In this document: positions 1 through 64,000 of the stretch, one piece after another | How positions within the stretch are numbered: the stretch's first letter is position 1 | Layout: each line of letters begins with the position of its first letter | Origin: Fibrobacter sp. | GTDB lineage: Bacteria; Fibrobacterota; Fibrobacteria; Fibrobacterales; Fibrobacteraceae | Reading direction: 5' to 3' | Assembly (NCBI GenBank): GCA_017412605.1 | Contig: JAFPWY010000001.1 | Location: 1-64,000, forward strand | Length of the DNA: 64,000 bases | The notes under the pieces: model-generated | What the model saw: the letters and a program-made list of their open reading frames with translations, nothing else | Databases searched by the model: none | What the model was told of the DNA's origin: nothing | Translations under genes and position numbers: made by a program

Positions 1-270
1 CTTGACGTAGTCGGCGTGCCCCGGGCAGTCGACGTGAGCGTAGTGACGGTTGGCAGTGGTGTATTCCACGTGCGAGGTGTTGATCGTGATACCACGGGCC
101 TTTTCTTCCGGAGCGTTGTCGATTTCGTCGAAACGCTTGGCGCTGGCGAGACCCTTAGCGGCGAGGGTCGTGCAGATTGCAGCGGTCAAAGTGGTTTTAC
201 CGTGGTCAACGTGGCCGATGGTGCCAATGTTGCAGTGCGGCTTGCTTCTGTCAAAATGTTCTTTTGCCAT
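1..270 (-). CDS. tuf: Elongation factor Tu, N-terminal part (cut by window edge)
   Basis: EF-Tu is the GTPase that carries aminoacyl-tRNA to the ribosomal A site in the cytoplasm. About 90 codons are visible, from an ATG at 268-270 to the window edge. They read as a textbook G domain: [20 protein letters not shown]-loop GHVDHGKT, switch [14 protein letters not shown], and G3 motif DCPGHADY. The remainder of the G domain and domains II-III lie outside the window. An A/G-rich stretch just upstream of the ATG could serve as ribosome binding site. This canonical copy is the useful comparison for the degenerate EF-Tu paralogue at 10044-11120. Confidence 0.97.
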
Positions 271-659
271 TTTTTCCTCTTCTTCAGCAGAAGGTTTATC
301 GCTTCAAGTTCAAGGAACCCTTTAGGATTCCCGTAATCCGGAGAGCATAGGAAGCGGTACTCTTCGAATTTGGAGCCACAAATTTAGTAAATGAGGATTT
401 TTTTTCAAGCGTTTTTTCTTCGATTTTTTGCGAAAACGGCAAAAAACGGACTTATCCACATAATAAAGGGCCCCCGGCCGGGCGGCCGGAAGGCCAATTT
501 GGGCGCCGGACGGAAATGGCGTTTTTATTCAAATTTTGAAGGTTAAACAATTTTCGTCTCAATAAATTTCCATTATATATACAATCTATCAACACAAGCC
601 GCGGCGCACCCCAAAACAGCCGCTTTCCCATTTGTAAAATCTTGTTTACATTTGAGATT

Positions 660-675
660 TTACAAAACTTTACAT
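660..675 (+). promoter_or_regulatory. Candidate shared operator, copy 1
   Basis: The 16-mer TTACAAAACTTTACAT lies about 170 nt before the first GH45 start codon. A nearly identical 16-mer (15 of 16) occurs at 2430-2445 before the second GH45 gene. A related word (TTGTAAAATCTTGTTTACAT) lies just to its left, near 632-651. A binding function is inferred from the repetition only. Confidence 0.3.
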
Positions 676-747
676 TCGGTTTTTCCCGGGACGACCCCTT
701 CCCCGCCACCGGGCACCTCTCCTCTGTCGCCTACATCACACCCCACA

Positions 748-779
748 TTGACTAATCTTCCATAAATTCACTATCTTTG
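748..779 (+). promoter_or_regulatory. Candidate promoter of the first GH45 gene
   Basis: TTGACT (748-753) and TATCTTTG (772-779) are separated by 18 nt from the -35 box to the TATCTT hexamer, a sigma70-like arrangement. The downstream box also matches the TAnnTTTG pattern of FCB-group promoters. The predicted leader to the ATG at 843 is about 55-60 nt. Confidence 0.55.
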
Positions 780-842
780 CATGTCACAATCCTGTTGAAA
801 TTTTTTACATATATTTCTAGGGGATGGGCGGAAGAGGTTTAC

Positions 843-2318
843 ATGAGTTGTCTGTTTTTAAAAAAAGCCTTCCTACCATGCGCGGCCCTCACCGGTTTGC
901 TCGTGTTCGCCTGTTCTAGCGACGAAACGGCGACCGCACCGACCACGCCCTCTTGCCCTGTTGCAGAAGTCCCCTGCTTTTTCGACTCGACCTACAGCTA
1001 CGTGCTCTACGGCGACGCCTACATATACCCCGGCAGCAGCCAGGGCGACCTGCTCATCTACAAAGACACGAAAATCGTCACCGACGCCGAGGGAACCCCT
1101 GTCGGAACGCTCAACAATTCCGGGAACGCCATCATCGACAACCTGACCGGCGAGCCCATCGTGCAGATGCTCAAGCTGGGCGAGCTCAGCATAGTGACCC
1201 CCTACATCCCGCCTGCAGAAGAGTCGGGCGAAATTCCGGACACCTCCTCGCCTGCACCGGACGGGAAATACAAGATGGTCCACGACATGGCCTGGGTACT
1301 CCACGCCGACCAGGATTACCTCATCTACAACAACGGTGACGTCTCCGACGTGAACTGCAACATCATCGGCACCATCACCAACCACCTCGGCGGCGATATC
1401 GTTGACAAGAACGGCAAAACACTCGTGAAAGACGTGAACGCCGCAGAACTCGACTACATCAGCAAAGAAAATAACATCGCCTGCCCGGCCAGACCGACAT
1501 CCTCCAGCTCGTCGAAGCCATCGAGCAGCGCATCGAGCAGCTCCAAGAAGCCCGAATCCAGCAGCTCTAGCGGTGGCAACGGCGGTAACGGCGGAAGCGG
1601 TGGCTGCCCGGCCATCAAGACCAAGGGCGGCGGCGGCAGCGGCTGGGCCACGCGCTACTGGGACTGCTGCAAGCCCAGCTGTTCCTGGAACGAAAACGCA
1701 GGCGGAAAGCTCTCCAGGCAGTGCACCAACAAGGGCCGCAACCAAGACACGAACTACGGAAACGGAAGCGTCTGTGACGGCGGCGGTTCCGCAATGACCT
1801 GCATCAGCCAGATTCCCTTCACGGTCAGCGGCTGTAACAACATGGGATTCGCCTTCGCAGCAGTCCCCGCAAGCAACGGCGGGCAGTGCGGCAAGTGCTT
1901 CCAGCTCACCTTCACCGGGGCGGGCCACTACAACTCCACGAACTCGAACACCAACGCCATCAAGGGCAAGAAGCTCATCATCATGGTCACAAACGTCGGC
2001 CAGGACGTGGAACAGGGCCAGTTCGACATCATGATCCCGGGCGGCGGCGTAGGAATCTTCAACGGATGCTCCTCCATGGGCTGGGGTGGCCAAGGTGCGC
2101 AATACGGCGGGCTCCTCAGCGACTGCGAAACCGAAAGCAACTACAACGCGAACTCGTACCAGGAATGCCTCAAGAACAAGTGCAACAGCGTGTTCAGCGG
2201 CGATAGCGAAGCCAAGAAGGGATGCATGTTCCTCGCCGAATTCATGCATGCCGCAGGCAATCCCGAACACAATTACGTCGAAGTGGAATGTCCCGACGTG
2301 CTCAAGGACAAGTACTAG
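843..2318 (+). CDS. GH45 endoglucanase lipoprotein (pair A, first copy)
   Basis: Secreted endo-1,4-beta-glucanase, 491 aa. An in-frame ATG at 777 exists, but 843 is preferred: it follows AAGAGG and begins a lipoprotein signal (MSCLFLKKAF, lipobox LVFAC). After the signal come two tandem copies of an unnamed beta-rich module (roughly residues 47-120 and 140-205), a Ser/Gly linker (about 215-255) and the GH45 domain. The catalytic region TRYWDCCKPSCSW contains Asp274, matching the general base of fungal EGV-type enzymes; the acid is Asp395 in QFDIMIPGGGVG. Numerous cysteines fit disulfides. It probably sits on the outer membrane surface. A close relative follows at 2539 with its own promoter and an intervening terminator. 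Family assignment is strong; substrate range is inferred. Confidence 0.93.
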   Translation: MSCLFLKKAFLPCAALTGLLVFACSSDETATAPTTPSCPVAEVPCFFDSTYSYVLYGDAYIYPGSSQGDLLIYKDTKIVTDAEGTPVGTLNNSGNAIIDNLTGEPIVQMLKLGELSIVTPYIPPAEESGEIPDTSSPAPDGKYKMVHDMAWVLHADQDYLIYNNGDVSDVNCNIIGTITNHLGGDIVDKNGKTLVKDVNAAELDYISKENNIACPARPTSSSSSKPSSSASSSSKKPESSSSSGGNGGNGGSGGCPAIKTKGGGGSGWATRYWDCCKPSCSWNENAGGKLSRQCTNKGRNQDTNYGNGSVCDGGGSAMTCISQIPFTVSGCNNMGFAFAAVPASNGGQCGKCFQLTFTGAGHYNSTNSNTNAIKGKKLIIMVTNVGQDVEQGQFDIMIPGGGVGIFNGCSSMGWGGQGAQYGGLLSDCETESNYNANSYQECLKNKCNSVFSGDSEAKKGCMFLAEFMHAAGNPEHNYVEVECPDVLKDKY

Positions 2319-2358
2319 TCCCGCCGGCCCCTTCGATAGTGCTCTAAATCACCATTTT

Positions 2359-2390
2359 GCAACGTTCATGCCCCTGAACGTTGCTTTTTG
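2359..2390 (+). terminator. Rho-independent terminator after first GH45 gene
   Basis: A perfect 10-bp stem (GCAACGTTCA / TGAACGTTGC) with a 6-nt loop is followed by TTTTTG. It separates the two GH45 genes into independent transcription units. Confidence 0.85.
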
Positions 2391-2429
2391 TTTACCATCT
2401 TTCCGTTTTTTATTGACCCCTTTCACACC

Positions 2430-2445
2430 TTACAAAATTTTACAT
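2430..2445 (+). promoter_or_regulatory. Candidate shared operator, copy 2
   Basis: TTACAAAATTTTACAT differs at one base from the word at 660-675. It lies 20 nt before the TATCTTTG box at 2466, so a bound protein could contact or overlap the polymerase -35 zone. Function is inferred. Confidence 0.3.
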
Positions 2446-2465
2446 CTTTTTCGTAAATACAAATC

Positions 2466-2473
2466 TATCTTTG
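2466..2473 (+). promoter_or_regulatory. Candidate -10 box of second GH45 gene
   Basis: TATCTTTG is identical to the box at 772-779 before the first endoglucanase. No convincing -35 hexamer is seen at 17-18 nt; TTTACA at 2439-2444 is 21 nt away. Confidence 0.4.
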
Positions 2474-2538
2474 ACTTGGGTGAAAAATGTTGAGGCTTTA
2501 TGGGAGGTCTCATCGTATTACATTACGAGGAAAAAATT

Positions 2539-3885
2539 ATGAAGCATATGTTCATCAAGTCCATGGCAATCGCTGCCACACTGATGCTAGCATGGAACTG
2601 TACGGATGACTCTTCCACTTCGTCTCCGAACGCCGATAACAACGTTCCGGAGCTCACCGTTACAGCCAACACGTGGTTACTTTTGTCTGGCCAGACAGGC
2701 TACCTTATCCATCAGCCCAATGAAACCGGCGCACAGGTCGTGACCGACACGCGAAGCAATCCGGTTGGCATTTATGATGCCTCGACGGGCAACATCCTCG
2801 ATACCGAGGGCAACATCATCCTCATGGATGTCAAGCTGAACGACCTGCTCATCGTTACGCCCCAAAGGACGATTATCGGACTTGACGGCTCCGAAACCCG
2901 CATTGACGACGGTGTTGTCGTGAAGCCGGCCGATCCCCCGAAAATTCCGGAAGATGCAATGAGCTCCAGCGTAGCCGCGACGACCACGGTCTCGTCTTCT
3001 TCCGCACCGGCCAGCAGCGCCACAATCGCTTCGAGCGCAGACACCGCAGCCGTCTCGTCGTCTTCTGCAAAGTCGAGCTCCAGCAGCGCGAAGTCCTCTT
3101 CTAGCAGCGCGAAGTCGAGCTCCAGCAGCAAAGAAGAGTCTTCCAGCTCTAAGGGCAGCAGCAATGACCCCGAAGCCTCCAAGTACGAAAACGCGGGCAA
3201 GGGCGGCCAGCAGGGCTTTGCAACCCGTTACTGGGACTGCTGCATGCCCAGTTGCGCCTGGCCCGAAAACTCCGGCGGAAACCCGACCAAAACCTGCGAC
3301 GCCAAGGGCAAGAACTTTGTTCAAGGTGGCCAGAATATTTGCGCCGGCGGCCAGAACACCACTTGCACGAGCCAGATTCCTATCATCGCGAGCGACAAGG
3401 TCGCCTACGCCTTTGCGGCCACGCACGCGAACTCCGGCGGTAAGTGCGGCAAGTGCTTCGCCCTCACCTTTACCGGTAGCGGCAAATACGAAAGCAAGGC
3501 TAACCACCAGGCACTCGCCGGCAAGACCCTCGTCGTGATGGCATCGAATATCGGAGGTGACGTCGAAGGTAACCAGTTCGACATCATGATCCCGGGCGGT
3601 GGCCTCGGCATGTTCAAGAACGGTTGCAACCAGATGGGTTGGGGAAATCAGGGTAACGAGTACGGCGGACTTCTCTCCGATTGTGAAAACGAAGTCGGCT
3701 ACGACGGCGACCTCCTGAACAAGCGCAAGGAATGCCTCTCCAGGAAATGCAACGAAGTCTTCAAGAACGACGAACAGGCCAAGGAAGGCTGCATGTTCCT
3801 CGCCACATGGATGGAAGCCGCAGGCAACCCGAACTTCGAATCCAAGGAAGTGGAATGCCCGCAGGCACTCAAGGCCAAGTGGTAA
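2539..3885 (+). CDS. GH45 endoglucanase lipoprotein (pair A, second copy)
   Basis: Secreted endo-1,4-beta-glucanase, 448 aa. The frame is open from 2500, but the ATG at 2539 follows GAGG and starts a signal peptide with lipobox-like end LAWNC. One copy of the unnamed beta-rich module found in the preceding gene follows (about residues 36-110), then a long Ser/Ala linker with a seven-residue SSSSSAK period (21 nt in DNA), then the GH45 domain. Catalytic Asp233 lies in TRYWDCCMPSCAW and Asp348 in QFDIMIPGGGLG. The catalytic domain clearly resembles that of the 843 gene, so the pair looks like a tandem duplication that diverged in its N-terminal modules. Probably surface-anchored and cellulose-directed. 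Confidence 0.93.
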   Translation: MKHMFIKSMAIAATLMLAWNCTDDSSTSSPNADNNVPELTVTANTWLLLSGQTGYLIHQPNETGAQVVTDTRSNPVGIYDASTGNILDTEGNIILMDVKLNDLLIVTPQRTIIGLDGSETRIDDGVVVKPADPPKIPEDAMSSSVAATTTVSSSSAPASSATIASSADTAAVSSSSAKSSSSSAKSSSSSAKSSSSSKEESSSSKGSSNDPEASKYENAGKGGQQGFATRYWDCCMPSCAWPENSGGNPTKTCDAKGKNFVQGGQNICAGGQNTTCTSQIPIIASDKVAYAFAATHANSGGKCGKCFALTFTGSGKYESKANHQALAGKTLVVMASNIGGDVEGNQFDIMIPGGGLGMFKNGCNQMGWGNQGNEYGGLLSDCENEVGYDGDLLNKRKECLSRKCNEVFKNDEQAKEGCMFLATWMEAAGNPNFESKEVECPQALKAKW

Positions 3886-3904
3886 TAATTTTTCCTCGAT
3901 AAAA

Positions 3905-3940
3905 AAAAGACATCCCGGAACTTTTCCGGGATGTCTTTTT
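3905..3940 (+). terminator. Rho-independent terminator after second GH45 gene
   Basis: Long stem AAAAGACATCCCGG / CCGGGATGTCTTTT with a short loop, ending in a T run. The flanking A and T runs could let it act on both strands. Confidence 0.9.
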
Positions 3941-4112
3941 TATAGGCTCCATTTACATAGTACATCGACGATTCCCTTATCCTGAAAGAATCGTTTTGTC
4001 CACGCGCTGTCCACAGACGCTAATTTTTTTTTCAAAATCCCGAACCGAACATTATATATTGGATGAGAGGGTAACCGGATTCCGGCATCGCCCTTTTTTG
4101 AATGGAGAGTTT

Positions 4113-5510
4113 ATGGGATCCTTTAAAAGGAAGGTGTTTGCAGGGTGCACGGTATCGGCACTATTCGGCGTAACGACGCTTGCAAGTTCCGCGTTCGCGA
4201 TTATCCCCAACAAGCTGGTATCGGGCGGGTTGCCCGCACACACAGGCGCAACCACGACGGAGTACCTCACCGACGGATACCTCACAAACTGGAAGAGCAG
4301 CAGCGCCAAGGAAATCGCGCTGAACGTGGGCGCCGGGCCGAAAAAGCTCCTGATCAACTGGGAATCCTACGGCGATTGCGCATGGGCCACCGACTTTACC
4401 AACGGATGCGGGCATAGCGGCGTGGCCCTTTCGAACTTCAAGATCTTGACATCCGCCAATTCGACCGACGGAAGCGACGGTGACTGGGAAGAAGCGGCGA
4501 CCGTCAAGAACAACCCCGTGATGGCGCGCGGCGTACAAATCAATTTCGAAGGCAAGTCCTGGTTCAAGTTCGTGAGCGAAGGCGACGTGGGGAAGATTCT
4601 CGAGATCGAGGCATTCGACATGACCAGCGGCGGGAACGACACGTGGTTCTTCATGGGCACGAGCATCAGCCAGATGGGAATCAAGCAGCAGGAGACCGAC
4701 TCCACGACGGCTCAGCTGATACATGCGCGGTTCCCCGAATATACGCCCGCGATGCTCCGCGGGGGCATCGGCTGCATCAACAGCACCGAGGTCGTGGAGC
4801 ACTTGGAAAAGTACCTTGAATACGTGGGCAACGTCAAGTTCTGGGCAATCGAAATGGGCACGAACGATGCCTGGGGAGGCGGCGACTGGAACCTCGCGAC
4901 GTACGTGAAGAACATGCAGACGATTATCGATGCGGCGAAGGCGCACGGCATTACGCCGGTGATTGCGCGCATCATCGCCACGAACCCGGAAAAAACCGAA
5001 AACAAGTGGCAGATAAACCCCAAGTTCCTCACGGCGCTTGACAGCCTTGTCGAGGCAAACGACCTCCCGAAGGGGCCCGACTTCTACAGCTACTTCCTGA
5101 AACATCCCGAACTCCTCGGGAGCGACGGCGTGCACCCGAATTCGGAAGGCGGCGGACAGGCGATGCACCACCTGTGGGCAGAGGCGCTCGCTCCGCTCTA
5201 TGCCGCAGGACATTCCAGTGAAGGCGACAGTACGGTTGTCGGCGACAGCACGGTTGCCGATGACAGCACCGGCACGGATTCCACAACATCTATCCGCGCT
5301 CACGCCCGCAGGACAGCTTTCGCCGTGCCGCAAATCAGCGTGCAGGGGCGGAACATCGTCGTCGGTAACGTCGACGACACGGCGGATGTCCGCATATTCT
5401 CCCTTGCGGGTAACGAAATGCCGCGGCGAACGCTTGCTCCGGGCAGCTACCTGGTGGTCGTCCGCAGCAGGGGAACGCTCTTTACCGAGAAAGTCCAGAT
5501 AAGTCGATAG
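4113..5510 (+). CDS. Secreted SGNH/GDSL-type hydrolase with C-terminal sorting domain
   Basis: 465 aa. The ATG at 4113 follows GGAGAG and encodes a signal peptide (MGSFKRKVFAG to SSAFA); the longer frame from 3996 is rejected. Residues about 30-175 form a beta-rich region of unknown family. The SGNH domain follows: block I is FMGTSIS with Ser184 (GTS instead of GDS), block III is GTND (Asn251), and block V is DGVHP with Asp338 and His341. After a Ser/Thr/Asp-rich linker, the last 75 residues (IFSLAG, LAPGSYLVVV, TEKVQIS) resemble type IX secretion sorting domains. The likely role is deacylation of plant cell-wall polysaccharide or another ester; the substrate is not visible. The gene lies alone downstream of the endoglucanases. 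Confidence 0.82.
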   Translation: MGSFKRKVFAGCTVSALFGVTTLASSAFAIIPNKLVSGGLPAHTGATTTEYLTDGYLTNWKSSSAKEIALNVGAGPKKLLINWESYGDCAWATDFTNGCGHSGVALSNFKILTSANSTDGSDGDWEEAATVKNNPVMARGVQINFEGKSWFKFVSEGDVGKILEIEAFDMTSGGNDTWFFMGTSISQMGIKQQETDSTTAQLIHARFPEYTPAMLRGGIGCINSTEVVEHLEKYLEYVGNVKFWAIEMGTNDAWGGGDWNLATYVKNMQTIIDAAKAHGITPVIARIIATNPEKTENKWQINPKFLTALDSLVEANDLPKGPDFYSYFLKHPELLGSDGVHPNSEGGGQAMHHLWAEALAPLYAAGHSSEGDSTVVGDSTVADDSTGTDSTTSIRAHARRTAFAVPQISVQGRNIVVGNVDDTADVRIFSLAGNEMPRRTLAPGSYLVVVRSRGTLFTEKVQISR

Positions 5511-5530
5511 CGTAAAATGTTCCGTTTCGG

Positions 5531-5566
5531 GCCGTACGGGAACGTGCGGCTTGACCTTTTTTATGC
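5531..5566 (+). terminator. Probable terminator after SGNH gene
   Basis: An 8-bp stem GCCGTACG / CGTGCGGC (one G-U pair) with a GGAA tetraloop is followed after five bases by CTTTTTT. The spacing to the T run is slightly long. Confidence 0.6.
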
Positions 5567-5652
5567 GTATAACTATATTTATGCATAAATAAAGCCGGCG
5601 CAGTTAATACCACTATAAAATGGTTACAAAACTCACGCCAAAAGGAAACATT

Positions 5653-7113
5653 ATGGAATACAAAATTAAAGACATTAACCTTGCAGTGGAAGGCCGCAAG
5701 GAACTCGACCTCGCCGAAACCGAAATGCCGGGCCTCATGGCTCTCCGCAAGGAATACGCCGGCAAGAAGCCGCTCGCAGGCGCCCGCATCATGGGCAGCC
5801 TCCACATGACCGTGCAGACCGCCATCCTCATCGAGACGCTCGTGGACCTCGGTGCCGACGTGCGCTGGGTCAGCTGCAACATCTTCAGCACGCAGGACAA
5901 CGCTGCTGCCGCTGTCGTGGTCGGCAAGAAGGGCACTATCGAGAACCCGCAGGGCGTGCCCGTGTTCGCCTGGAAGGGTGAATCCTTGGAAGAATACTGG
6001 GAAAACACCGCCCGCGCCCTCGTGTGGCCCGACGGCAAGACCGCAGACCTCATCGTGGATGACGGCGGCGACGCCACCATGCTCGTGACCTGCGGCGCCG
6101 AATTCGAAGACGCGGGCAAGGTGCCCGAATTCAACCCCGCAACCGACAGCGAAGAATGGGGCGTGTTCCTCGCCACCTGCCGTAAGATTTTCGAGAAGGA
6201 CCCCAAACAGTGGACCCGCGCCCGCGAAGCTCTCCGCGGCGTTTCCGAAGAAACCACGACCGGCGTGCATCGCCTTTACCAGATGGCCCAGGCCGGCCGC
6301 CTCAAGTTCCCGGCAATCAACGTGAACGATTCCGTGACCAAGTCCAAGTTCGACAACCTCTACGGTTGCCGCCACTCCCTCATCGACGGCATCAACCGCG
6401 CCACCGACGTGATGATGGCCGGCAAGATCGCAGTCGTCTGCGGCTACGGCGACGTGGGTAAGGGCTGCGCCCAGTCCCTCCGCGGCCAGGGCGCCCGCGT
6501 GATCATCACCGAAATCGACCCGATTTGTGCTCTGCAGGCCGCCATGGAAGGCTACGAAGTCAAGACCCTCGACGAAGTCGTTGGCTACGCCGACATCTTC
6601 GTGACTACCACCGGTAACACCGGCATCATCTCTGCCGCGCAGATGAGCAAGATGAAGCACCGCGCCATCGTGGGCAACATCGGCCACTTCGACAACGAAA
6701 TCGACATGGCCGGCCTCAAGAAGATTCCGGGCATCGTCCGCAACGAAATCAAGCCGCAGTACGACGAATGGATTTTCCCCGACGGCCACAGCATCCTCAT
6801 CCTCGCCGAAGGCCGCTTGCTGAACCTCGGCTGCGCTACCGGTCACCCGAGCTTCGTGATGAGTGCCTCCTTCACAAACCAGACCATCGCGCAGATCGAC
6901 CTCTGGCTCAACGCCCAGGGCAAGCAGACCGTCGCCGGCATCAAGTACGAAAGCGGTGTCGTGTACACGCTCCCGAAGATCCTCGACGAAAAGGTCGCCC
7001 GCCTGCACTTGGAAAAGCTCGGTGTTCACCTGACGACCCTCACCAAGGCCCAGGCCGACTACATCGGCGTGCCTGTGGAAGGCCCGTACAAGGCGGATCA
7101 CTATAGGTACTAA
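5653..7113 (+). CDS. ahcY: Adenosylhomocysteinase
   Basis: Cytosolic NAD-dependent enzyme that hydrolyses S-adenosylhomocysteine to adenosine and homocysteine, recycling the methylation by-product. The chosen ATG follows AAAGGA; the in-frame ATG at 5620 has no ribosome binding site. The protein has 486 aa, the long form. Visible signatures are [16 protein letters not shown] near the N-terminus, GYGDVGKG (NAD binding, near residue 265), [11 protein letters not shown], and the family-typical C-terminal end KADHYRY. The upstream leader does not resemble the SAH riboswitch. Homocysteine made here feeds the same pool as MetY (26266-27552). Confidence 0.97.
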
Positions 7114-7142
7114 TCGCGCGACTTGCCATTGCGCAAAGTACG

Positions 7143-7205
7143 CATTGTCATTGCGAGGGGCGAATAGCCGAGCCTGCCACGAGCGAAGCGTGGTGGAAGC
7201 AATCT
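7143..7205. repeat. TCATTGCGAGG...GAAGCAATCT dispersed repeat
   Basis: A 60-nt segment begins CATTGTCATTGCGAGG and ends GGTGGAAGCAATCTC, with an internal short palindrome CCACGAGCGAAGCGTGG. This TCATTGCGAGG/GAAGCAATCT framework is a widespread intergenic repeat type in bacterial genomes. It sits between ahcY and its terminator. No second copy was seen in this window. Confidence 0.55.
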
Positions 7206-7223
7206 CTATTAAAAAGGCTTAAA

Positions 7224-7256
7224 AAAACTCTGGCGTTTATGCGTCAGAGTTTTTTT
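7224..7256. terminator. Bidirectional terminator between ahcY and a convergent gene
   Basis: Stem AAACTCTGGCG / CGTCAGAGTTT (one G-U pair) with a 6-nt loop, flanked by A7 on the left and T7 on the right, so it can stop both ahcY and the minus-strand gene ending at 7265. Confidence 0.88.
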
Positions 7257-7264
7257 GTGGGATT

Positions 7265-7726
7265 CTAATTTGCAGGAACTTTTTTAAGGTCGGGATCGCT
7301 AGGCTTTTCCATATAGATTTCTTTCATAATCTTAAAGAGCTCGGGGTACATAGATTCATAAATGGCATAAGATCGATACTTCTTTTTGAAGTAAAGAACC
7401 TTTTTCCCAAATCGATCCCTCCCGCATTTCTGTAATTCACTCTTATCGAAAGTAAATTCTATTGTTTTTCCCAAAAGAAAGAATGTAAATGCCTTTTCGT
7501 TTTTTTCAACCTTATACGGCAGTCCCCAAAAAAGATAGACCCCAACAGCAACCCAAAACGTCAAAAAAAGAACGAAAGGAGTTATATCAAAAAAACCGTC
7601 TTTGCCGTTTAAACTCCCCAAAACAAAAACGCTAAACAGAAGGTATGTATCTATAATCGAACAAATTAATAAAGCACCAGCTCTTATTGCATATACAACA
7701 TTAGCTTTGTATGTTACTTGTTCCAT
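7265..7726 (-). CDS. Small two-helix membrane protein of unknown function
   Basis: 153 aa, not recognised. Two hydrophobic stretches (about residues 10-35 and 48-70) predict two membrane helices; the rest is polar and Lys-rich (about 75-153), probably cytoplasmic. The ATG follows AGGATT at suitable distance. Base composition is visibly more AT-rich than the neighbouring metabolic genes, which suggests an accessory or transferred gene. It faces ahcY across a bidirectional terminator. Confidence 0.7.
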   Translation of the reverse strand: MEQVTYKANVVYAIRAGALLICSIIDTYLLFSVFVLGSLNGKDGFFDITPFVLFLTFWVAVGVYLFWGLPYKVEKNEKAFTFFLLGKTIEFTFDKSELQKCGRDRFGKKVLYFKKKYRSYAIYESMYPELFKIMKEIYMEKPSDPDLKKVPAN

Positions 7727-7845
7727 CAGATTAATCCTAATTAACTTTTCCCTAATTCTAATTTATATTGATAAATATAATCATTCATACCAGAAATGCG
7801 TTGATTCTGCGCCGATACCGGCAGCAAAAATTATTTCCCTTCACA

Positions 7846-7925
7846 TTATGGTATTGACAATCTGTAGCCGATTGAGATGCCCATCCAAGGTTTGATACTG
7901 TTACCACCAAAAAAATATTTTGCTT
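7846..7925 (-). pseudogene. Possible remnant of an outer-membrane protein C-terminus
   Basis: On the minus strand a short open tail translates as KYFFGGNSIKPWMGISIGY then RLSIP and stop. The aromatic, alternating pattern is typical of a last beta-barrel strand. Upstream stops interrupt the frame within a few codons and no start is present. It may be a decayed gene end; chance similarity cannot be excluded. Confidence 0.3.
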
Positions 7926-7991
7926 TTTATACTCATCCAATTTAAACATTGTTTTCTCTCTCTTATCTGGCCTTCTTTCTAGAACATCTCA

Positions 7992-8936
7992 TTACGGGAG
8001 CAATTCCATAAGGCACTTGGCAAAGCTTTCCGTATCGTCGTTATTGATACGTACCGCCTTGCCGTTATTGACTTCCATGGAGTTCCTATACTCGATCTTG
8101 CAAAGCTCTTCCGGCACCGAACTCGCATAGAGATACTCGTAGGTGCAAGTGGAACCGTTCGCTTCTACGGTCGCCTTGTAGGACGAATAAAGGATATCAC
8201 GGCTGTCATACACGATATCCGAGAATCGGATCGAGACAGTCTGATCGTATGCCGAGATGGTTTCGGAGGTTTTCGTCTTTTCTATAACCGATATTCCGTA
8301 TAATTCGATATCGGACGCGACATGATCGCCACCCTTGGTAAACAGGAACTCGCCATAGGCATTACTCAAATGATCAAACTTGTAATGCGAGAAAAGTTCG
8401 TCATAAATCCACGCCACCATCTGCGTCTCCATATAATCCCATGAATCAAAGGTGTCGTTCTCGATGGACATGCAGTTTTCAGCAATGTTGAAATAGTCGT
8501 TCGAGGAATCTTCTTCACTTTCTTCGTCTTTTACGATGGCACCATCGACAAAATTGTATCCCGACAGCACCTTCCACCGCGCCAGGGGATTTCCGTTCTT
8601 GCCGCCCACCATCACAATTTCCTTAAAGCCATCGCCGCGTGCTTTAATAATCAACGTGTCACCGACGAACTGGTAGTCGTAAACAAGGTCCTGGGCAATT
8701 CCTACGCTCGCAAATGTGGGAACAGGGCCCTGCACATCACATTCTGTCCGGTATTTTATGTGATGTAGCGTAATCGTGTTTTGGTTCCTGTCAATCTCGC
8801 TCGCATAGGCATCCCCTTTGCAGGCTCCACCAACCGCACTAGAACCCTTTTGGGAATCATTCGCCGAAGACGAATCATCGCCACAAGCCAGAAGGAACAA
8901 GCTGCAAACTACAAACAAAAAATTCAATAAACGCAT
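7992..8936 (-). CDS. Lipoprotein of the three-member paralogous family (member 1)
   Basis: 314 aa. Signal peptide and lipobox LLACGDD, then a short Ser-rich linker. The body resembles the two lipoproteins at 15708 and 16845: shared features include a YxFxxDTLxIxxxxxG stretch, a VGGxxGNxxxxW motif, a single 'xxFMxSL'-like helix in the middle and a C-terminal FxxCIxxI/FAKCLMEL ending. Function is unknown; probably displayed on the inner or outer membrane. RBS AAGGA precedes the ATG. Identity between members is only moderate, so the duplications are old. Confidence 0.8.
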   Translation of the reverse strand: MRLLNFLFVVCSLFLLACGDDSSSANDSQKGSSAVGGACKGDAYASEIDRNQNTITLHHIKYRTECDVQGPVPTFASVGIAQDLVYDYQFVGDTLIIKARGDGFKEIVMVGGKNGNPLARWKVLSGYNFVDGAIVKDEESEEDSSNDYFNIAENCMSIENDTFDSWDYMETQMVAWIYDELFSHYKFDHLSNAYGEFLFTKGGDHVASDIELYGISVIEKTKTSETISAYDQTVSIRFSDIVYDSRDILYSSYKATVEANGSTCTYEYLYASSVPEELCKIEYRNSMEVNNGKAVRINNDDTESFAKCLMELLP

Positions 8937-9005
8937 ATAGTTATCCTTGAAAAGGTTTTATGCGTCCAAAAATAGATAATGCGTCTAGATTTTTAGAGGT
9001 GCCCT

Positions 9006-9206
9006 TTACCTATTCCACCCGGAATGCCCTTCGCCGTAATAAACGGAGGCATCCTCGGGTCCAAAGTCATCCGGCCCCGAATCGCGTGGCGAAAGCCATC
9101 CGCGCATTTTCTTGATGCGAGCACGACGTTCTGCAGCAGCTTTGTCAGCGGCGCTGTCTGCAGTCTTGTCGGAAGCAACTTGCTCTTTGTTCGGTGTATC
9201 TGTCAT
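9006..9206 (-). CDS. Small hydrophilic protein of unknown function
   Basis: 66 aa (MTDTPNKEQVASDKTADSAA...). A strong AGGAGG seven bases before the ATG supports expression. The N-terminal half is Ala/Lys/Asp-rich and likely helical (KAAAERRARIKKMRGW); the C-terminal half is Gly/Asp/Pro-rich and ends GYxGxxHSGWNR-like (YYGEGHSGWNR). There is no signal peptide or membrane segment. Not recognised. Confidence 0.65.
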   Translation of the reverse strand: MTDTPNKEQVASDKTADSAADKAAAERRARIKKMRGWLSPRDSGPDDFGPEDASVYYGEGHSGWNR

Positions 9207-9397
9207 GCATCTACCTCCTGTAAGAAGGTCTAATCCCCTATGCTGTCTAAAAATAATTTTTTTTGTTTAATGAGAGTGACGGTATTGCAATTAATTCGTC
9301 ATTTTTGTTAATCCCGTTGTTTCAAAAAAAGCGATTTCCTAATTTGCCCTTCACAGAAAAATCATCTGTGATAAAATAGGAACAAAGGAAATTGAAA

Positions 9398-9889
9398 ATG
9401 AAAAAGATTATTTTAATTCTCACCTTTTTGACTTGCGCAAGTTTCGCACAAACCGGAGTTTTTGTAGCTACCGGTAGAGCATACCACGGAATGGTCGGTG
9501 TAGAACAAACGTTCTTGAACGAACATCTGTCCGTGAACCTCCATTGGCTCGGCTACGATTCCGACTACGATTTCATGGGCGGTCTGGGTGTTGCTTACCG
9601 TTTTAAGGGATTGACCGGCCCGTACGTATTCCACTCCTCTGATTGGCTTGCCGGCCGAGTATCTGATCACAATAAGGATGAATATAATAGATTCAACTAC
9701 TGGCGCTTGGTCTTCGGTTTCGGTTTGCAACATATGTTCACAAAGCACTTTGGCGTCTTCATGGAAACGGGCTTTGAATTCTACGCAGGTGAAGGCGGCT
9801 ACTACACATACCTCGACATAGACGATGGTGGACTCAACAATGACACCATCTTTTTCCCCGTGGCCTTCGGCTTGACGGTACAGTTTTAG
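9398..9889 (+). CDS. Small outer-membrane beta-barrel protein
   Basis: 163 aa. The signal peptide MKKIILILTFLTCASFAQ is followed by alternating aromatic/small residues and a last strand ending VAFGLTVQF, typical of a small barrel. The ATG at 9398 has AAAGGA at 8 nt; an in-frame TTG at 9392 is too close to the RBS. It resembles a group of small barrels in this window (e.g. 13290) in size only. Function unknown. Confidence 0.75.
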   Translation: MKKIILILTFLTCASFAQTGVFVATGRAYHGMVGVEQTFLNEHLSVNLHWLGYDSDYDFMGGLGVAYRFKGLTGPYVFHSSDWLAGRVSDHNKDEYNRFNYWRLVFGFGLQHMFTKHFGVFMETGFEFYAGEGGYYTYLDIDDGGLNNDTIFFPVAFGLTVQF

Positions 9890-9926
9890 ACCTGTTTCGA
9901 ACCAATCAAACAAAAAGCTAGCAAAA

Positions 9927-9955
9927 AGGGCTCCATGCGGAGCCCTATTGTCATT
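9927..9955 (+). terminator. Probable terminator after 9398 gene
   Basis: Perfect stem AGGGCTCC-ATGC-GGAGCCCT, followed after a few bases by ATTTTT. The T run is short. Confidence 0.6.
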
Positions 9956-10043
9956 TTTAGATAAAATAAATTTACACAATACATTTTATTTAATTTTGTA
10001 TATAATATCGTGCACAAACGCTTACCCCAACAAGGAGAAAATA

Positions 10044-11120
10044 ATGCCAAAAACTCATTGCTCACTCGGGCTCATTGCCAATGATGAACAAACCAACAAC
10101 AACTTATTCCAGGCAATCAGCAAAGTCTGCTCGAGCACCTCGACGCCACAGCCGTCGTTTGAAACTGCCAGTCGTAAATACACCCTATTTAACTTAATCG
10201 CTGATGTCGACTTTATAAACTATTCTATATCGACAGATGCCTTTGTCCTCATCATGGATGCGACCAAAAGACCAACAAAAAAAGTGCTGGATTTTCTCTC
10301 ACTTGCCGCAGAAATGAAAGTCTCCAACATTATTGTTTTTTTGGACAATTGCGATACAATCAACGACGCAGAGAAGCTCCAACTTATTGATATGGAAATC
10401 CGTCAACTGTTCTACGAAAACAAACTTGACGATAAGAATATGCCAATTATCTGCGGTTCCTTGAGCAAAGCTCTCGAAGGCCAACAGACATGGCTGGCCA
10501 AAATTACAGAATTCGTCAATGCCTGCGACAAATACATCCAGCCTCCTTTCTTCAAAGATAAGCCTCTCTTTATGCCGATCGAAGACGTCTTCGAAATCTC
10601 TGGCCGTGGCACTGTCGCTACTGGACGCGTCCTACGCGGCACACTGCATTTAAACGATAAAGTTGCATGCGTCGGACATGGCAAAAATGACGAATACTTC
10701 GTTACTGCTATAGAACAGTTCCGCAAGGACATTGACGAGGCCCTGCCGGGCGACAGTGTTGGTGTCCTTCTTCGTGGTGCACAAAGGAAAGACCTTGCAC
10801 GTGGTATGGTCATCGCCACTCCTAATTCCGTCAGTGAACACACCGAATTCAAGGCCAAAATTACCACCCTTACGAAAGATGAAGGCGGACGCCACTCACC
10901 GTTCTTTAACAACTACCGTCCTCAGATTTACTTTTTCACTGACGGTGTAACTGGAACCCTAGAGTTCCCCCCTGAAGTGAATATGGTATTCCCGGGAGAC
11001 GCTTTAACTGCTATCGTGAAACTGAGCGAGCCCTTCGTATTGGAAGCAGGAACCCCATTCGCGGTTCGCGAAGGCGGTCGAACCGTCGGCAAAGGCGTTG
11101 TTATCCAAATAATCAAATAA
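10044..11120 (+). CDS. Degenerate EF-Tu paralogue lacking all GTPase motifs
   Basis: 358 aa. The ATG at 10044 follows AAGGAG; the frame open from 9948 is not needed. It aligns with EF-Tu along its whole length. Residues 3-25 match EF-Tu's P-loop region without gaps, but the loop itself is replaced (GHVDHGKTT becomes ANDEQTNNN; Asn18 in place of the catalytic Lys). Switch I is deleted, which accounts for most of the 36-residue shortfall. DCPGHADY becomes ADVDFINY (the catalytic His is Phe57), and NKCD becomes DNCD. In contrast, domains II-III (about 170-358) are well kept: SGRGTVATGRV, GGRHSPFF, VREGGRTVG. It therefore cannot bind GTP in the usual way but may still bind EF-Tu partners such as tRNA or other factors. 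A TATAAT box is at 10001-10006. Possible roles are a regulator, decoy or chaperone; none is shown by sequence. Confidence 0.9.
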   Translation: MPKTHCSLGLIANDEQTNNNLFQAISKVCSSTSTPQPSFETASRKYTLFNLIADVDFINYSISTDAFVLIMDATKRPTKKVLDFLSLAAEMKVSNIIVFLDNCDTINDAEKLQLIDMEIRQLFYENKLDDKNMPIICGSLSKALEGQQTWLAKITEFVNACDKYIQPPFFKDKPLFMPIEDVFEISGRGTVATGRVLRGTLHLNDKVACVGHGKNDEYFVTAIEQFRKDIDEALPGDSVGVLLRGAQRKDLARGMVIATPNSVSEHTEFKAKITTLTKDEGGRHSPFFNNYRPQIYFFTDGVTGTLEFPPEVNMVFPGDALTAIVKLSEPFVLEAGTPFAVREGGRTVGKGVVIQIIK

Positions 11121-11129
11121 ATCAAGAAA

Positions 11130-11158
11130 AAGAGGCTATATTTCAAATATGGCCTCTT
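11130..11158. promoter_or_regulatory. Palindrome embracing -10 box and start codon of the next gene
   Basis: AAGAGGCTATATTT / AAATATGGCCTCTT forms a 14-bp stem (one G-U pair) with a single central base. The TATATTTC box (11137-11144) and the ATG (11149) lie inside it. It could end the EF-Tu-like transcript and start the next one, although a T run is missing. Confidence 0.5.
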
Positions 11159-12333
11159 CATTGCACCTCTTGCAAAGTACACTCCCCGCACTCCTGTGGG
11201 GAGGTTTTGTGCTTGCTGCCGGGCCGTTTGCCGGTGAAGTTCATGCCGCGGGAGTTGCAGGCGTGTTCGATGCCGGCTGGACAACTGCCTACCAGTCGCA
11301 GGATTCCATCACGCACATGCATCAGCGCTTGCACGCGCTCGGAATGGACGAAGTTGTTTTACAATATGCCGCCGTCGAGGCGACGCACTTGTACTACCCT
11401 TCGCAACTGGACTTTTTGCAGAATACGCAATACAAGAACAACGAGCTTTTCCCCAAGAGCATCGAGGCGGCAAAAGCCGCAAGCACAAGAATTTGGCTCG
11501 GGCTCTACTACAATGGTGAAAACTGGTACACCCCGCCGACTGCCGAGCAGCTTGACACGCTAACATCAAGGAACCAGAAGGTACTTGAAGAAGTCCATTC
11601 GCTATACGGGAACGAGGGCGTCATTGAGGGCGTGTATATTCCACAAGAAATTGCACGTTACTACTGGGACGGCCTGCGCGATGACGCAACTCCGGAAATG
11701 CTCACGGAACACTTTTTGAAGCCGGTCACCGAAGCTGCACAGGCGAAGGGCTGGAAGGTGATGGCGGCCCCGTTCTACAACCAGAACCTGGAAACGCCCG
11801 AGAAGTTGCAATCATTTTTCGAAAAGCTCTTTGCCGCAGGATTCAAGCCCGACATTATCGCTGTGCAGGACGGTGTCGGCGCAAGTGACGCGGGCAAAGC
11901 CCATGCCGAAACCGCGACCGTGGGCAACTACGAACGCTCGGTGGCTGACGCATGCAAGCAATACGGGATAGAATTCTGGATCGACATGGAACTGTTCCGC
12001 ACCGACAATTCACAAGCACTCGCAGACAGCGCAAGAATCTCGGCACAGCTCGATACCGCATACGCCGCAGGTGCCGTGAAAGTCATCGGCTACGATTTGG
12101 CCGTCCTCGGGAACGCGGGCCTCGATTCCCTCGAGAAATGGAAGCTGGAATCGAGCGTAGAGCCGACAACCAGAATTGTACACCGCAAAAATCGCGAGAC
12201 CCGCCGCGCATCCAACGCCCGCGACAAAAAAACGCAGAAACGCGAGCTGTTCCTGAACGGACGTTTACAGAACAACCGCCCACTTGACGAGAATTCGCAA
12301 TACTTCAAGACGAACGGCGCCCAAGTCAAGTAA
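11149..12333 (+). CDS. Secreted DUF4434-like TIM-barrel protein
   Basis: 394 aa. The N-terminal hydrophobic segment (residues 8-33, ending HAAG) looks like a signal peptide. The body (about 40-340) resembles DUF4434-type, glycoside-hydrolase-like barrels: FDAGWTTAYQSQ, VVLQYAAVE, IWLGLYYNG, IEGVYIPQEI, VMAAPFYNQ, IIAVQDGVGA and EFWIDMELF fit successive strands with acidic or aromatic ends. The tail is basic and Arg/Asn-rich (about 345-394). There is no Shine-Dalgarno: TATATTTC lies 5 nt before the ATG, suggesting a leaderless message. Its 3' end overlaps the convergent gene at 12326 by 8 nt. Substrate unknown. Confidence 0.65.
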   Translation: MASSLHLLQSTLPALLWGGFVLAAGPFAGEVHAAGVAGVFDAGWTTAYQSQDSITHMHQRLHALGMDEVVLQYAAVEATHLYYPSQLDFLQNTQYKNNELFPKSIEAAKAASTRIWLGLYYNGENWYTPPTAEQLDTLTSRNQKVLEEVHSLYGNEGVIEGVYIPQEIARYYWDGLRDDATPEMLTEHFLKPVTEAAQAKGWKVMAAPFYNQNLETPEKLQSFFEKLFAAGFKPDIIAVQDGVGASDAGKAHAETATVGNYERSVADACKQYGIEFWIDMELFRTDNSQALADSARISAQLDTAYAAGAVKVIGYDLAVLGNAGLDSLEKWKLESSVEPTTRIVHRKNRETRRASNARDKKTQKRELFLNGRLQNNRPLDENSQYFKTNGAQVK

Positions 12334-13150
12334 GTGTTTTTCTCCTGAAGAACAACTTCTTCAACTTCTGGAAATAGAACTTGGTTTCTTCCACATTAAC
12401 GAAGAACGTGGCGACGCCCACCACAAAGAACATGTTGAAAACAAGCCCGACAATTGCATTGCCGATATAGAAGCCGCCAAACATATGCTCGCGAACGTAT
12501 GCGAAATTGTTCCACAGAATCTGCACGAACGCAACCAGCGCATAGACTTTCAAGACGAGTGAATTCCTCTTGGCTATCGCAAAAATACCCACCGCAATCG
12601 AAACGACCACCAGCGCAATAGAAAACCAGGAAAGCGGCTGCACAAAGCCACTTGCAGTTTTCATAAAGTAGCTCAACAGAATCTTGAACAAATCATTCGC
12701 GCCATCGACAATAAAGATGACCGCACAGAAACGGAGCAAACCAAGGTTCAGGCCACTTTCTTCAACCACCGTCTTCTTCAAACCTATAAAGAACGTCGTG
12801 ATGCAAAGGACAAGGGAAGGGTCCACGAAATTATCGACGAACGCATTCAAAATCACACCGGTTTCCAAGCCCATCGACGAATAGGTATAAGGGATTATCA
12901 CGGCACCAAAAAGCCGCATCGCAATCGAAAGCACGGAGAGAATCATCAGAAAAATAGGAGTCTTTTTAACAAGCGAGGCAATACCCGCAGCAATGCCGAG
13001 CACACCCATCACAATTGAGCCAATATAGCCCGCCATGAGCGACTCGTCCGACATCCCGGCCGCAAGCAGCCGCAACAACAGCCCTGCAATAGTATTCAGC
13101 CCGCTCACGATAAACAAGGCGGAGCAAACACGAAGTAACGATTGGTTCAT
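12326..13150 (-). CDS. Multi-pass membrane protein of unknown function
   Basis: 274 aa, mostly hydrophobic, with about seven to eight predicted membrane helices beginning at residue 8. The two halves look weakly similar (LRVCSALFIVSGLNTIAGLL and LRFCAVIFIVDGANDLFKIL), suggesting an internal duplication. A strong AAGGAGT precedes the ATG. The C-terminus is basic. No transporter signature was recognised. Confidence 0.7.
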   Translation of the reverse strand: MNQSLLRVCSALFIVSGLNTIAGLLLRLLAAGMSDESLMAGYIGSIVMGVLGIAAGIASLVKKTPIFLMILSVLSIAMRLFGAVIIPYTYSSMGLETGVILNAFVDNFVDPSLVLCITTFFIGLKKTVVEESGLNLGLLRFCAVIFIVDGANDLFKILLSYFMKTASGFVQPLSWFSIALVVVSIAVGIFAIAKRNSLVLKVYALVAFVQILWNNFAYVREHMFGGFYIGNAIVGLVFNMFFVVGVATFFVNVEETKFYFQKLKKLFFRRKTLT

Positions 13151-13289
13151 AAGCGGGACTCCTTTTGAACATAAACGTAATAAAAAACGGCCCGGATTTT
13201 ATTCCGGGTCGTATTTTATGGACTAAAATTTACACGTCATTTTTATATTACTTTGAAATCAGGGATTATATATTTACCTTGTAGCTTAT

Positions 13290-13841
13290 ATGAAAAAGGC
13301 CTTCCTCCTCATCATCGCTTTTGCGGGATCCCTGCACGCATCTATCTTCGTTGATTCACGGGTGTTATTTACGCTTTTTACACAACCCGTGCTGAATCTC
13401 GACATTGATAAAACAATTGTACATAACGGGGCCTTGGTCGTTTCTCCGGAATTATCACGGGCACATTACCTTACGGAAGACGGAACCTGGACAGCAGCCT
13501 CTTTAGGGATCGGTTACCGTCAATACTTAACATTCAAAGATGGTCAAATGATTTCGGACCACCTCACCAAAAATTCTTTTTCATTGTTCGGCGGAATTCA
13601 CGCTTTCCCCACCTACCTTTACGTAAGCAGAAACCACAAGGACTACTTCTCGATTGCGCCTGAATTCAGAACCGGTGTACTGAAAGTTTTCAAGACCATG
13701 TTCCAGGCGTCTCTCGGAATAGGCTACAACTTCACCGATTACAACGAAGCGCATCCCTGGAAAAACGCTACCCCGAACACCGCATTTGCCCACGGATTTT
13801 ACTACCGTATCAATTTCTGCATAGGCGGCGGCAATTTTTAA
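13290..13841 (+). CDS. Small outer-membrane protein of unknown function
   Basis: 183 aa. Signal peptide MKKAFLLIIAFAGSLHAS, then beta-strand-like alternation with a C-terminal strand ending GFYYRINFCIGGGNF. No family recognised. A TATATTTA box lies at 13269-13276, about 13 nt before the ATG, and no clear Shine-Dalgarno is present. Confidence 0.68.
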   Translation: MKKAFLLIIAFAGSLHASIFVDSRVLFTLFTQPVLNLDIDKTIVHNGALVVSPELSRAHYLTEDGTWTAASLGIGYRQYLTFKDGQMISDHLTKNSFSLFGGIHAFPTYLYVSRNHKDYFSIAPEFRTGVLKVFKTMFQASLGIGYNFTDYNEAHPWKNATPNTAFAHGFYYRINFCIGGGNF

Positions 13842-13844
13842 CCT

Positions 13845-13879
13845 TCAAAAAATACCCCCGGCCGTCATGGTCGGGGGTA
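13845..13879. terminator. Terminator between convergent 13290 gene and lysC
   Basis: An 8-bp arm TACCCCCG / CGGGGGTA encloses an 11-nt loop; A6 on its left gives a T run for the minus strand, so it mainly fits lysC. Confidence 0.75.
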
Positions 13880-13915
13880 ATAAGCTAGATCCTTCGTGGC
13901 TTCGCCACTCGCGGA

Positions 13916-15238
13916 TTACTTCACAAACGCGCCGTAGATGGCCTTGATGGCCTTCTCGGTATCGGCATCGTCAACACCGGTGATGATGTTGATCTGCGAA
14001 GAACCCTGGTCGATGATGCGGACGTTCACCTTGTTCTCGGCGAGAGCGGTAAACAGCTTCGCGGCAACACCGATCTTGTTCGTCATGCCGTGACCCACGG
14101 TAGCGATGAGCGCGATACCCGGGAACACCTTGATACGGTCGGGGCGCATCTGCTGCGTGATGTCTTCGAGAACCACGTCCTGCACGGCGTCGAGGGCCTT
14201 GGAATCCACGACGATGCTCATGGAGTCGATAGCGCTCGGGCACAGTTCGTAGGAGAGGCCTTCGCTTTCGAGCACGGCGAGCACGCGGCGACCGAAACCG
14301 ACTTCCTTGTTCATCATGGACTTCTCGATGTAGATCATGGAGAAGCCCTTGCGGCCGGCAACGCCCGTAATCGGGAGCTTTGCTTCTTCCGGAGTGGGGC
14401 CGATGATGGTGCCAGCGTCTTCGGGGCGGTTCGTGTTGCGGATGTTGATAGGAATCTTCTTCGCGCGGCACGGAGCGATGGATTCGTCGTGGAGCACGCT
14501 TGCGCCGGAGTAGGCGAGTTCGCGGATTTCGCGGTAGCTCACGTATTCAATGGGCAGCGGATTTTCGACGATGCGCGGGTCTGCCATGAGCATGCCCGAG
14601 ACGTCGGTCCAGTTTTCGTACTTGGCGGCATCGATGCCGTTAGCGAGGATTGCGCCCGTAATGTCGGAGCCGCCACGGCTGAAGGTCTTGACTTCGCCAC
14701 GGAGGTTTGCACCATAGAAGCCCGGCAGCACGTAGAGCTGGTTCTCGTCGGAGAGCGTCTTCGCGATGTCTTCGTAGGTTTTCGGGACAATGCGGTACTT
14801 GTCGTCGAACGTGATCAGCGGGAAGGTGTCGACGAAGTTTGCGCCCAGGTACTTGGCCATGAGGCGTGCGCAGAGGAATTCGCCACGGCTCACGAGGAAG
14901 TCCGTGCTCACGGATTCGGGCTGGTTCTTCAGCTTGTCTTCGAGGCTGTCGAGGTCTTCGGTCAGCTTGTCTTCGAGACCCAGGTCCTTGCAGATTTCGT
15001 CATAGCGCTGACGGATCAGGTTCCACGGCGTCGAAAAGTCGAGGCCCTTGGAGGCGAGGTCGTAGGTGCTGTAGAGGAGGTCGGTAAGCTTCGTCTCTTT
15101 GGGATTGCGCTTGCCGGGGGCGGAAACGACGATGACCTTGCGGTTCTTGTCGGATTCAACGATGGCCTTGATCTTCTTGAACTGGCCGGCATCGGCGACA
15201 GAGCTGCCGCCGAACTTGCATACGATTCTTTGACTCAT
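13916..15238 (-). CDS. lysC: Aspartate kinase
   Basis: 440 aa. Phosphorylates aspartate, the first step of the Lys/Met/Thr pathway. The ATG chosen (MSQRIVCKFGGSSVAD) follows AAAGGA; 14 upstream codons open in frame are ignored. Visible are the kinase signature VCKFGGSSVAD, the catalytic/substrate region (SRGEFLCARLMAKYLG, FSRGGSDITGA) and two C-terminal ACT-type segments (about 310-440) that usually bind feedback amino acids. It is the monofunctional form; no homoserine dehydrogenase domain follows. Product feeds homoserine, the precursor of MetY's substrate. Confidence 0.95.
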   Translation of the reverse strand: MSQRIVCKFGGSSVADAGQFKKIKAIVESDKNRKVIVVSAPGKRNPKETKLTDLLYSTYDLASKGLDFSTPWNLIRQRYDEICKDLGLEDKLTEDLDSLEDKLKNQPESVSTDFLVSRGEFLCARLMAKYLGANFVDTFPLITFDDKYRIVPKTYEDIAKTLSDENQLYVLPGFYGANLRGEVKTFSRGGSDITGAILANGIDAAKYENWTDVSGMLMADPRIVENPLPIEYVSYREIRELAYSGASVLHDESIAPCRAKKIPINIRNTNRPEDAGTIIGPTPEEAKLPITGVAGRKGFSMIYIEKSMMNKEVGFGRRVLAVLESEGLSYELCPSAIDSMSIVVDSKALDAVQDVVLEDITQQMRPDRIKVFPGIALIATVGHGMTNKIGVAAKLFTALAENKVNVRIIDQGSSQINIITGVDDADTEKAIKAIYGAFVK

Positions 15239-15707
15239 TTTTTCCTTTCGGGCCACCAAACCTCTCAGCTTCGAGCGCAATCGCTTTCCTCGCGACCGTC
15301 GTGCCCAAGCCTACCCATCTGGCCAGCCACTTTGGTTTCCGGCGCCCACTAAAAAATCATTTTCAGAAATTTGGCTGCGACTCTTCGTGCAGTTTCGTCA
15401 CTCAAAGTGGTAAAGACTTCCAGTATTCACCACTTTTCGTTCCTGCCTGCACTCGGTCTCGCCAAAATTTCCACTTCAAAGCATTTTTTAGCGGTCGCCT
15501 TATGGTGTCTATGTCTGCGACGGCATTTTACCGCCGCGCGGGGGCAAATTTAGAAAAATGAGGGAAATGCGGCAAGGTTTTTAGCTCCCCGACATGCCCA
15601 AATCGGGACGGATTGGCAAAGCTCCTGCACAAATTGTCATGTATTCTTATGCACTTTAGATAGTTTTATGTTATATTAACAAAAAAAAGATTTAAAAGGA
15701 TTTTTCC
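15239..15707. other. Gene-free region upstream of lysC and the lipoprotein pair
   Basis: No supported gene. The lysC leader on the minus strand was compared with the lysine riboswitch consensus and does not match. A minus-strand open stretch of about 25 codons (roughly 15360-15435) reads like protein (TTLSDETARRVAAKFLKMIF) but has no ATG and stops before lysC. The right end is AT-rich; TATATT at 15672-15677 may belong to the promoter of the lipoprotein at 15708. Confidence 0.5.
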
Positions 15708-16805
15708 ATGAAAAAGGCCCTGTTCGCCATTGCAATTTCACTCGCCTTTGCCGCCTGCGGCGACGACAGCTCTTCCAATGCCAATGACAATTCCTCCACC
15801 GTCATTGACACACCAACCGAAAGCGACAGTTCTTCTGTGGGCAAAAACACGTCCACCGCTGACAGCAATTCCTCTGGCATTGAGAAAGTCATCTCGAAAA
15901 ACGGCGATATCACAATCAATGCTTCGCACAGTATTCTTGTCGATGAAGAGAACCACATTCTGACAATAACTGCCGACGAGAAAAATGCTGATTTGTGCGT
16001 GAAGGATGGCGATACTTATACTTGGAAACCGATGCCGATTTACAAGATCCCTGATTCCGTCAAGTACGAATTCCATAACGACACCCTGATGTTCTTCAAT
16101 ATCCGCAACGGGGAAATAGATAAAAGCGCAGAAGTCCTTGTTGGCGGCGCACCGGGAAATATCTATTCCAAATGGACCTTTACAGGATGCCTGTACTATG
16201 CCGAAACCAAGGAATTAAAATGGTGCGAAGACGACTATACCTACATGCAAGTTTACTTTACGATATCGGAAGATCGCTTTGTCTCTAGCATCTTATGGCA
16301 CTGGGAAAAATATATTACGGACAAGAGCAATTATATAAACTCCGCCTTCATGGAAAGCCTGTACAGTAATTTAAGCGGAATCGATGCGGACATCTACGGT
16401 GCCCTTATCTTTTCCCCAAAAACTTCTTTCGAGGGCGACACCATAGATCACAACACCATTAAAATCATAAATATGAACTCAAAGTCCAAAGATTTTGAAT
16501 TGGGCGGCAAAAAATTTACGGTCGAGATACTCCAAGCCGATTTAAATCTGATCCAAACAGGCTACGACAGGGGTTCCGTAAATATGGAAGTCCAGGTGGA
16601 AGTAACGGACGGCAAAACGACGTGCAATCTTGCCTATCAAAAAAAATACCTGGATGAATCCTTGTGCAAGGCCGAAAATGCAGAATTTTTTAACACCGCT
16701 GATTGGAAAGACGATGATGGCAATGAATTCATCCATGCATACAACTTTGAAAAAAGCAATAACGCCGAATTCAAAAGTTGCATTCAAAGCATCGCCGTTC
16801 AGTAA
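15708..16805 (+). CDS. Lipoprotein of the three-member paralogous family (member 2)
   Basis: 365 aa. Signal and lipobox LAFAACGDDSSS, Ser-rich linker to about residue 65, then a soluble domain. Shared with its neighbour at 16845: YTWKPMPIY versus YTWKTVHIT, KYEFHNDTLMFFNIRNG versus MYEFRNDTLILYDIYNG, VGGAPGNIYSKWTFTGC versus VGGTAGNLYGTWTYTGC, and the ending FKSCIQSIA versus FKQCITGIA. The paired Cys in those motifs may be disulfide bonded in the periplasm. RBS AAAAGGA. Function unknown. Confidence 0.82.
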   Translation: MKKALFAIAISLAFAACGDDSSSNANDNSSTVIDTPTESDSSSVGKNTSTADSNSSGIEKVISKNGDITINASHSILVDEENHILTITADEKNADLCVKDGDTYTWKPMPIYKIPDSVKYEFHNDTLMFFNIRNGEIDKSAEVLVGGAPGNIYSKWTFTGCLYYAETKELKWCEDDYTYMQVYFTISEDRFVSSILWHWEKYITDKSNYINSAFMESLYSNLSGIDADIYGALIFSPKTSFEGDTIDHNTIKIINMNSKSKDFELGGKKFTVEILQADLNLIQTGYDRGSVNMEVQVEVTDGKTTCNLAYQKKYLDESLCKAENAEFFNTADWKDDDGNEFIHAYNFEKSNNAEFKSCIQSIAVQ

Positions 16806-16844
16806 GAACCCTCCCCATTCTAAAAGCTATCCAGATATTCTATC

Positions 16845-17942
16845 ATGAAAAAATTTTTGTTCGCCGTTGCAATTTCACTTGCGCTTATCGCCTGCGGGGA
16901 TGATTCCTCTTCCAACGCAAATAACGGATCTGGCAAGTCCATAGGAGACGATGCCTTTTCATGGACAGTAGCGCTTTACGTCAACGAATCGGAACATATG
17001 CTGATAATGGGGCTTGAAGACTACGAAACCATGATGTGCGTCGTAGAAGAGCAAGGCTATACTTGGAAAACCGTACACATCACTGAAGAGCCGGATCCCA
17101 TGATGTACGAATTCCGTAACGACACGCTGATACTCTACGATATTTACAATGGCCAGCCAGAATTAGATGACGGTGACATACTGGTCGGCGGCACTGCGGG
17201 GAACCTCTATGGTACATGGACATACACCGGATGCGATTATAACAAGAATAATAACACGACTACATGCCATGAAAAGACCCTACGGTACACACTCCGCACC
17301 ATAACCTTCTCCAATGGAAAGGCCGAAATCTACTACAAGGTCTACTACGACCACTACTTAGAACACAACAGCGACTTCATGAATTCCTATTTCATGTCGT
17401 CACTCATCCGCACGCTCAACGGCAACTATCCCGAAGCCTACCTGTCCGATATCTGGCTCATGGATTCCTCGAGCGTGCAAGCCGCAACAGAAAAGGATAG
17501 AGTGGTATTTACATCAAAGACCAAGACAAGCGCCACCTTCGTGCTGGGCGACAAAACATATTCCGTCAACGTGATGCATGTGGATATGAACCTGAACCGC
17601 GAAGGTTTCTATGTCGCAAACGAGAACAGGGATGTCCAAGTGGAAGTGAGCGACGGCATTACAACCTGTACGGGCGAGTACTTCTCCCACTACATGAATG
17701 CCGACTACTGCAAGGTAGAATACAAAGACAACCTCAGCACGTATGAAAAAAATTACTCCAATGGCGAGCAGTTTATCGAGGCAGAAAAGTACAACCGCAG
17801 CAACGAAGAAGAATTCAAGCAGTGCATCACGGGTATCGCATACAAGAAGTACGACCCTCTTGATGGGTACTCCGCCCCCGAAGTCGCAAAAAAACTCAAG
17901 AAATATCGGAAAAAGCAGTTGCGTCCTTATAGCTTATTGTAA
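16845..17942 (+). CDS. Lipoprotein of the three-member paralogous family (member 3)
   Basis: 365 aa, the same length as the gene 39 nt upstream, from which it probably arose by tandem duplication. Lipobox LALIACGDDSSS. The linker after the lipobox is much shorter than in member 2 and the C-terminus has a basic extension of about 30 residues (APEVAKKLKKYRKK). No Shine-Dalgarno is evident; GATATTCTATC precedes the ATG. The AAA+ activator at 18023 follows after 80 nt and may be cotranscribed. Confidence 0.8.
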   Translation: MKKFLFAVAISLALIACGDDSSSNANNGSGKSIGDDAFSWTVALYVNESEHMLIMGLEDYETMMCVVEEQGYTWKTVHITEEPDPMMYEFRNDTLILYDIYNGQPELDDGDILVGGTAGNLYGTWTYTGCDYNKNNNTTTCHEKTLRYTLRTITFSNGKAEIYYKVYYDHYLEHNSDFMNSYFMSSLIRTLNGNYPEAYLSDIWLMDSSSVQAATEKDRVVFTSKTKTSATFVLGDKTYSVNVMHVDMNLNREGFYVANENRDVQVEVSDGITTCTGEYFSHYMNADYCKVEYKDNLSTYEKNYSNGEQFIEAEKYNRSNEEEFKQCITGIAYKKYDPLDGYSAPEVAKKLKKYRKKQLRPYSLL

Positions 17943-18022
17943 AAATTCCAATGCGAATGTAAAAAACATAATTTTTTTGGGATAAATTTCCCGATAAAAA
18001 CGTCATATAACTGAAAAGCTAT

Positions 18023-18961
18023 ATGAACTCGCACGAATCCATGTTACGCATCGCGGCAGACTCCGATATTTCGGTGCTTTTGCTTGGGGAATCCGGCTCC
18101 GGCAAGGAAGTCGCAGCACAATTTATCCACAATCACAGCAAGAGGGCTAACGGCCCATTTGTTGCACTTAACTGCGGCGCTATCGCGAAAGGGCTTGCCG
18201 AGAGTATTTTGGAAGGTTACCGCAAGGGCGCATTCACCGGAGCTTCCGAAGAACGCCTCGGTATTGTGCGTTCAGCGAACCATGGTACGCTCTTTTTGGA
18301 CGAAATCGGCGAGATGCCGCTCGAAACACAATGCAAGCTCCTGCGAATACTGCAAGAAAGGACTGTCACACCCATCGGTGATTACGAAGCTTTCCCGGTA
18401 GATTTCCGGCTCATCTGCGCCACCAATCGGGACTTACAGGCAGATATCAGTGCGGGCAATTTCCGCGAAGATCTCTTTTTCAGGATAAACGTTTTCCCCG
18501 TAACGATCCCACCTCTCCGAGAGCGCGCTGATTTTGAAAACATTGCCAATGACTTATGGTACGACGCCCAAAAGATTTATTCCACTATCCCTGACGCATC
18601 AAAAAAAGATAGGCATTTTGACGAATTCGAAATGTTCCTGCTCAGATCAAAACAATGGCCGGGCAATATCCGCCAGCTCAAAAATGTCATCCAGCGTTAC
18701 GCATTGCTCAAGCCGCATGGTTACTCGCTCTCGAGAATCCTTGACGACGAATTCTCAAAACTGGCCGCAGGAGAAAAGGGGCTGCCTTACGATGCACGGA
18801 TGCACGCCCCGGATTGGGAAATCATCGAGAAGGCTATCGAGTGCTACGGAGGCAACAAGAGCCAGGCGGCACATTCCCTCGGCATAAGCAGGGGCTGCCT
18901 TGCCTACCAAATAAAAAAGCGCACCGACGGTGCGCCGCAAGAAAATCCGTTGAGGAACTAG
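18023..18961 (+). CDS. Sigma-54-dependent activator AAA+ protein without N-terminal sensor
   Basis: 312 aa. The AAA+ domain starts almost at the N-terminus: Walker A GESGSGKE (about residues 23-30), the sigma-54 loop GAFTGA preceded by unusual ESILEGYRK, Walker B GTLFLDEIGE, and the arginine-finger region FREDLFFRINVFPVTIPPLRER. A Fis-type helix-turn-helix ends the protein (AIECYGGNKSQAAHSLGISR). It should remodel sigma-54 holoenzyme at enhancer-type promoters. Lacking a receiver, GAF or PAS domain, it is PspF-like and probably controlled by a partner or by its level. It lies 80 nt after a lipoprotein pair; its 3' end overlaps the convergent 18958 gene by 4 nt. Confidence 0.92.
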   Translation: MNSHESMLRIAADSDISVLLLGESGSGKEVAAQFIHNHSKRANGPFVALNCGAIAKGLAESILEGYRKGAFTGASEERLGIVRSANHGTLFLDEIGEMPLETQCKLLRILQERTVTPIGDYEAFPVDFRLICATNRDLQADISAGNFREDLFFRINVFPVTIPPLRERADFENIANDLWYDAQKIYSTIPDASKKDRHFDEFEMFLLRSKQWPGNIRQLKNVIQRYALLKPHGYSLSRILDDEFSKLAAGEKGLPYDARMHAPDWEIIEKAIECYGGNKSQAAHSLGISRGCLAYQIKKRTDGAPQENPLRN

Positions 18962-19866
18962 AACTTCATGCCAAGCGTGAAGAGGTGATTTCCACCATTG
19001 TAGGCTTTCCGGGGACTGTAGCCGTAATCGAAGACAATCGCACCGAACGCAAGCCCGACACCCGCGCTGATGCCGTCTTCGGTATCCGGGCGAATCGCAT
19101 AACCGCCACGCAGGTACAGGATTTCATAGAACGAAAGCTCGCCGCCAAAAAGCCACTGGGGATCGGTATCGGCACGGCGATAGGCGTCGGCAGAAAGGTG
19201 CAGCGCCCAGTTTTCTCCGAACGGGACCGTCCCTGTCAAGCCGGCCTGCAAAGCCATCGGCGGGTAGTTCTTCTCATCGATATACTTGGTCGCATAGCCT
19301 GCATTCGTGAGTGTCGTGGCAAAGGCAAGATAGCGGTTCACGCGGAACGATCCGCCCAGGTCACCCGCAAAGAGGAAACCGGTCTCGTCGTCGATAGTCT
19401 GGCTTGCGAAGCGTCCCGAAAAAGCCCAATTGAAAACTTTGTTCTTGCTGCCGAGCCCCGCCTGCAAAGCCCAGGCATAGGCGCCGAATTCCGAAGTTTC
19501 ATTTCCTTCTTCATCATAGCCCTTCAGGTCATCGTAACCCAGGTACTCGATGGCAAAGGAGGTCGCATACTTTTTCCAGAAAGGGAGACCATAATAGACG
19601 GAGGTATAGCTCCCTGCGTTGGCCTCGTCAAAGACAATCTGGTTCAACCCGATTTCGGCACTGGAAGCAGTGCTCATGGCAAGCGGATTCCGCGATACTT
19701 CCGATACGCGCCCGGCATCGGCGACACCGGCTCCGGACATGGCTGCAGACCTGGCCGAGGCCGACATGGAAAGAAATTTCATTGTAACGCCATCGTTATT
19801 CCAATATTCCCCAGCAAAAGCGAGGGAACCAGCAGCGAGGGCAAGTGCGAGGAATCTCTTGAACAT
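18958..19866 (-). CDS. PorV/PorQ-family outer membrane protein
   Basis: 302 aa. Signal peptide MFKRFLALALAAGSLAFAG. The mature start has the family-typical MSASARSAAMSGAGVADA then NPLAMS, and the rest is barrel-like (FadL/PorV fold) ending GNHLFTLGMKF. Family members act in type IX secretion (PorV shuttles cargo, PorQ attaches it) or are generic barrels. That fits the sorting domain on the SGNH hydrolase at 4113. The ATG at 19866 is preferred to the TTG at 19884; neither has a Shine-Dalgarno. Confidence 0.72.
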   Translation of the reverse strand: MFKRFLALALAAGSLAFAGEYWNNDGVTMKFLSMSASARSAAMSGAGVADAGRVSEVSRNPLAMSTASSAEIGLNQIVFDEANAGSYTSVYYGLPFWKKYATSFAIEYLGYDDLKGYDEEGNETSEFGAYAWALQAGLGSKNKVFNWAFSGRFASQTIDDETGFLFAGDLGGSFRVNRYLAFATTLTNAGYATKYIDEKNYPPMALQAGLTGTVPFGENWALHLSADAYRRADTDPQWLFGGELSFYEILYLRGGYAIRPDTEDGISAGVGLAFGAIVFDYGYSPRKAYNGGNHLFTLGMKF

Positions 19867-19890
19867 ACGGAGAATAAGATACAAAAAAAA

Positions 19891-20090
19891 GGGGCTAGAG
19901 ATTAGGGGCTAGGATCTAGAATCTAGAGCTTTGAGGTGTGAGGTCGGTCGCTTTGTGGTATGGGATAGTAGGAAGTGATTAGGGGTTAGGATTTAGGGAG
20001 AAATATCACGGCTTCGCCGTCTGTTACTAACGCACGAAGTGCGTGATTCTTTTCACTAGCCTCTAGTCTCTATTCTCTAGTCTCTCAAAG
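19891..20090. repeat. CTAGAG/CTCTAG-type intergenic repeat, both arms
   Basis: The left arm is purine-rich (permutations of GGGGCTAGAG, GATTAGGGG, AGGATCTAGAATCTAGAG), and the right arm is its pyrimidine-rich counterpart (CCTCTAGTCTCTATTCTCT). Two small hairpins lie between: ACGGCTTCGCCGT (20008-20020) and CGCACGAAGTGCG (20031-20043). Related elements are at 41011-41138, 47861-47910 and inside secA. Confidence 0.75.
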
Positions 20091-20105
20091 ACTCACTGCT
20101 CGAGC

Positions 20106-21641
20106 CTATTTCCTCCACCCTTCCATGATTTTCATGCAGCCGGCGAGGAGTTCGGCGGAGCGGTCCTTCGACTCGGTTTCCACGTAGCAGCGGAACTCGG
20201 GAGCGTTGCCGCTCGGGCGCAGGTGCACGATATCGCCGGAATCGAATTCCATGCGGTAGCCGTCGGTCTCGTCGATGGAGACAACTTCTCCATGGAACGG
20301 CTGCGGCGCGGGGCCATCCTTGGGTTTGAACTTGGAAGGCACTGCGGTAAGTGCTCCGAACAACTTTGCGCCCAGTTTCTGCTCGCGGATTTCAGCAAGC
20401 TTCGCCTTCGAGGTCTCGGTCGGGAATTCCTTGAGGCGGTCGCTGAGCGTGAAACGCTTCGGGAGTTTCTTGAGCAGGTCGACGACGCACATCTTCTGTT
20501 CGCGGACCATCACCATCACGGCAAGCATCGGGAGGAGCGCGTCGCGGGTCGGGAGAGCCGGCAGCGTGCGGGTACCGTCTTCAAATTTGCGAGTCAAGTT
20601 CGTCTGCAGCAGGAATCCGCCATTCGCCTCGTAACCGGCGACAGAAACGCTCGGGTCGTTCGCGTCGACCAGGCTTTCCATGCCAGCAATCACGTAGGGG
20701 CTGCCGATGCGGGTGCGGCAAATCTTCTCGAAGCTGCCGGACTTTTCGAGCGACGTGTTGCAACTCACCGGAGTTGCAATGCGCTTGATGTGAAGCGCCT
20801 GGGCAGCGAGGATGCCCAGCACGTCGCCACGCAGCCACATGCCAACATCGTCTGCCAAAAGCGGGCGGTCGCTGTCGCCGTCCGTGCTGAAAATCGCGTC
20901 GACGAAGTCCTTGTGCGCGAAGTCGCGGGCAAGGTCTTCGTCTTCCTTGCGAATCGCCTCGGTATCGACCGGGATAAACGTCTCGCTGCGCGCGAAGGGC
21001 TTCACCGTGGCACCCAGGCTTTCGAGCACCTTCACCACAATATCGCGGCCTACGGCGGAATGCTGGTACACGCCGATGGTGAGGCCCGAGAGCGCCTTCG
21101 TGCCAAAGAATTCCGGGTAACGCTTGCAGTAATTCTCTTCAGCTTCTGCTTCGACTGCCGGGAGCGCGGGCGCATTCTTCAGCATGCCCTGAGCATCAAA
21201 AATGCCTTCGTCAAAATCCACCGCCTGCGAAACGATTCCCTGTTCGTCCTTCTTGGAAATCTCGCCCTTCGGGTGGTTGAACTTGATTCCGTTGCGGTCG
21301 GCCGGGATGTGGCTTCCCGTGACCATGATGGTCGGGAGCGCCTTGTCGATGCCGTACAGCGCAATCGCCGGACTCGGGATGCGGCCGCAGTAGATGACCT
21401 TCCATGCACTGTCCTCGCCCGCCTTCACGAGCGCCTTCAAGATACGTTCGGTACTGGGGCGCAGGTCACCCGCGATCGCAATCGTATGCTCGCAGTTGTA
21501 GCTAGCTTCGCAGTACTTGATAAAGCAACGCGCATACACATAGCACACGCGGTCCGTCATCGCGGTCACCAGGCCGCGGGCACCGCTCGTGCCAAAAGCC
21601 ACGCCGGACTGTTTCATTACCTCTTGCATCGAAACGCTCAT
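20106..21641 (-). CDS. Phosphohexomutase (phosphomannomutase/phosphoglucomutase family)
   Basis: 511 aa. Interconverts hexose 1- and 6-phosphates for cell-surface polysaccharide or glycogen precursors. Domain 1 starts FGTSGARG; the phosphoserine loop reads TGSHIPADRNGIK where the family norm is TASHNP, so Ser is kept but Asn becomes Ile; the metal loop is STDGDSDRP; the sugar loop is GYEANGGF; the phosphate-binding loop is RPSGNAPEFR. All four alpha-D-phosphohexomutase domains are present. RBS TTGAGG precedes the ATG. Which sugar is used cannot be told. Confidence 0.88.
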   Translation of the reverse strand: MSVSMQEVMKQSGVAFGTSGARGLVTAMTDRVCYVYARCFIKYCEASYNCEHTIAIAGDLRPSTERILKALVKAGEDSAWKVIYCGRIPSPAIALYGIDKALPTIMVTGSHIPADRNGIKFNHPKGEISKKDEQGIVSQAVDFDEGIFDAQGMLKNAPALPAVEAEAEENYCKRYPEFFGTKALSGLTIGVYQHSAVGRDIVVKVLESLGATVKPFARSETFIPVDTEAIRKEDEDLARDFAHKDFVDAIFSTDGDSDRPLLADDVGMWLRGDVLGILAAQALHIKRIATPVSCNTSLEKSGSFEKICRTRIGSPYVIAGMESLVDANDPSVSVAGYEANGGFLLQTNLTRKFEDGTRTLPALPTRDALLPMLAVMVMVREQKMCVVDLLKKLPKRFTLSDRLKEFPTETSKAKLAEIREQKLGAKLFGALTAVPSKFKPKDGPAPQPFHGEVVSIDETDGYRMEFDSGDIVHLRPSGNAPEFRCYVETESKDRSAELLAGCMKIMEGWRK

Positions 21642-21732
21642 ATAAACCTCAAGATATAGTGGCCAGTGGTCAGAGTCACGACCACTGGGCCTGTTGTTTT
21701 ACGAGCTAAAAGATATAAAAATGGGTACCGGA

Positions 21733-22947
21733 TTACGGAGCATCATTCTTGATGCAACGAATGTAGGCACCCGTAATTTTATGTCCATTATCGGACACTG
21801 TAACAGAATCATCATGGAAAGCCCAAAGCCAGGCATATTCATATTTGTCGCTACTATCCGTGATTTCATATTCCGTAGATGACCAGAAAAGCGATTCTTC
21901 TTCCAAGGATCTGTAATATTCATGATAATCATACGCACCACCCATCTGATTCATAAAATATGATTTGTATTCGGGGTGCTCGTTGACAAAATCAAAAAGG
22001 TCTTCCCATTCCCCATAACTCGGAAGATGTGTTCCCTCAGGACAGATTCCTTGGTACGGCAAGGAAATTTCGCCCAATTCTTCCGAGTTGTACTTCTCGT
22101 CAATAGCCATCGCCTGAGCCCAAGTGTAAAGACGGCCATATCTCTCGCAGTTGGAAGGATCGTCGTCATAGCACCTGCTCCCTTCCACGAACACGTGCAA
22201 ATCCCTTGTCATCCAATACTGGGAATTAATCTCTACAAACTCATAATCCTCAATTGGGGCGACAACGACCTGTTTACTCGAAGACGACTGTTGTTTTTCG
22301 GAACTCGAGGACGAGCCCTTTTTCTCGGAACTTGAAGACGATTGTTTTTTCTTGGAACTCGAGGAGGACTGATTTTTTTCGGAACTTGAAGACGACTGAA
22401 TCTCTTCGGAACTCGAAGAAACCTCCATGTCATCGGATTCATTGCTAGAAGAACTAGATTCTACTTCGGCATCGGATTTAGCTTCGCGATAATAAGCATC
22501 CCCGTTTTCTTCTTTGCAAAGGCACCTATCCATAGTCCAGAAGCCCATATCCGTAATTATGGCACTAAAGGGCCCTTCAGTCGTCAGTTTAAACTTGCAT
22601 CCCGAAATTGCGACGTCAAAATCCCATGCGTTGCTTTTTTCGCTTAATGTGATTTCAAAATGGTTTAGTCTTGAATTATACCTTACGGAACAAGACATCT
22701 CAATATCGTAGGTATCAAATAAATCTACAGCATAGTCACAAATTTGATTTTTTATATAGCTGTTTTCCGAAAGCGAGGTAGACCAAACATCATCCTCGAT
22801 ATCGAATTTTTCAACACAACGGTCGTTTGTGGATTCTTCTTGGTGTTCTTCTTCAGATTTCAAAAAACCGACATCGCCGGAACTTTCTCCACACCCCGAC
22901 AACAGAACGAACATAAACGAAGCAACAATAACAAGGATACGCTTCAT
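21733..22947 (-). CDS. Lipoprotein with Fibrobacter major paralogous domain (TIGR02145 type)
   Basis: 404 aa. The ATG at 22945-22947 has AGGAGG; upstream codons are ignored. Signal peptide with lipobox VLLSGCGES. An N-terminal domain of about 150 residues with several Cys is followed by a hypervariable-looking Ser linker with nine-residue repeats (SSSSSEKNQ, SSSSSKKKQ and so on). The C-terminal domain (about 250-404) has the family hallmarks YWMTRDLHVF, RLYTWAQAMAI, QGICPEGTHLPSYGEWEDLF, LFWSSTEY and final YIRCIKND. Such proteins are abundant on the Fibrobacter surface; their role is unknown. Confidence 0.88.
   Translation of the reverse strand: MKRILVIVASFMFVLLSGCGESSGDVGFLKSEEEHQEESTNDRCVEKFDIEDDVWSTSLSENSYIKNQICDYAVDLFDTYDIEMSCSVRYNSRLNHFEITLSEKSNAWDFDVAISGCKFKLTTEGPFSAIITDMGFWTMDRCLCKEENGDAYYREAKSDAEVESSSSSNESDDMEVSSSSEEIQSSSSSEKNQSSSSSKKKQSSSSSEKKGSSSSSEKQQSSSSKQVVVAPIEDYEFVEINSQYWMTRDLHVFVEGSRCYDDDPSNCERYGRLYTWAQAMAIDEKYNSEELGEISLPYQGICPEGTHLPSYGEWEDLFDFVNEHPEYKSYFMNQMGGAYDYHEYYRSLEEESLFWSSTEYEITDSSDKYEYAWLWAFHDDSVTVSDNGHKITGAYIRCIKNDAP
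22272..22470. repeat. Tandem 27-nt coding repeat (polyserine linker)
   Basis: About five imperfect 27-nt units encode SSSSS followed by four charged or polar residues. Unit sequences differ at synonymous and non-synonymous sites. The number of units could change by slippage and alter linker length in the surface lipoprotein. Confidence 0.75.
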
Positions 22948-23099
22948 ATCCACATTTCCTCCTAATAAAGAGAAATACTTTATCTTAATATAAAAACGTT
23001 TTAACAAAAAATAAAAAGCGGGATCAAAAAAAATCCTTATCCGCAGAAAACCAAGGAAAAACTCCTTTTTTCTCTTATAAGGGGATTTTTGTCGCGCTA

Positions 23100-24197
23100 T
23101 TAACCGGCGGTGATGATGGCCGAGGCGACGACACCTGCATCGGCATAGAGCACGAGCACCTGGCCCGGGGCCGAGGCGAACTGCGGTTCGTCGAAACGGA
23201 CGCGGATTAGGCCTTTCTGCGTGTCGAGAGCCTCGATATGGGCGGGAGCGCCCTTGTGGCCGAGGCGGATGTGCGCCGTCAGTTCGCCCTGGAGCAGCGG
23301 AGAGCTTTCCGATACCATCAGGTTCAGGTCCACGCCGGAAACTTCGGTGCAGTTCAGCGCGCTGCGGGGCCCGAGAATCACCTGGTTCTTTTTCACGTCA
23401 ATCGCCACCACAAAGAGGGGCTCGGGCTGGCCGCCAATGTTCAAGCCTTTGCGCTGACCGATAGTGTAGTGGATGATACCCTTGTGCTGGCCGAGCACCT
23501 TGCCCTGCATGTCCACGAAGTCGCCGGGAACGTTGTCGGATTCGTCGAAAAGAACGGAATAGTCCCCGCATTCGAGGAAGTCCATGCTCTCCTTCTTGGT
23601 GGCAAAATCAATCCAGCCGATTTGCTTGGCGAGTTCCTTCACCTCGACCTTCGTCATGCCGCCCAGCGGGAAGATGACCGTCGAAAGCTGTTCCGCGGTA
23701 AGGCGAGAGAGGAAGTACGTCTGGTCCTTGCCGTGGTCGAGAGCGGCGTACAAAAAGGGAACGTCGGGGTTCTTGAATTCGAGACGGGCGTAGTGGCCGG
23801 TGGCGAAGTAGTCGAAGTCGATTCCCATGCGGCGGGCCGCTGTCTGGAGCGCACCGAACTTGATGTACTGATTGCAGCGCACGCACGGGTTGGGGGTGCG
23901 CCCGGCGCGGTATTCCGCACGGAAGTAATCAAGGACCTGGCGCTTGTATTCCTCGGAAATGCGCACCACGTGATGCGGAATTCCGAGCCGGTCGGCGACC
24001 GTCTTCGCTTCGGCAATGCTCGCATCTTCGCCGGGGCCAAAACAGCCCTCGCGGCCTTCCACGTGCGGCATGTCGATGGAACCGTCCCACGTGGCCATCG
24101 TCATACCGATGACCTCGTAACCCTGCTGTTTTAGTAGGAAAGCGGCGAGGGCGGAGTCCACTCCGCCGGAAAGTCCGACTGCTACCTTCTTTGTCAT
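23100..24197 (-). CDS. mnmA: tRNA-specific 2-thiouridylase
   Basis: 365 aa. Thiolates U34 of tRNAs for Lys, Glu and Gln. The PP-loop is GLSGGVDS (8-15). The first catalytic or cluster cysteine lies in GRTPNPCVRC (Cys105, Cys108). The usual second-cysteine motif (S-x-x-x-C-F) is altered: residues 204-212 read SMDFLECGD, with Cys210 two positions after the usual site. GHYAR, HGKDQTYFL and YTIGQRKGL are all present. The protein is otherwise full length. It lies 39 nt after nadA on the same strand and is probably cotranscribed. An orphan MnmA-like subgroup is possible, but no other candidate for this role is in the window. Confidence 0.9.
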   Translation of the reverse strand: MTKKVAVGLSGGVDSALAAFLLKQQGYEVIGMTMATWDGSIDMPHVEGREGCFGPGEDASIAEAKTVADRLGIPHHVVRISEEYKRQVLDYFRAEYRAGRTPNPCVRCNQYIKFGALQTAARRMGIDFDYFATGHYARLEFKNPDVPFLYAALDHGKDQTYFLSRLTAEQLSTVIFPLGGMTKVEVKELAKQIGWIDFATKKESMDFLECGDYSVLFDESDNVPGDFVDMQGKVLGQHKGIIHYTIGQRKGLNIGGQPEPLFVVAIDVKKNQVILGPRSALNCTEVSGVDLNLMVSESSPLLQGELTAHIRLGHKGAPAHIEALDTQKGLIRVRFDEPQFASAPGQVLVLYADAGVVASAIITAG

Positions 24198-24236
24198 GCT
24201 CTTGCCTGCTTTCTTTCGCGGGTTGGAAATTTTCGC

Positions 24237-25253
24237 CTAGAGGTTTGCGTAATGGAACATCGCGTCGATGCACTTCTTGGCCTTCACGCGGATGTCCTCG
24301 TCGAGTTCCACGCGGTTCGCCTGTTCAGGGTGACGCAGCGTCTCGAGGATGTTTTCAAGAGAATTGGACTTCATGTACTTGCACATGCTGCAGCTACCGA
24401 TGAATTCCATGTCGGGGTGCTCGTAGTGCATGCGGGCATTGAGGCCACATTCCGTAAGGAGAAGCACCTTGCTCTTGGGCGGGAGACCGTCGATGTACTT
24501 GACCATCTGGCCGGTACTGCCCACAAAATCGCTGTAGAATGCCGCAGACGGGTTGCATTCGGGGTGGCTCACCACCTTGAGGCCCGGGTTTTGGCTGCGG
24601 AAGAACTGGATGAGTTCGGCATCGTAGGTTTCGTGGACGTAGCAGCTGCCCGTGTAAAGCACGATATCCTTCTTGACACCACGGCTTTCCATTTCACTGA
24701 TGATGTTCTGGCCCATGAGCTTGTCGGGCACAAAACAAATCTTGTCGTTCGGGTAGGCTTCCACAATCTTCATCACGTTGCCGCTCGTGACGCACACATC
24801 ACAGGCCGCCTTCACGTCGGCGGTGGTGTTGATATAGCAGATGAAGGCATGGTCCGGGTACTTTTCGCGGAGCGCCATCACGTCTTTGCCGGTAATGGAA
24901 TCGGCAAGGCTACAGCCGGTGAGCTTGCCTGGGATGAGCACGTCCTTTTCGGGGCTCAAAATCTTGGCCGTCTCGCCCATGAAGCGGACAGCGGAAAACA
25001 GAATCGTCTTCTGCGGGACCTTCGTCGCATCTTCGCTGAGCTTGTAGCTGTCGCCCGTATAGTCGGCGACGCCGAGCACGATTTCGGGAGCACAATAGCT
25101 GTGTGCGAGGATGACAGTGTCCTGGTCCTTCTTGCGCTCGTTGATTTCGTTGATCAGCGGGAGCATCTGGTCGACCTTTTCCCTGGTGTAGTGGCAAAGG
25201 ACGGCGCCCGGCTGGATCTTGTTCAGTCTGTTGAAGAGTTCGTCTGCGGTCAT
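24237..25253 (-). CDS. nadA: Quinolinate synthase
   Basis: 338 aa. Iron-sulfur enzyme that condenses iminoaspartate with dihydroxyacetone phosphate to quinolinate in NAD biosynthesis. The ATG at 25251-25253 is preferred to an in-frame start at 25316, which lies inside the cysK terminator. Cysteines in LTGCSLADSI, LTECGLNAR and GSCSMCKYM fit cluster ligands; substrate-binding features include AHSYC, VRFMGETAKIL and SHPECNP. No Shine-Dalgarno is present; TATATTTG lies 4 nt before the ATG. The usual partner nadB is not in the window. Confidence 0.95.
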   Translation of the reverse strand: MTADELFNRLNKIQPGAVLCHYTREKVDQMLPLINEINERKKDQDTVILAHSYCAPEIVLGVADYTGDSYKLSEDATKVPQKTILFSAVRFMGETAKILSPEKDVLIPGKLTGCSLADSITGKDVMALREKYPDHAFICYINTTADVKAACDVCVTSGNVMKIVEAYPNDKICFVPDKLMGQNIISEMESRGVKKDIVLYTGSCYVHETYDAELIQFFRSQNPGLKVVSHPECNPSAAFYSDFVGSTGQMVKYIDGLPPKSKVLLLTECGLNARMHYEHPDMEFIGSCSMCKYMKSNSLENILETLRHPEQANRVELDEDIRVKAKKCIDAMFHYANL

Positions 25254-25257
25254 AATC

Positions 25258-25265
25258 CAAATATA
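25258..25265 (-). promoter_or_regulatory. TATATTTG promoter box of nadA
   Basis: On the minus strand TATATTTG ends 4 nt before the nadA ATG and overlaps the T run of the cysK terminator. Transcription should begin at or next to the start codon, giving a leaderless message. Inferred from position and repetition of this motif elsewhere. Confidence 0.5.
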
Positions 25266-25300
25266 AAAAATAGGGCTCCGAGCGTAAAGCCCGGAGCCCT
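25264..25300 (-). terminator. Terminator of metY-cysK
   Basis: Stem AGGGCTCCG / CGGAGCCCT with an 11-nt loop, followed on the minus strand by ATTTTTTAT. It abuts the nadA promoter box. Confidence 0.88.
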
Positions 25301-25315
25301 TGGAGATATATTCCA

Positions 25316-26242
25316 CTATTCGGCGAACAAGGCCGTAGAGAGGTAGCGGTCACCGGTATCCGGAAGGAGCGCGACGATGGTCTTGCCCTTGTTTTCCGGA
25401 CGCTTGGCGAGTTCCTTGGCGGCCCAGAGAGCGGCACCGGAGGAGATACCCACGAGCACGCCTTCCTTCTTGCCGATTTCGCGACCGGCTTCGAAAGCGG
25501 CCTCGTTCTCGACAGCGATAATTTCGTCATAGACCTTGGTGTTCAGGGTGTCAGGAACAAAGCCCGCGCCAATACCCTGGATCTTGTGGGAGCCAGCAGT
25601 CCCCTTGGAAAGCACCGGAGAGCTTGCCGGTTCAACAGCCACGACCTTCACGTTCGGGTTCTTTTCCTTGAGGTATTCACCCACGCCAGAAACAGTACCA
25701 CCCGTGCCGACACCGGCCACGAAGATGTCCACCTTGCCGTCAGTGTCTTCCCAGATTTCGGGACCCGTGGTGGCCTTGTGGGCAGCCGGGTTGGCCGGGT
25801 TCACGAACTGGCCTGGGATGAAGCTGTTCGGGATTTCCTTCGCGAGCTCGTCGGCCTTGGCGATAGCGCCCTTCATGCCCTTCGCACCTTCGGTGAGCAC
25901 GAGTTCGGCACCGTAGGCCTTCATCAGCTGGCGGCGTTCCACGCTCATGGTTTCGGGCATCACGATGATGATGCGGTAACCGCGGGCAGCAGCGACAGAG
26001 GCAAGGCCAATGCCGGTATTACCGGAAGTCGGCTCGATAATCACGGCGCCCTTCTTGAGCTTGCCACTCTTTTCGGCATCGTCGAGCATCGCCTTCGCGA
26101 TACGGTCCTTCACGGAACCGGCGGGGTTGAAGTATTCGAGCTTCGCGACGATCTTGGCGCCGAGACCTTCCTCGATGTGAGTGAGCTCGAGAAGCGGGGT
26201 GTGACCGATGAGCTGGTCGGCAGAGGTATAAATTTTTGACAT
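25316..26242 (-). CDS. cysK: Cysteine synthase (O-acetylserine sulfhydrylase)
   Basis: 308 aa. PLP enzyme that makes cysteine from O-acetylserine and sulfide. The PLP lysine is in [21 protein letters not shown] binds substrate; [13 protein letters not shown] holds the PLP phosphate; EPASSPVLS and the C-terminal [15 protein letters not shown] are typical of CysK. RBS AAGGA. It lies 23 nt after metY and is the second gene of a sulfur-assimilation operon ending at the terminator 25264-25300. Confidence 0.96.
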
Positions 26243-26265
26243 GGTGAAATTCCTTTTGTTAATTG

Positions 26266-27552
26266 TTAAATGTTGTTCAGTGCCTGATCGAGGTCATTGA
26301 TGATATCTTCGTAATGCTCCGTACCGATGGAGAGGCGGATCGTTGCCGGAGAAATGCCTGCAGCGGCGAGTTCTTCCGGAGTGAGTTCCGAGTGGGTCGT
26401 GGTGTACGGGTGAACCACAAGGCTCTTCACGTCGGCGACGTTAGCGAGCAAGCTGAAAATCTTGAGGCTATCGATGAACTTGAAGGCTTCTTCCTGGCCG
26501 CCCTTCACGTCGAACGTGAAGATGGAACCGCCGCCGTTCGGGAAGTAGCGTTCGTAAAGCTTGTGGTCCGGATGGTCCTTGAAGCTCGGGTGATTGACTT
26601 TTGCCACCTTCGGGTGCTTCGAAAGGAATTCCAGGACCTTCTTGGTGTTTTCCACGTGGCGGTCAAGGCGGAGTGAAAGCGTTTCCGTGCCCTGCAACAG
26701 GAGGAAGGCGTTGAACGGGGAAATCGCGGCACCTTCGTCACGCAGGAGAATAGCGCGGATATAGACGATGTAGGCAGCGGCGCCTGCAGCAGCCGTGAAA
26801 GGAACGCCGTAGCTCGGGTTTGTTTCCGTGAACTGCGGGAACTTGCCGGATGCAGCCCAGTCGAACTTGCCGCCGTCCACGATGATGCCGCCGAGGGTAG
26901 TACCATGACCGCCAATGAACTTGGTCGCGGAGTGAATCACGATATCGGCGCCGTGTTCCAGCGGGCGGATCAGGTACGGAGTACCGAAGGTATTGTCGAT
27001 GAGCACCGGAATCTTGTGCTTGTGGGCGATTTCAGAAATCGCCTCAATGTCCGGAATGTCGGAATGCGGGTTGCCGAGCGTCTCGATGAGCACGAGCTTC
27101 GTGTTTTCCTTGATGGCGCCCTCGACTTCTTTGAGGTCGCGGGTGTTCACGAACGTGGTATCGACGCCGAACGGGCGGAGCGTGTGCTGCAGGAGGTTGT
27201 AGGTTCCGCCGTAAATCGTACGCTGCGCCACCACGTGGTCACCCTGGCGGGCGAGAGCGGTGATGGCATAGGTAAGGGCTGCTGCACCGGATGCGACTGC
27301 GAGGGCCGCGATACCGCCTTCGAGAGCGGCTATGCGTTTTTCAAAAACATCCTGCGTCGTGTTGGTGAGGCGGCCGTAAATGTTGCCTGCATCTTTCAGA
27401 TGGAAACGGTCAGAAGCGTGCTGAGCGCTGTGGAAAACGTAAGAGGTGGTCTGGTATATAGGAACCGCGCGGGAATCGGTGGCGGGATCGGCCTGTTCCT
27501 GGCCAACGTGGAGCTGAAGCGTTTCGAAGTGGAGTTTGTTCTGTGTCGTCAT
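26266..27552 (-). CDS. metY: O-acetylhomoserine sulfhydrylase
   Basis: 428 aa. PLP enzyme of the Cys/Met metabolism family that converts O-acetylhomoserine and sulfide to homocysteine. Motifs: [53 protein letters not shown], and the PLP lysine in [16 protein letters not shown]. Length and the long active-site loop fit MetY rather than MetB. RBS AAAAGGA. The operon metY-cysK has a long leader containing a short Met/Cys-rich ORF (27638-27682). Possible alternative: O-acetylserine/O-succinylhomoserine specificity, which cannot be read from sequence. Confidence 0.94.
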
Positions 27553-27925
27553 GGTTTGAAGTCCTTTTCGCGCCTTCGGCGCAGTGATTGGTAAACTTGT
27601 GCCCCATTTTTACAAGCCGGGGCCCAGCCAGGCGGATTTAAGCTCCGCAAGCCTCATTACTGTTACACATTCGAACTTTCATAAGCTATCCTGCCTTTGT
27701 TGGGCGTCGTTTTTGCCCGACAGGGGGTAAATTAGAAGTTTAAACCTACTACTTCAATAGGAAAAAGCCGCCAACGCCAGAGAATTTGCTTACATTTTGC
27801 TTACTAATAGTTTTTGTCTATAACTAATTCGTGAAAAAACCTATCCCAAGGCCATTTTTCGCCACTTTTCACTTTTGCCCGATGCAAATTCCACACCACC
27901 ATCACTCCTTGACTATATTTAGCGC
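27553..27925. other. metY-cysK leader and divergent intergenic region
   Basis: No gene longer than 14 codons is supported. On the minus strand the leader contains GGGC...GCCC and GCGCC-GAA-GGCGC hairpins (the latter just before the metY RBS) and the short ORF at 27638-27682. It was compared with SAM-I (no GATGAAACC-type core) and SAM-II consensus and does not match either. The right end holds TATATTTA (27914-27921), the box of the thioesterase gene. Confidence 0.5.
27638..27682 (-). CDS. Possible Met/Cys-rich leader peptide of metY-cysK
   Basis: ATG to TAA encodes MKVRMCNSNEACGA: two Met and two Cys in 14 residues, upstream of genes that make homocysteine and cysteine. An AGGAT word lies about 6 nt before the ATG. 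A short hairpin (GCGGA/TCCGC) overlaps its last codons. This fits a translational attenuator, but the ORF is so short that chance is a real alternative. Confidence 0.35.
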   Translation of the reverse strand: MKVRMCNSNEACGA

Positions 27926-28351
27926 ATGGATAACAAATTTGTTTACACCGCTCGTATCGAAGTCCGCTATGCCGAAACGGACGCCATGGGAATCGTCCAC
28001 CACGCCACCTACCCTATCTGGTTTGAGCAGGCGCGCACCGAATTTTTCCGCGTTGCAGGCGCCCCCTACGCCGAAATGGAAAAAGAAGGGTTCGCAAGCC
28101 CCGTCCTGGAACTTGGCGTAGAGTACAAGCGTCCCTGCCACTACGGCGATTTTGTCGACGTGGAAACCACGCTGGAAATCCTCGACAAGCTCCGCTGCCG
28201 CTTCAACTACAAGGCGTTTGTCAACGGGGAACTCTGCACTTCGGGCCACACCGTCCATATTTTCACGAAAAACGGAAGGCCCACGCGCGAGCGCCCGGCC
28301 ACGTTCAGCGCCATCGAGGCAAAAATTTTCGGCAAGCCTGAAAATATCTAG
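27926..28351 (+). CDS. Acyl-CoA thioesterase, YbgC/4HBT hotdog family
   Basis: 141 aa, full length for the family. The active-site region RYAETDAMGIVHHATYPIWFE contains the catalytic Asp and the typical M-G-x-V-x-x-x-x-Y pattern. VEYKRPCHYGDFVDVET follows as in YbgC proteins. It hydrolyses acyl-CoA thioesters in the cytoplasm; the chain length is unknown. No Shine-Dalgarno: TATATTTA ends 4 nt before the ATG. rarA starts 11 nt after its stop, so the two are cotranscribed. Confidence 0.88.
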   Translation: MDNKFVYTARIEVRYAETDAMGIVHHATYPIWFEQARTEFFRVAGAPYAEMEKEGFASPVLELGVEYKRPCHYGDFVDVETTLEILDKLRCRFNYKAFVNGELCTSGHTVHIFTKNGRPTRERPATFSAIEAKIFGKPENI

Positions 28352-28362
28352 ATTTTTCCTGT

Positions 28363-29655
28363 ATGGACCAGCCCCTAGCAGAACGCCTCCGTCCGCAGAC
28401 TCTCGACGAACTCCTCGGCCAGAACAAGATCCTGGGCGAGCAGAGCATGTTGCGCAGGAGCCTTGAGAACGATTCCGTCCCCAGCATGATTTTCTGGGGT
28501 CCGCCCGGCTGTGGCAAGACAAGCCTTGCCCACATCATCCAGCAAAAGACGCGCAAGCGCTTTGTCGCGCTTTCTGCTGTATCGAGCGGAGTCAAAGACG
28601 TGAAGGAAGTGCTCAGTGAAGCGCGCAAAATGAAAAACGCCTTCATGGACACCATCCTGTTCATCGACGAAATCCACCGGTTCAACAAGGGCCAGCAAGA
28701 TGCGCTCCTTGGTGCGGTGGAAGACGGCACGGTGACGCTCATCGGCGCTACCACGGAAAATCCGGGATTCGAGGTAAACGGGGCTCTCCTCAGCCGCTGC
28801 CAGCTCATCCTCTTTGCGCCATTGAGCAAGGAGGACTTGCGTACCCTCGTCTTTAGCGCACTGCGCGACCACCCGCGGGGTCTGCAACTCAAGGATGTCG
28901 AAATCGAGGACTCCGTTGTAGACAAGCTAATCGCACAATCCGAAGGCGACGCCCGCTTTTTGCTGAACCAGATCGAATGGATTGGCAACAGCCTGGGCGA
29001 CCGCAAAAAGATCGACGAGAAACTGCTCGAGGAATTCCAGTACAAGAAGCCTTTGCGTTACGACAAGAGCGGCGAGGAACACTACAACCTGATTTCGGCG
29101 CTGCACAAGTCCGTGCGCGGCTCGGATCCGGACGCCGCACTCTACTGGCTGCACCGCATGATCCAGGGCGGCGAAGACCCGCGATTCATTTTGCGCCGTC
29201 TCATGCGCATGAGCATGGAAGACATCGGCCTTGCCGACCCGAACGCCCTACTGCTTGCGACCAGCGCCCGCGAAGCTTATGACTTCATGGGGATTCCCGA
29301 AGGGCTCATCGCGCTGGACGAGCTGGCCATCTACCTTTCACTTGCGCCCAAGAGCAACAGCGTGGAGCTCGCCGGCATGGCCGCCGACAGCATCATCAAG
29401 CAGACCGGGACACTGCCCGTGCCACGCGCCTTCCGCAATTCCGTGACCCGCGTCGGTAAGCAGCTCGGCTACGGCAACGACTACCAGTACGACCACGACA
29501 GCCCTGGCGCCTACTCCGCACAGGAGCACCTGCCCAAGCAACTCGCCGGCACAGAAATTTACCGCCCCAAGCCCTACGGCAAGGAAAAACAACTGGGCGA
29601 ACGCCTTGCGCAGCTCAAGCAAATCCGCAAGGAAAAAAACGAATCGGAAAAGTAA
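28363..29655 (+). CDS. rarA: Replication-associated recombination protein A (RarA/MgsA)
   Basis: 430 aa. Clamp-loader-like AAA+ ATPase acting at stalled replication forks. Walker A GPPGCGKTSL (about residues 46-55), Walker B FIDEIHRFNKGQQDALL, sensor GATTENPGF, arginine finger LLSRCQ, and C-terminal tetramerisation domain (SVRGSDPDAALYWLHRMI, RRLMRMSMEDIGLADP). Length and motif order match RarA. No clear Shine-Dalgarno; coupling to the thioesterase 11 nt upstream is likely. Confidence 0.95.
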   Translation: MDQPLAERLRPQTLDELLGQNKILGEQSMLRRSLENDSVPSMIFWGPPGCGKTSLAHIIQQKTRKRFVALSAVSSGVKDVKEVLSEARKMKNAFMDTILFIDEIHRFNKGQQDALLGAVEDGTVTLIGATTENPGFEVNGALLSRCQLILFAPLSKEDLRTLVFSALRDHPRGLQLKDVEIEDSVVDKLIAQSEGDARFLLNQIEWIGNSLGDRKKIDEKLLEEFQYKKPLRYDKSGEEHYNLISALHKSVRGSDPDAALYWLHRMIQGGEDPRFILRRLMRMSMEDIGLADPNALLLATSAREAYDFMGIPEGLIALDELAIYLSLAPKSNSVELAGMAADSIIKQTGTLPVPRAFRNSVTRVGKQLGYGNDYQYDHDSPGAYSAQEHLPKQLAGTEIYRPKPYGKEKQLGERLAQLKQIRKEKNESEK

Positions 29656-29681
29656 AACGGGTCGGCAGAGCCGGCCCGTTT
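29655..29681. terminator. Bidirectional terminator between rarA and 29706 gene
   Basis: 12-bp stem AAACGGGTCGGC / GCCGGCCCGTTT with a 3-nt loop; short T runs on both strands. It overlaps the rarA stop codon. Confidence 0.75.
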
Positions 29682-29705
29682 CTGGATTGATCTAGGTCAG
29701 GGGTA

Positions 29706-31454
29706 TTAATTCTCGGTCGCTTCCTCGTCGCTGTCCTTGACGCAGCGGACCACATTCAAGCGTTCTGCCTTAGGCGCATAGTGCTGGTCAAATTCAGAGG
29801 AAGAATAATAGGCGTATAATACACTGCCATCGTTTTCAACGTCTTCCGTAGAAGACCAGAGATAGAGGCTGTTAATGGAATACGTGTGCAACCCATCCGT
29901 ATATTCGCCCCATATTTTGGAAGCCTTGGCATCAGAAACGAGCGCATAGGGGTACTCGGCCAATTCGTCGATACTCGGCAAGTGCCAGCCGTCCGGGCAA
30001 ACACCCTGAACAGGTTCGCTAAACTCGCAAATCGCTTCACCATTGCCGCAATACGTACCATTGGCCTCGAGGCTAGCCGAGTCAATAGCAGCGCTCCAAA
30101 GATAGAGGCGGCCGCTCACCTTGCATTTTTCAGGATCATTGTCGAGGCAGAAGCTGCTGGAATCCAGTTCCTCTGTCTTCTGATTGTTGTTATAGTTCAG
30201 GTTCTGCGTCATCCAGGTCGTGCCATCGACAGTCACGGTATTGTAGATCTGGTAATCGCGGGTATCGCAAAGCTGGCTGGTATTGTCATCCACACTTTCT
30301 TCCGACATATAGCGGATATCGATATTGAACTGGTCAGCCTTGGCAGGCTTCTTGGCACAAATCGATTTCTTGCCAAGGACACCCGTGCTCTTCTTGCAGA
30401 AATGGGTCACCGGGCTGTATTTCTTCGCGCTGTTTCCGTTACCGCAAACCGGCATTTCGGCAGTCTGCATCTTTGGATTGTCGTTTGTGGTAAAGCAGTA
30501 TTCCGTCGGCTTCCTCATGTACTTGCTGCCTTCGGCACAGGCGACCTTCTTTGCGATCTTCTTGTTGATAAGGTCGCAGTATTCCTTTTCCGGGTCGTAT
30601 TTCTTGGTGACGAGGTTGCCATCTTCGTCTTCCCAATGGCACATCGGCTGCAGGACGCTATTTTCGTCGCAGAAATATTCACTCGGATCGTAAGTCCAGT
30701 TCGAGTTGTCGTCTTCCTCGGTATACCAGGTATAAGCCTTGCTCCAGTCCTTGCAACGCTGGATCGGGCCGTATATATAACTCTTGGTCTTGCTATCATA
30801 ATAAGAGGCGCAAAGCTGCGTCACCGGGTCGTAGGAACCGGTACCGCAAACAGCCTTGAACAGCGTGGCAGATTTTTCGCCGCAAGTCACGGTGACTTCG
30901 CCATTCTCGCCTTCCACGAGCTTACAATCTTCGCCATCATCACCGTCGCCGCCGTCCTTGCCGTCGCTTCCGTTCTTGATGGTACCGATAGTCTTGCCTG
31001 CGCAAATGATATCGTAGCCCTTCTTATCCTTGTTTTCCTTTGCGGAGCAGCTTTCGCCATCCTTGCCGTCAGCACCGTTCTTGATGGAGCCGACCGTCTT
31101 GCCGTCGCACTTCACGTTGAAATCGCCGTTATCGGCTTTAGTCACCGAGCAAGTCGAACCGGAACTGGTCTGGCCGTCCTTACCGGCTTCACCATCTTTA
31201 CCCTTCTCGCCATCCTTGCCGTTCAGCTGAACCCAGCCGTCACCGGTACAGGCGAACACCTTCGCGGAGTCCTTCACATAAACAAGCGACCCCTCGATTT
31301 CAGTTTCGCACTTCGGCAACTGCTTGAACTTTTCGACCTGGTCCAGCGAGGCCTTCTCGCTCACGTTGGTCACTTCGGTAACGTCGTCACCGCAAGCCGT
31401 AAAGAGAGAGAGCGTTGCGGCAATGCATGCGGCATAAGTGTAATTCTTGATCAT
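29706..31454 (-). CDS. Lipoprotein with collagen-like stretches and TIGR02145 domain
   Basis: 582 aa. Signal peptide and lipobox LFTACGDD; AGGAG before the ATG. Residues about 78-95 are Gly-X-Y triplets (GKDGEKGKDGEAGKDG). Three Cys modules follow, each a 'C...NGxxxxxC.GKTxGxIKNG' unit ending in more GKDG triplets (about 100-200). A Cys-rich middle part has repeated 'YDP..xxC' units (YDPVTQLC, YDPSEYFC, YDPEKEYC, YSPVTHFC). The C-terminal 190 residues have WMTQNLNY, RLYLWSAAI, GVCPDGWHLPSIDEL and LYLWSSTED, the Fibrobacter major paralogous domain. Probably a long surface protein; function unknown. Confidence 0.9.
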   Translation of the reverse strand: MIKNYTYAACIAATLSLFTACGDDVTEVTNVSEKASLDQVEKFKQLPKCETEIEGSLVYVKDSAKVFACTGDGWVQLNGKDGEKGKDGEAGKDGQTSSGSTCSVTKADNGDFNVKCDGKTVGSIKNGADGKDGESCSAKENKDKKGYDIICAGKTIGTIKNGSDGKDGGDGDDGEDCKLVEGENGEVTVTCGEKSATLFKAVCGTGSYDPVTQLCASYYDSKTKSYIYGPIQRCKDWSKAYTWYTEEDDNSNWTYDPSEYFCDENSVLQPMCHWEDEDGNLVTKKYDPEKEYCDLINKKIAKKVACAEGSKYMRKPTEYCFTTNDNPKMQTAEMPVCGNGNSAKKYSPVTHFCKKSTGVLGKKSICAKKPAKADQFNIDIRYMSEESVDDNTSQLCDTRDYQIYNTVTVDGTTWMTQNLNYNNNQKTEELDSSSFCLDNDPEKCKVSGRLYLWSAAIDSASLEANGTYCGNGEAICEFSEPVQGVCPDGWHLPSIDELAEYPYALVSDAKASKIWGEYTDGLHTYSINSLYLWSSTEDVENDGSVLYAYYSSSEFDQHYAPKAERLNVVRCVKDSDEEATEN

Positions 31455-31732
31455 TGTTTTCTCCTAGTGTTGAGTTTTACACTGTCTTGTTGTGTTTGTC
31501 TGTAATTATAAATTCGTTTTTAAAAAATGTCAATTGTTTGGAACACAATTCCTTGCTAAATATGATTTATTTCACACTTTTTACAGAACACAAGAAATTC
31601 TAAAGATATTCTAGAATACAAGAAAAACAGGAATTTTCGTCCATTTTCGGCAAATTTCGGTCATAATTTGCCTAGAATTCCTAGTTTGTATAAAAGTTTT
31701 TACAAACAGATTTGGCTATCTTTTGGAATACA

Positions 31733-32044
31733 ATGGACCACGAATACAGCATCTACGGAAACATTTTATGCGAAGTCGAGGGTGAATTTACCCTAAACGA
31801 CGTTCCACTGATTATCAAAAGCGGTCAATGCCGCCTGAAAGACGCCTCTCTGGCTAGGGATATCAACGAAAATACCCTCAAAAGCCTCTGCAAGGCGCTT
31901 TCCGAAAGGTTCCATTGCAAGGCGCAAATGCGCAGGATAGACGAAGTCTACGGAAATTCGAACGTGTTCAACGGTGGAAGCGACTACGATGTCGTCGAGG
32001 AATACCGCTTTGAATGCGCGTTTGATGACGGCCGGGAAGAATAA
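31733..32044 (+). CDS. Small soluble protein of unknown function
   Basis: 103 aa, beginning MDHEYSIYGNILCEVEG. The ATG at 31733 is preferred over the TTG at 31712. It is acidic, with alternating beta/alpha pattern (IIKSGQCRLKD, LKSLCKALSERFHCKAQMRRID) and no signal peptide. No Shine-Dalgarno; TATCTTTTG (31717-31725) lies 7 nt before the ATG. The convergent M48 protease gene ends 9 nt after its stop. Not recognised. Confidence 0.6.
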   Translation: MDHEYSIYGNILCEVEGEFTLNDVPLIIKSGQCRLKDASLARDINENTLKSLCKALSERFHCKAQMRRIDEVYGNSNVFNGGSDYDVVEEYRFECAFDDGREE

Positions 32045-32053
32045 GGCCCGGGC

Positions 32054-33097
32054 CTAGAACTGTTCCAGTAACTTTATGCGCTCAGGCGTGTCCGGATGCG
32101 TACAGAACATCAGGTTCACTTTCGCGACAAGGCCCGTAAGCGCTCCATCGCTTTCCTCGTCAGGATGCACAATGTAGAGCTGCGCCACATCGTCGCGCTT
32201 CACCTGACCCAACCCGGGTTCGGCAGATATCTTCCGCAAGGCAGACGATAGCGCCATGGGATTGCCACAAAGTTCCGCACCGCCCGCGTCGGCAACGTAT
32301 TCACGCTTGCGCGAAATGGCAAGCCTTGTCATTGTGCTGAAGAAAAAGGCAACGGAAGAACAAAGCAGCAGGAGCGATGCTCCGGCAATGATTATCAGGA
32401 TACCGCCTCCACCCTTGCGCCGCCCGCGACCCACGGTCATCGCGCGACCCATACCCGAAAGTATCTTGATGGAAATGGTCATGAGTGTAGAAAAAATACC
32501 GACGAACACGATGCACACCACGAGCAGGCGCGTGTCGCGGTTCTTGATATGCGTGAGCTCGTGCGCCACCACGGCCGATAGCTCGTCGTCGTCCAGTTTC
32601 TCGATAATTCCGGTCGTAAGCGTTATCGTGTACGACTTGTCGTCTATCCCGCTTGCAAAGGCGTTCAGGCTCGGATCGTCGACAATGTTTATCTTGGGCA
32701 TGTAGATGTTGCCCGCGATGCAGAGGTTCTCGACAATGTTGTAGACGCGCAGGTTCTCCTTGCGCTCGAGCGGGCGCGCACCGGTCGCATGGCGGATAAT
32801 CGCAGTGTTGGCAAAGTAGGCAATGGCAAACCAAATGACCGTCACCCCGAGCGTGTAGGGCAGCGCCTGCAGGAAGCATTCCCAAATCAGCGGCCAGTGG
32901 AAAACGTCCGGCGAAGAAAGATTGTCGATACAAAGGTGCGCGTAGGGAGACTGCGAATAGCAGAAAACGCCGACGGCGTCCAGGCCGGCAATGACCATCA
33001 GCACCATCGCGAGCAAGATTACGGGAAAGAGGAACAGCAGGATGACCGTGTTCCTGTTGTTTCGCCAAATCTGTGTCTGGATACCGACGTATTTCAT
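32054..33097 (-). CDS. M48-family membrane zinc metalloprotease (HtpX-like)
   Basis: 347 aa. Two N-terminal membrane helices (about 16-42 and 78-100) precede the protease domain. VAHELTHIKNRD supplies the HExxH zinc ligands, and the glutamate ligand is in REYVADAGGAEL. Two further helices (about 193-215 and 235-260) lie between them, as in HtpX. It probably degrades misfolded membrane proteins. It sits downstream of lemA on the same strand, a pairing common in many bacteria. The intervening 114 nt hold a low-complexity repeat. Confidence 0.9.
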   Translation of the reverse strand: MKYVGIQTQIWRNNRNTVILLFLFPVILLAMVLMVIAGLDAVGVFCYSQSPYAHLCIDNLSSPDVFHWPLIWECFLQALPYTLGVTVIWFAIAYFANTAIIRHATGARPLERKENLRVYNIVENLCIAGNIYMPKINIVDDPSLNAFASGIDDKSYTITLTTGIIEKLDDDELSAVVAHELTHIKNRDTRLLVVCIVFVGIFSTLMTISIKILSGMGRAMTVGRGRRKGGGGILIIIAGASLLLLCSSVAFFFSTMTRLAISRKREYVADAGGAELCGNPMALSSALRKISAEPGLGQVKRDDVAQLYIVHPDEESDGALTGLVAKVNLMFCTHPDTPERIKLLEQF

Positions 33098-33107
33098 TAC
33101 AGGTCGC

Positions 33108-33205
33108 TCGCGGTGCTCGCTTTGAGCAATGAGGTCGCTCGCAAGCTCGCTCTGAGGTATGAATCCTCACCGCTCATAACTCACTGCTCACAGCTCACTG
33201 CCGAT
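33108..33205. repeat. GAGGTCGCTCGC/GCTCACAGCTCACTGC low-complexity repeat
   Basis: The left half repeats GAGGTCGCTCGC and the right half is CTCACTGCTCACAGCTCACTGC. They are partly complementary, like the CTAG-type element at 19891-20090 but built from a different word. It separates lemA from the M48 protease gene. Confidence 0.55.
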
Positions 33206-33211
33206 AGCTCT

Positions 33212-33772
33212 CTAGAACTTCACTTCGGGAGCCTTGTTCAGGGTTTCGCGGCCTTCGCTAGCCTCGTACATGGGAGCACGACTGAAATGGAACATGCCAG
33301 CGATAATATTGGACGGGAACACTTCGCAAGCGTTGTTGAATTCGCGCGTCGCGGAATTGAAGAAGCGGCGGGCGGCAGAAAGCTTGTTCTCGATGTCGGC
33401 AAGTTCCGTCTGCAGCTGCAAGAAGCCCTGGTTCGCCTTGAGTTCCGGATAGGCCTCGAGCGAAACACGGAGCCCGGCAAGCGCACCGGTCAGCGCCTTG
33501 TCGGCAGCGACCTTCTCGTCGACCGTCGTCGCACCCATCGCAGCGGCACGGGCGGCAGTCACCTTCTCGAGAGTTTCCTTTTCGTGGGTCGCATAGCCCT
33601 TGACCGTATTTACCAACTGGGGCACCAGGTCATAACGCTGCTTGAGCTGCACATCGATATTTGCAAAGGCGTTCTCGCGGTTGTTGCGGAGCTTCACCAG
33701 CGCATTGTACATAGAAATAAGCATGATAACAAGGACCACGACAACTACGGCAACGACAACAGCTGCGGTCAT
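33212..33772 (-). CDS. lemA: LemA family protein
   Basis: 186 aa. One N-terminal membrane helix (VVVAVVVVVLVIMLISMYN) and then the LemA four-helix domain: LVKLRNNRENAFANIDVQLKQR, YDLVPQLVNTVKGYATHE, and C-terminal FNNACEVFPSNIIAGMF (family FP..I/LA motif). The ATG at 33770-33772 follows AAAGGAG; the longer frame to 33916 is rejected. LemA proteins are membrane proteins of uncertain role, often next to HtpX-type or TPM proteins. Confidence 0.93.
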   Translation of the reverse strand: MTAAVVVAVVVVVLVIMLISMYNALVKLRNNRENAFANIDVQLKQRYDLVPQLVNTVKGYATHEKETLEKVTAARAAAMGATTVDEKVAADKALTGALAGLRVSLEAYPELKANQGFLQLQTELADIENKLSAARRFFNSATREFNNACEVFPSNIIAGMFHFSRAPMYEASEGRETLNKAPEVKF

Positions 33773-33822
33773 AATTTCTCCTTTGAAAAAGACTTTTCTA
33801 AAAAAGTATAAAAAAATGAAGC

Positions 33823-35727
33823 CTAAACGTAGCTCACGAAGGCAAAGCGGCGGCTGTCGGGCGCCCAGGAATTCACGTTGATGGTTCCCTGTCCACCAAA
33901 GAGTTTCAAGATGCACCTGGGTTCAGTCCAACCGGCAACATCATTTTGCGGCAGGCCGGGCGCCTTGCGTTCCATCAGGCGGATTTCCACGTCCTTGTTG
34001 GGCACATGCTCGCCGGGGCGAACATCCTTCTCGTGATAGGCGACCATTACCACCTTGCTTTTGTCCGGGGAAATATGCGGGAACCATGTATTCCAATGCC
34101 TATCGAACGTCATCTGCACCTGTTCCGAGCCGTCAGCCTGCATGCACCAGGCCTGCATGCGACCCGTACGCACGGAGTTGAACCAGATATATTCCCCGCC
34201 GGCATCGAATTCGGAACCGTCGTTGAGCCCGTGGGCGGTAGTGAGGCGGGTCTCGAGGCCGCCCACAGCGGGAATGGTATAAATATCGTATTCGCCGTTC
34301 CGTTCGGCGCAATAGGCAAGCGTCTTGCCGTCGGGCGTAATCCCGTGCAGGTAACTCGGGCCCAGCGGCGTCACAAGTTCCGGTAAGCGTCCGTCAAAGA
34401 AAATCTTGTAGATGCGCGAAAGCCCGTCTTCTTTGGTATGGTGGCTCACGTAGAGTCCCGAACCGTCTGGCGCCAGCACGTGGTCGTTGTTGCAGTTATC
34501 GACAAAGTGGGAAGGCACTTCCGTAATGGCTCCGCTTTCCAGCTCGTACTTGTAAATGCGACCTTCGCTGTTGTATGTCAGGAACGTTCCGTCATCACTC
34601 CAGTTGGGAGCCTCGATGACCTTGTCAAACTCATGGAGCACACGCGTCTCGCCCGATTCGGTATCGTAAACCTGGAGGCAAGACTTGTTGCCGGAGCGGT
34701 CCCACACCTGCGCGGGCGATTTTTCGAACGGGTAGACCACGCCCCAGCTTGCCCGCAGCGAATCCATCCATTCCATGAACTGCATCGTCTTGGCATGCGG
34801 CATCTGGGGGCATTCCTTGAATCCCTTTTCCAGCACATCCTTGCAGCCGAGCACCTCGTACTCGTAGCAGTTGGAAAGCCTCGGCGGTGTCAGCGTCTCG
34901 CATAATTTTCCAGCCTTGTCAAAGAGCTGGAGTTCCACCATGTCGTTCAGGTTCTGCACCCGAATGAACCCAGCCGTACCGTGGATGACGCCTTCGTTGT
35001 GCGTCGGCGCGACCATCGATGTCTTGAGGTAGGCCCTTTGCCCGTTTTTGTACGTGAGGTTAATCCAGTCCGTCGCATCGACCCCTGTCTCGAAGAGCAC
35101 CGACTTGCTCTCGGTCTTGACGACCGTATTGCCTTCACCACCAATCTGCGGGTCGCCCAGGAACAGATCCGCAAAAGTCAGGCTGTAAATGCCCAGATCC
35201 AGGAGGGCGCCGCCTGCAAGTGAAGGGTTACGCAGCCGCTCGACATGCGAAAGCGCCATCGAAAAATCCGCCTCGACCGATTCCACCTTCCCGATACGCC
35301 CTGCAAGAATCCAGTCCTTGACAATCTTTACCGCCGGCAAGAACCGCGTCCACATCGCCTCGCACAGGAAAACGCCTTTTTCTTCCGCAAGCGCAATCAC
35401 CTCGGAAGCCTGCAGCGCATTTGCGCAAAAAGCCTTCTCGACAAGCACATTCTTGCCCGCATTAATACAAAGCAGCGCAGATTCGTAATGTTGCGAATGC
35501 GGGGTCGCGATGTAGATGAGGTCGACATCGGGATCTTCCACCAGTTCGCTGTAGCTGCCGTATGCTTTTTGGAAACCGTACTGTCGGGCAAAATCGTCCG
35601 CCTTCGCCTGCGTACGCGACGCCACTGCATAGGCCTCGACACCGTCTCCCCTTTTTTCTAGGCACTTGACCGCCACGGCCATCTTCGTAGCGATATGCCC
35701 GCAACCCAAAATCGCAAATTTCATCAT
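33823..35727 (-). CDS. Gfo/Idh/MocA oxidoreductase fused to a TolB-like beta-propeller
   Basis: 634 aa. Residues 1-335 form a complete NAD(P)-dependent Gfo/Idh/MocA oxidoreductase: GCGHIATKM (Rossmann), YIATPHSQHYESAL, VEKAF (EKP motif with Ala for Pro), GGALLDLGIYSLTF, and the family end SWGVVYPFE. Residues about 345-634 are repeating WD40/PD40-like blades (APNWSDDGTFLTYNSEG, LAPDGSGLYVSHH, ITPDGKTLAYCAERNGEYDIY, ISPDKSKVVMVAYHEKD, SWAPDSRRFAFVSY), as in oligogalacturonate-lyase/TolB-like proteins. No signal peptide, so the propeller must be cytoplasmic. RBS GAGG before ATGATG. It lies 50 nt upstream of lemA. Substrate probably a sugar or uronate derivative; this is inference. Confidence 0.85.
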   Translation of the reverse strand: MMKFAILGCGHIATKMAVAVKCLEKRGDGVEAYAVASRTQAKADDFARQYGFQKAYGSYSELVEDPDVDLIYIATPHSQHYESALLCINAGKNVLVEKAFCANALQASEVIALAEEKGVFLCEAMWTRFLPAVKIVKDWILAGRIGKVESVEADFSMALSHVERLRNPSLAGGALLDLGIYSLTFADLFLGDPQIGGEGNTVVKTESKSVLFETGVDATDWINLTYKNGQRAYLKTSMVAPTHNEGVIHGTAGFIRVQNLNDMVELQLFDKAGKLCETLTPPRLSNCYEYEVLGCKDVLEKGFKECPQMPHAKTMQFMEWMDSLRASWGVVYPFEKSPAQVWDRSGNKSCLQVYDTESGETRVLHEFDKVIEAPNWSDDGTFLTYNSEGRIYKYELESGAITEVPSHFVDNCNNDHVLAPDGSGLYVSHHTKEDGLSRIYKIFFDGRLPELVTPLGPSYLHGITPDGKTLAYCAERNGEYDIYTIPAVGGLETRLTTAHGLNDGSEFDAGGEYIWFNSVRTGRMQAWCMQADGSEQVQMTFDRHWNTWFPHISPDKSKVVMVAYHEKDVRPGEHVPNKDVEIRLMERKAPGLPQNDVAGWTEPRCILKLFGGQGTINVNSWAPDSRRFAFVSYV

Positions 35728-35825
35728 TTTACCTCGTTAAGGAATATAACCTAATCGGGCAAACGTTGGAAAAAAAATACGAGCGAAAATGGTTCCGCCC
35801 GTAAACAAGAGATTTTCTTGAATTC

Positions 35826-36761
35826 TTACTTCTTCGCCTGTTCTTCTTCAGGCGTGGGCTTGGTGTCTTCGAGCAGGCGGTCGGCCCATTCGTCCCAGAA
35901 CTTGCAACGTTCGCCTTCGAGCTTCATCTTCGCAAACTTCACAGGTTCTGTTTCGACGGCGAGGTTCACCATGGATTCCTTGTATGCCTGCGGGAGGCCC
36001 GCTACATGCGCCATACGCTGCTTGAGTTCGACAACGGTCGCGTCCAGGATGTCCACGCCAAAGCGGCGTTCCACGTAACGGCGGGCAATAAACCCGAGTC
36101 CCATGAAGTAGTCGCCCTGATTGCCTTCGGCAAGGTAGTTCCTGCCGCGCAAATCCTTGAGCGCAAGAACTGCTTCCTCGTAGGGGGGCAGGCGCGGGGC
36201 CTCGCCCTGCTTGCGGAATTTCTTATGCAGGAACCAGCCGAGGAACACGAGCAGGGCGCAACCCAACACGGCAAGCACGATGTAGAACCATTGCGGCAGA
36301 CGCGGGTCGTCCATGGGGTCTTCCGCTTCCAAAATATCCGTCTCTTCGCCGGTGGTACGCGGCGAGACCTTCACGGCCACGGGATCGGTACGGGTCTTTA
36401 CGGTATCCTTGCCAATAACGGCGAGCACTTCCTGCGGCGCAATCATGAAGTCACCGCTCACGAAAGTGTTTAGCGTCGCAAGCCAGACAAACTTGGCCGT
36501 CCCCTTGGGCATGCCGTCTGTCTGCTTCTCGTTCTTCATTTCCTTGACTTCGAAACTGCCCAGGTTCCCGACAAAACTCGGGAGTTCCACGCTGGCGCTC
36601 TCGGGCGCCGTCACGGAAATTTCGTAATTGAACATGTCGCCCACGAACACCTGGGCGTTATCGACATTCGCCTTCACGGAAACATCGAAGGCGAAGACCG
36701 AAGTTGCAAAAAAGACTGTCAGTGCGGCAATAAAGGTAAGGCGATTCGATACTCGAGACAT
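35826..36761 (-). CDS. BatD-like membrane-anchored protein
   Basis: 311 aa. The start at 36759-36761 follows GAGG and gives a signal peptide (ending SVFAFDVSVKA). The periplasmic domain (about 28-140) has beta-strands like BatD/oxygen-tolerance proteins (VFVGDMFNYEISV, LPSFVGNLGSFEV). A single membrane helix (FYIVLAVLGCALLVFLGW) is followed by a cytoplasmic helical domain (YEEAVLALKDLRGRNYL, YVERRFGVDILDATVVEL). Partners such as BatA/MoxR are not in this window. Divergent from the gene at 36846. Confidence 0.7.
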   Translation of the reverse strand: MSRVSNRLTFIAALTVFFATSVFAFDVSVKANVDNAQVFVGDMFNYEISVTAPESASVELPSFVGNLGSFEVKEMKNEKQTDGMPKGTAKFVWLATLNTFVSGDFMIAPQEVLAVIGKDTVKTRTDPVAVKVSPRTTGEETDILEAEDPMDDPRLPQWFYIVLAVLGCALLVFLGWFLHKKFRKQGEAPRLPPYEEAVLALKDLRGRNYLAEGNQGDYFMGLGFIARRYVERRFGVDILDATVVELKQRMAHVAGLPQAYKESMVNLAVETEPVKFAKMKLEGERCKFWDEWADRLLEDTKPTPEEEQAKK

Positions 36762-36845
36762 ATAAACCTCAGTGCACAAGAATATACAAAAAATGGGAAT
36801 AGGCGGCCAAGCGACACTAATGACCTTTGCTATATTCACAAAACC

Positions 36846-37862
36846 ATGTTTTTACGAAGAACCTGCAGGTCTGCGTTGATGTCGGTGCTGTTTTGCGCCG
36901 CGTTCTCATTTGCAGACGGTTCCGCCGCCAAACAGGATTCTCTTTCCGCCGACAGTTCTACGGTCAATCCCGACACCGCCTCGCTAAAGATTACAAGCGA
37001 GAACATCTTTTCCGTCATGTCGATTATATTGCCGCACAACTCGCTCCGGAATTCCGAAACGCTCCACAACTGGCCCTTCTTTGCGTTCGACGCTCCTTCG
37101 TGGGCATACAATTTCAATGTGCGGAAGGATTTCGGTAAGCTCCTCGGCCTTAAAGGGAATGCATCGGGAGACGTGAGCTTTGCAGGAATCGGGATCAAGA
37201 CAGGAATTGCCATGGAACTTATCCACCTGCTTGAACTCGGCGTGGAAGCTAACACAAAAACATCGCTGAACTACGGCAAGACAGCGACATTCATGGGCGT
37301 TTACGACCCCGAAAAAAGGAACTACCGGCAGGATGCCATGTTTACGGAATATGGTTACGGGCTGCGCTACCATTCCGCATTGACCTTCCCCCTACTTGCA
37401 CTGCTGCCCAAATCCGACTGGACAAAAATTATTTTGAAGGGGACCGCCGAACTCACCTATTCGGGCTATACCGGTGCCGAGAATAAAGAAGTGTGGAAAG
37501 CCGGAAACGAGAACTGCGTGAACGGTTTCAAATACAGATACGGCGGGACGTTGATTTACATGATGCCCTTCAGGCGCGTGCCCATGGCCATGGTATCGGT
37601 CAACGCAAGCGGGTTCAAGCACGAATACGACTTCGACAAAACATACGAAGACTACAATCCGGGATTCGTGACTGTGAGCGTTACGCCCATGGCAACCGTT
37701 AAAATAAGCGAAAAGTGGAACGGGATGCTGATGACCGTCATTTCGCGCGACCGCGTGTTCGAAAACCGGCGCTACCCGACTACCGAAGAACTGCTGCAGA
37801 AACAAGTCGGGAGCGAATGGGACTTGCGTGTGGTGATGTTCGTTCTCAGCCGCAAATTCTAA
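36846..37862 (+). CDS. Outer-membrane protein of unknown function
   Basis: 338 aa. N-terminal signal (ALMSVLFCAAFSFADG), then amphipathic strands and aromatic-rich motifs, ending WDLRVVMFVLSRKF with terminal Phe, as in many barrels. No family recognised. TATATTCA lies 7 nt before the ATG, with no Shine-Dalgarno. The divergent BatD-like gene starts 84 nt away. Confidence 0.65.
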   Translation: MFLRRTCRSALMSVLFCAAFSFADGSAAKQDSLSADSSTVNPDTASLKITSENIFSVMSIILPHNSLRNSETLHNWPFFAFDAPSWAYNFNVRKDFGKLLGLKGNASGDVSFAGIGIKTGIAMELIHLLELGVEANTKTSLNYGKTATFMGVYDPEKRNYRQDAMFTEYGYGLRYHSALTFPLLALLPKSDWTKIILKGTAELTYSGYTGAENKEVWKAGNENCVNGFKYRYGGTLIYMMPFRRVPMAMVSVNASGFKHEYDFDKTYEDYNPGFVTVSVTPMATVKISEKWNGMLMTVISRDRVFENRRYPTTEELLQKQVGSEWDLRVVMFVLSRKF

Positions 37863-37886
37863 ATCCCGAGGGATTTCTATATTTCA
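37861..37886 (+). promoter_or_regulatory. Short hairpin plus TATATTTC box before thiC riboswitch
   Basis: AAATCC-CGAG-GGATTT directly overlaps the stop codon of the upstream gene and is followed at 37879 by TATATTTC, the likely -10 box of the thiC transcript. The layout repeats the terminator-then-TATATTT arrangement seen before nadA and at 11130. Confidence 0.45.
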
Positions 37887-37904
37887 ACCGAAACAATCCG
37901 GCAA

Positions 37905-39715
<1,811 letters not shown>

Positions 39716-39775
39716 TAAGGACCGCACATGCGCCGAGACGAGGCAACAGGTATAAACCTGTTGTCGAGGCGAAGG

Positions 39776-39823
39776 GCGAGCAAAGACTAACTAACCTAAT
39801 GGAATCTTTTTGTCTTTGCTCGC
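39776..39823. repeat. 12-bp perfect inverted repeat between the two thiC ends
   Basis: GCGAGCAAAGAC (39776-39787) and GTCTTTGCTCGC (39812-39823) flank 24 nt. The hairpin CAACAGG-TATAAA-CCTGTTG precedes it. The ATG of the small ORF lies in the loop. It may mark a recombination or element end. Confidence 0.6.
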
Positions 39824-39915
39824 ATTCTTATCAGTGCGGCCCGAACTTCTGCAGCATGCGCATCACAAGAGCCGTGCGGAATTTCGTCAAGACCGGCGAG
39901 GTTGGTGACGTATAG
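39799..39915 (+). pseudogene. Duplicated thiC 3' end (38-codon open frame)
   Basis: From ATG at 39799 an in-frame ORF reads 12 novel residues (MESFCLCSHSYQ) and then [17 protein letters not shown] followed by VKTGEVGDV and a TAG, nearly identical at protein level to the last 26 residues of ThiC but with different, GC-rich codons. It is most simply the original 3' end of thiC, displaced by an insertion that supplied a new end. No Shine-Dalgarno; expression is doubtful. Confidence 0.75.
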
Positions 39916-39930
39916 TTAGGACGAGAAAAC

Positions 39931-39968
39931 AAAAACGGCAACAGGTTCTAGCCTGTTGCCGTTTTTTT
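39931..39968. terminator. Bidirectional terminator after thiC region
   Basis: AAAAACGGCAACAGG / CCTGTTGCCGTTTTT, a 15-bp stem with a 6-nt loop and T7. It also serves the minus-strand gene ending at 39985. Confidence 0.9.
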
Positions 39969-39984
39969 CAAGTCAAGAAATCTA

Positions 39985-40989
39985 CTAGTAGTTGATGGCC
40001 ACGTAGAAACTGCCGGCACCGAAGCGGCGGTCGAAGCTCTCGAAGCCGTCCCACAGGGCATCCCATGCAGCACCCACTTCAAGCTGGACCGAGGAATTGC
40101 GGAAGAAGATGACGCCCAGTTCGGCACCACCGGCAAGGCCAATCGCAAAACCTTCGTCGGCATCGTAGTAATGGTCGTCCGACTGGATGCCGAGGCCGAT
40201 ACCTGCACCGAGGAATGGAGTGATGACGCCCGTGCTCGGGAACCAGCGTCCACCGATCAAGAAGGCTTCGTGCCACTGCCATTCGTCACCGAACGAGATG
40301 TCCATGTTGTTCACGATGGTGATGGCGGCCTGCGGAATCACTTCGAAGATGCGGGCATAGTGGAATACAAAAGCCTGCTCCCAGGTCATCTTAGTATCGC
40401 GTGCCTTATGGCAGTCGGCATCGCCCTTGCAGCGATCCTCGACAAAGTCGTAGTTGTGCCACATGGCCATACCCAGACCGTAGCTCACGTAGTTGCGGGT
40501 GGGACGCTTGCGGGCAAAGCTTTCGTCCGGATCTTCGCCGGAACCCTGGGAACGCTCGACCGGCACTACGTAGACCACCTGCGGTTCGCTCGTGGAGCTC
40601 GGCTCGGGAGCATAGGCCTGCGAATATCCGGAATCGTCCTCGACATTGGCCAGCGCCTGCTTTGCTGCGCTCTCGATAGCGACATCCAGGTCGTCGACGG
40701 AGGGGGCCTTCTGCTTGCCCGTCCCGACAATGGCCCCGTCCTTCACCTGTTCGCAGACAACCACGATGGAAGAACCCATGGTCATGAGGGTCGTACGGAG
40801 CTGGATTTCGGCACCGGATTCCACGGGAGTGTTACCCGTCTGGCCGACAGCGGCACGCACGATCGACTGCACCATATTGGGGGCGTCAGTGGCAAAATCT
40901 GCACCGGAAGGAGGAAGGACCTGGATATTGGCGGCCAGCGAAAGGCCCGCCAGAGAAAGAATAGCGGCAATAAAATTTTTCTTCTTCAT
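39985..40989 (-). CDS. Outer-membrane protein with N-terminal periplasmic domain
   Basis: 334 aa. Signal peptide MKKKNFIAAILSLAGLSLAA. Residues about 25-125 form a soluble alpha/beta segment (VVVCEQVKDGAIVGTG, DVAIESAAKQALANVE) like the N-terminal regions of periplasmic stress or GNA1162/CsgG-like proteins. A Pro/Ser linker follows, then a barrel-like domain (ITPFLGAGIGLGIQ, FAIGLAGGAELGVIFF) ending FYVAINY. Function unknown. TATATCTTTTTGGC precedes the ATG and no Shine-Dalgarno is seen. Confidence 0.68.
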   Translation of the reverse strand: MKKKNFIAAILSLAGLSLAANIQVLPPSGADFATDAPNMVQSIVRAAVGQTGNTPVESGAEIQLRTTLMTMGSSIVVVCEQVKDGAIVGTGKQKAPSVDDLDVAIESAAKQALANVEDDSGYSQAYAPEPSSTSEPQVVYVVPVERSQGSGEDPDESFARKRPTRNYVSYGLGMAMWHNYDFVEDRCKGDADCHKARDTKMTWEQAFVFHYARIFEVIPQAAITIVNNMDISFGDEWQWHEAFLIGGRWFPSTGVITPFLGAGIGLGIQSDDHYYDADEGFAIGLAGGAELGVIFFRNSSVQLEVGAAWDALWDGFESFDRRFGAGSFYVAINY

Positions 40990-41010
40990 GCCAAAAAGAT
41001 ATAAAAAAAT

Positions 41011-41138
41011 AGACGAGAGCGATTAGGATCTAGAGGCTAGAATCTATGGGATAAAGGAAACACCCCTTTCGCTTATTACTACCTTTCCAATAAATCGTTC
41101 ACTTTTTCTCTCGTCTCTAGTCTTTCGTCTCTCGTCTT
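41011..41138. repeat. CTAGAG/TCGTCTCTCGTCT intergenic repeat, both arms
   Basis: Left arm AGACGAGAGCGATTAGGATC and GAGGCTAGAATCT; right arm TCTCTCGTCTCTAGTC and TTTCGTCTCTCGTCTT. The right arm ends 3 nt before the murJ ATG, so murJ has no Shine-Dalgarno. An 18-mer of the right arm (TCTTTCGTCTCTCGTCTT) also occurs inside secA. Confidence 0.75.
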
Positions 41139-41141
41139 ATT

Positions 41142-42734
41142 ATGAACAAAGCCGCCATTATCGTTGCCGTATCCATGCTCCTGAGCCGCGTGCTCGGGAT
41201 TTTCCGCGAAATGCTCCTGGCCCATGCCGCGGGCGTGTCGCTCGAAAAGAACGCGCTCGACCTCGCATTCATGATTCCGGACATCCTGAACCATGTGGTG
41301 AGTACAGGTTTCCTCTCGATTATCTTCATCCCGATTTTCACAGGCTACAAGGTGGCCGGTGACGAGAAGGGCGGATGGAAGTTCTTCAGCAACGTGCTGA
41401 ACACGTTCGGGATAGCTCTCCTGATTTTGGTGGTTCCTGCATTTATCTGGATGAAAGAGCTTTTGCAGTTGCTGACGGTCGACGGCGCCACGCCGGAACT
41501 TATCGAGCGCGCCACGTACTATGGCCGCATAATACTCCCCGGCCAGGTGTTCATCTTCGTGGGCAGTATTTTGGTAGCTGTGCAGCACACGCGCAAGCAG
41601 TTCCTGATTCCCTCACTCACTGGCCTCATCTACAACGTGGCGATCGTGGGCGGTGGCGCGGCCGGGCTCGCGCTCGGTAAGTACACCGGCACGGACTTCG
41701 GCCTCGAAGGCTTCGCCTGGGGCGTGCCGGTGGGCGCCTTCATCGGGTTCTTCGCCCTCCAGATTTTCGGCGCCCGGCGTGGCGGCGTGCACTACGAATT
41801 CATTGTCCAGCCCAAGCATCCCGATATCGCGCGCTACTTCAAGATGATGCTCCCGATGTCGTTGGGTGTGGGTTCCATGTTCGGGCTCGAATTCATCATC
41901 CGTAGCTTTGGCGCAAACTTCGGTACCAGCGGCATTTCGAGCCTCAACTACGCTTACCGCGTCATGTACACGCTCGTCGCCGTCTTTGGATTCTCGGTCA
42001 GCGTCACGAGCTACCCCGACATGGCACGCCTCGTAAAAGAAGGCGATTTCCCGCAGCTCAACCGCAAAATCTGGAAGAGCCTCTCGCGCATGTTCTGCAT
42101 CTTGATTCCGGCAGTGGTCGCTGTGTGGGCGCTCAGCTTCCCCGCCGTGCGCATCCTCTTCGAGCGCGGCGCCTTCCAGCGCGAAACCACCGAAGCCATT
42201 TCCGAAATCCTCCGTTGGTACTTGCCCGTGAGCCTCGGGCTCTGCCTGCAGGCGGTGCTCGTGCGCAGCTTCTACGCCTGCGAGCGCATGTGGGTGCCGA
42301 CCCTCCTCAACACCGGCATCTTCGCCGCGACCATCCCCGCATACATATTGCTCGGCGCTCCCGAAGTGGGGCTCGGCATCAAGAGCGTACCGATTATTGG
42401 TGCGACAGGCGCTATCCTCCAGGTGCTCTCGATGATTTTCATGTGGGCCAAGAAGAACGGCACCGACGGCATGAAGGACGCCCTCCTCAACATGTTCCGA
42501 GCGCTCGTCGCCTTCGGCATCATGATTGTTGCCGCCATCGGGCTCGACCATGTCTCCGGCGAGTTCGTGCGCAACGCAAATCTTGTCGTGCTGATTGTCT
42601 ACGCCTGCGCCGCTGGCATCGCGCTGTTTACGCTCACGCTGATTATCCAGCGCTACCTCGGCAGCAAGGACGCTAAGGACATATTGAACGAGCTGCTCGG
42701 CAAGGTGCTGCGCAAGTTGCACCTCGCAAGATAG
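41142..42734 (+). CDS. murJ: Lipid II flippase MurJ
   Basis: 530 aa, about 14 predicted membrane helices of the MVF/MATE fold. It flips lipid II across the inner membrane for peptidoglycan synthesis. The N-terminus shows the family pattern LLSRVLGIFREMLLAHAAG; other matches are ALDLAFMIPDILNHVVSTG, YYGRIILPGQVFIFVGSIL and ILFERGAFQRETT. The ATG sits directly after a repeat element without a ribosome binding site. GTG or ATG alternatives inside would remove helix 1, so this start is kept. Confidence 0.94.
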   Translation: MNKAAIIVAVSMLLSRVLGIFREMLLAHAAGVSLEKNALDLAFMIPDILNHVVSTGFLSIIFIPIFTGYKVAGDEKGGWKFFSNVLNTFGIALLILVVPAFIWMKELLQLLTVDGATPELIERATYYGRIILPGQVFIFVGSILVAVQHTRKQFLIPSLTGLIYNVAIVGGGAAGLALGKYTGTDFGLEGFAWGVPVGAFIGFFALQIFGARRGGVHYEFIVQPKHPDIARYFKMMLPMSLGVGSMFGLEFIIRSFGANFGTSGISSLNYAYRVMYTLVAVFGFSVSVTSYPDMARLVKEGDFPQLNRKIWKSLSRMFCILIPAVVAVWALSFPAVRILFERGAFQRETTEAISEILRWYLPVSLGLCLQAVLVRSFYACERMWVPTLLNTGIFAATIPAYILLGAPEVGLGIKSVPIIGATGAILQVLSMIFMWAKKNGTDGMKDALLNMFRALVAFGIMIVAAIGLDHVSGEFVRNANLVVLIVYACAAGIALFTLTLIIQRYLGSKDAKDILNELLGKVLRKLHLAR

Positions 42735-42761
42735 AACCGCAAAACAATCGCTCTAACCTTT

Positions 42762-43193
42762 CTACCCGCCCATATCGATGTAATGCTTATGGACGGTGGT
42801 ATCCTGCTGCTCTTCTGGCGGGGGCTTGAGTTCTTCTGGAATACTGCTGGGCATGCTGTCATTTTCAAAACCGTTGACGGCCCACTTGAAAAATCCGACT
42901 GTACCGCCAACTGCAAATCCCGCCACAAAGCCTATTCCGGCGGCACCTAAACCCAACGCGGCAGCTTCACCGAGGTCGCTTTCACGCTGGAGATCTTGTT
43001 CGGTAGGGTTTTCCTTTTCATCTGTATTCGAGGCGATGCACCCAGCCAACATCAACACAATCAAGCCAGGAAACGCCAAGGACGTTCCCGTATTGACTCC
43101 ATAACGGATAACGGGGTTCGGATTTTGGCTTACGGCACAAGCCACAAGAGACAAGGCCAGCAAGGTGCAGATAACCAGTTTCAAAAACTTCAC
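42762..43193 (-). CDS. Small lipoprotein with glycine-zipper-like segment
   Basis: 143 aa from a GTG start (MKFLKLVICTLLALSLVAC). The lipobox is LVACA. A second hydrophobic stretch is at about 35-52 and a Gly/Ala-rich segment (AALGLGAAGIGFVAGFAVGG, about 78-100) could insert in a membrane. The tail is Pro/Glu-rich. TATATTTATC lies directly before the GTG. Not recognised. Confidence 0.6.
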   Translation of the reverse strand: MKFLKLVICTLLALSLVACAVSQNPNPVIRYGVNTGTSLAFPGLIVLMLAGCIASNTDEKENPTEQDLQRESDLGEAAALGLGAAGIGFVAGFAVGGTVGFFKWAVNGFENDSMPSSIPEELKPPPEEQQDTTVHKHYIDMGG

Positions 43194-43215
43194 ACGATAA
43201 ATATAAAAATAGGGG

Positions 43216-44334
43216 TTACTTCTTCCGCTTAAACTTCACCACCCACATGTCGGCATCGGAGCCGACACGGACCGGCGGGCCCCAGCAATCGACACCTGCA
43301 CTCACGAGCCAGCGCACGCCATCAAGCATGTCTTCGCCATAAGCGAGGCGCCATACGAAATTGATGACAATTGTGCCCGGAAAGAACTGTCCGTTGTGCG
43401 TATGGCCAGAGAACGCAAAGTCGGGCAAGCGGCCCGAATAGCCTTCCTCGATTCCCTTGGGCTGGTGGTCGAGCAGAATCCACGGACGGCTGGAATCTGT
43501 AGGCACCAGTTCTGCAAGCGGGCGGCGTTCCATGTCGCGGCGGCGGGCCACCTGGAAGTCGGTACGTCCCGTAAAGCATGCAGGGCCGATACATTCCGTC
43601 GCATCATCGAGGAAAACAAACCCGACCTTGCGCATCCAGGCGCCAGGATCCGAGCCGGGGCGTTCCTGCATCCCTTCGTGATTCCCGTTCACCGCGACGG
43701 CGGCCACCTTCGCCCCCGCCGTGAGCTTCTTGAACAGGCTGTCGTAACCCCACTCGTCAAGCGTCCCCATCGGGACATCCGCCAGGTCGCCGCCAAAGAG
43801 CAGGAAATCGGGCTTTATGGAATCCACGTCGGCAATCATGCGCTCGAGCTTCGCGCGGTCGAACAGCGGGTCCACATGGACATCGCTGAAGAACACCGCC
43901 GTAAAATTCGCGGGAGCAGCCGAATCTCCGGCGACCGTCGCGGGAATTTCCACTGTCGTCTCGTGCAACACGTAACGCGCATTATGCGGCACACCATACG
44001 CTATCAACCCTAGCGTCACCGCGACCGTCGCCACAAGCAGCCAGCGGCTCACAAGCACAACCGTCCGCACAGGCATCGCACGGCGCAGAACGATCCTGCG
44101 TACCGCACGGAACAAACCCCAAAGAATGTAGAGCAGGAGCGCCTGGCAGAGCCACACGGCAAAGAACGAAACGGCAAGGCTCCCCGCAAACGTCCCGCGA
44201 AGCGACATCCCCGCAAAAATCGCGACAAGCACGCCAAGCGCCACAAGCTTGCCCTTGCGTCCGGGCACCACCGCGCTCACGTTGACATAAATCAGGACAA
44301 GGCCCGACAACAACAGAAAAAGAAATATCGGCAT
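43216..44334 (-). CDS. Membrane-anchored metallophosphoesterase (YkuE/YaeI-like)
   Basis: 372 aa. Four predicted membrane helices occupy residues 1-115. The calcineurin-like phosphoesterase domain follows: FSDVHVDP, FGGDLAD, NGNHEG, LLDHQPKG and FSGHTHNGQ give the complete set of metal ligands. It probably faces the periplasm. Relatives hydrolyse phosphodiester or pyrophosphate bonds, some in UDP-diacylglucosamine-type substrates; the substrate here is not evident. TAAATTTC is 4 nt before the ATG and there is no Shine-Dalgarno. Confidence 0.85.
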   Translation of the reverse strand: MPIFLFLLLSGLVLIYVNVSAVVPGRKGKLVALGVLVAIFAGMSLRGTFAGSLAVSFFAVWLCQALLLYILWGLFRAVRRIVLRRAMPVRTVVLVSRWLLVATVAVTLGLIAYGVPHNARYVLHETTVEIPATVAGDSAAPANFTAVFFSDVHVDPLFDRAKLERMIADVDSIKPDFLLFGGDLADVPMGTLDEWGYDSLFKKLTAGAKVAAVAVNGNHEGMQERPGSDPGAWMRKVGFVFLDDATECIGPACFTGRTDFQVARRRDMERRPLAELVPTDSSRPWILLDHQPKGIEEGYSGRLPDFAFSGHTHNGQFFPGTIVINFVWRLAYGEDMLDGVRWLVSAGVDCWGPPVRVGSDADMWVVKFKRKK

Positions 44335-44421
44335 AGCCGAAATTTAGAACTATTGTCAACTCCCCATAAACAAAAACCCCCGCTTATGCGGAGGTTGAAA
44401 CTCGCTAACGGCTTTTCGAGG

Positions 44422-45882
44422 TTAGTTCTCGCAACCGGCACTCGGATTCGTCCAGCCGTTTTCCGGGGGAGCCTCGCCCGCCTTCCAGCAATGGAGCGTA
44501 TCGAGCACGTCGCCTTCCTTGAATGTGGACCAGTCCGTCACCTTCTTGTAGTTGTTTTCCAGAGTAGTGTTGAATCGGGTCATGTAATGGTCGATCAAGT
44601 ACTGCGGGCATTCCACTTCCTCGATGTAGTAGGTCGGATTGTCCGCAGCCATGTACCAGTCGGCAAACCAGTGGCAACCGCGCAAAAGATTCGGGAGGCC
44701 GGCGTCACCGAAAGCCGCGTCGCACATGTCCTTCACGCACGTCTGGTAACATTCCAGGGAGCCCTCGGTGCCGCAGTTCGTGTTTTTCTGGCATTCCGTA
44801 AGGAACCCGCCAAAGCCCGCGCCCCAGTTAAAGTCGGCACCCTTGTTCACCTGGGTAGAGAGAGCGTCAAAGGCGCCCACGCCACCGCCCGGGACCATCA
44901 AGTCGAACTGGCCCGCAGGCAACTTGGCGTCACCGCCCGCCACATCGTTACCGATATTGGAGGCCATCACCACCAGGTGTTTTCCCTTGAGCGCCTTATG
45001 GGTCGCCTTGGGCGGGTTATTCTCGAACTCATCCTTAAAGTGACCGTCGTACTGCAAGTGATAGCACTTGCCGCACTTGCTATCGGCAGTTCCCGCAACG
45101 TATGCATAAGAAAGGGTGTCGTTCACGGCAATAGGCGCCATGTCGGTGCAGGTGAACACGCCCTTTTCCTTTTCGTCGCCGCAAGCGCTTCTGGTCCCGT
45201 TGTAACCGAACCAGGACTTCGTCACATCCCCCAGGGTAAAGGTGGGGACTTCAACATCGTGAATGTTGCAGTTACGCGCAGTGGCAAAGTCGGCAAGGTA
45301 CGCCTCGTTGGAAGACGTGTCCGCACGGGTTATATCGTTAGCGCTTTCCCTAAGCCAGGAGCAGTGCGGCTTGCAGGCGTCCCAGTAGCGGGTATTCCAG
45401 CCGCGTTTTGCCGTAGCGCTGATGTCCTTGGTGTATTCGGCCGGAGGAGCGCCGTAAGATTCAAGAGTCGGGAATCCGCTCGCGTCGAGTTCCGGTTCCT
45501 TGCTGCTGGAACTTTCGGCAGCGGTGCCGGCACTGGAACCAGCAACAGAGCCGCTGGAACCCGGGTTCACCACTGCGCTCGAGCCGGGATTCACGGAGAC
45601 GCTGGAACCTGCCACAACGCCGCTCGATGTCGGACTGTCCGGATTCTGGTTGTTGCCGCCAGCACTGGAACTGGAATTGTTCGGATTATTCAGATTGTCC
45701 GGATTGCCGGCATCGCTAGAGCCAGTCATCCCGGACGAAGAAATCGGGTTGTCAATTACGCCCGTACCCGGGTCATTGCCCACCGGATCAGTGGCGTTGT
45801 TCGAAGCAGCATCATCGCCGCAAGCGCAAATCATTACAACCGCACTGGCCGCAACCATTGACTTGAACAGTTTACGTTTCAT
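44422..45882 (-). CDS. GH45 endoglucanase lipoprotein (pair B, downstream gene)
   Basis: 486 aa. Lipobox MICACGDD, a long Ser/Asn/Gly/Pro linker (about 25-130), then the GH45 domain: NTRYWDACKPHCSW with Asp168 and GQFDLMVPGGGVG with Asp327. This pair differs from pair A by Ala for Cys after the catalytic Asp, and by His in PHCSW. It carries a preceding FPTLESYGAPP motif and a C-terminal extension of about 50 residues (DHYMTRFNTTLENNY). GAGGAG precedes the ATG, overlapping the end of the upstream copy 9 nt away, so the two are one operon. Endoglucanase activity on cellulose is expected from the family. Confidence 0.92.
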   Translation of the reverse strand: MKRKLFKSMVAASAVVMICACGDDAASNNATDPVGNDPGTGVIDNPISSSGMTGSSDAGNPDNLNNPNNSSSSAGGNNQNPDSPTSSGVVAGSSVSVNPGSSAVVNPGSSGSVAGSSAGTAAESSSSKEPELDASGFPTLESYGAPPAEYTKDISATAKRGWNTRYWDACKPHCSWLRESANDITRADTSSNEAYLADFATARNCNIHDVEVPTFTLGDVTKSWFGYNGTRSACGDEKEKGVFTCTDMAPIAVNDTLSYAYVAGTADSKCGKCYHLQYDGHFKDEFENNPPKATHKALKGKHLVVMASNIGNDVAGGDAKLPAGQFDLMVPGGGVGAFDALSTQVNKGADFNWGAGFGGFLTECQKNTNCGTEGSLECYQTCVKDMCDAAFGDAGLPNLLRGCHWFADWYMAADNPTYYIEEVECPQYLIDHYMTRFNTTLENNYKKVTDWSTFKEGDVLDTLHCWKAGEAPPENGWTNPSAGCEN

Positions 45883-45891
45883 AACTCCTCG

Positions 45892-47535
45892 TTACTTCTC
45901 GCAGCCGGCACCCTTGCCGGTGGGATCATGCGGATTCTCGCCGTCCTTCCAGCAAATGGCCGTATCGAGTACGTCGCCCTGCTTGTAAGTGGACCAGTCG
46001 TCACGCCACTTGTAGTTGTTGGTCTTGGTCGTGTTGATGCGGGTCAGGTAGTGGTCCAGCAGGTACTGCGGGCATTCCACCTCTTCCCAGTTGTACGTCG
46101 GGTTGTCGGCCGCCATGAACCAGTCGGCGAACCAGTGGCAGCCGCGCAGCAGGTTGGGGAATCCGGCATTGCCAAATGCCGCATCGCACATTTCCTTGAC
46201 GCAGTCCTGGTAGCACTGGAGCGTACTGTCGTAGCCGCACTTGAGTCCGTTCTGGCATTCGGTGAGGAATCCGCCAAAACCGGCGCCCCAGCTGATGCCC
46301 TGGCCGTTCACCTGGGTAGAAAGCGCGTCGAATGCGCCCACGCCGCCGCCCGGGACCATCAGGTCGAACTGGCCGGGTTCCACGTCGTGGCCGATATTGG
46401 ATGTCATCACGACGATATGCTTGCCCTTGAGCGCCTGGTGGGTCGCCTTGGGAGCGTTGCTCTCGCCCGCGCTCTTGAAGCTGCCGTTGTACTGCAGATG
46501 GAAGCACTTGCCGCAAGTCGTCTGGCTGCCGGGGCCGGCCACGTATGCATAAGACAGGGTATCGTTAACGGCGATGGGAGCCATGTCGGTGCAGGTGAAC
46601 ACACCGGATGCACCCTTCTGGCAAGCGTTATTTGTACCTTCATAGCCGAACCAGTAGGTGTCCACGGCGCTGCCCAGCGTGAATGTCGGGACTTCCACGT
46701 CATGGATATTGCAGTTACGGGCCGTCGTCATGCCCTTCTGGTAGGATTCCTCGGTCGTCGTATCGGTCTTGCCTTCCTGACCGTTGCTAATCCAGGAGCA
46801 GTGCGGTTTGCAGGCGTCCCAGTAACGGCTGTTCCAGCCCGTCTTGCCGTTGTCCAGAATGTTCTTGGTGTATGCGGCCGGAGGGGGCCCGTAAGATTCA
46901 AGAGTCGGGAAACCGTTCGCGTCCAGGGGAATTTCGCTCGAGGAGGATTCCGCGGGAGTGCCGCTGGAGCTAGAGACGCCGGGCTGGTCCTGGCCGGGCT
47001 GGTCTTGACCGGGCTGATTGCCCGACGAAGAGGCGCCGGATTGCGGGTTGGCGCTCGTGGGGCCCGTGCCGCTGGAGCTGTTGCCGTCGCTCGGGCCAGT
47101 CGCGGAGGATGTGCCGCTGGAGGGGGTATCGGTGGATGTCGGCGCGGGGGTGGTACCCTGTTCCGCGGCCGAGCTGCTTTCCACCAAAATTTCGCCCGTA
47201 GAAGGGTCATAAGTAGCATTCACGGGGCAAAGCGGAAGGGCGGCCAAAACGACGTTCTGGTCAAAAAGGAGACCATCGCCTGTATATATTGCCGCTTCTT
47301 CAGGAATATAGAGGCCAAAATTTGCCCCATCGAAGGACTTGACGAGAAAACCTTCTTCTTCAATAAGGAGTTGCACGCCGTTCCCAAAATAAACACGGGA
47401 AGGTGAAACAACCTTGGCGCCGATACATGCACTTTCCACTTCTACGGGATGCGAAGACCCGGAATCTTCGGAACATCCACAAAGCAAAGCAATGACACCT
47501 AAAGCGGCAACTGACTTAAAGCGCAACATCCTCAT
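45892..47535 (-). CDS. GH45 endoglucanase lipoprotein (pair B, upstream gene)
   Basis: 547 aa. The start at 47533-47535 follows AGGAG. Lipobox LLCGCSED. A beta-rich N-terminal module (about 33-105) is followed by a Ser/Gly/Pro linker that includes a short tandem repeat (GQDQPGQDQPG), then FPTLESYGPPP and the GH45 domain: Asp240 in NSRYWDACKPHCSW and Asp391 in GQFDLMVPGGGVG. The catalytic parts of this gene and the next are very alike, while the linkers and N-terminal modules differ, as in pair A. Confidence 0.92.
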   Translation of the reverse strand: MRMLRFKSVAALGVIALLCGCSEDSGSSHPVEVESACIGAKVVSPSRVYFGNGVQLLIEEEGFLVKSFDGANFGLYIPEEAAIYTGDGLLFDQNVVLAALPLCPVNATYDPSTGEILVESSSAAEQGTTPAPTSTDTPSSGTSSATGPSDGNSSSGTGPTSANPQSGASSSGNQPGQDQPGQDQPGVSSSSGTPAESSSSEIPLDANGFPTLESYGPPPAAYTKNILDNGKTGWNSRYWDACKPHCSWISNGQEGKTDTTTEESYQKGMTTARNCNIHDVEVPTFTLGSAVDTYWFGYEGTNNACQKGASGVFTCTDMAPIAVNDTLSYAYVAGPGSQTTCGKCFHLQYNGSFKSAGESNAPKATHQALKGKHIVVMTSNIGHDVEPGQFDLMVPGGGVGAFDALSTQVNGQGISWGAGFGGFLTECQNGLKCGYDSTLQCYQDCVKEMCDAAFGNAGFPNLLRGCHWFADWFMAADNPTYNWEEVECPQYLLDHYLTRINTTKTNNYKWRDDWSTYKQGDVLDTAICWKDGENPHDPTGKGAGCEK

Positions 47536-47903
47536 AAAAGCTCCTAAATCCATCCGTATCAGTTAATTATCAACCTTTGTAAAATAAACTAAATATCTTT
47601 ATAAAGATCGAAAAACCGACATTTTGTGTTCGCAAAGTGTTCTTTCGCACTTTTGCGTGACCAAAGTCTCAAAATAACAAAATCTTTTTTTGGCCATTTA
47701 TTACGAAAATATTACGCAACAACCGAATCGATTGTGATTCCCGTCACAGCCGAAACCGGATCCGGCAATTCGGCGAACCGCCCTAGGCGGTCCACGCTCC
47801 ACAAGAAAATCCTCGTTCCGCAAAAAAAGAAGGCGGACCCTTCGGCCCGCCAAACTTCTCCCTAGTCTCTAGATCCTAGATTCTATTCTCTAGTCCCTAA
47901 ACT
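47536..47903. other. Gene-free region between pair B and purM
   Basis: No gene supported. On the minus strand it holds the promoter zone of the GH45 operon (AT-rich, with TTTTACAAAGG and GATAATT words near 47565-47585). It also holds hairpins GCAAAGTG...CACTTTTGC (about 47632-47665) and ACCGCCCTAGGCGGT (about 47777-47793), the purM terminator and a CTAG-type repeat. Confidence 0.55.
47822..47851 (-). terminator. Terminator of purM operon
   Basis: On the minus strand GGCGGGCC-GAAG-GGTCCGCC (one mismatch) is followed by TTCTTTTTTT. It lies beyond a CTAG-type repeat that separates it from the purM stop. Confidence 0.75.
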
Positions 47904-47910
47904 CTAGTCC
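47861..47910. repeat. CTAGTCTCTAGATCCTAG-type repeat at purM 3' end
   Basis: About 50 nt of CTAGTCTC/CTAGATTC/CTAGTCCC words run into the purM stop codon, so the last codons (F-R-D-stop) are written in repeat sequence. It is a single pyrimidine-rich arm without its complementary arm. Confidence 0.7.
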
Positions 47911-48929
47911 CTAAACTTCACCTGCTTGGTACCGGCGACGACTTCGCCGATCTGCACCCACTTCTCGCCCTTGGCTTCGAGGTGAGCGACCACTTCAGCC
48001 TTGTCGGCCGGGTCGATGAAGATGAGCATGCCCATGCCCATATTGAAGGTAGAGTACATCTCGTCCTTCTCCACGGAGCCGGCCTGCTGGATGAGCTTGA
48101 AGATCATCGGAGGATCCCACGTGGTGCGGTCGATGATGACATCTACGTTGTCCGGAAGGATACGCGGGATGTTGCCCTGGTAGCCCGAACCGGTAATGTG
48201 GGCAAGGCCCTGGATAATCTTCTTGTTGCAGAGGTCGATGAGGCTCGGATAGTAGCTGCGGTGCGGCACGGCGAGCGCTTCACCGATAGTCTTGTCCATA
48301 CCGTCCACGAGGGTATCGACCTTGTAGCCGGCCACGTCAAAAAGCACCTTACGGGCAAGCGAATAGCCGTTTGTATGCAATCCGGTAGAAGGCAGACCAA
48401 GGATAATGGTACCCGGCTTGATCTTCTTGCCGTCGATGATGTTTTCGCGTTCCACGACACCCACGATGGTGCCGGAAATATCGTAGTCACCCGGTCCGTA
48501 GAAACCCGGCATCTCGGCAGTCTCGCCGCCGATGAGCACGAGGTCGTTCTCGCGGCAGGCCTTGGCCATACCGGCGACAAGTTTGTCCATAACACCCGGT
48601 TCCAGGCGGCCAGTGGCCACGTAGTCGAGGAAGAACAGCGGGCGGGCACCCTGGACGAGGATATCGTCGCAGCAGTGGTTCACGATGTCCTGACCCGGCA
48701 GTTCATGCGTGCCCATTTCGATGTCGACCTTGAGCTTCGTGCCCACGCCATCGACGGAACTCACGAGGACGGGGTCCTTCATGCCGAGGTGGTTGAGCGT
48801 AAAGAGGCCGCCGAAATTGCCGACGTCGCCCAAAACGCCCTGGTTGAATGTAGTACGTACGGATTTCTTGACACCGACCATCGCCTCGTCGGCCCTGGCC
48901 AGAGAAACTCCTGCGTCTGCGTAGTTCAT
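47904..48929 (-). CDS. purM: Phosphoribosylformylglycinamidine cyclo-ligase
   Basis: 341 aa. Makes aminoimidazole ribotide in purine synthesis, which is also the substrate of ThiC (38003-39715). Signatures: YADAGVSLARADEAM, GDVGNFGGLFTL, VSSVDGVGTKLKV, VNHCCDDILVQGARPLFFLDYVA, GGETAEMPGFY and TGSGYQGNIPRILP. Full length. RBS AAAGGA. It lies 15 nt after the cNMP-sensor gene and is probably cotranscribed with it. Confidence 0.96.
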   Translation of the reverse strand: MNYADAGVSLARADEAMVGVKKSVRTTFNQGVLGDVGNFGGLFTLNHLGMKDPVLVSSVDGVGTKLKVDIEMGTHELPGQDIVNHCCDDILVQGARPLFFLDYVATGRLEPGVMDKLVAGMAKACRENDLVLIGGETAEMPGFYGPGDYDISGTIVGVVERENIIDGKKIKPGTIILGLPSTGLHTNGYSLARKVLFDVAGYKVDTLVDGMDKTIGEALAVPHRSYYPSLIDLCNKKIIQGLAHITGSGYQGNIPRILPDNVDVIIDRTTWDPPMIFKLIQQAGSVEKDEMYSTFNMGMGMLIFIDPADKAEVVAHLEAKGEKWVQIGEVVAGTKQVKFRD

Positions 48930-48944
48930 CTTTTTTCCTTTGCC

Positions 48945-49745
48945 CTAGTACTGGGCACCTTGTTTTTCATCAATATTTCTCAATGCATCCAAGATGAGGC
49001 TCGTGGTATCGGACATCTGGTTGATGTTCACCGTACCCGGCATCAGGTGCGTATCCAACTTGAAATAGGTATCGTCGCCCCAAGAAAGCAGCTTCTCGAG
49101 CGCATCCGGGCCGGTCAGCTTGCCGCACTTGGCGCAGCAAATGCGGCCGTCGCGGAAGGCGATAAAGCCGCTCTCGCCATTGCATTCGAACATCACGGTG
49201 CCGGTCACGCGGCTCTTCTCGAGCGTCTGCGCGAAATCGATAAACGGCAGCACCTTGGCAGAAGCGAGCAGAGAAAGCCTCTCGAACTCGTCAAAGGCGA
49301 GGTTTTTCGCACGGAGGCGGTCTGCCACGACCTTGTACAGGTAGACCATGATGTTGGGGTTCTTGTCGAGGAACTTCACGAACTCTTCGCGGGACACGTG
49401 GAGCACGGTGCAGCCATCTTCGGCTGCTATAACAGTATTGCTCGTAGGCTCGTTGCAGATGATGGACATCTCACCAAAGCAGGCGCCCGTCTCGATGTAG
49501 GCCAAAACACTGTAGTGGCCGTCCGGCAAAATCTGTCCACATACCTGAGCACGCCCGCTCTGCAACACGCAGAACGACTCGCCAACAGAATTCCCGTTGA
49601 TGATCACCTCGCCGGCGTCATACTCGCGAATCTGCGCATTCAAAAGCAAATAGTCGGCACATTCGCGGGGAACCTGCTGCAAAAAGGGAAGTCCCAGTTC
49701 ATATGTTGCGGCTATCCAGTCGCCAATACCTGTATGTGGTTTCAT
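48945..49745 (-). CDS. Cyclic-nucleotide-binding protein with DUF4388-like domain
   Basis: 266 aa. Residues about 20-140 form a cNMP-binding beta-roll (YDAGEVIINGNSVGESFCVL, GACFGEMSIICNEPTSNTVIA with the FGEMS phosphate cassette, RLRAKNLAF helix). Instead of a DNA-binding helix-turn-helix, the C-terminal part (about 155-260) resembles the DUF4388/PatA N-terminal domain: GTVMFECNGESGFIAFRDG, ICCAKCGKLTG, EKLLSWGDDTYFKL. It is therefore a sensor/adaptor and not a CRP-type regulator. It starts 2 nt after the binding-protein gene; the translation of the two is probably coupled. Confidence 0.8.
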   Translation of the reverse strand: MKPHTGIGDWIAATYELGLPFLQQVPRECADYLLLNAQIREYDAGEVIINGNSVGESFCVLQSGRAQVCGQILPDGHYSVLAYIETGACFGEMSIICNEPTSNTVIAAEDGCTVLHVSREEFVKFLDKNPNIMVYLYKVVADRLRAKNLAFDEFERLSLLASAKVLPFIDFAQTLEKSRVTGTVMFECNGESGFIAFRDGRICCAKCGKLTGPDALEKLLSWGDDTYFKLDTHLMPGTVNINQMSDTTSLILDALRNIDEKQGAQY

Positions 49746-49747
49746 GC

Positions 49748-51091
49748 TCAAAATTTAAAAATATTCCTGTACCACTTGTAGGGTTTATTTTCCAAATCCG
49801 GCTTTTTCGGGGATATGGAATCGGGGTATATGCTGCCAATCACATTCGCAAGCAACTCAACCGGATTCGCGACGGCCCCTTCGTAAAAGTCGTTGCCGCC
49901 ACCGGGCCCCTTTATTCCGTCGTTCTGATAAACACGGCCTTCACGGAACGCCCTCACGCCCTGCACTCGCGGCTCAGCGGCGAGAATCTCGTCGGGACCC
50001 GTGAATGCGCCGGGATTGATCCAGATGTCGGCACTGTCCGCGATGGCAAAGACCTCTTCCAGCGAAAGTTTCATCTCCCGGGTCGTGTCGCTTTCCCACA
50101 GGTAGCGTCCGCCCGCATCGCGGATGAGCTGCGCCGTGAAACTCCTGCCGCCCGGAGCATACCACACCCCGCCATACGACATGCCCACTAGAACCCGCGG
50201 ACGGTCTGCCGGCAAGGTGGACTCAGACGACAGGGCGACATATTCTGATTTACTTTGTTCAAAAACCGAGTCCGCAGGGACAGGGCAGGCCAGCTCTCCC
50301 GAACGGCCGCAGAACAGCAGACCGAACAACTTAATCCATTCGAACTTGGCGAGCGGGCTATCTTCCTGCCATTCCGAGGTGAGCATCATGGGGATTCCCA
50401 GCGCCTGCAGGCGCTCGTAGTCGTCGTAGCCGCCGCCTGTCGCAAACGTCATCACAATTTCGGGTTTCAGGCCTAGCACCTTCTCGAGCACGAGCCCATG
50501 CCCGTTCCCGACCTCCGCGACCTTTCCCGCAGCAATCCTTGCATACAAAGTGCTGTCCACGACGAACCGCCCCTCTCCGACACCTGCGATGCGGTCGCCC
50601 GCGCCGAGCCGCAGCATATAGCCGATCTGCGCCGACGAAAGCACCACCGCACGGCGGAGCGGCACATGCAATACCGTCGCCCCTTTCCAGGCGGCCCCGC
50701 GCTGCACCTGCTCAAGGTCGAGCCCGCCTGCCGAGAGGGCCGAATCGTCCACCAGCGCAAAACGCTGCACCAAAGTGTCCCGCCCGATGACGGAACGGAC
50801 ATCCGCAATTCCCTGGCCGCAGGACTTCCCCACCCTGAGCATCCTGCTGTACTGCATCCTGCTGTACTGCATCCCGCCGAACTCCACGCTGTCGGCGCAT
50901 ACAGCCGCAACCTGCCCGGCCGGTTTCGCGCGCGATCCGGCGTCACCGCCGCAGGCGCACAGGGCAATACCCGAAAAAGCGCAAAAAAGGGAGCCCGCTA
51001 GGACAAATACGAGGCCCGGAACAGCCGAACGGCCCAACCGGAACCCGAGGACCGGGCTTGCAAAGCGTCGTAAATGGTTGATTTTTAACAT
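49748..51091 (-). CDS. ABC-type periplasmic binding lipoprotein (cobalamin/siderophore BtuF-like)
   Basis: 447 aa. The ATG at 51089-51091 is preferred; the frame is open to 51196. Signal with lipobox ALCACGGD. Fold-typical stretches of class III binding proteins: VVLSSAQIGYMLRLGAGDRIAGVG, EVGNGHGLVLEKVLGLKPEIVM, LGIPMMLTSEWQEDSP, RPRVLVGMSYGGVWYAPGG, GGRYLWESD and VYQNDGIKGPGGGNDFYEG. No permease or ATPase gene is adjacent. A five-codon direct duplication gives MQYSRMQYSRM near residue 85. Ligand unknown; vitamin B12 or iron chelates are typical of the family. Confidence 0.82.
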   Translation of the reverse strand: MLKINHLRRFASPVLGFRLGRSAVPGLVFVLAGSLFCAFSGIALCACGGDAGSRAKPAGQVAAVCADSVEFGGMQYSRMQYSRMLRVGKSCGQGIADVRSVIGRDTLVQRFALVDDSALSAGGLDLEQVQRGAAWKGATVLHVPLRRAVVLSSAQIGYMLRLGAGDRIAGVGEGRFVVDSTLYARIAAGKVAEVGNGHGLVLEKVLGLKPEIVMTFATGGGYDDYERLQALGIPMMLTSEWQEDSPLAKFEWIKLFGLLFCGRSGELACPVPADSVFEQSKSEYVALSSESTLPADRPRVLVGMSYGGVWYAPGGRSFTAQLIRDAGGRYLWESDTTREMKLSLEEVFAIADSADIWINPGAFTGPDEILAAEPRVQGVRAFREGRVYQNDGIKGPGGGNDFYEGAVANPVELLANVIGSIYPDSISPKKPDLENKPYKWYRNIFKF

Positions 51092-51167
51092 CTTATGATA
51101 AAATTTCCTGCACAAGTCGCGAACATAATGTATTTTATATTGCGAAATCCTCTTTTGGAGTTCTTTT

Positions 51168-52082
51168 ATGAAGACAAAAATAACCTCTTTTCTCACTTTT
51201 GCCGTCGCGAGCCTGCTGACCCTCTCGTCTACCGCTTTTGCCGATGCTGAATCCGGCTTCTATGAAAGCGACCATGTACGCGGGTTCATTTCCATCGGTG
51301 CAGACTACCGTGGCATGCGCTCCGAGTTCCATGACTATGTCAACAACATCGCATTCCGCAACGGCTACCACATGGAAGAGGTCACAGTCTCTGACGGAGA
51401 AGAATCCAGGGTCGACACGCTGGCATTCGCCGGAAGCTTCAAGTATTCCAAGTTCAACAGCTACTACCTCGGCCTGCACGTGAACCTCGGTGCCCAGTAC
51501 AAGCAGTTCCTTACCTGGTTCGACTTTAACTTCATGCCGCCCCAGATTTCCGAACGCCCGTCCAAGACGTATTCCGCCAGCGCCGCAATCGAGGACGCCG
51601 ATGGTAACGTTGTCGAAGTCGTCACCAAGAAGTACCCCCTGTACAACGTCGAATGGTACAGCTACGGCATCGACTGGATGTTCGGCTGGAAACTCTTTGG
51701 CGAAAACACGATTATCAACCTCATCCCCTCCGTGGGCTTCGGCTTGAACCTCATCAACTTCCACTTCGCATCGAACTTTGACCTCGTGTACATGGAAAAC
51801 CCGAGCAAGTGGGATACCATGAGAGACCGCGACTACAGCACGATCGCCACCACGTTCAACTCCGAACTGGAACTCCGACTTGAATTCAGCCGCATCGCCA
51901 TCGGCGCCTATGGCGGTTACCGGTTCATCCGCTACAACGAGCTCAAGATCGAATCGCGCACCATGAGCAACACGGTCCCCTACCAGAACACCGACGCCAT
52001 CGGCGACACCTGGTTCGCAGGCCTGCGCCTCACCTGGCTGTTCCTCAGCGACTGGCAGAAGAAGCAGAGAGACAGGCTTTAA
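51168..52082 (+). CDS. Outer-membrane barrel protein of unknown function
   Basis: 304 aa. Signal peptide ends STAFADAE. About ten amphipathic strands follow, e.g. GFISIGADYRGMRSEF, YYLGLHVNLGAQYKQF, WYSYGIDWMFGWKLF and ELELRLEFSRIAIGAYGGYRF, with a final strand LRLTWLFLSDW and a short basic tail. TTGGAG precedes the ATG. It is divergent from the binding-protein gene (76 nt between starts), which may indicate joint regulation. Confidence 0.7.
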   Translation: MKTKITSFLTFAVASLLTLSSTAFADAESGFYESDHVRGFISIGADYRGMRSEFHDYVNNIAFRNGYHMEEVTVSDGEESRVDTLAFAGSFKYSKFNSYYLGLHVNLGAQYKQFLTWFDFNFMPPQISERPSKTYSASAAIEDADGNVVEVVTKKYPLYNVEWYSYGIDWMFGWKLFGENTIINLIPSVGFGLNLINFHFASNFDLVYMENPSKWDTMRDRDYSTIATTFNSELELRLEFSRIAIGAYGGYRFIRYNELKIESRTMSNTVPYQNTDAIGDTWFAGLRLTWLFLSDWQKKQRDRL

Positions 52083-52111
52083 TAACAGCCATCCCGCAAG
52101 ATTTTTTAAGA

Positions 52112-52140
52112 AAGGCTCCGTACAGGAGCCTTCTTATTTT
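52112..52140 (+). terminator. Terminator after 51168 gene
   Basis: AAGGCTCC / GGAGCCTT with a 5-nt loop, followed by CTTATTTT; shared region with the convergent gene ending at 52143. Confidence 0.7.
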
Positions 52141-52142
52141 GT

Positions 52143-52820
52143 CTACGAAACATTCCATTCAGTTACTTTATCCGCAGCCCTACCCCGGAAATAGCTCTTG
52201 ACAAGGGCCCGTTCCCTCTGGAATATGCGGAAACGCAGAGGATCCTCTTCCGTCAGGTTCTCGACCACCTTTTCCATCGCCACGTAGTACGACGCCCTGT
52301 CCTTGAGCGCATTGTCCGTCTTCCAGTTCACAAGCTCGTTGTTCTTCAGGTACGAAAAGTCCCAGCCCAGCAGAAGTACGGGTATCTTGTAGCGCGAGAC
52401 CCGTTGCGGCAGGATTGCATACTGCCCCTGCGTACTGAGCAGGACTATGGCATTGATTTTGTGGTAACACGAAAACACGACGGCATCGTCCACCAGCGCC
52501 ATGTTCGGGTTGAGCTGGTTATCAAGATAGTTCTCGCTGTAGTGGACCTGCATCCCGGCTTCCGCAATCTGTTGTTCGAACCGCAGGATTCCAGACGTAT
52601 GCCAGCCGCGCGCCTTCGGGTCCTTGTAGGGGTGGTAATAATGCGCCTCCATCGACACGTTTCCACGGGGGCGAAACACATGGACCGCTTCGGCCCTGAC
52701 CCAGCCCTTCAACCCCTTGAAGTCAATCCGCGACCTGTACGGATGATAGTATCGATAGTATTCGTTGACCCTCTTGAGGGTAAACCCGTCTATGAAGAAA
52801 CCAATGCGGTAGTCGTCCAT
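52143..52820 (-). CDS. NYN-domain (PIN-like, LabA/DUF88) protein
   Basis: 225 aa. The first strand with acidic residue (GFFIDGFTLKRVNEYY), the long middle segment with aromatic/His pairs, VDDAVVFSCYHKINAIVLLS, and the last strand KIPVLLLGWDF match the NYN fold, usually a metal-dependent RNase. The usual second acidic SGDGD motif is replaced by STQGQY, so catalysis is uncertain. RBS AAGGAG before the ATG. No toxin-antitoxin partner is adjacent. Confidence 0.65.
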   Translation of the reverse strand: MDDYRIGFFIDGFTLKRVNEYYRYYHPYRSRIDFKGLKGWVRAEAVHVFRPRGNVSMEAHYYHPYKDPKARGWHTSGILRFEQQIAEAGMQVHYSENYLDNQLNPNMALVDDAVVFSCYHKINAIVLLSTQGQYAILPQRVSRYKIPVLLLGWDFSYLKNNELVNWKTDNALKDRASYYVAMEKVVENLTEEDPLRFRIFQRERALVKSYFRGRAADKVTEWNVS

Positions 52821-52951
52821 TGATTTTTGTCGCTCCTTTTGCAGCGTCCAGGGCTTGACACATTATAGACGTAGAAGCGGCGGGTTTTGTCCACCCCCAT
52901 GCGAAAAAAAACGTAAAATCTTTAAAACAACCTGTCCCGAGCGGGTCTAAG

Positions 52952-53887
52952 TCAGTAGAGGTTGCGCTTCTTGAGGTCATCCACCAGAGACCCCGGCATC
53001 CATTCCTTCAGGGATTCGTAGGCAGGGTCCTTCAGTTTGGCACGCCAGTCGGCAGCCTTCTTGGCATCGCCGGCATCGGCGTAGATACGGATAAGGTTCA
53101 GCACCGAACACCAGTAGCGGATAGACTTGCCCGTGCGCTTGAGGTAATCGGCGGCGCTCGCCTCGTAGATGCGGGCGGCCTCGTCGTAGCGCTTCAGCCT
53201 GTAAAGCATGTCGGCCTTGATCTGCAGCATCACCGGGTGCGCAGGCGACTTCGAAAGGCCGCGTTCCGCAAGCTTGAGGCCCGTCGCGAAATCTTCCTTG
53301 TCGTAATGCATCCAGATGAGCGGAGTCAGGAACAGCGGCCAGAACCTTTCGGAATTTTTGGAAGCGCTGTCGAGCACGGCGAGATATTCCTTGCGGTGGT
53401 CTGACTTGAACGGCACCCAGCTGAAGCTCTTGTCGATATAGTAGGCGTAGATAGCGTAGAAGGCGCGGGCTTCCTGATCGTCGGAGTTCTCGAAAATCTT
53501 TGCCGCGGAACGTGTCTGCATGGCGCCCTTGATGGAATGCCCGGACTCGCTCTGCACGTAGCCCAACTCGAACTTGCGGAGAGCATCCCACATGCCCGTA
53601 GCCTTGCACTTTTCCAGTTCGGCGCCGGCCCGCTGCAACGCAGCGGTGTCGCCGCGATCGTCGTAAAGGCTGATGCGCACGACATTTTCCAGGATACAGC
53701 CCACACCGGCATCGGCGGCACGCACGCGTTTCGCGGCGGCAAGGGCCTCGTCGTAATGCAGCGACATCGTCTGCCGCGTGACCTCCACCGAAAGCGCCAT
53801 CAGCGAATCCGGGAGCGAAAGGGAGACGGGCCCGGCCAGCGCCGGAAGCGATAAAAATGCCGTAATGAGCAGGGCCCTAAAAAACAT
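52952..53887 (-). CDS. Secreted TPR-repeat protein
   Basis: 311 aa from the ATG at 53885-53887, which starts a signal peptide (MFFRALLITAFLSLPALAG). Helical repeats fill the rest; clear TPR-like units include DEALAAAKRVRAADAGVGCI, FATGLKLAERGLSKSPAHPVMLQIKADMLYRLKRYDEAARIYE and AGDAKKAADW. No Shine-Dalgarno; TATATTTG lies 6 nt before the ATG. Function unknown, perhaps a periplasmic scaffold. Confidence 0.72.
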   Translation of the reverse strand: MFFRALLITAFLSLPALAGPVSLSLPDSLMALSVEVTRQTMSLHYDEALAAAKRVRAADAGVGCILENVVRISLYDDRGDTAALQRAGAELEKCKATGMWDALRKFELGYVQSESGHSIKGAMQTRSAAKIFENSDDQEARAFYAIYAYYIDKSFSWVPFKSDHRKEYLAVLDSASKNSERFWPLFLTPLIWMHYDKEDFATGLKLAERGLSKSPAHPVMLQIKADMLYRLKRYDEAARIYEASAADYLKRTGKSIRYWCSVLNLIRIYADAGDAKKAADWRAKLKDPAYESLKEWMPGSLVDDLKKRNLY

Positions 53888-54356
53888 ATTGTCCAAATAT
53901 AGCATTTGCACGGCAGCCGGAAAAGTCCAGCGAATAGAGCCTATCCACAAAGCTCCAGCACTCCCTATCCACAATCGCTCCACATCATTGGCGTTTTCGG
54001 CGAATATTTACAAAAAACTTTCAAAAACCGCACAACGGCGCGGGTTTGTAGTCCAAACTGGAATAAAAAAACCGTGATATGCAAACAGTGCACCCAACGG
54101 CCTTCCAACACGTCTTATTTCCTTATAAGACAACGACTTAAGCGCAACCCGACCCCGTATTATGGACCGCAGTGAAGACAAACTAAGCAAACAAAAAAAA
54201 GAGACACATATCACATGTCAATTTCTTACACGCTTGTTTTGCAAAATCCAATTTTCTATAACTCTCCGTAGAGGCCGGACGTTTTTCCACAATCTATCCA
54301 CCAAGCCTTTTTGGGTCTGTCGACAATTGTGGAAAAAAAAGCCAGACGGAGGTTTC
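53888..54356. other. AT-rich gene-free region with DnaA-box-like sites
   Basis: Four near-consensus DnaA boxes are present: CTATCCACAA at 53941-53950 and 53965-53974, TTTTCCACAA at 54283-54292, and its inverse TTGTGGAAAA at 54327-54336; CTATCCACC follows the third. Between them lie AT-rich stretches (about 54001-54030 and 54181-54250) and a CTTATTTCCTTATAAG dyad near 54113-54129. An ORF open from 54162 is not supported before 54357. Candidate replication-related or DnaA-binding region. Confidence 0.45.
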
Positions 54357-54569
54357 ATGAATCTGTTGCATAAAACATCTGCCATCTCGTTCTACAAGAT
54401 CCAGTCGGGGTTTGTCGCGTTCAAGAGCAGAATCCGCGAGGTACTGGGCGCCACCAGCGAAATCAACCTGGACGACGTCATGAACGACGACGACCTCTAC
54501 TCCTTCTACAGGAACGGGGAATCGGCAGACTTCGTCGCTGCCGCCATTGGCGGGAGCATAGCCGACTAG
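54357..54569 (+). CDS. Small soluble protein of unknown function
   Basis: 70 aa (MNLLHKTSAISFYKIQSG...). CGGAGG six bases before the ATG gives good support, while the longer frame has no RBS. A helical basic N-half (FVAFKSRIREVLG) is followed by an acidic middle (NLDDVMNDDDLYSFY) and AADFV-type end (ADFVAAAIGGSIAD). No signal peptide. It lies directly after the DnaA-box-like region and converges on the LpoA-like gene, 6 nt away. Not recognised. Confidence 0.6.
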   Translation: MNLLHKTSAISFYKIQSGFVAFKSRIREVLGATSEINLDDVMNDDDLYSFYRNGESADFVAAAIGGSIAD

Positions 54570-54575
54570 CTTCGG

Positions 54576-56393
54576 CTACTTCTTCTTTTTCTCGGGGGCC
54601 GGAGCGGGCTCGGGGCAGCCGTTGAGCGTCTCGAACTTGCCCTTCTGGACCGTCACGATCTTGCTATTGACATTCACGCCACGGCGGAACTTGATGTCGC
54701 CGTACACGCCCTGGAACGAACCCGTATTGTTTATGGCGTTCGTCATGCTGTTCGGGGATTTCGCGAGCGTGCTGAACACGATGTTCGCGGCGTCGTAGCT
54801 GAGGCCGCTCACCTTGTCTTCACCCGGCTCGGAGCCCCACCTTTCCTGGAACGCCTTCGCAAACTTCGAGTAGTTCTCGCTCTTGCCCATGTCGAGGCCG
54901 GGCACGCTGAAGTAGGAGCTGTCCACCAGGCGCTTGCCCTGCACCAGAAGTTCGCGACCGTACCAGCCCGACGTGCCGAGCAGCGTACCGGAAAGCTTGT
55001 TGAACGCGATCTGGCCCGCCATGAGGCCCGCGTCGGAGGGGTTCGTGGCCGCGACAAAGATGCCGGGGATGTGGAACGTGGAATCCTGCATGTAGAAGCG
55101 GCGATCCTTGGCGTTCACGGCGTCGAGGTTTTCCGCGCCGCGGGCAATGTTCCTGCGGCGGTTTTCCTGCTTGAAGCGCACGTCGCGGATGAGGTCGAAT
55201 TCAGTCTTGTAGTCCGGACGGCCTTCCTCGTAGTTGCGGAAGGCGACAACCGTGCCGCCGCGGCGTTCAACCGCGGTGGTGAAGCTCTGCGACATGGCGC
55301 TGCCGTAGTCGCCCAGCGGGCTCAGCACGGCAAACTCGCGGATGTCGAGGCACTTGATGGCAAAGTCGGCAATCTTGTTCGCGAGATTTTCCATCGTGAT
55401 GTTCACCTGGAAGATGTTCGGCCCCATGCGGGCGATGCCGTCGTCGGTCGCAGTCGGGGTGATCATCGGGATATGCTGGAAGTTGCTGCCCATCCAGGCG
55501 CCGACCGTTGCAGCGGGGCCACTCATGATGGGGCCGACGACAGCGACAATGCTGTCCTGGTTGATAGCCTGCTGCGTACGCAGGAGAGCCACGGAGGCGT
55601 CGGCGCGGGTATCGGCGGTGCGGATATTCACCTTGCCCTTGAGGCCGGCCTGTTCAAAAGCGAGAATCACGCCCTGCACGGCGGCGGCGCCGAACTCGGC
55701 GAAATCACCGGAAAGCGGGGCGAGCACGAGAACCGTCGGCATGCCGGCACCGTAGTCTTCAAGAGAGTTGATGCCCTTCTCGGCGGTATTGACCAACTTT
55801 TCGGAGGCGCCGGAACTCAGGACCTTCTTGTACCAGTAGCGGGCGGCCTTGTAGCGGCCGGCATTCTGGCATTCGCGGCCAATCTGCAGCTGCATCCAGC
55901 CGACCAGGTCCTTGTCCACCGGGTACTTTTCCAGGAGCGCCTGGAGCTGGTCAGCCGTCATGAGCGAGGCGGCAATCGTCTGCACGGCGACTTCCTTGGT
56001 ACGGGAGCGGGCGGCAGGGTTCTTGGAATAGGCGAGAATGCGCAACATGTCCTCGACACCTTCGTACACGGCGCCACGCTCGACCAGGACGATGGCATGC
56101 GCCAGTTCCATACGTTCGCGGTACGGGGTAGACACATAGTATTCGAGGAAGCGGCTGGAGACCTTGTCGGCCTCGTCGCGCTTGTGTTCGCGCAGGTAGC
56201 ATTCCGTAAGCATCACTGCGGCCTTCTCGCCGTTGCTGTTGCGGAAGCTGGACTTGTACACCTTGACCAGGGGAGCGATGGCATCCGCGCAGCGTCCGTC
56301 CTGAATCAGGGACATGGCCTGCGACAGATCGCCCTGGGCGAAAATCATCGAAGAGAAGAAAGAAACAAAAAGGAAGGGAAGAAGACGTTTCAT
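54576..56393 (-). CDS. LpoA-like protein: TPR domain plus periplasmic binding-protein domain
   Basis: 605 aa. Signal peptide MKRLLPFLFVSFFSSMIFAQ. Residues about 20-215 are helical tetratricopeptide-like repeats. Residues about 220-590 form a type I periplasmic binding protein fold (Leu/Ile/Val-binding family): VLVLAPLSGDFAEFGAAAVQGVILAF, VAVVGPIMSGPAATVG, IPMITPTATDDGI, EFAVLSPLGDYGSAMSQSF. This two-part layout matches LpoA (YraM), the activator of penicillin-binding protein 1A, but could also be a solute receptor. The lipobox of true LpoA is missing. The C-terminal tail is Pro/Lys-rich. No transport genes are adjacent. Confidence 0.72.
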   Translation of the reverse strand: MKRLLPFLFVSFFSSMIFAQGDLSQAMSLIQDGRCADAIAPLVKVYKSSFRNSNGEKAAVMLTECYLREHKRDEADKVSSRFLEYYVSTPYRERMELAHAIVLVERGAVYEGVEDMLRILAYSKNPAARSRTKEVAVQTIAASLMTADQLQALLEKYPVDKDLVGWMQLQIGRECQNAGRYKAARYWYKKVLSSGASEKLVNTAEKGINSLEDYGAGMPTVLVLAPLSGDFAEFGAAAVQGVILAFEQAGLKGKVNIRTADTRADASVALLRTQQAINQDSIVAVVGPIMSGPAATVGAWMGSNFQHIPMITPTATDDGIARMGPNIFQVNITMENLANKIADFAIKCLDIREFAVLSPLGDYGSAMSQSFTTAVERRGGTVVAFRNYEEGRPDYKTEFDLIRDVRFKQENRRRNIARGAENLDAVNAKDRRFYMQDSTFHIPGIFVAATNPSDAGLMAGQIAFNKLSGTLLGTSGWYGRELLVQGKRLVDSSYFSVPGLDMGKSENYSKFAKAFQERWGSEPGEDKVSGLSYDAANIVFSTLAKSPNSMTNAINNTGSFQGVYGDIKFRRGVNVNSKIVTVQKGKFETLNGCPEPAPAPEKKKK

Positions 56394-56414
56394 AGTAACC
56401 CTTTCTCGACGCCG

Positions 56415-56732
56415 CTAGGCCTCCGCCTTGGCCGCCTGGACGACGTCGTGATCTTTTTTGATTTGCTTTTGCAGAGATTCAGGCAATTTGGCCCAGTCGA
56501 TGATATCGACCCGGAACGGGAGCTCGCTTTCGACGAAGGCCTTCTCGACGGCAGTCATATCGTCGAAGGAAATCGGCTTTTCCGAAATAACGACAAGTTC
56601 GAGGTCCATATCGGGCGGGCAATCCGTGCCGTTGACCCTCGGACCGTACGCCCAGACTTCGACGCCCTCGAAATGGAGGCCCAAAATCCGCTGCACTGTT
56701 TCCAACTGTTCCGTATCTAAGCAAAGAGCCAT
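56415..56732 (-). CDS. Minimal nucleotidyltransferase-type protein with altered GS motif
   Basis: 105 aa. The fold order matches MNT-type nucleotidyltransferases: VEVWAYGPRVNGTDCPPDMDLELVV corresponds to the usual G-S-R-A-x-G...D-x-D, with GPR replacing GSR and DMD supplying the Asp pair; the third acidic residue may be in VDIIDW. MNT proteins are often partners of HEPN toxins, but no HEPN gene is adjacent, and the gene lies 21 nt upstream of the LpoA-like gene on the same strand. TATATTTG lies 7 nt before the ATG and no Shine-Dalgarno is seen. Confidence 0.7.
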   Translation of the reverse strand: MALCLDTEQLETVQRILGLHFEGVEVWAYGPRVNGTDCPPDMDLELVVISEKPISFDDMTAVEKAFVESELPFRVDIIDWAKLPESLQKQIKKDHDVVQAAKAEA

Positions 56733-56808
56733 AGCTAGTCAAATATAAATATATAAAGGGATACTGCTCCCCGAGATTTTACTTTTTTTCCCTGTTTTGA
56801 GTATATGC

Positions 56809-56855
56809 GGGAGGGGGCCACGCTCGGAGTTGCGAAGGCCGCCCGGCCCCCTCCC
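56809..56855. repeat. GC-rich 11-bp inverted repeat
   Basis: GGGAGGGGGCC (56809-56819) pairs with GGCCCCCTCCC (56845-56855); the loop is also GC-rich and followed by CCCTCCCCCTCCCC. It stands out from AT-rich flanks and may be a dispersed repeat or a structured RNA stem. Confidence 0.5.
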
Positions 56856-56919
56856 TGCACCCTCCCCCTCCCCGGCCGACGCTTTATTCTCTCGACGCAT
56901 ACTTGCTTTCTCAATGACT

Positions 56920-56950
56920 AAAAAACATTCCCGCAGTAACTACGGGAATG
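56920..56950 (-). terminator. Terminator of acyltransferase gene
   Basis: Minus-strand stem CATTCCCG / CGGGAATG with a short loop is followed by TTTTTTAGT. Confidence 0.85.
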
Positions 56951-56997
56951 CTTGGCTAAGGTATGCTAGATTGCAATGCTGTTAAATTGCAGTCTTT

Positions 56998-58221
56998 TTA
57001 TTTCGAATCGCGGGGTGGGCGGCGACCGTTGCCACGGCGGCCCCTGTTCCTGAAGAACCGGTTGCGTCTGGGTTCCTCGCGGACAAGCACCACGTTTTCC
57101 GGAGTACGTCCGGCAAGCTTATACACGCCATTGCACGCAAAATCGATAATCCATGCGCTCAGGAACGAAAGGCCGAACGCAAGCAGGAATATCAGGATAG
57201 GATTCTTCGGCGAATAGACCAGTTCCTGGAAGTAGTAGTAGCAGAAGAAGCTGTGCGTAAGCCAGATTCCGATAGACTGCCTGCCGAAAATCACGAGCAC
57301 GCTCTTCACCACGCGCAACCTGTACACCATAAGGACAATCCCGAGCGTCACCATCGAGGCATACGCGAAGTCGAAGAAGTCAATCCCCCACCTGTCCGGC
57401 TGCCTCCAGCCGTCACGCAAGAAATAGGCAACCAGCAGAAGCACCACAGCGACGGTGACACGCTTTACAGCATTCGTCCGCAGGGAATTGATCGCCCGTT
57501 CAAACACGTCGTACTTGGCAAGCCACGCACCAGTCATGTATATAGGCAACAAGCTCAGCGCGATAGACATCTTGATCCAGAAATACGAAACGTTGAGTTC
57601 AGCGGTGTACGGGAACTTCACGACAAAACCGGCAAGGATCCTCGTCACGAACACGTTCAGGAGGATAATCCAGACCAGGTCATTGTAGATGTTGCTCCGC
57701 TTGCGCCTGAAGAACCACATGACCATCGGGGTCATTAAAATGAGGATGACGTATTCCGTAAGGAACCACCACTCGAAATTGAAGTTCGTCTCGAGAAGGA
57801 GCGCATTCCTAATCCACTGCGAGACATGAGTGTTCACGTTCGGCTTGCCGAGAATCAGGCCCATCGGCACGAACACGATGAATACCGGCCAAACCTTGAA
57901 ATAGAGCTTCTTGAGGCGGCGGGCGAAAAAGGAGAGCAGCGGTTCGCACTGTTCGTCACTGGGAAGAAGCTTGGAAGAATAGCTCCTGAAAATCCCATAT
58001 CCCGCGAGGAGCGTGAATATGGCGACGCACACCTTGCAGAAGCCAGACACATGCCATTCGAGGGTCGTCGTGTCGGCGAATACGAATAAACTATTAAAAC
58101 TCGTGCCGGGAAGCAGTCGCGCCGGGAAGGCAAACAGGTGGTGCACCAGCATCATCATGATGGCAATACCCTTTACAGCCAGGGTATCGTCCTTGGAAAC
58201 GTCAAAACTCCATTTTTTCAT
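56998..58221 (-). CDS. Acyltransferase-3 family membrane protein
   Basis: 407 aa with about ten predicted membrane helices. KGIAIMMMLVHHLFAFP near the N-terminus carries the His pair typical of acyltransferase family 3, and the layout (VCVAIFTLLAGYGIFRSY, LKKLYFKVWPVFI, WWFLTEYVILILMTPM) matches OafA/YrhL-like proteins that O-acetylate surface glycans. The tail is a basic Arg/Gly/Pro-rich extension of about 30 residues (RRNRFFRNRGRRGNGRRPP). No glycan cluster is adjacent; the acceptor is unknown. Confidence 0.85.
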   Translation of the reverse strand: MKKWSFDVSKDDTLAVKGIAIMMMLVHHLFAFPARLLPGTSFNSLFVFADTTTLEWHVSGFCKVCVAIFTLLAGYGIFRSYSSKLLPSDEQCEPLLSFFARRLKKLYFKVWPVFIVFVPMGLILGKPNVNTHVSQWIRNALLLETNFNFEWWFLTEYVILILMTPMVMWFFRRKRSNIYNDLVWIILLNVFVTRILAGFVVKFPYTAELNVSYFWIKMSIALSLLPIYMTGAWLAKYDVFERAINSLRTNAVKRVTVAVVLLLVAYFLRDGWRQPDRWGIDFFDFAYASMVTLGIVLMVYRLRVVKSVLVIFGRQSIGIWLTHSFFCYYYFQELVYSPKNPILIFLLAFGLSFLSAWIIDFACNGVYKLAGRTPENVVLVREEPRRNRFFRNRGRRGNGRRPPRDSK

Positions 58222-58251
58222 TTATATATAATCCTTTAATCGCAGGGGCGG

Positions 58252-58881
58252 TCAGAGCCGACCCTTCACAAGCTTGTACAAATCGGCGAAAACGGCTTCC
58301 GGGCTCCGGTCGGCATCGATAGCCGCAACGCAGTCCGGGTAGTCGCGAGCCGCGGCCAGGTAGCCCTGGCGCACCCGTTCGAAAAACTCGGCCTTCTCGC
58401 TTTCCAACCGGTCGGGTGCCTCGCCCCGCTTCGCGGTGCGCGCGCGGCTCCGTTCCACAGTCAGGTCAAGCACGACCGTCAGTTCCGGGAAGCACCCGTC
58501 GCAAGTGAGTTCCGTCAGGCGCTGCACCATACTTGCACCGAGTCCGCGTGCATAACCCTGGTAGGCAAAAGTGCTCCACGCGAAACGGTCGGCAATCACG
58601 ATCTTCCCCGCATCGAGTGCCGGCTGGATAATCTCGTGAATCACCTGGGCTCGCGCCGCATTGTACAGCAAAAGTTCCGTCTTGTCGGCCATGATTCCCT
58701 TGAACGAGGCGTCCAAAAGAATCTCACGAATACGCTCCGAAATCTTAGCACCGCCCGGCTCGCGCAGCTTCACCACGGAGTAACCCTCGCTTTCGAGGGC
58801 CGAGATAAGCATGTCTATCTGGGTCGACTTTCCCGACCCATCAATACCTTCGAGGCTAAAAAAACGCTTTGCCGTATTCAT
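58252..58881 (-). CDS. tmk: Thymidylate kinase
   Basis: 209 aa. Phosphorylates dTMP to dTDP. The ATG at 58879-58881 starts MNTAKRFFSLEGIDGSGKST, with the P-loop; the long upstream frame overlaps the divergent gene and is rejected. LREPGG (DR(E/P) motif region), ADRFAWSTFAYQGYARGL and the LID region RTAKRGEAPDRLE are as expected. CATATTTG lies 5 nt before the ATG. It is 61 nt from the divergent 58943 start. Confidence 0.95.
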   Translation of the reverse strand: MNTAKRFFSLEGIDGSGKSTQIDMLISALESEGYSVVKLREPGGAKISERIREILLDASFKGIMADKTELLLYNAARAQVIHEIIQPALDAGKIVIADRFAWSTFAYQGYARGLGASMVQRLTELTCDGCFPELTVVLDLTVERSRARTAKRGEAPDRLESEKAEFFERVRQGYLAAARDYPDCVAAIDADRSPEAVFADLYKLVKGRL

Positions 58882-58942
58882 GGGTACAAATATGCAAAAA
58901 TATTTCGGGGAATCAAACTTTTCTATTATTGACTCACTTGCT

Positions 58943-59818
58943 ATGCGTGTCTTTGTCCTATCATTGGTGCTTCTGCTCGCGGGAATAGCCCTCGCCGACG
59001 ACTTCGTCGTTACGCCATCCAATCTGGCTCCACACGCATTTACCGCAAAACAGATTGCGCCCGGAACTTCGCGCATTTTTTCCATCAGGTCATCGTATGC
59101 GACCTGCGACTCCTGCAACATATCCGGAAAAACCGAAAGCACATCCTCCGACCCAAAACAACACTATATCGACGACGACATCGTCGGTTCCGATTTCCGA
59201 TTCGACATAAGCCTCTTCCATTTCCTCTGGCCCAAGACTCAAAGCATCGAAGGTGCCGAGAACTGGACCGGCCACAACTTTGGCGGCGGCCTTTTCCTGA
59301 ACGCGCACTACGCCTACATGCTTGAAGCGGGAATCGCACCCACGATAGTGCAGTGGCTCGGCCCCATCTACCTGGGCGCTAGCTACGAATTCTCCCTCGG
59401 CGCCTACTATGGCCGCGACGAAGAGAACGACCTCTCCTCGGATCATTCGAAAACGCTGTTTACCGGAGCCCTGAACGCAGGCGGCGGAACAATGCTGTTC
59501 ATGAACAACCACGGACTTGGTTTCGGCATGCACGGCGGCATCCGGCAACTCCATATCATCAATCCCGGTTACAGCAAATACACCTCCCACGACCCCCGCA
59601 CCGGCGAAGAAACCAACCCGGAAAGACAAAGCGGCTACCACATACAGGACTGGATATTCTATTACGGAATCGACATGCTCGGCTACACGAACCTTCCCCT
59701 GCTCAAGGAATCCAACAGCAGGGGTCACGCAGGCTATGCGATATCCTTGGAAATGGGCGTACACACGGACGATAATCCTCTGATTTTCTGGGCTTTTTCA
59801 TTTAGCTTGATGTTATGA
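58943..59818 (+). CDS. Outer-membrane protein, first gene of a three-gene envelope operon
   Basis: 291 aa. Signal peptide MRVFVLSLVLLLAGIALAD. A Cys pair (CDSC) follows at about 52-55. The rest is barrel-like, rich in Gly and aromatics (GGGLFLNAHYAYMLEAG, YLGASYEFSLGAYYG, GGGTMLFMNNHGLGFGMHGG), ending WAFSFSLML. The stop overlaps the next gene by ATGA, so translation is coupled. Longer frames to 58811 overlap tmk and are rejected. Function unknown. Confidence 0.72.
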   Translation: MRVFVLSLVLLLAGIALADDFVVTPSNLAPHAFTAKQIAPGTSRIFSIRSSYATCDSCNISGKTESTSSDPKQHYIDDDIVGSDFRFDISLFHFLWPKTQSIEGAENWTGHNFGGGLFLNAHYAYMLEAGIAPTIVQWLGPIYLGASYEFSLGAYYGRDEENDLSSDHSKTLFTGALNAGGGTMLFMNNHGLGFGMHGGIRQLHIINPGYSKYTSHDPRTGEETNPERQSGYHIQDWIFYYGIDMLGYTNLPLLKESNSRGHAGYAISLEMGVHTDDNPLIFWAFSFSLML

Positions 59819-61140
59819 AGAAGTTCCGCGAAAATAGTGCAATCTCCGTATTGCTCATGACGGCTGTCGCCCTCCTTTCGGGTTGCAGTTCCATTACGCG
59901 CCCTCCCCCGGCAGCTGCGTACATGGACAGCTACGGCAGGAACGATGCCGTGCGAAGCATCGGCTTTTCGTACTATGCGGGAGATCTGGACAACGCGCAC
60001 CACGAAAGCGAGAAGTACAACCATACCAGTTATTCGGAATGGTGGGGCGACGCGACGTTCGCAAACTATATCAGCGGTGGCTACTTTACCTTCGGATGGG
60101 GATTCCAGACCTTCACACCCTTCCTCCAGGGAGGATTCGTATCGCCGTATTTCGGTTTGAATGCGTGGAGCAACACCGCCGCCCTCGCGACAGCTCCGAT
60201 GAGCAAGTCCAGCGAAAACGGATTCATGTCGCACTACTCCGGCGGCGGCATGGCCATTGAACAGATTCCCCTGAACGACAAGTGGAAACTCGGTTTCACG
60301 GAACACCTGTCCCGAAACGGGCGCGAAGTTTACTTTATAGACGAAGACGACTGTTTCGCATGCGGCATACCTAGCCCGAGACCCAAGTTCTACATGGAAG
60401 CAGGCGGCGGCTTTTACGTTTCGCGCAAGTTTGGCGAATCCGCCAAGGCATCGCTCGAATTCCGTTATGGCCGGGATATGGACGAAAACCGCAACCGCTT
60501 CTCGGTCACGCTGGACATATGGGGATTCACCGCTCCCCTTTCCGTCGGCGGAAACGACGTGATGAGGAATCTGGCACAGAAGAACATCGAGAAGATGAAG
60601 CACATGGAATCCTCTTCCGTCGATAGCCTGCCGAGCAGGAACGACGTCGACTCGCTCCATACCATCAAGCGCAACTGGTTCCGGCTCGCGGACAGCAATC
60701 AGACCGTATCGTTCGTATTCCATCCGGTCGATTCCGTCACGGCGGTAACGACCAAGGGCATCTGCTACGACGAGCGTGCGGATGTCGTCTGGATGAAGCA
60801 GGACTACGGCAACATGGTCTACAAGGTTTCGGCGGATTCGCTGGATTACTGCCAGCAGATGGAACGGAAGAGCCTCGCCGGCCTAATGATTGTGGAAGGG
60901 GCACTCATATTCTTGCCGGGAGCTCTCATCACGGGGAGCGCCACGGGCGGGGCTCTCGTCGCGGGCGGCACCGCCATAAGCATCTGGGCGCTTTTCAACT
61001 TCGGCTTCGATCCGGAAAGCCTTGCACCGAAAGTATATTCCGAACTATGCTCGGAAAGGCATACCAAGGAGCAGGTCGCCGAATGGCTCAGGCAATATCC
61101 TTGCGGAAGCAAGCTACAATCGCAGGAAACGGGGAATTGA
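59815..61140 (+). CDS. Lipoprotein, second gene of the envelope operon
   Basis: 441 aa. Lipobox ALLSGCSS. The N-terminal two-thirds is barrel-like or beta-rich (YISGGYFTFGWGFQTF, MEAGGGFYVSRKFGESAKASLEFRYG); a helical/Gly-rich hydrophobic pair follows near 355-395 (GLMIVEGALIFLPGALI, GGALVAGGTAISIWALF). It overlaps the preceding gene by 4 nt and is followed 2 nt later by a 58-residue lipoprotein. The three probably form an outer-membrane complex. No family recognised. Confidence 0.72.
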   Translation: MKKFRENSAISVLLMTAVALLSGCSSITRPPPAAAYMDSYGRNDAVRSIGFSYYAGDLDNAHHESEKYNHTSYSEWWGDATFANYISGGYFTFGWGFQTFTPFLQGGFVSPYFGLNAWSNTAALATAPMSKSSENGFMSHYSGGGMAIEQIPLNDKWKLGFTEHLSRNGREVYFIDEDDCFACGIPSPRPKFYMEAGGGFYVSRKFGESAKASLEFRYGRDMDENRNRFSVTLDIWGFTAPLSVGGNDVMRNLAQKNIEKMKHMESSSVDSLPSRNDVDSLHTIKRNWFRLADSNQTVSFVFHPVDSVTAVTTKGICYDERADVVWMKQDYGNMVYKVSADSLDYCQQMERKSLAGLMIVEGALIFLPGALITGSATGGALVAGGTAISIWALFNFGFDPESLAPKVYSELCSERHTKEQVAEWLRQYPCGSKLQSQETGN

Positions 61141-61142
61141 GC

Positions 61143-61319
61143 ATGAAGACAAGGCAACTCCTGATGATGGTTTATGCATTGCTGGTGGCGTTCCTCCTGT
61201 CCGCCTGTCTCGACGAAGGCGTCGCCCCGACGGATATCCGCGACGGCCGCAAATACGACATTCCCGGTGCCGTTCCGGACACGAATTATATTCCCGACAT
61301 CGAAATCCCGATACTGTAA
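61143..61319 (+). CDS. Very small lipoprotein, third gene of the envelope operon
   Basis: 58 aa: MKTRQLLMMVYALLVAFLL then lipobox SACLDEG and about 30 acidic, Pro-rich residues ending IPDIEIPIL. It starts 2 nt after the previous stop, so translation is probably coupled. Many small lipoproteins of this size are accessory subunits; its partner is likely encoded upstream. Confidence 0.65.
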   Translation: MKTRQLLMMVYALLVAFLLSACLDEGVAPTDIRDGRKYDIPGAVPDTNYIPDIEIPIL

Positions 61320-61338
61320 TCACCGTCCATTCCGGAAA

Positions 61339-61367
61339 CAAAAAAACCGCAGCTCGTCGCTGCGGCT
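61339..61367 (-). terminator. Terminator of secA
   Basis: Minus-strand stem CCGCAG / CTGCGG with a loop of seven bases, then a run of T from the plus-strand A7. It also lies 3' of the convergent lipoprotein operon. Confidence 0.8.
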
Positions 61368-61393
61368 TAATTTCTAATGAGGCAGTTCCCGAA

Positions 61394-64000
61394 TTACTCG
61401 AGATCCTTGCCGTGGCACTTCTTGTACTTGAGGCCAGAACCGCACCAGCACGGGTCATTGCGGCCGAGCTTCGGGCCGGCCTGCTGGGCACGGCGCGCTG
61501 CAGCGGCAACGGCGGGATTCGTATAGGTACGGCGGACTGCGGCCGGACGCGTTCCCGGAAGAGCGGACTGCGGCATCGGCTGCGGTGCGCGCTGATCTTC
61601 GGAAAGGGCGTTCGTCTCGGAAGTGGCGGCCTGGCCAGCGAGGCCAGCAGCCTTGGCACCTTCGGCGCTCAGCTGTTCCGTTTCCTGCTCGGCATTCTGT
61701 GCATCCTCTTTCGTCTCTCGTCTTTCGTCTTTCGTCTCAGCTGCAGCCTTCTTTTCGGCGTCGATCTGTTCCTGGCTCTTGAGCTGCAGCTGGTCCGGCG
61801 AGACGGTCATGCCGTTCGGGAGCGTGATGCGGATGTTCAAGATGCGCAGCGCGGTAAGCGTCGCGATCTTCTCGAGGCAGCCTTCGAACAGCTTGTAGCC
61901 TTCGCTCTTGTAGACCATCAGCGGGTCCTTCTGGGCGTAGCCGTGGAAGCGGATGGCGTCCTTCAGCTGGTCCATTGCGTACAAGTGTTCTTTCCACACC
62001 TGGTCGATGGTCATGAGCAAGAAGCGGCGTTCGATGTTGCGGAAGTCCGTATCCGGGATAATCCTCGTGAGCTTGTCGTAACGCACCTTGCAGAGGTTGA
62101 TCACGTCTTCGAGCACCTGTTCCGGAGTCTTCTTCGTCGCATCTTCAAAGCTCAGGTTGTATTCCATACCGAGCGTGCGCTGCAAGTCGGTATGCAGGCC
62201 TTCGAGATTCCAGCTCTCGGGGTAGGTCTTGGCCGGAACATAGGCAGACACCTTGATATCGCAGGCGTCTTCGATGCGGTTCATGATTTCTTCGCGGATG
62301 TCTTCGCCGTTCAGGATGCGGCGACGGAGGCCGTAAATCACCTTGCGCTGCTCGTTCATCACGTTATCGTAGTCGAGCAAGTGCTTACGGATATCGAAGC
62401 TCTGGCCTTCCACGCGGCGCTGTGCACCACGGATGGAGCGGGAAACGATCGGGTGCGTAATCACTTCGTCTTCGCCCACGCCAAAGCGGCTCATCAAGTT
62501 CTTCACGTTGCTGCCGCCGAAGATGCGCATCAGGTTATCGTCGAGGCTGAGGAAGTACTGGCTGGAACCCGGGTCGCCCTGACGGCCGGAACGGCCGCGC
62601 AGCTGGTTGTCGATACGGCGGGATTCGTGGCGTTCCGTGCCGAGCACGTGCAAGCCGCCCAGCGCCGTGACTCCGGGGCCAAGAGCGATGTCGGTACCAC
62701 GACCGGCCATGTTGGTCGCAATCGTCACCTTGCCTTCGTGACCCGCGTACTGGATGATTTCAGCTTCGCGGCTGTGATTCTTCGCGTTCAAGACTTCGTG
62801 CGGGATGCCTTCCTTTTCCAAGAGGCCGTGCAGGTGCTCGGACTTTTCGATGGAAGCCGTACCCACGAGGAGCGGCTGGCCCTTGGCGTGGCGGTCCTTG
62901 ATGTCGGCCACGATGGCGCGCCACTTCGCGTCTTCGCTCTTGTACACCATGTCCTGCATGTCCTTGCGGATGCAGGGCTTGTTGGTCGGGATGACCCAGG
63001 TGTTCATGTTGTAAATCTTGATGAATTCCGTCGCTTCGGTTTCGGCCGTACCGGTCATACCCGAAAGCTTCTTGTACATGCGGAAGTAGTTCTGGAACGT
63101 GATGGTCGCAAGCGTCTGGTTCTCGCGGCGGATAGGCACGTTCTCCTTGGCTTCGATGGCCTGGTGCATACCGTTAGAGTAGCGGCGGCCTTCCATGAGA
63201 CGGCCCGTGTTCTCGTCGACGATGACGATTTCGCCGTCGCGCACGATGTAGTCCACGTCCTTCTCGTACAGGTACCAGGCACGCAGCGAGTTGTCAAAGA
63301 AGTGGACCCAGTCGGCATGTTCGCCGTACAGGTTCGTAATGCCCATCATCTCCTGGATGTGGTTCACACCCTTCTCGGTCAACTGGATGTTCTTGTCCTT
63401 CTCGTCCACGGAGAAGTCCTTGTTCTTCACGAGCTTCTTCGATATCTCGTTCGCCTTCGCATACTTCTCGGTCGCGTCTTCGGCCGGGCCGCTGATGATA
63501 AGCGGAGTACGCGCTTCGTCGATAAGGATGGAGTCCACTTCGTCGACAATGCAGAAGTTGAGTTCGCGCTGCACCAGCTGGCTCGGTTCCACGGCCATGT
63601 TGTCGCGCAAGTAGTCGAAGCCGAACTCGTTGTTGGTACCGTAGGTCACGTCGCTGTTGTAGCTTTCGCGGCGCTGTTCGGAATCAAGACCGTTCACGAT
63701 GAGGCCCACCGTGAGTCCGAGGAACTTATACACGAGGCCCATCTGCTTCGCGTCACGGCCGGCGAGGTAGTCGTTCACCGTCACCACGTGTACACCGTGG
63801 CCTCCGAGGCCGTTCAAATAAACCGGGAGAGCAGCGGCAAGCGTCTTACCTTCACCGGTGGCCATTTCGGCGATGGCACCTTCGTGGAGCACGAGGCCAC
63901 CGATCATCTGCACGTCGAACGGCATCATGCGGAACGGCTTCACCGAATCCGGATAGAGTTCGCGGACCTTCGCATACACGGCGGCCGGCATGTAGACTTC
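61394..64000 (-). CDS. secA: Protein translocase ATPase SecA (N-terminus cut by window edge)
   Basis: About 868 codons visible; only the first 60-80 residues are missing. SecA drives preproteins through SecYEG. Present: RMMPFDVQMIGG, Walker A ATGEGKT, TVNDYLAGRDA, Walker B FCIVDEVDSILIDEARTP, MTGTAETE, IATNMAGRGTDIALG, RRIDNQLRGRSGRQGDPG, the scaffold and wing domains, and the zinc motif NDPCWCGSGLKYKKCHG at the C-terminus. The linker before that end holds a short charged insert (ETKDERRETKED) written in a TCGTCT repeat. Start codon is outside the window. The many exported lipoproteins here depend on Sec export. Confidence 0.97.
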   Translation of the reverse strand, partial: EVYMPAAVYAKVRELYPDSVKPFRMMPFDVQMIGGLVLHEGAIAEMATGEGKTLAAALPVYLNGLGGHGVHVVTVNDYLAGRDAKQMGLVYKFLGLTVGLIVNGLDSEQRRESYNSDVTYGTNNEFGFDYLRDNMAVEPSQLVQRELNFCIVDEVDSILIDEARTPLIISGPAEDATEKYAKANEISKKLVKNKDFSVDEKDKNIQLTEKGVNHIQEMMGITNLYGEHADWVHFFDNSLRAWYLYEKDVDYIVRDGEIVIVDENTGRLMEGRRYSNGMHQAIEAKENVPIRRENQTLATITFQNYFRMYKKLSGMTGTAETEATEFIKIYNMNTWVIPTNKPCIRKDMQDMVYKSEDAKWRAIVADIKDRHAKGQPLLVGTASIEKSEHLHGLLEKEGIPHEVLNAKNHSREAEIIQYAGHEGKVTIATNMAGRGTDIALGPGVTALGGLHVLGTERHESRRIDNQLRGRSGRQGDPGSSQYFLSLDDNLMRIFGGSNVKNLMSRFGVGEDEVITHPIVSRSIRGAQRRVEGQSFDIRKHLLDYDNVMNEQRKVIYGLRRRILNGEDIREEIMNRIEDACDIKVSAYVPAKTYPESWNLEGLHTDLQRTLGMEYNLSFEDATKKTPEQVLEDVINLCKVRYDKLTRIIPDTDFRNIERRFLLMTIDQVWKEHLYAMDQLKDAIRFHGYAQKDPLMVYKSEGYKLFEGCLEKIATLTALRILNIRITLPNGMTVSPDQLQLKSQEQIDAEKKAAAETKDERRETKEDAQNAEQETEQLSAEGAKAAGLAGQAATSETNALSEDQRAPQPMPQSALPGTRPAAVRRTYTNPAVAAAARRAQQAGPKLGRNDPCWCGSGLKYKKCHGKDLE
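61708..61740. repeat. TCGTCT repeat copy inside the secA coding region
   Basis: TCTTTCGTCTCTCGTCTT and adjoining TTCGTCTTTCGTCTC match the right arm of the repeat at 41011-41138 over 18 identical bases. In frame it encodes ETKDERRETKED in the C-terminal linker of SecA. Confidence 0.65.

What the first reader, a model, noticed from the sequence alone, without database searches (positions are those of the whole stretch)
10044..11120. EF-Tu paralogue that has lost all GTP-binding motifs but kept domains II and III
Seen: 358 codons aligning with EF-Tu end to end. The N-terminal 23 residues align ungapped with [18 protein letters not shown], but the P-loop reads ANDEQTNNN, switch I is deleted, DCPGHADY is ADVDFINY and NKCD is DNCD. 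Domains II-III keep SGRGTVATGRV, GGRHSPFF and VREGGRTVG. Known: these GTPase motifs are essential for canonical EF-Tu, whose loss of P-loop Lys abolishes nucleotide binding. Inference: an intact, selected reading frame with one half conserved and the other half drifted suggests a pseudo-GTPase with a new role (translation regulator, EF-Ts or tRNA binder, or decoy for EF-Tu-targeting toxins). It has its own promoter and RBS and lies 10 kb from canonical tuf.
Basis: partly seen in the sequence, partly recalled or inferred. Interest (0 to 1): 0.85.

Follow-up and report, generated by a model that had tools for sequence, protein, structure and literature searches.

The report
EF-Tu relative without GTP site
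This gut-type bacterium (Fibrobacter-like) carries a spare copy of the protein-synthesis factor EF-Tu that has lost its GTP-binding site but kept the face that grips transfer RNA, and it belongs to a family of remodelled EF-Tu copies found so far only in this genus.

Summary
ORF 10044-11120 (358 aa) is an EF-Tu homologue with no recognisable G1-G3 motifs, a deleted switch I, DNCD for NKCD, and good domains II-III. No orthologue was found in 80 genomes of the genus, 168 of the phylum, or a pattern scan of 84,980 GTDB species. It is not an isolated oddity, however. At least nine other genomes of the genus carry EF-Tu variants: EF-Tu with an extra fused domain II-III, double EF-Tu, domain II-III alone, and other copies with eroded GTP motifs. 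They nest inside the genus's own EF-Tu clade, P0001 among them (support 100/99). Related variants evolve fast but under purifying selection (dN/dS 0.25-0.41), and P0001's open frame is very unlikely under neutrality. P0001 keeps 20/21 tRNA-contact residues of domains II-III, against 62/96 other conserved sites there (p=0.004) and 41/145 in the G domain. Best reading: a nucleotide-independent tRNA-acceptor-binding protein that modulates translation. A decoy for EF-Tu-targeting toxins is the main rival, because such toxins dock in the same pocket; recent decay of this one copy is not excluded. The closest precedent is archaeal aSelBL. No function is shown experimentally.

The parts
10044..11120 (+). 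P0001, pseudo-GTPase EF-Tu paralogue, 358 aa
   Evidence: AF2 model pLDDT 85.7, EF-Tu fold in PDB search
10044..10553 (+). degenerate G domain (residues 1-170): G1, G2/switch I, G3, G4 and G5 lost or altered; 41/145 sites invariant in EF-Tu kept
10554..11117 (+). domains II-III (residues 171-358): 62% identical to the genus's canonical EF-Tu; 20/21 tRNA-contact residues kept
10032..10037 (+). AAGGAG ribosome-binding site
   Evidence: sequence
10001..10006 (+). TATAAT, possible -10 element; no -35 above threshold
   Evidence: sequence; scan
9927..9946 (.). terminator-like hairpin that separates the gene from the upstream ORF
11130..11158 (.). 13-bp hairpin after the stop codon (-16 kcal/mol), terminator-like
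1..270 (-). first 90 codons of canonical tuf, cut by the contig end

Best explanation
P0001 is a real protein-coding gene and the most eroded stand-alone member of a genus-specific clade of EF-Tu paralogues. Its G domain keeps the fold but can no longer bind GTP in the normal way (inferred from motif loss). It has kept the domain II pocket for the tRNA 3' end, the 5'-phosphate arginine and the domain III T-stem contacts. The most likely mechanism is nucleotide-independent binding of tRNA or aminoacyl-tRNA: a holder, buffer or competitor of canonical EF-Tu that is not released by GTP hydrolysis, and so tunes translation or protects tRNA under particular conditions. Shown by computation: homology, motif loss, open frame, clade membership, constraint in sister paralogues, selective retention of tRNA-contact residues. 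Inferred: expression, absence of nucleotide binding, tRNA binding, physiological role.
For: Clade: P0001 lies with seven other variant EF-Tu units at 100/99 support; placing it with canonical EF-Tu is disfavoured, AU p=0.044. All eight have a changed G3 motif, and P0001, the G012/G087 pair and G090 have also lost the P-loop. Constraint: paralogue pairs have dN/dS 0.25-0.41 at dS 0.23-1.45, against mostly <0.11 for neighbouring genes. Neutral simulation of P0001 expects 9.5 stop codons and gives none in 0.03% of runs; differences from canonical by codon position are 0.36/0.27/0.56. tRNA face: 20/21 contact residues kept against 62/96 other invariant D2-D3 sites, Fisher p=0.004, and 20/21 against 39/59 with a stricter invariant set, p=0.009. 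The six D2-D3 residues named in PMC9071432 in connection with aa-tRNA (F218, E259, R262, R288, R318, H319) are all present. Fused or free second D2-D3 units keep only 5-12 of 21. Fold: confident EF-Tu-like model.
Against: G-domain tRNA contacts (H66, K89, N90) and switch I are lost, and canonical EF-Tu needs the GTP form for tight aa-tRNA binding. The contact list beyond the six named residues comes from general knowledge. The closed, GTP-like model is not diagnostic: canonical EF-Tu modelled the same way is also closed. No orthologue exists to measure selection on P0001 itself. GC3 is low, third lowest of 46 window genes, which argues against high expression. No translation-linked gene neighbour was found.
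Confidence: 0.42

Rival explanations
1. Decoy or sponge: P0001 imitates the domain II surface of EF-Tu and titrates EF-Tu-dependent toxins or EF-Tu-modifying enzymes delivered by competitors, without taking part in translation.
For: CdiA-CT EC869 docks on EF-Tu domain II through F218/E259 with EF-Tu in an open form without bound GDP (PMC9071432), and P0001 keeps these residues. The family is patchy, fast-evolving and variable in architecture, as expected in an arms race.
Against: Domain III T-stem residues are also kept, which domain II docking does not need. dN/dS is below 1 in all paralogue pairs. No defence family matched P0001 or the neighbours tested. Low codon bias does not suit an abundant sponge.
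Confidence: 0.2
2. Decaying copy: P0001 is a freed tuf paralogue drifting towards a pseudogene.
For: Singleton: no orthologue in the genus, phylum or GTDB scans, absent from the syntenic site in eight relatives. Very long branch (1.9), low GC3, and codon-position differences of 0.47/0.44/0.60 in the first 62 codons, close to neutral.
Against: Intact 358-codon frame with RBS and flanking hairpins; neutral simulation gives stop-free frames in 0.03% of runs (0.27% for the G domain alone); second codon positions are conserved in D2-D3; selective retention of one functional surface.
Confidence: 0.15
3. Regulatory partner binder: P0001 binds EF-Ts, the L7/L12 stalk or another EF-Tu partner rather than tRNA.
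For: Helix D, the EF-Ts and L7/L12 contact in EF-Tu (general knowledge), is among the better-kept G-domain stretches (G4 plus helix D 11/23 identical; L148 and E152 kept).
Against: L145 is replaced by Lys; G-domain invariant sites are kept in only 41/145 cases overall; this does not explain retention of the tRNA face.
Confidence: 0.12
4. Accessory or cargo of a contractile injection system: EF-Tu-derived modules in this genus serve the eCIS.
For: In G012, G087 and G030 a cluster of EF-Tu variants sits directly upstream of an eCIS operon on the same strand. Paralogue carriers hold the eCIS more often (6/10 against 13/70, p=0.01).
Against: The three cases share one syntenic site, so they are probably one event. 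Other eCIS loci read in the genus have no EF-Tu gene beside them, and P0001's own genome gave no match to the eCIS sheath (the tube-family search had no positive control).
Confidence: 0.05

Closest known systems
aSelBL, archaeal SelB-like proteins with disrupted G domains (PMC3037878; M. mazei structure 2ELF)
   Same: An EF1-family factor whose G motifs are disrupted to varying degree while domains II-III and the tRNA-contact sites are conserved; GTP-independent aa-tRNA handling has been proposed there.
   Different: aSelBL derives from archaeal SelB and is old and broad. The present family derives from EF-Tu within one bacterial genus, carries extra D2-D3 units, and exists beside intact EF-Tu.
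actEF-Tu2 / tuf3 of actinomycetes (PMC4342817)
   Same: A divergent second EF-Tu in a bacterium; starvation-linked induction is reported for actEF-Tu2.
   Different: From general knowledge, EF-Tu3 is a working GTPase (antibiotic-resistant form); P0001 lacks G1-G3.
Canonical EF-Tu (TIGR00485)
   Same: Fold, domain order, tRNA-contact residues of domains II-III.
   Different: No GTP-binding motifs, switch I deleted, score below the curated cut-off.
Bacteroides EF-G2, an EF-G paralogue reported to work without GTPase activity (from memory; paper not read here)
   Same: GTPase-free paralogue of an elongation factor in a gut bacterium of the FCB group.
   Different: EF-G, not EF-Tu; a different step of translation.

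Membership tests
Canonical EF-Tu | G1-G5 GTP-binding motifs | tested here: not met
   P-loop ANDEQTNN, DCPGH -> NLIAD, NKCD -> DNCD, SAL -> SLS, switch I deleted
Canonical EF-Tu | score above the EF-Tu equivalog cut-off (TIGR00485, 522.4 bits) | tested here: not met
   328.7 bits
Canonical EF-Tu | domains II and III | tested here: met
   Pfam PF03144 and PF03143 above gathering score; fold
Canonical EF-Tu | aa-tRNA contact residues | tested here: inconclusive
   20/21 kept in D2-D3, but G-domain contacts H66, K89 and N90 lost
Canonical EF-Tu | GTP/GDP binding and hydrolysis | not testable with these tools
   needs purified protein
Genus-specific variant EF-Tu clade | nests inside the genus's EF-Tu and groups with other variants | tested here: met
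   100/99 support; AU against placement with canonical p=0.044; long branch noted
Genus-specific variant EF-Tu clade | altered G3 motif | tested here: met
   all eight units of the clade, P0001 included
aSelBL | descent from archaeal SelB | tested here: not met
   P0001 is inside bacterial EF-Tu of its genus; NCBIfam EF-Tu 4e-98 against SelB 4e-20
aSelBL | disrupted G domain with conserved tRNA-contact sites in domains II-III | tested here: met
   definition from PMC3037878
eCIS component | gene lies in or beside an eCIS operon, genome holds one | tested here: not met
   no eCIS sheath match in the own genome; the same query matches 19 other genomes of the genus
Anti-phage defence protein | match to a PADLOC model | tested here: not met
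   no match for P0001 or the neighbours tested

The most novel reading that the evidence does not exclude
One bacterial genus repeatedly duplicates EF-Tu, switches off GTP binding in several copies independently and adds or recombines domain II-III units, yielding a family of GTP-free tRNA-binding factors (or EF-Tu mimics) of which P0001 is the barest full-length form: a bacterial, convergent counterpart of archaeal aSelBL.
Probability: 0.42. Interest if true: 0.8.

Novelty: new variant of a known kind. Interest (0 to 1): 0.62.

Why it matters
EF-Tu is among the most constrained and abundant bacterial proteins, and bacterial relatives of it without a GTP site are not described in the papers found here. 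A family in which the GTP switch was lost several times while the tRNA face was kept would let one ask directly what the switch is needed for, and whether tRNA can be held or withheld from translation without GTP. If the decoy rival is right, it would instead show bacterial EF-Tu mimicry against competitors' toxins.

Tried and rejected
A 575-aa ORF with dN/dS of 2 beside the G012/G087 cluster looked like positive selection but is antisense to the eCIS sheath gene, hence an artefact of my first ORF choice. eCIS association as the function of the family was rejected as a general rule. The closed, GTP-like model of P0001 looked like evidence for a locked-on state, but a control model of canonical EF-Tu is also closed. 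Anti-phage defence: no PADLOC match. Viral origin: no relative in viral contigs. The D2-D3-only tree groups P0001 with the second units and free D2-D3 proteins (99/97), while the full-length tree puts it with variant first units; long branches make its exact sister unclear. Some outgroup and canonical rows in the first full-length trees were read in the wrong frame; they were corrected or dropped and the tree was rebuilt.

Full report
Observation. The frame at window 10044-11120 (+) encodes 358 aa and is unmistakably EF-Tu-derived: TIGR00485 E=4e-98 at 328.7 bits, below the curated 522.4; Pfam D2 and D3 well above gathering score; the G-domain model matches only residues 54-166; PDB EF-Tu chains down to 8e-94. 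Aligned with E. coli and the genus's own EF-Tu, the P-loop GHVDHGKT reads ANDEQTNN, switch I is deleted, DCPGH reads NLIAD, NKCD reads DNCD, SAL reads SLS. The gene has an AAGGAG Shine-Dalgarno and is flanked by two strong hairpins, so it is probably monocistronic. A sigma-70 consensus promoter was not found; a lone TATAAT lies at 10001-10006. The 'canonical tuf 10 kb away' is the first 90 codons of tuf at window 1-270 (minus), cut by the contig end.

Distribution of P0001 itself. The window is contig C2:1-64000 of a 3.5-Mb, 15-contig genome. A search with its G domain in 80 genomes of the genus, with the full protein in 168 genomes of the phylum, and a pattern scan of 84,980 GTDB species found no orthologue; viral contigs also gave none. 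The next gene, DUF4434, is present in 44 of the 80 genus genomes, but in eight relatives examined nothing like P0001 stands beside it. P0001 is therefore species- or strain-level.

A family around it. The same genome carries a second EF-Tu variant at the end of contig C4: an EF-Tu with intact G motifs as far as read, fused to an extra, divergent domain II-III. Across the genus there are more: EF-Tu plus D2-D3 (G017 586 aa, G030); EF-Tu plus a second, degenerate EF-Tu lacking domain III (G097 675 aa, G068 678 aa); EF-Tu plus D2 (G095 482 aa, G090 462 aa); a stand-alone variant (G033 400 aa); and in G012 and G087 a three-gene cluster of D2-D3 alone, a pseudo-GTPase EF-Tu with extra D2-D3, and an EF-Tu with intact motifs. 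The G012/G087 and G090 copies have lost the P-loop and switch I as P0001 has, in different ways. In the phylum scan no comparable variant was seen outside the genus, though that scan listed best matches only.

Phylogeny. In a full-length ML tree all variants except one odd contig (G021) fall inside the genus's EF-Tu clade, so they arose by duplication there. P0001 is one of eight units in a clade with 100/99 support; forcing it into the canonical group is disfavoured (AU p=0.044). Its branch is very long (1.9), and the D2-D3-only tree puts it beside the second units and free D2-D3 proteins (99/97), so its exact sister is unsure. Every unit of the clade has an altered G3 motif; P-loop loss occurs in P0001, in the G012/G087 pair and in G090, whose apparent sister G095 is intact, so several independent losses are likely.

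Selection. For pairs of related variants dN/dS is 0.41 (G012/G087 pseudo-GTPase, and likewise the D2-D3 gene), 0.25 (G068/G097), 0.32 (G017/own C4) and 0.26 (G095/G090). Most neighbouring genes are below 0.11, though some reach 0.18-0.24. The second D2-D3 units are looser, 0.55-0.88. The variants thus evolve fast but are kept. For P0001, with no orthologue, two indirect tests exist: differences from canonical tuf by codon position are 0.36/0.27/0.56 (G domain 0.45/0.33/0.61), and neutral divergence of that size would leave 9.5 stop codons on average, none in only 0.03% of simulations. The first 62 codons look close to neutral (0.47/0.44/0.60).

Which surface is kept. Of sites identical between E. 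coli and all genus canonical EF-Tus used, P0001 keeps 41/145 in the G domain, 62/96 in D2-D3 outside the tRNA contacts, and 20/21 of the D2-D3 tRNA contacts (p=0.004); with a stricter set of invariant sites 20/21 against 39/59 (p=0.009). Most of the contact list is from general knowledge of EF-Tu-tRNA complexes; six of the residues (F218, E259, R262, R288, R318, H319) are named in connection with aa-tRNA in PMC9071432, and P0001 has all six. The G-domain contacts H66, K89 and N90 are lost. By contrast the second D2-D3 units keep 5-12 of 21, so they have probably left tRNA behind. For the other pseudo-GTPase copies the same excess of kept contacts is seen but is not significant on its own.

Structure. 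AlphaFold2 with the family alignment gives pLDDT 85.7, pTM 0.69 and an EF-Tu fold with a trimmed G domain. It is nearest to GTP-form structures (2c77 TM 0.83, 2c78 0.82, 1exm 0.78) rather than GDP forms (about 0.6), but canonical EF-Tu modelled in the same way is also closed, so this says only that the fold is kept.

Mechanism. Taken together, the tRNA-gripping face is maintained while the GTP switch is gone. I consider nucleotide-independent tRNA or aa-tRNA binding most likely (0.42). The strongest rival is a decoy for EF-Tu-dependent toxins, since a CdiA-CT toxin docks on the same domain II pocket of EF-Tu without bound nucleotide; the retained domain III contacts tilt against it. A decaying copy (0.15) and a partner-binding regulator (0.12) remain open.

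Known relatives. The nearest precedent is archaeal aSelBL: disrupted G motifs, conserved tRNA sites in domains II-III, proposed GTP-independent aa-tRNA handling (PMC3037878). The present family may work like it, but it is not a member: it descends from EF-Tu. Divergent bacterial EF-Tu paralogues are known in actinomycetes (actEF-Tu2, PMC4342817). In the passages of that survey of translational GTPases that mention Fibrobacter or EF-Tu paralogues, no EF-Tu variant of Fibrobacter appears, and the other literature searches found none; subscription papers are mostly not held. I therefore rate it a new variant of a known kind.

Side lead. In G012, G087 and G030 the EF-Tu variant cluster is directly followed by an eCIS operon (Pvc16, sheath, tubes, baseplate). 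Other eCIS loci read in the genus have no EF-Tu gene beside them and the window's genome gave no sheath match, so I treat it as one shared event, not as the function.

Noticed in passing
L047:7535-11453 followed by 11788-18001; L049 likewise; L054 end with L108 start: A cluster of EF-Tu variants (D2-D3 alone, pseudo or intact EF-Tu with extra D2-D3, EF-Tu) stands directly upstream of an extracellular contractile injection system operon in G012, G087 and G030, at the same syntenic site after an aryl-polyene-like gene cluster.
   Followed up: partly
L109:4827-10409 (minus), G071: A 1860-aa ORF begins with an EF-Tu-like N-terminus (MAKENFDKNK), then EF-Tu domain III (residues 28-137), a proline run and a large unknown region; its neighbours are a 1357-aa ORF and a DUF6603 protein. 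EF-Tu pieces seem to have been recruited into a giant protein.
   Followed up: no
G000:C4:52822-54505 (L007:6822-8504): The window's genome has an EF-Tu with intact G motifs as far as read, fused to a second divergent domain II-III; the contig ends inside its 5' part, possibly because it shares sequence with tuf.
   Followed up: partly
L046:7081-9117 and L048:6740-8767: Double EF-Tu proteins (675-678 aa) next to ffh; the second copy is a degenerate G domain plus domain II, and is followed by a TIGR02147/DUF4423 protein and two fast-diverging unknown genes.
   Followed up: partly
window 7265-9889: Genes just upstream of P0001 (7265-7726, 7992-8936, 9392-9889) have no Pfam or NCBIfam family and no match beside the syntenic DUF4434 gene of eight relatives; GC3 of 7265-7726 is the lowest in the window, so P0001 may sit in a variable island.
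   Followed up: partly
L053:5285-6478 (G021): An ordinary-looking EF-Tu that branches outside the genus clade; possibly a contaminant contig in that assembly.
   Followed up: no

Follow-up and report, generated by a model that had tools for sequence, protein, structure and literature searches.

The fused gene and its two halves

The window, that is, the whole stretch of 64,000 nucleotides which was analysed, comes from a Fibrobacter genome; encoded proteins with the 'Fibrobacter succinogenes major domain' agree with this origin. It contains a gene coding for an oxidoreductase which is followed, after a short linker, by a propeller. All the features of this gene are on the minus strand:

33823..35727, minus strand: whole fusion gene, 634 amino acids, stop codon included in the span (single open frame, Pfam matches, relatives)
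34723..35727, minus strand: Gfo/Idh/MocA oxidoreductase of the dihydrodiol-dehydrogenase type, residues 1–335 (assigned by Pfam, the match to 2o48 and VIA-align)
35434..35436, minus strand: Lys98 of the EKA motif (K in 29 of 29 rows)
35185..35187, minus strand: Tyr181, aligned with the Tyr of 2o48 (Y in 29 of 29 rows)
34687..34722, minus strand: linker, residues 336–347 (pattern P...W.R...[KR]S in 21 of 21 aligned fusions)
33826..34686, minus strand: predicted six-bladed propeller of the 2OJH/Atu1656 type, residues 348–634 (match to 2ojh, VIA-align, strands of the model)
33889..34614, minus strand: stretch from E372 to Q613 with nearly invariant polar residues (each in 44 or 45 of 45 rows)

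A first-pass annotation, made from the letters alone, had described an uninterrupted frame with a complete oxidoreductase up to residue 335 and no signal peptide. This description holds: The 634 amino acid frame (33823–35727) has no internal stops, YPFE ends at residue 335, and the N terminus, read by eye, enters the Rossmann stretch directly, with no apparent signal peptide. Pfam finds GFO_IDH_MocA at residues 2–121 (E 5e-22), GFO_IDH_MocA_C3 at 136–255 (E 3e-16) and PD40 repeats in the C-terminal half (E 4e-12). In the first half, both the Rossmann domain (PF01408, 79 bits, cut-off 24) and the C-terminal alpha/beta domain (PF22725, 60 bits, cut-off 27) score above their cut-offs and the motif Lys is present, so that by its sequence this half is a member of the Gfo/Idh/MocA family.

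The nearest solved relative of the oxidoreductase half is 2o48, a dimeric dihydrodiol dehydrogenase (NADP+ D-xylose dehydrogenase), which resembles it over its whole length (E 3e-49 over residues 3–336). The superposition of the fusion model on 2o48 has a VIA-align Z of 41.8 and an rmsd of 2.0 over 320 aligned residues. Both proteins share a Lys and a Tyr: Lys98 and Tyr181 are kept in all 29 oxidoreductase rows, and they match the catalytic Lys/Tyr pair of 2o48. On the other hand, 2o48 is unfused and has the EKP motif, the form found in most of the wider Gfo/Idh/MocA family, while the fused half, whose sugar substrate is a predicted one, has EKA. This difference had already been pointed out in the first-pass annotation. 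Residue 99 is Ala in 25 of the 29 rows and Pro in the other four. Since EKA is the common form in these rows, it is a trait of the lineage rather than damage.

The propeller half matches from end to end the Agrobacterium tumefaciens protein Atu1656 (2ojh, 'putative TolB'; E 3e-60), which differs from it in being a stand-alone protein. Two AlphaFold2 models were obtained, one of the fusion (63 aligned rows, pLDDT 92.9, pTM 0.78) and one of the propeller only (45 rows, pLDDT 92.8, pTM 0.89). The VIA-align comparison with 2ojh gives a Z of 41.2 for the fusion model, with an rmsd of 1.7 over 274 aligned residues, and 41.1 for the propeller-only model, with 40% identity in the alignment. The next fold matches of the latter are TolB structures (Z about 25–27), other propellers are below 23. 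Besides 2ojh, two six-bladed proteins, TolB and the designed Pizza6, are among the top folds. In the strand list of the fusion model, read by eye, the first strands of the blades start near residues 372, 412, 458, 501, 545 and about 617, and the last blade is closed by the N-terminal strands 349–355 and 361–367. The modelled propeller therefore is six-bladed; the seven-blade-type repeats which had been read from the letters find no counterpart in the strand lists of the two models.

Several family assignments were rejected. The TolB model TIGR02800 reaches only 88.7 bits, its cut-off is 343.15. Neither PF14583 (oligogalacturonate lyase, PL22) nor PF08450 (SMP-30/gluconolactonase) gives a match at E <= 1, and PL22 has seven blades instead of six. 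PL22 and SMP-30 are also missing from the best 50 matches listed, a fact which carries no weight against either. There is a weak likeness to PL22, since the propeller-family profile reaches the lyase structures 3c5m (E 6e-5) and 3pe7 (E 3e-4). The 2OJH structure has been solved since 2007, and one scan gave at least 586 encoded relatives of this propeller. No activity is known for this type, and our literature search found no function for Atu1656 or its relatives.

The conservation of the propeller is very high at certain positions. E372, N413, D415, H416, D503, N517, R520, H551 and H574 are found in 45 of 45 propeller rows, H461 and Q613 in 44. The near-invariance of ten of these polar residues (E372, N413, D415, H416, H461, D503, N517, H551, H574 and Q613) spans many phyla, which suggests that the propeller has an active site. 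E372, N413–H416, H461, D503 and H551 are located on the first strands of the blades; they would be at the wall of the channel, provided that the blades have the usual build. The TolB protein of the same genome, read by eye, does not keep the alignable His positions.

Propellers of this type also have other partners. In many phyla (L119, L126, L127, L107, L112, L144 and other loci), the propeller occurs at the C-terminal end of proteins with a length of about 500 amino acids. Their N-terminal domain, of about 220 amino acids, shows a weak match to DUF1349 in 4 of 21 cases, with no convincing match among solved structures.

Distribution and origin of the fusion

The fusion is found as a full-length open frame in 30 of 36 genomes of the same genus. 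Three other genomes (G026, G035 and G004) have only the oxidoreductase, which ends within about five residues of YPFE, and the remaining three (G010, G021 and G031, 81–82% complete) contain neither half as a close match. The linker pattern is present in all 21 fusions which were aligned. Compared with 20 relatives, pN/pS is 0.12–0.32 in the two halves; by this measure, both are under purifying selection.

In the whole phylum, strong matches to the propeller profile (E <= 1e-47) are found in 71 of 167 genomes, counted by eye, all of them in the family of the window; the next-best matches (E 6e-22 and weaker) are TolB-like. The genus of the window includes 67 of these 71 genomes, and 13 of its 80 members have no match. 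Except for pieces at contig edges, the strong matches sit in open frames of at least 632 amino acids, and no stand-alone propeller gene appears among the matches listed for the 167 genomes. Both halves are found in one frame in other genera as well (G107 and G166; G164 is truncated by the end of a contig), in G125, and twice in G135. The presence of both halves in one frame was checked in 30 relatives and the window, and then in six further genomes, in two of which (G164 and G139) the frame is cut by the end of a contig; the rest were judged by the length of the open frame. The frame of G156 has an interruption downstream of the oxidoreductase part, which was left as found.

The oxidoreductase tree unites 27 fused rows with three rows without propeller in one clade (99/99), adjoined by two Bacteroidia genes (100/99). 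The fused rows, again 27, also form a single clade in the propeller tree (100/100); its neighbours are two Bacteroidia genes and one gene from a Parabacteroides plasmid (100/97). Both trees are compatible with a single origin of the fusion and three later losses of the propeller, since the three rows without it are nested at different places in the fused clade. These losses suggest that the oxidoreductase is able to stand alone. In one of these relatives (G026, locus L034, 2434–3441), the syntenic oxidoreductase has 335 amino acids and ends in YPFEK, the propeller is cleanly absent, and LemA and an M48 peptidase follow.

The first-pass annotation had raised the possibility of a sequencing or assembly error joining two genes, or of a fusion absent from relatives. 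The three oxidoreductases which end close to YPFE and the interrupted frame of G156 would fit such an error, but three findings argue against it: 30 of 36 genomes share this open frame, the linker is conserved, and the matches listed in the phylum include no stand-alone propeller. We consider an error extremely improbable and have rejected it, because of the abundance of the fusion, the purifying selection and the single origin in both trees. It is a real, conserved fusion, widespread in the genus and present in other genera. No description of it was found in a literature search aimed at the fusion or the propeller; one paper (PMC5442110, excerpt) turned out to be unrelated.

Propellers of this type had been described as usually separate proteins, and in Bacteroidia the near relatives of both halves are indeed separate genes. 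No match spans both halves in 396 Bacteroidia genomes, with up to three candidates scored per genome. At E <= 1e-45, at least 25 of these genomes have the propeller, at least 29 the oxidoreductase and at least 13 both; G168, the centre of the sample, was picked for having a propeller. About 1.8 genomes with both would be expected by chance, against the 13 observed (Fisher p 3e-10). The excess may be due in part to genome size and way of life. In one of the Bacteroidia genomes (G287), both halves have near relatives, which are located on separate contigs.

Gene neighbourhoods

The neighbours of the fusion in the window are a 337 amino acid protein with no Pfam match, LemA and an M48 peptidase, there are no sugar genes adjoining it. 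An operon was considered and rejected, because the flanking genes differ in most of the relatives compared; G026 keeps the order, minus the propeller. No DUF1080 protein was found in the genome of the window, whose sole AP_endonuc_2 protein turned out to be deoxyribonuclease IV; the other members of a 3-keto pathway like those described elsewhere were thus not found.

For the stand-alone propellers of other bacteria, 4 of the 14 plasmid loci viewed (L057, L059, L060 and L063) have a Gfo/Idh/MocA gene close to the propeller. In L059 (Agrobacterium larrymoorei, genes at 4988–5977 and 5974–6864) and L063, from Agrobacterium and Rhizobium plasmids, there is an overlap of 4 bases within the pair, and these oxidoreductases are 32% and 30% identical to the fused one (E 1e-40 and 4e-41). 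Both pairs are preceded by a DUF1080 gene, confirmed as PF06439 for L059 and as annotated for L063. In Sporocytophaga (L120), the order is Gfo/Idh/MocA, AP_endonuc_2, propeller, aldo/keto reductase and GH3; the best match to the fused oxidoreductase, however, is on another contig and is not the gene adjoining the propeller.

Within 2.5 kb of the propeller (about 443,000 bases in all), AP2, DUF1080, Gfo or ThuA genes are found in 19 of 94 loci; farther away than 3.5 kb (about 531,000 bases), they are found in 3 of the 94. The neighbour models behind these counts were built from proteins encoded next to propellers on plasmids, some of them in these loci, and lean to the families already seen there. 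We also made a less biased check with 77 of 94 ORFs per set (17 near and 17 far were omitted by eye, most of them overlapping longer ORFs). In the near set (77 ORFs at most 500 bases from the propeller), AP_endonuc_2 is the commonest Pfam family and has 6 members; the 25 commonest families listed for the 77 distant ORFs do not include it. This check gives two 3keto-disac_hyd near the propeller, while Gfo/Idh/MocA appears once in the far set and is not among the 25 commonest families listed near. The second commonest family within 500 bases, in loci outside Rhizobiaceae, is MazG (5 of 77 ORFs).

A different neighbour, NAD+ synthase, is found in 37 of the 94 propeller loci, mostly from Rhizobiaceae, and within 2.5 kb in 36 of the 94. 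In Rhizobiaceae (L053 and L065–L106), the propeller gene usually comes after the NAD+ synthase gene. The 19 loci with near keto-sugar genes all belong to the 57 which lack NAD+ synthase. The link of the propeller to keto-sugar genes is thus real, but far from universal. A HbpS-like 'heme-degrading' gene is near the propeller in five of the 94 loci, all of them on plasmids (L056, L057, L059, L062 and L063).

A possible two-step sugar enzyme

In other bacteria, relatives of the propeller often adjoin genes for sugar breakdown; the fused halves may therefore act one after the other on one sugar. Related pathways are known, with C3 oxidation, elimination, hydration and reduction steps. In the levoglucosan pathway (LgdA, LgdB1, LgdB2 and LgdC; PMC7676230, excerpt) and in the O-glycoside eliminase operon of Agrobacterium (PMC10628242, excerpt), a C3 dehydrogenase works with partner enzymes on a keto-sugar, and DUF1080 proteins hydrolyse 3-keto-glycosides (PMC9007349, excerpt). 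The partner genes of the first two systems are similar to those beside stand-alone propellers, but they code for separate proteins, unlike the fusion described here. The excerpts of PMC7676230 and PMC10628242 have no mention of a propeller or TolB.

Our preferred reading, to which we give a probability of about 0.4, is a cytoplasmic sugar enzyme with two steps, in which a keto-sugar made or removed by the dehydrogenase would be the substrate of the propeller. The oxidoreductase half would use NAD(P)+ to oxidise a hydroxyl group of a sugar, or would reduce the keto-sugar back, and the propeller half, probably metal-bound, would act on the product, most likely by cleavage or isomerisation of a 3-keto-glycoside; a single chain would hold an unstable intermediate close. 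A catalytic role of the propeller is suggested by its invariant residues and gene neighbours, and its action on the keto-sugar by gene order elsewhere and by the known pathways. The conservation of the fusion and its linker, selection, the single origin, the Lys/Tyr pair and the polar residues of the propeller agree with two steps in one chain, as do the DUF1080/Gfo pairs on plasmids, the Sporocytophaga gene order, the 19 near against 3 far loci and the co-occurrence in Bacteroidia. Other points speak against it: no known activity of the propeller, no sugar genes beside the fusion, no DUF1080, an AP_endonuc_2 protein which is a deoxyribonuclease, NAD+ synthase in 37 of 94 loci, Gfo/Idh/MocA unlisted near the propeller in the less biased check, three relatives without propeller and the contig mismatch in Sporocytophaga. 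A more specific version, quite improbable, is a composite redox-neutral glycosidase: The oxidoreductase would oxidise C3 with bound NAD(P)+, the propeller would cleave, and the oxidoreductase would re-reduce the released 3-keto-sugar. As part of this improbable version, the propeller would make up a novel class of 3-keto-glycoside eliminases or hydrolases which depend on a metal. In GH4 enzymes, one domain does what the fusion would do with two.

Propellers are often scaffolds, and the propeller half could be a non-catalytic module for binding or oligomerisation, which positions the oxidoreductase or its substrate. TolB, its closest well-known relative after 2ojh, is a binding protein, and three relatives retain the oxidoreductase alone. 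We think this rather unlikely, since His, Asp, Glu and Gln are nearly invariant over many phyla and in differing partner contexts, and many genomes have stand-alone copies. The main catalytic rival, with a still lower probability, is an aldose 1-dehydrogenase joined to a lactonase: An aldose such as D-xylose would be oxidised at C1 to a lactone, which the propeller would hydrolyse. It is the main one because of two precedents: The nearest characterised oxidoreductase oxidises D-xylose (PMC2228372, excerpt), and in xylonolactonase, a propeller of six blades, the residues Glu, Asn and Asp hold a metal (PMC9795676, excerpt). In addition, one stand-alone propeller gene is placed after the gene of a mandelate-racemase-type enzyme, and the lactonase step would be vacant in the genome of the window because it contains no SMP-30 protein. 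The propeller half shares six blades and a predicted sugar-related chemistry with xylonolactonase and SMP-30, but it has no SMP-30 family match at E <= 1, the neighbours of its stand-alone relatives are more often keto-sugar genes, and the genome of the window has one ILVD_EDD protein.

The original interpretation has been only partly maintained. The fusion is real, and a working link between dehydrogenase and propeller is backed by the gene neighbourhoods of stand-alone relatives. The role proposed in pectin or uronate metabolism, with a propeller similar to oligogalacturonate lyases feeding a uronate dehydrogenase, finds some echo in the weak profile similarity and in one stand-alone propeller located in a region with kduI and kduD. 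It appears very unlikely, however, with six blades and no match to PF14583 in any of 21 genomes (that of the window and 20 related ones).

Should the propeller prove to act on keto-glycosides, this would bring a new fold into a route of glycan breakdown without ordinary glycosidases. Its natural fusion to a sugar oxidoreductase, together with matching neighbourhoods elsewhere, makes this widespread propeller a directly testable enzyme candidate.

We should also mention another gene of the window, a 314 amino acid ORF with no Pfam match (7992–8936, minus strand). It is 97% identical to an ORF (L188, 5407–6351) near one of the two copies of the fusion in G135, and is possibly a mobile gene.
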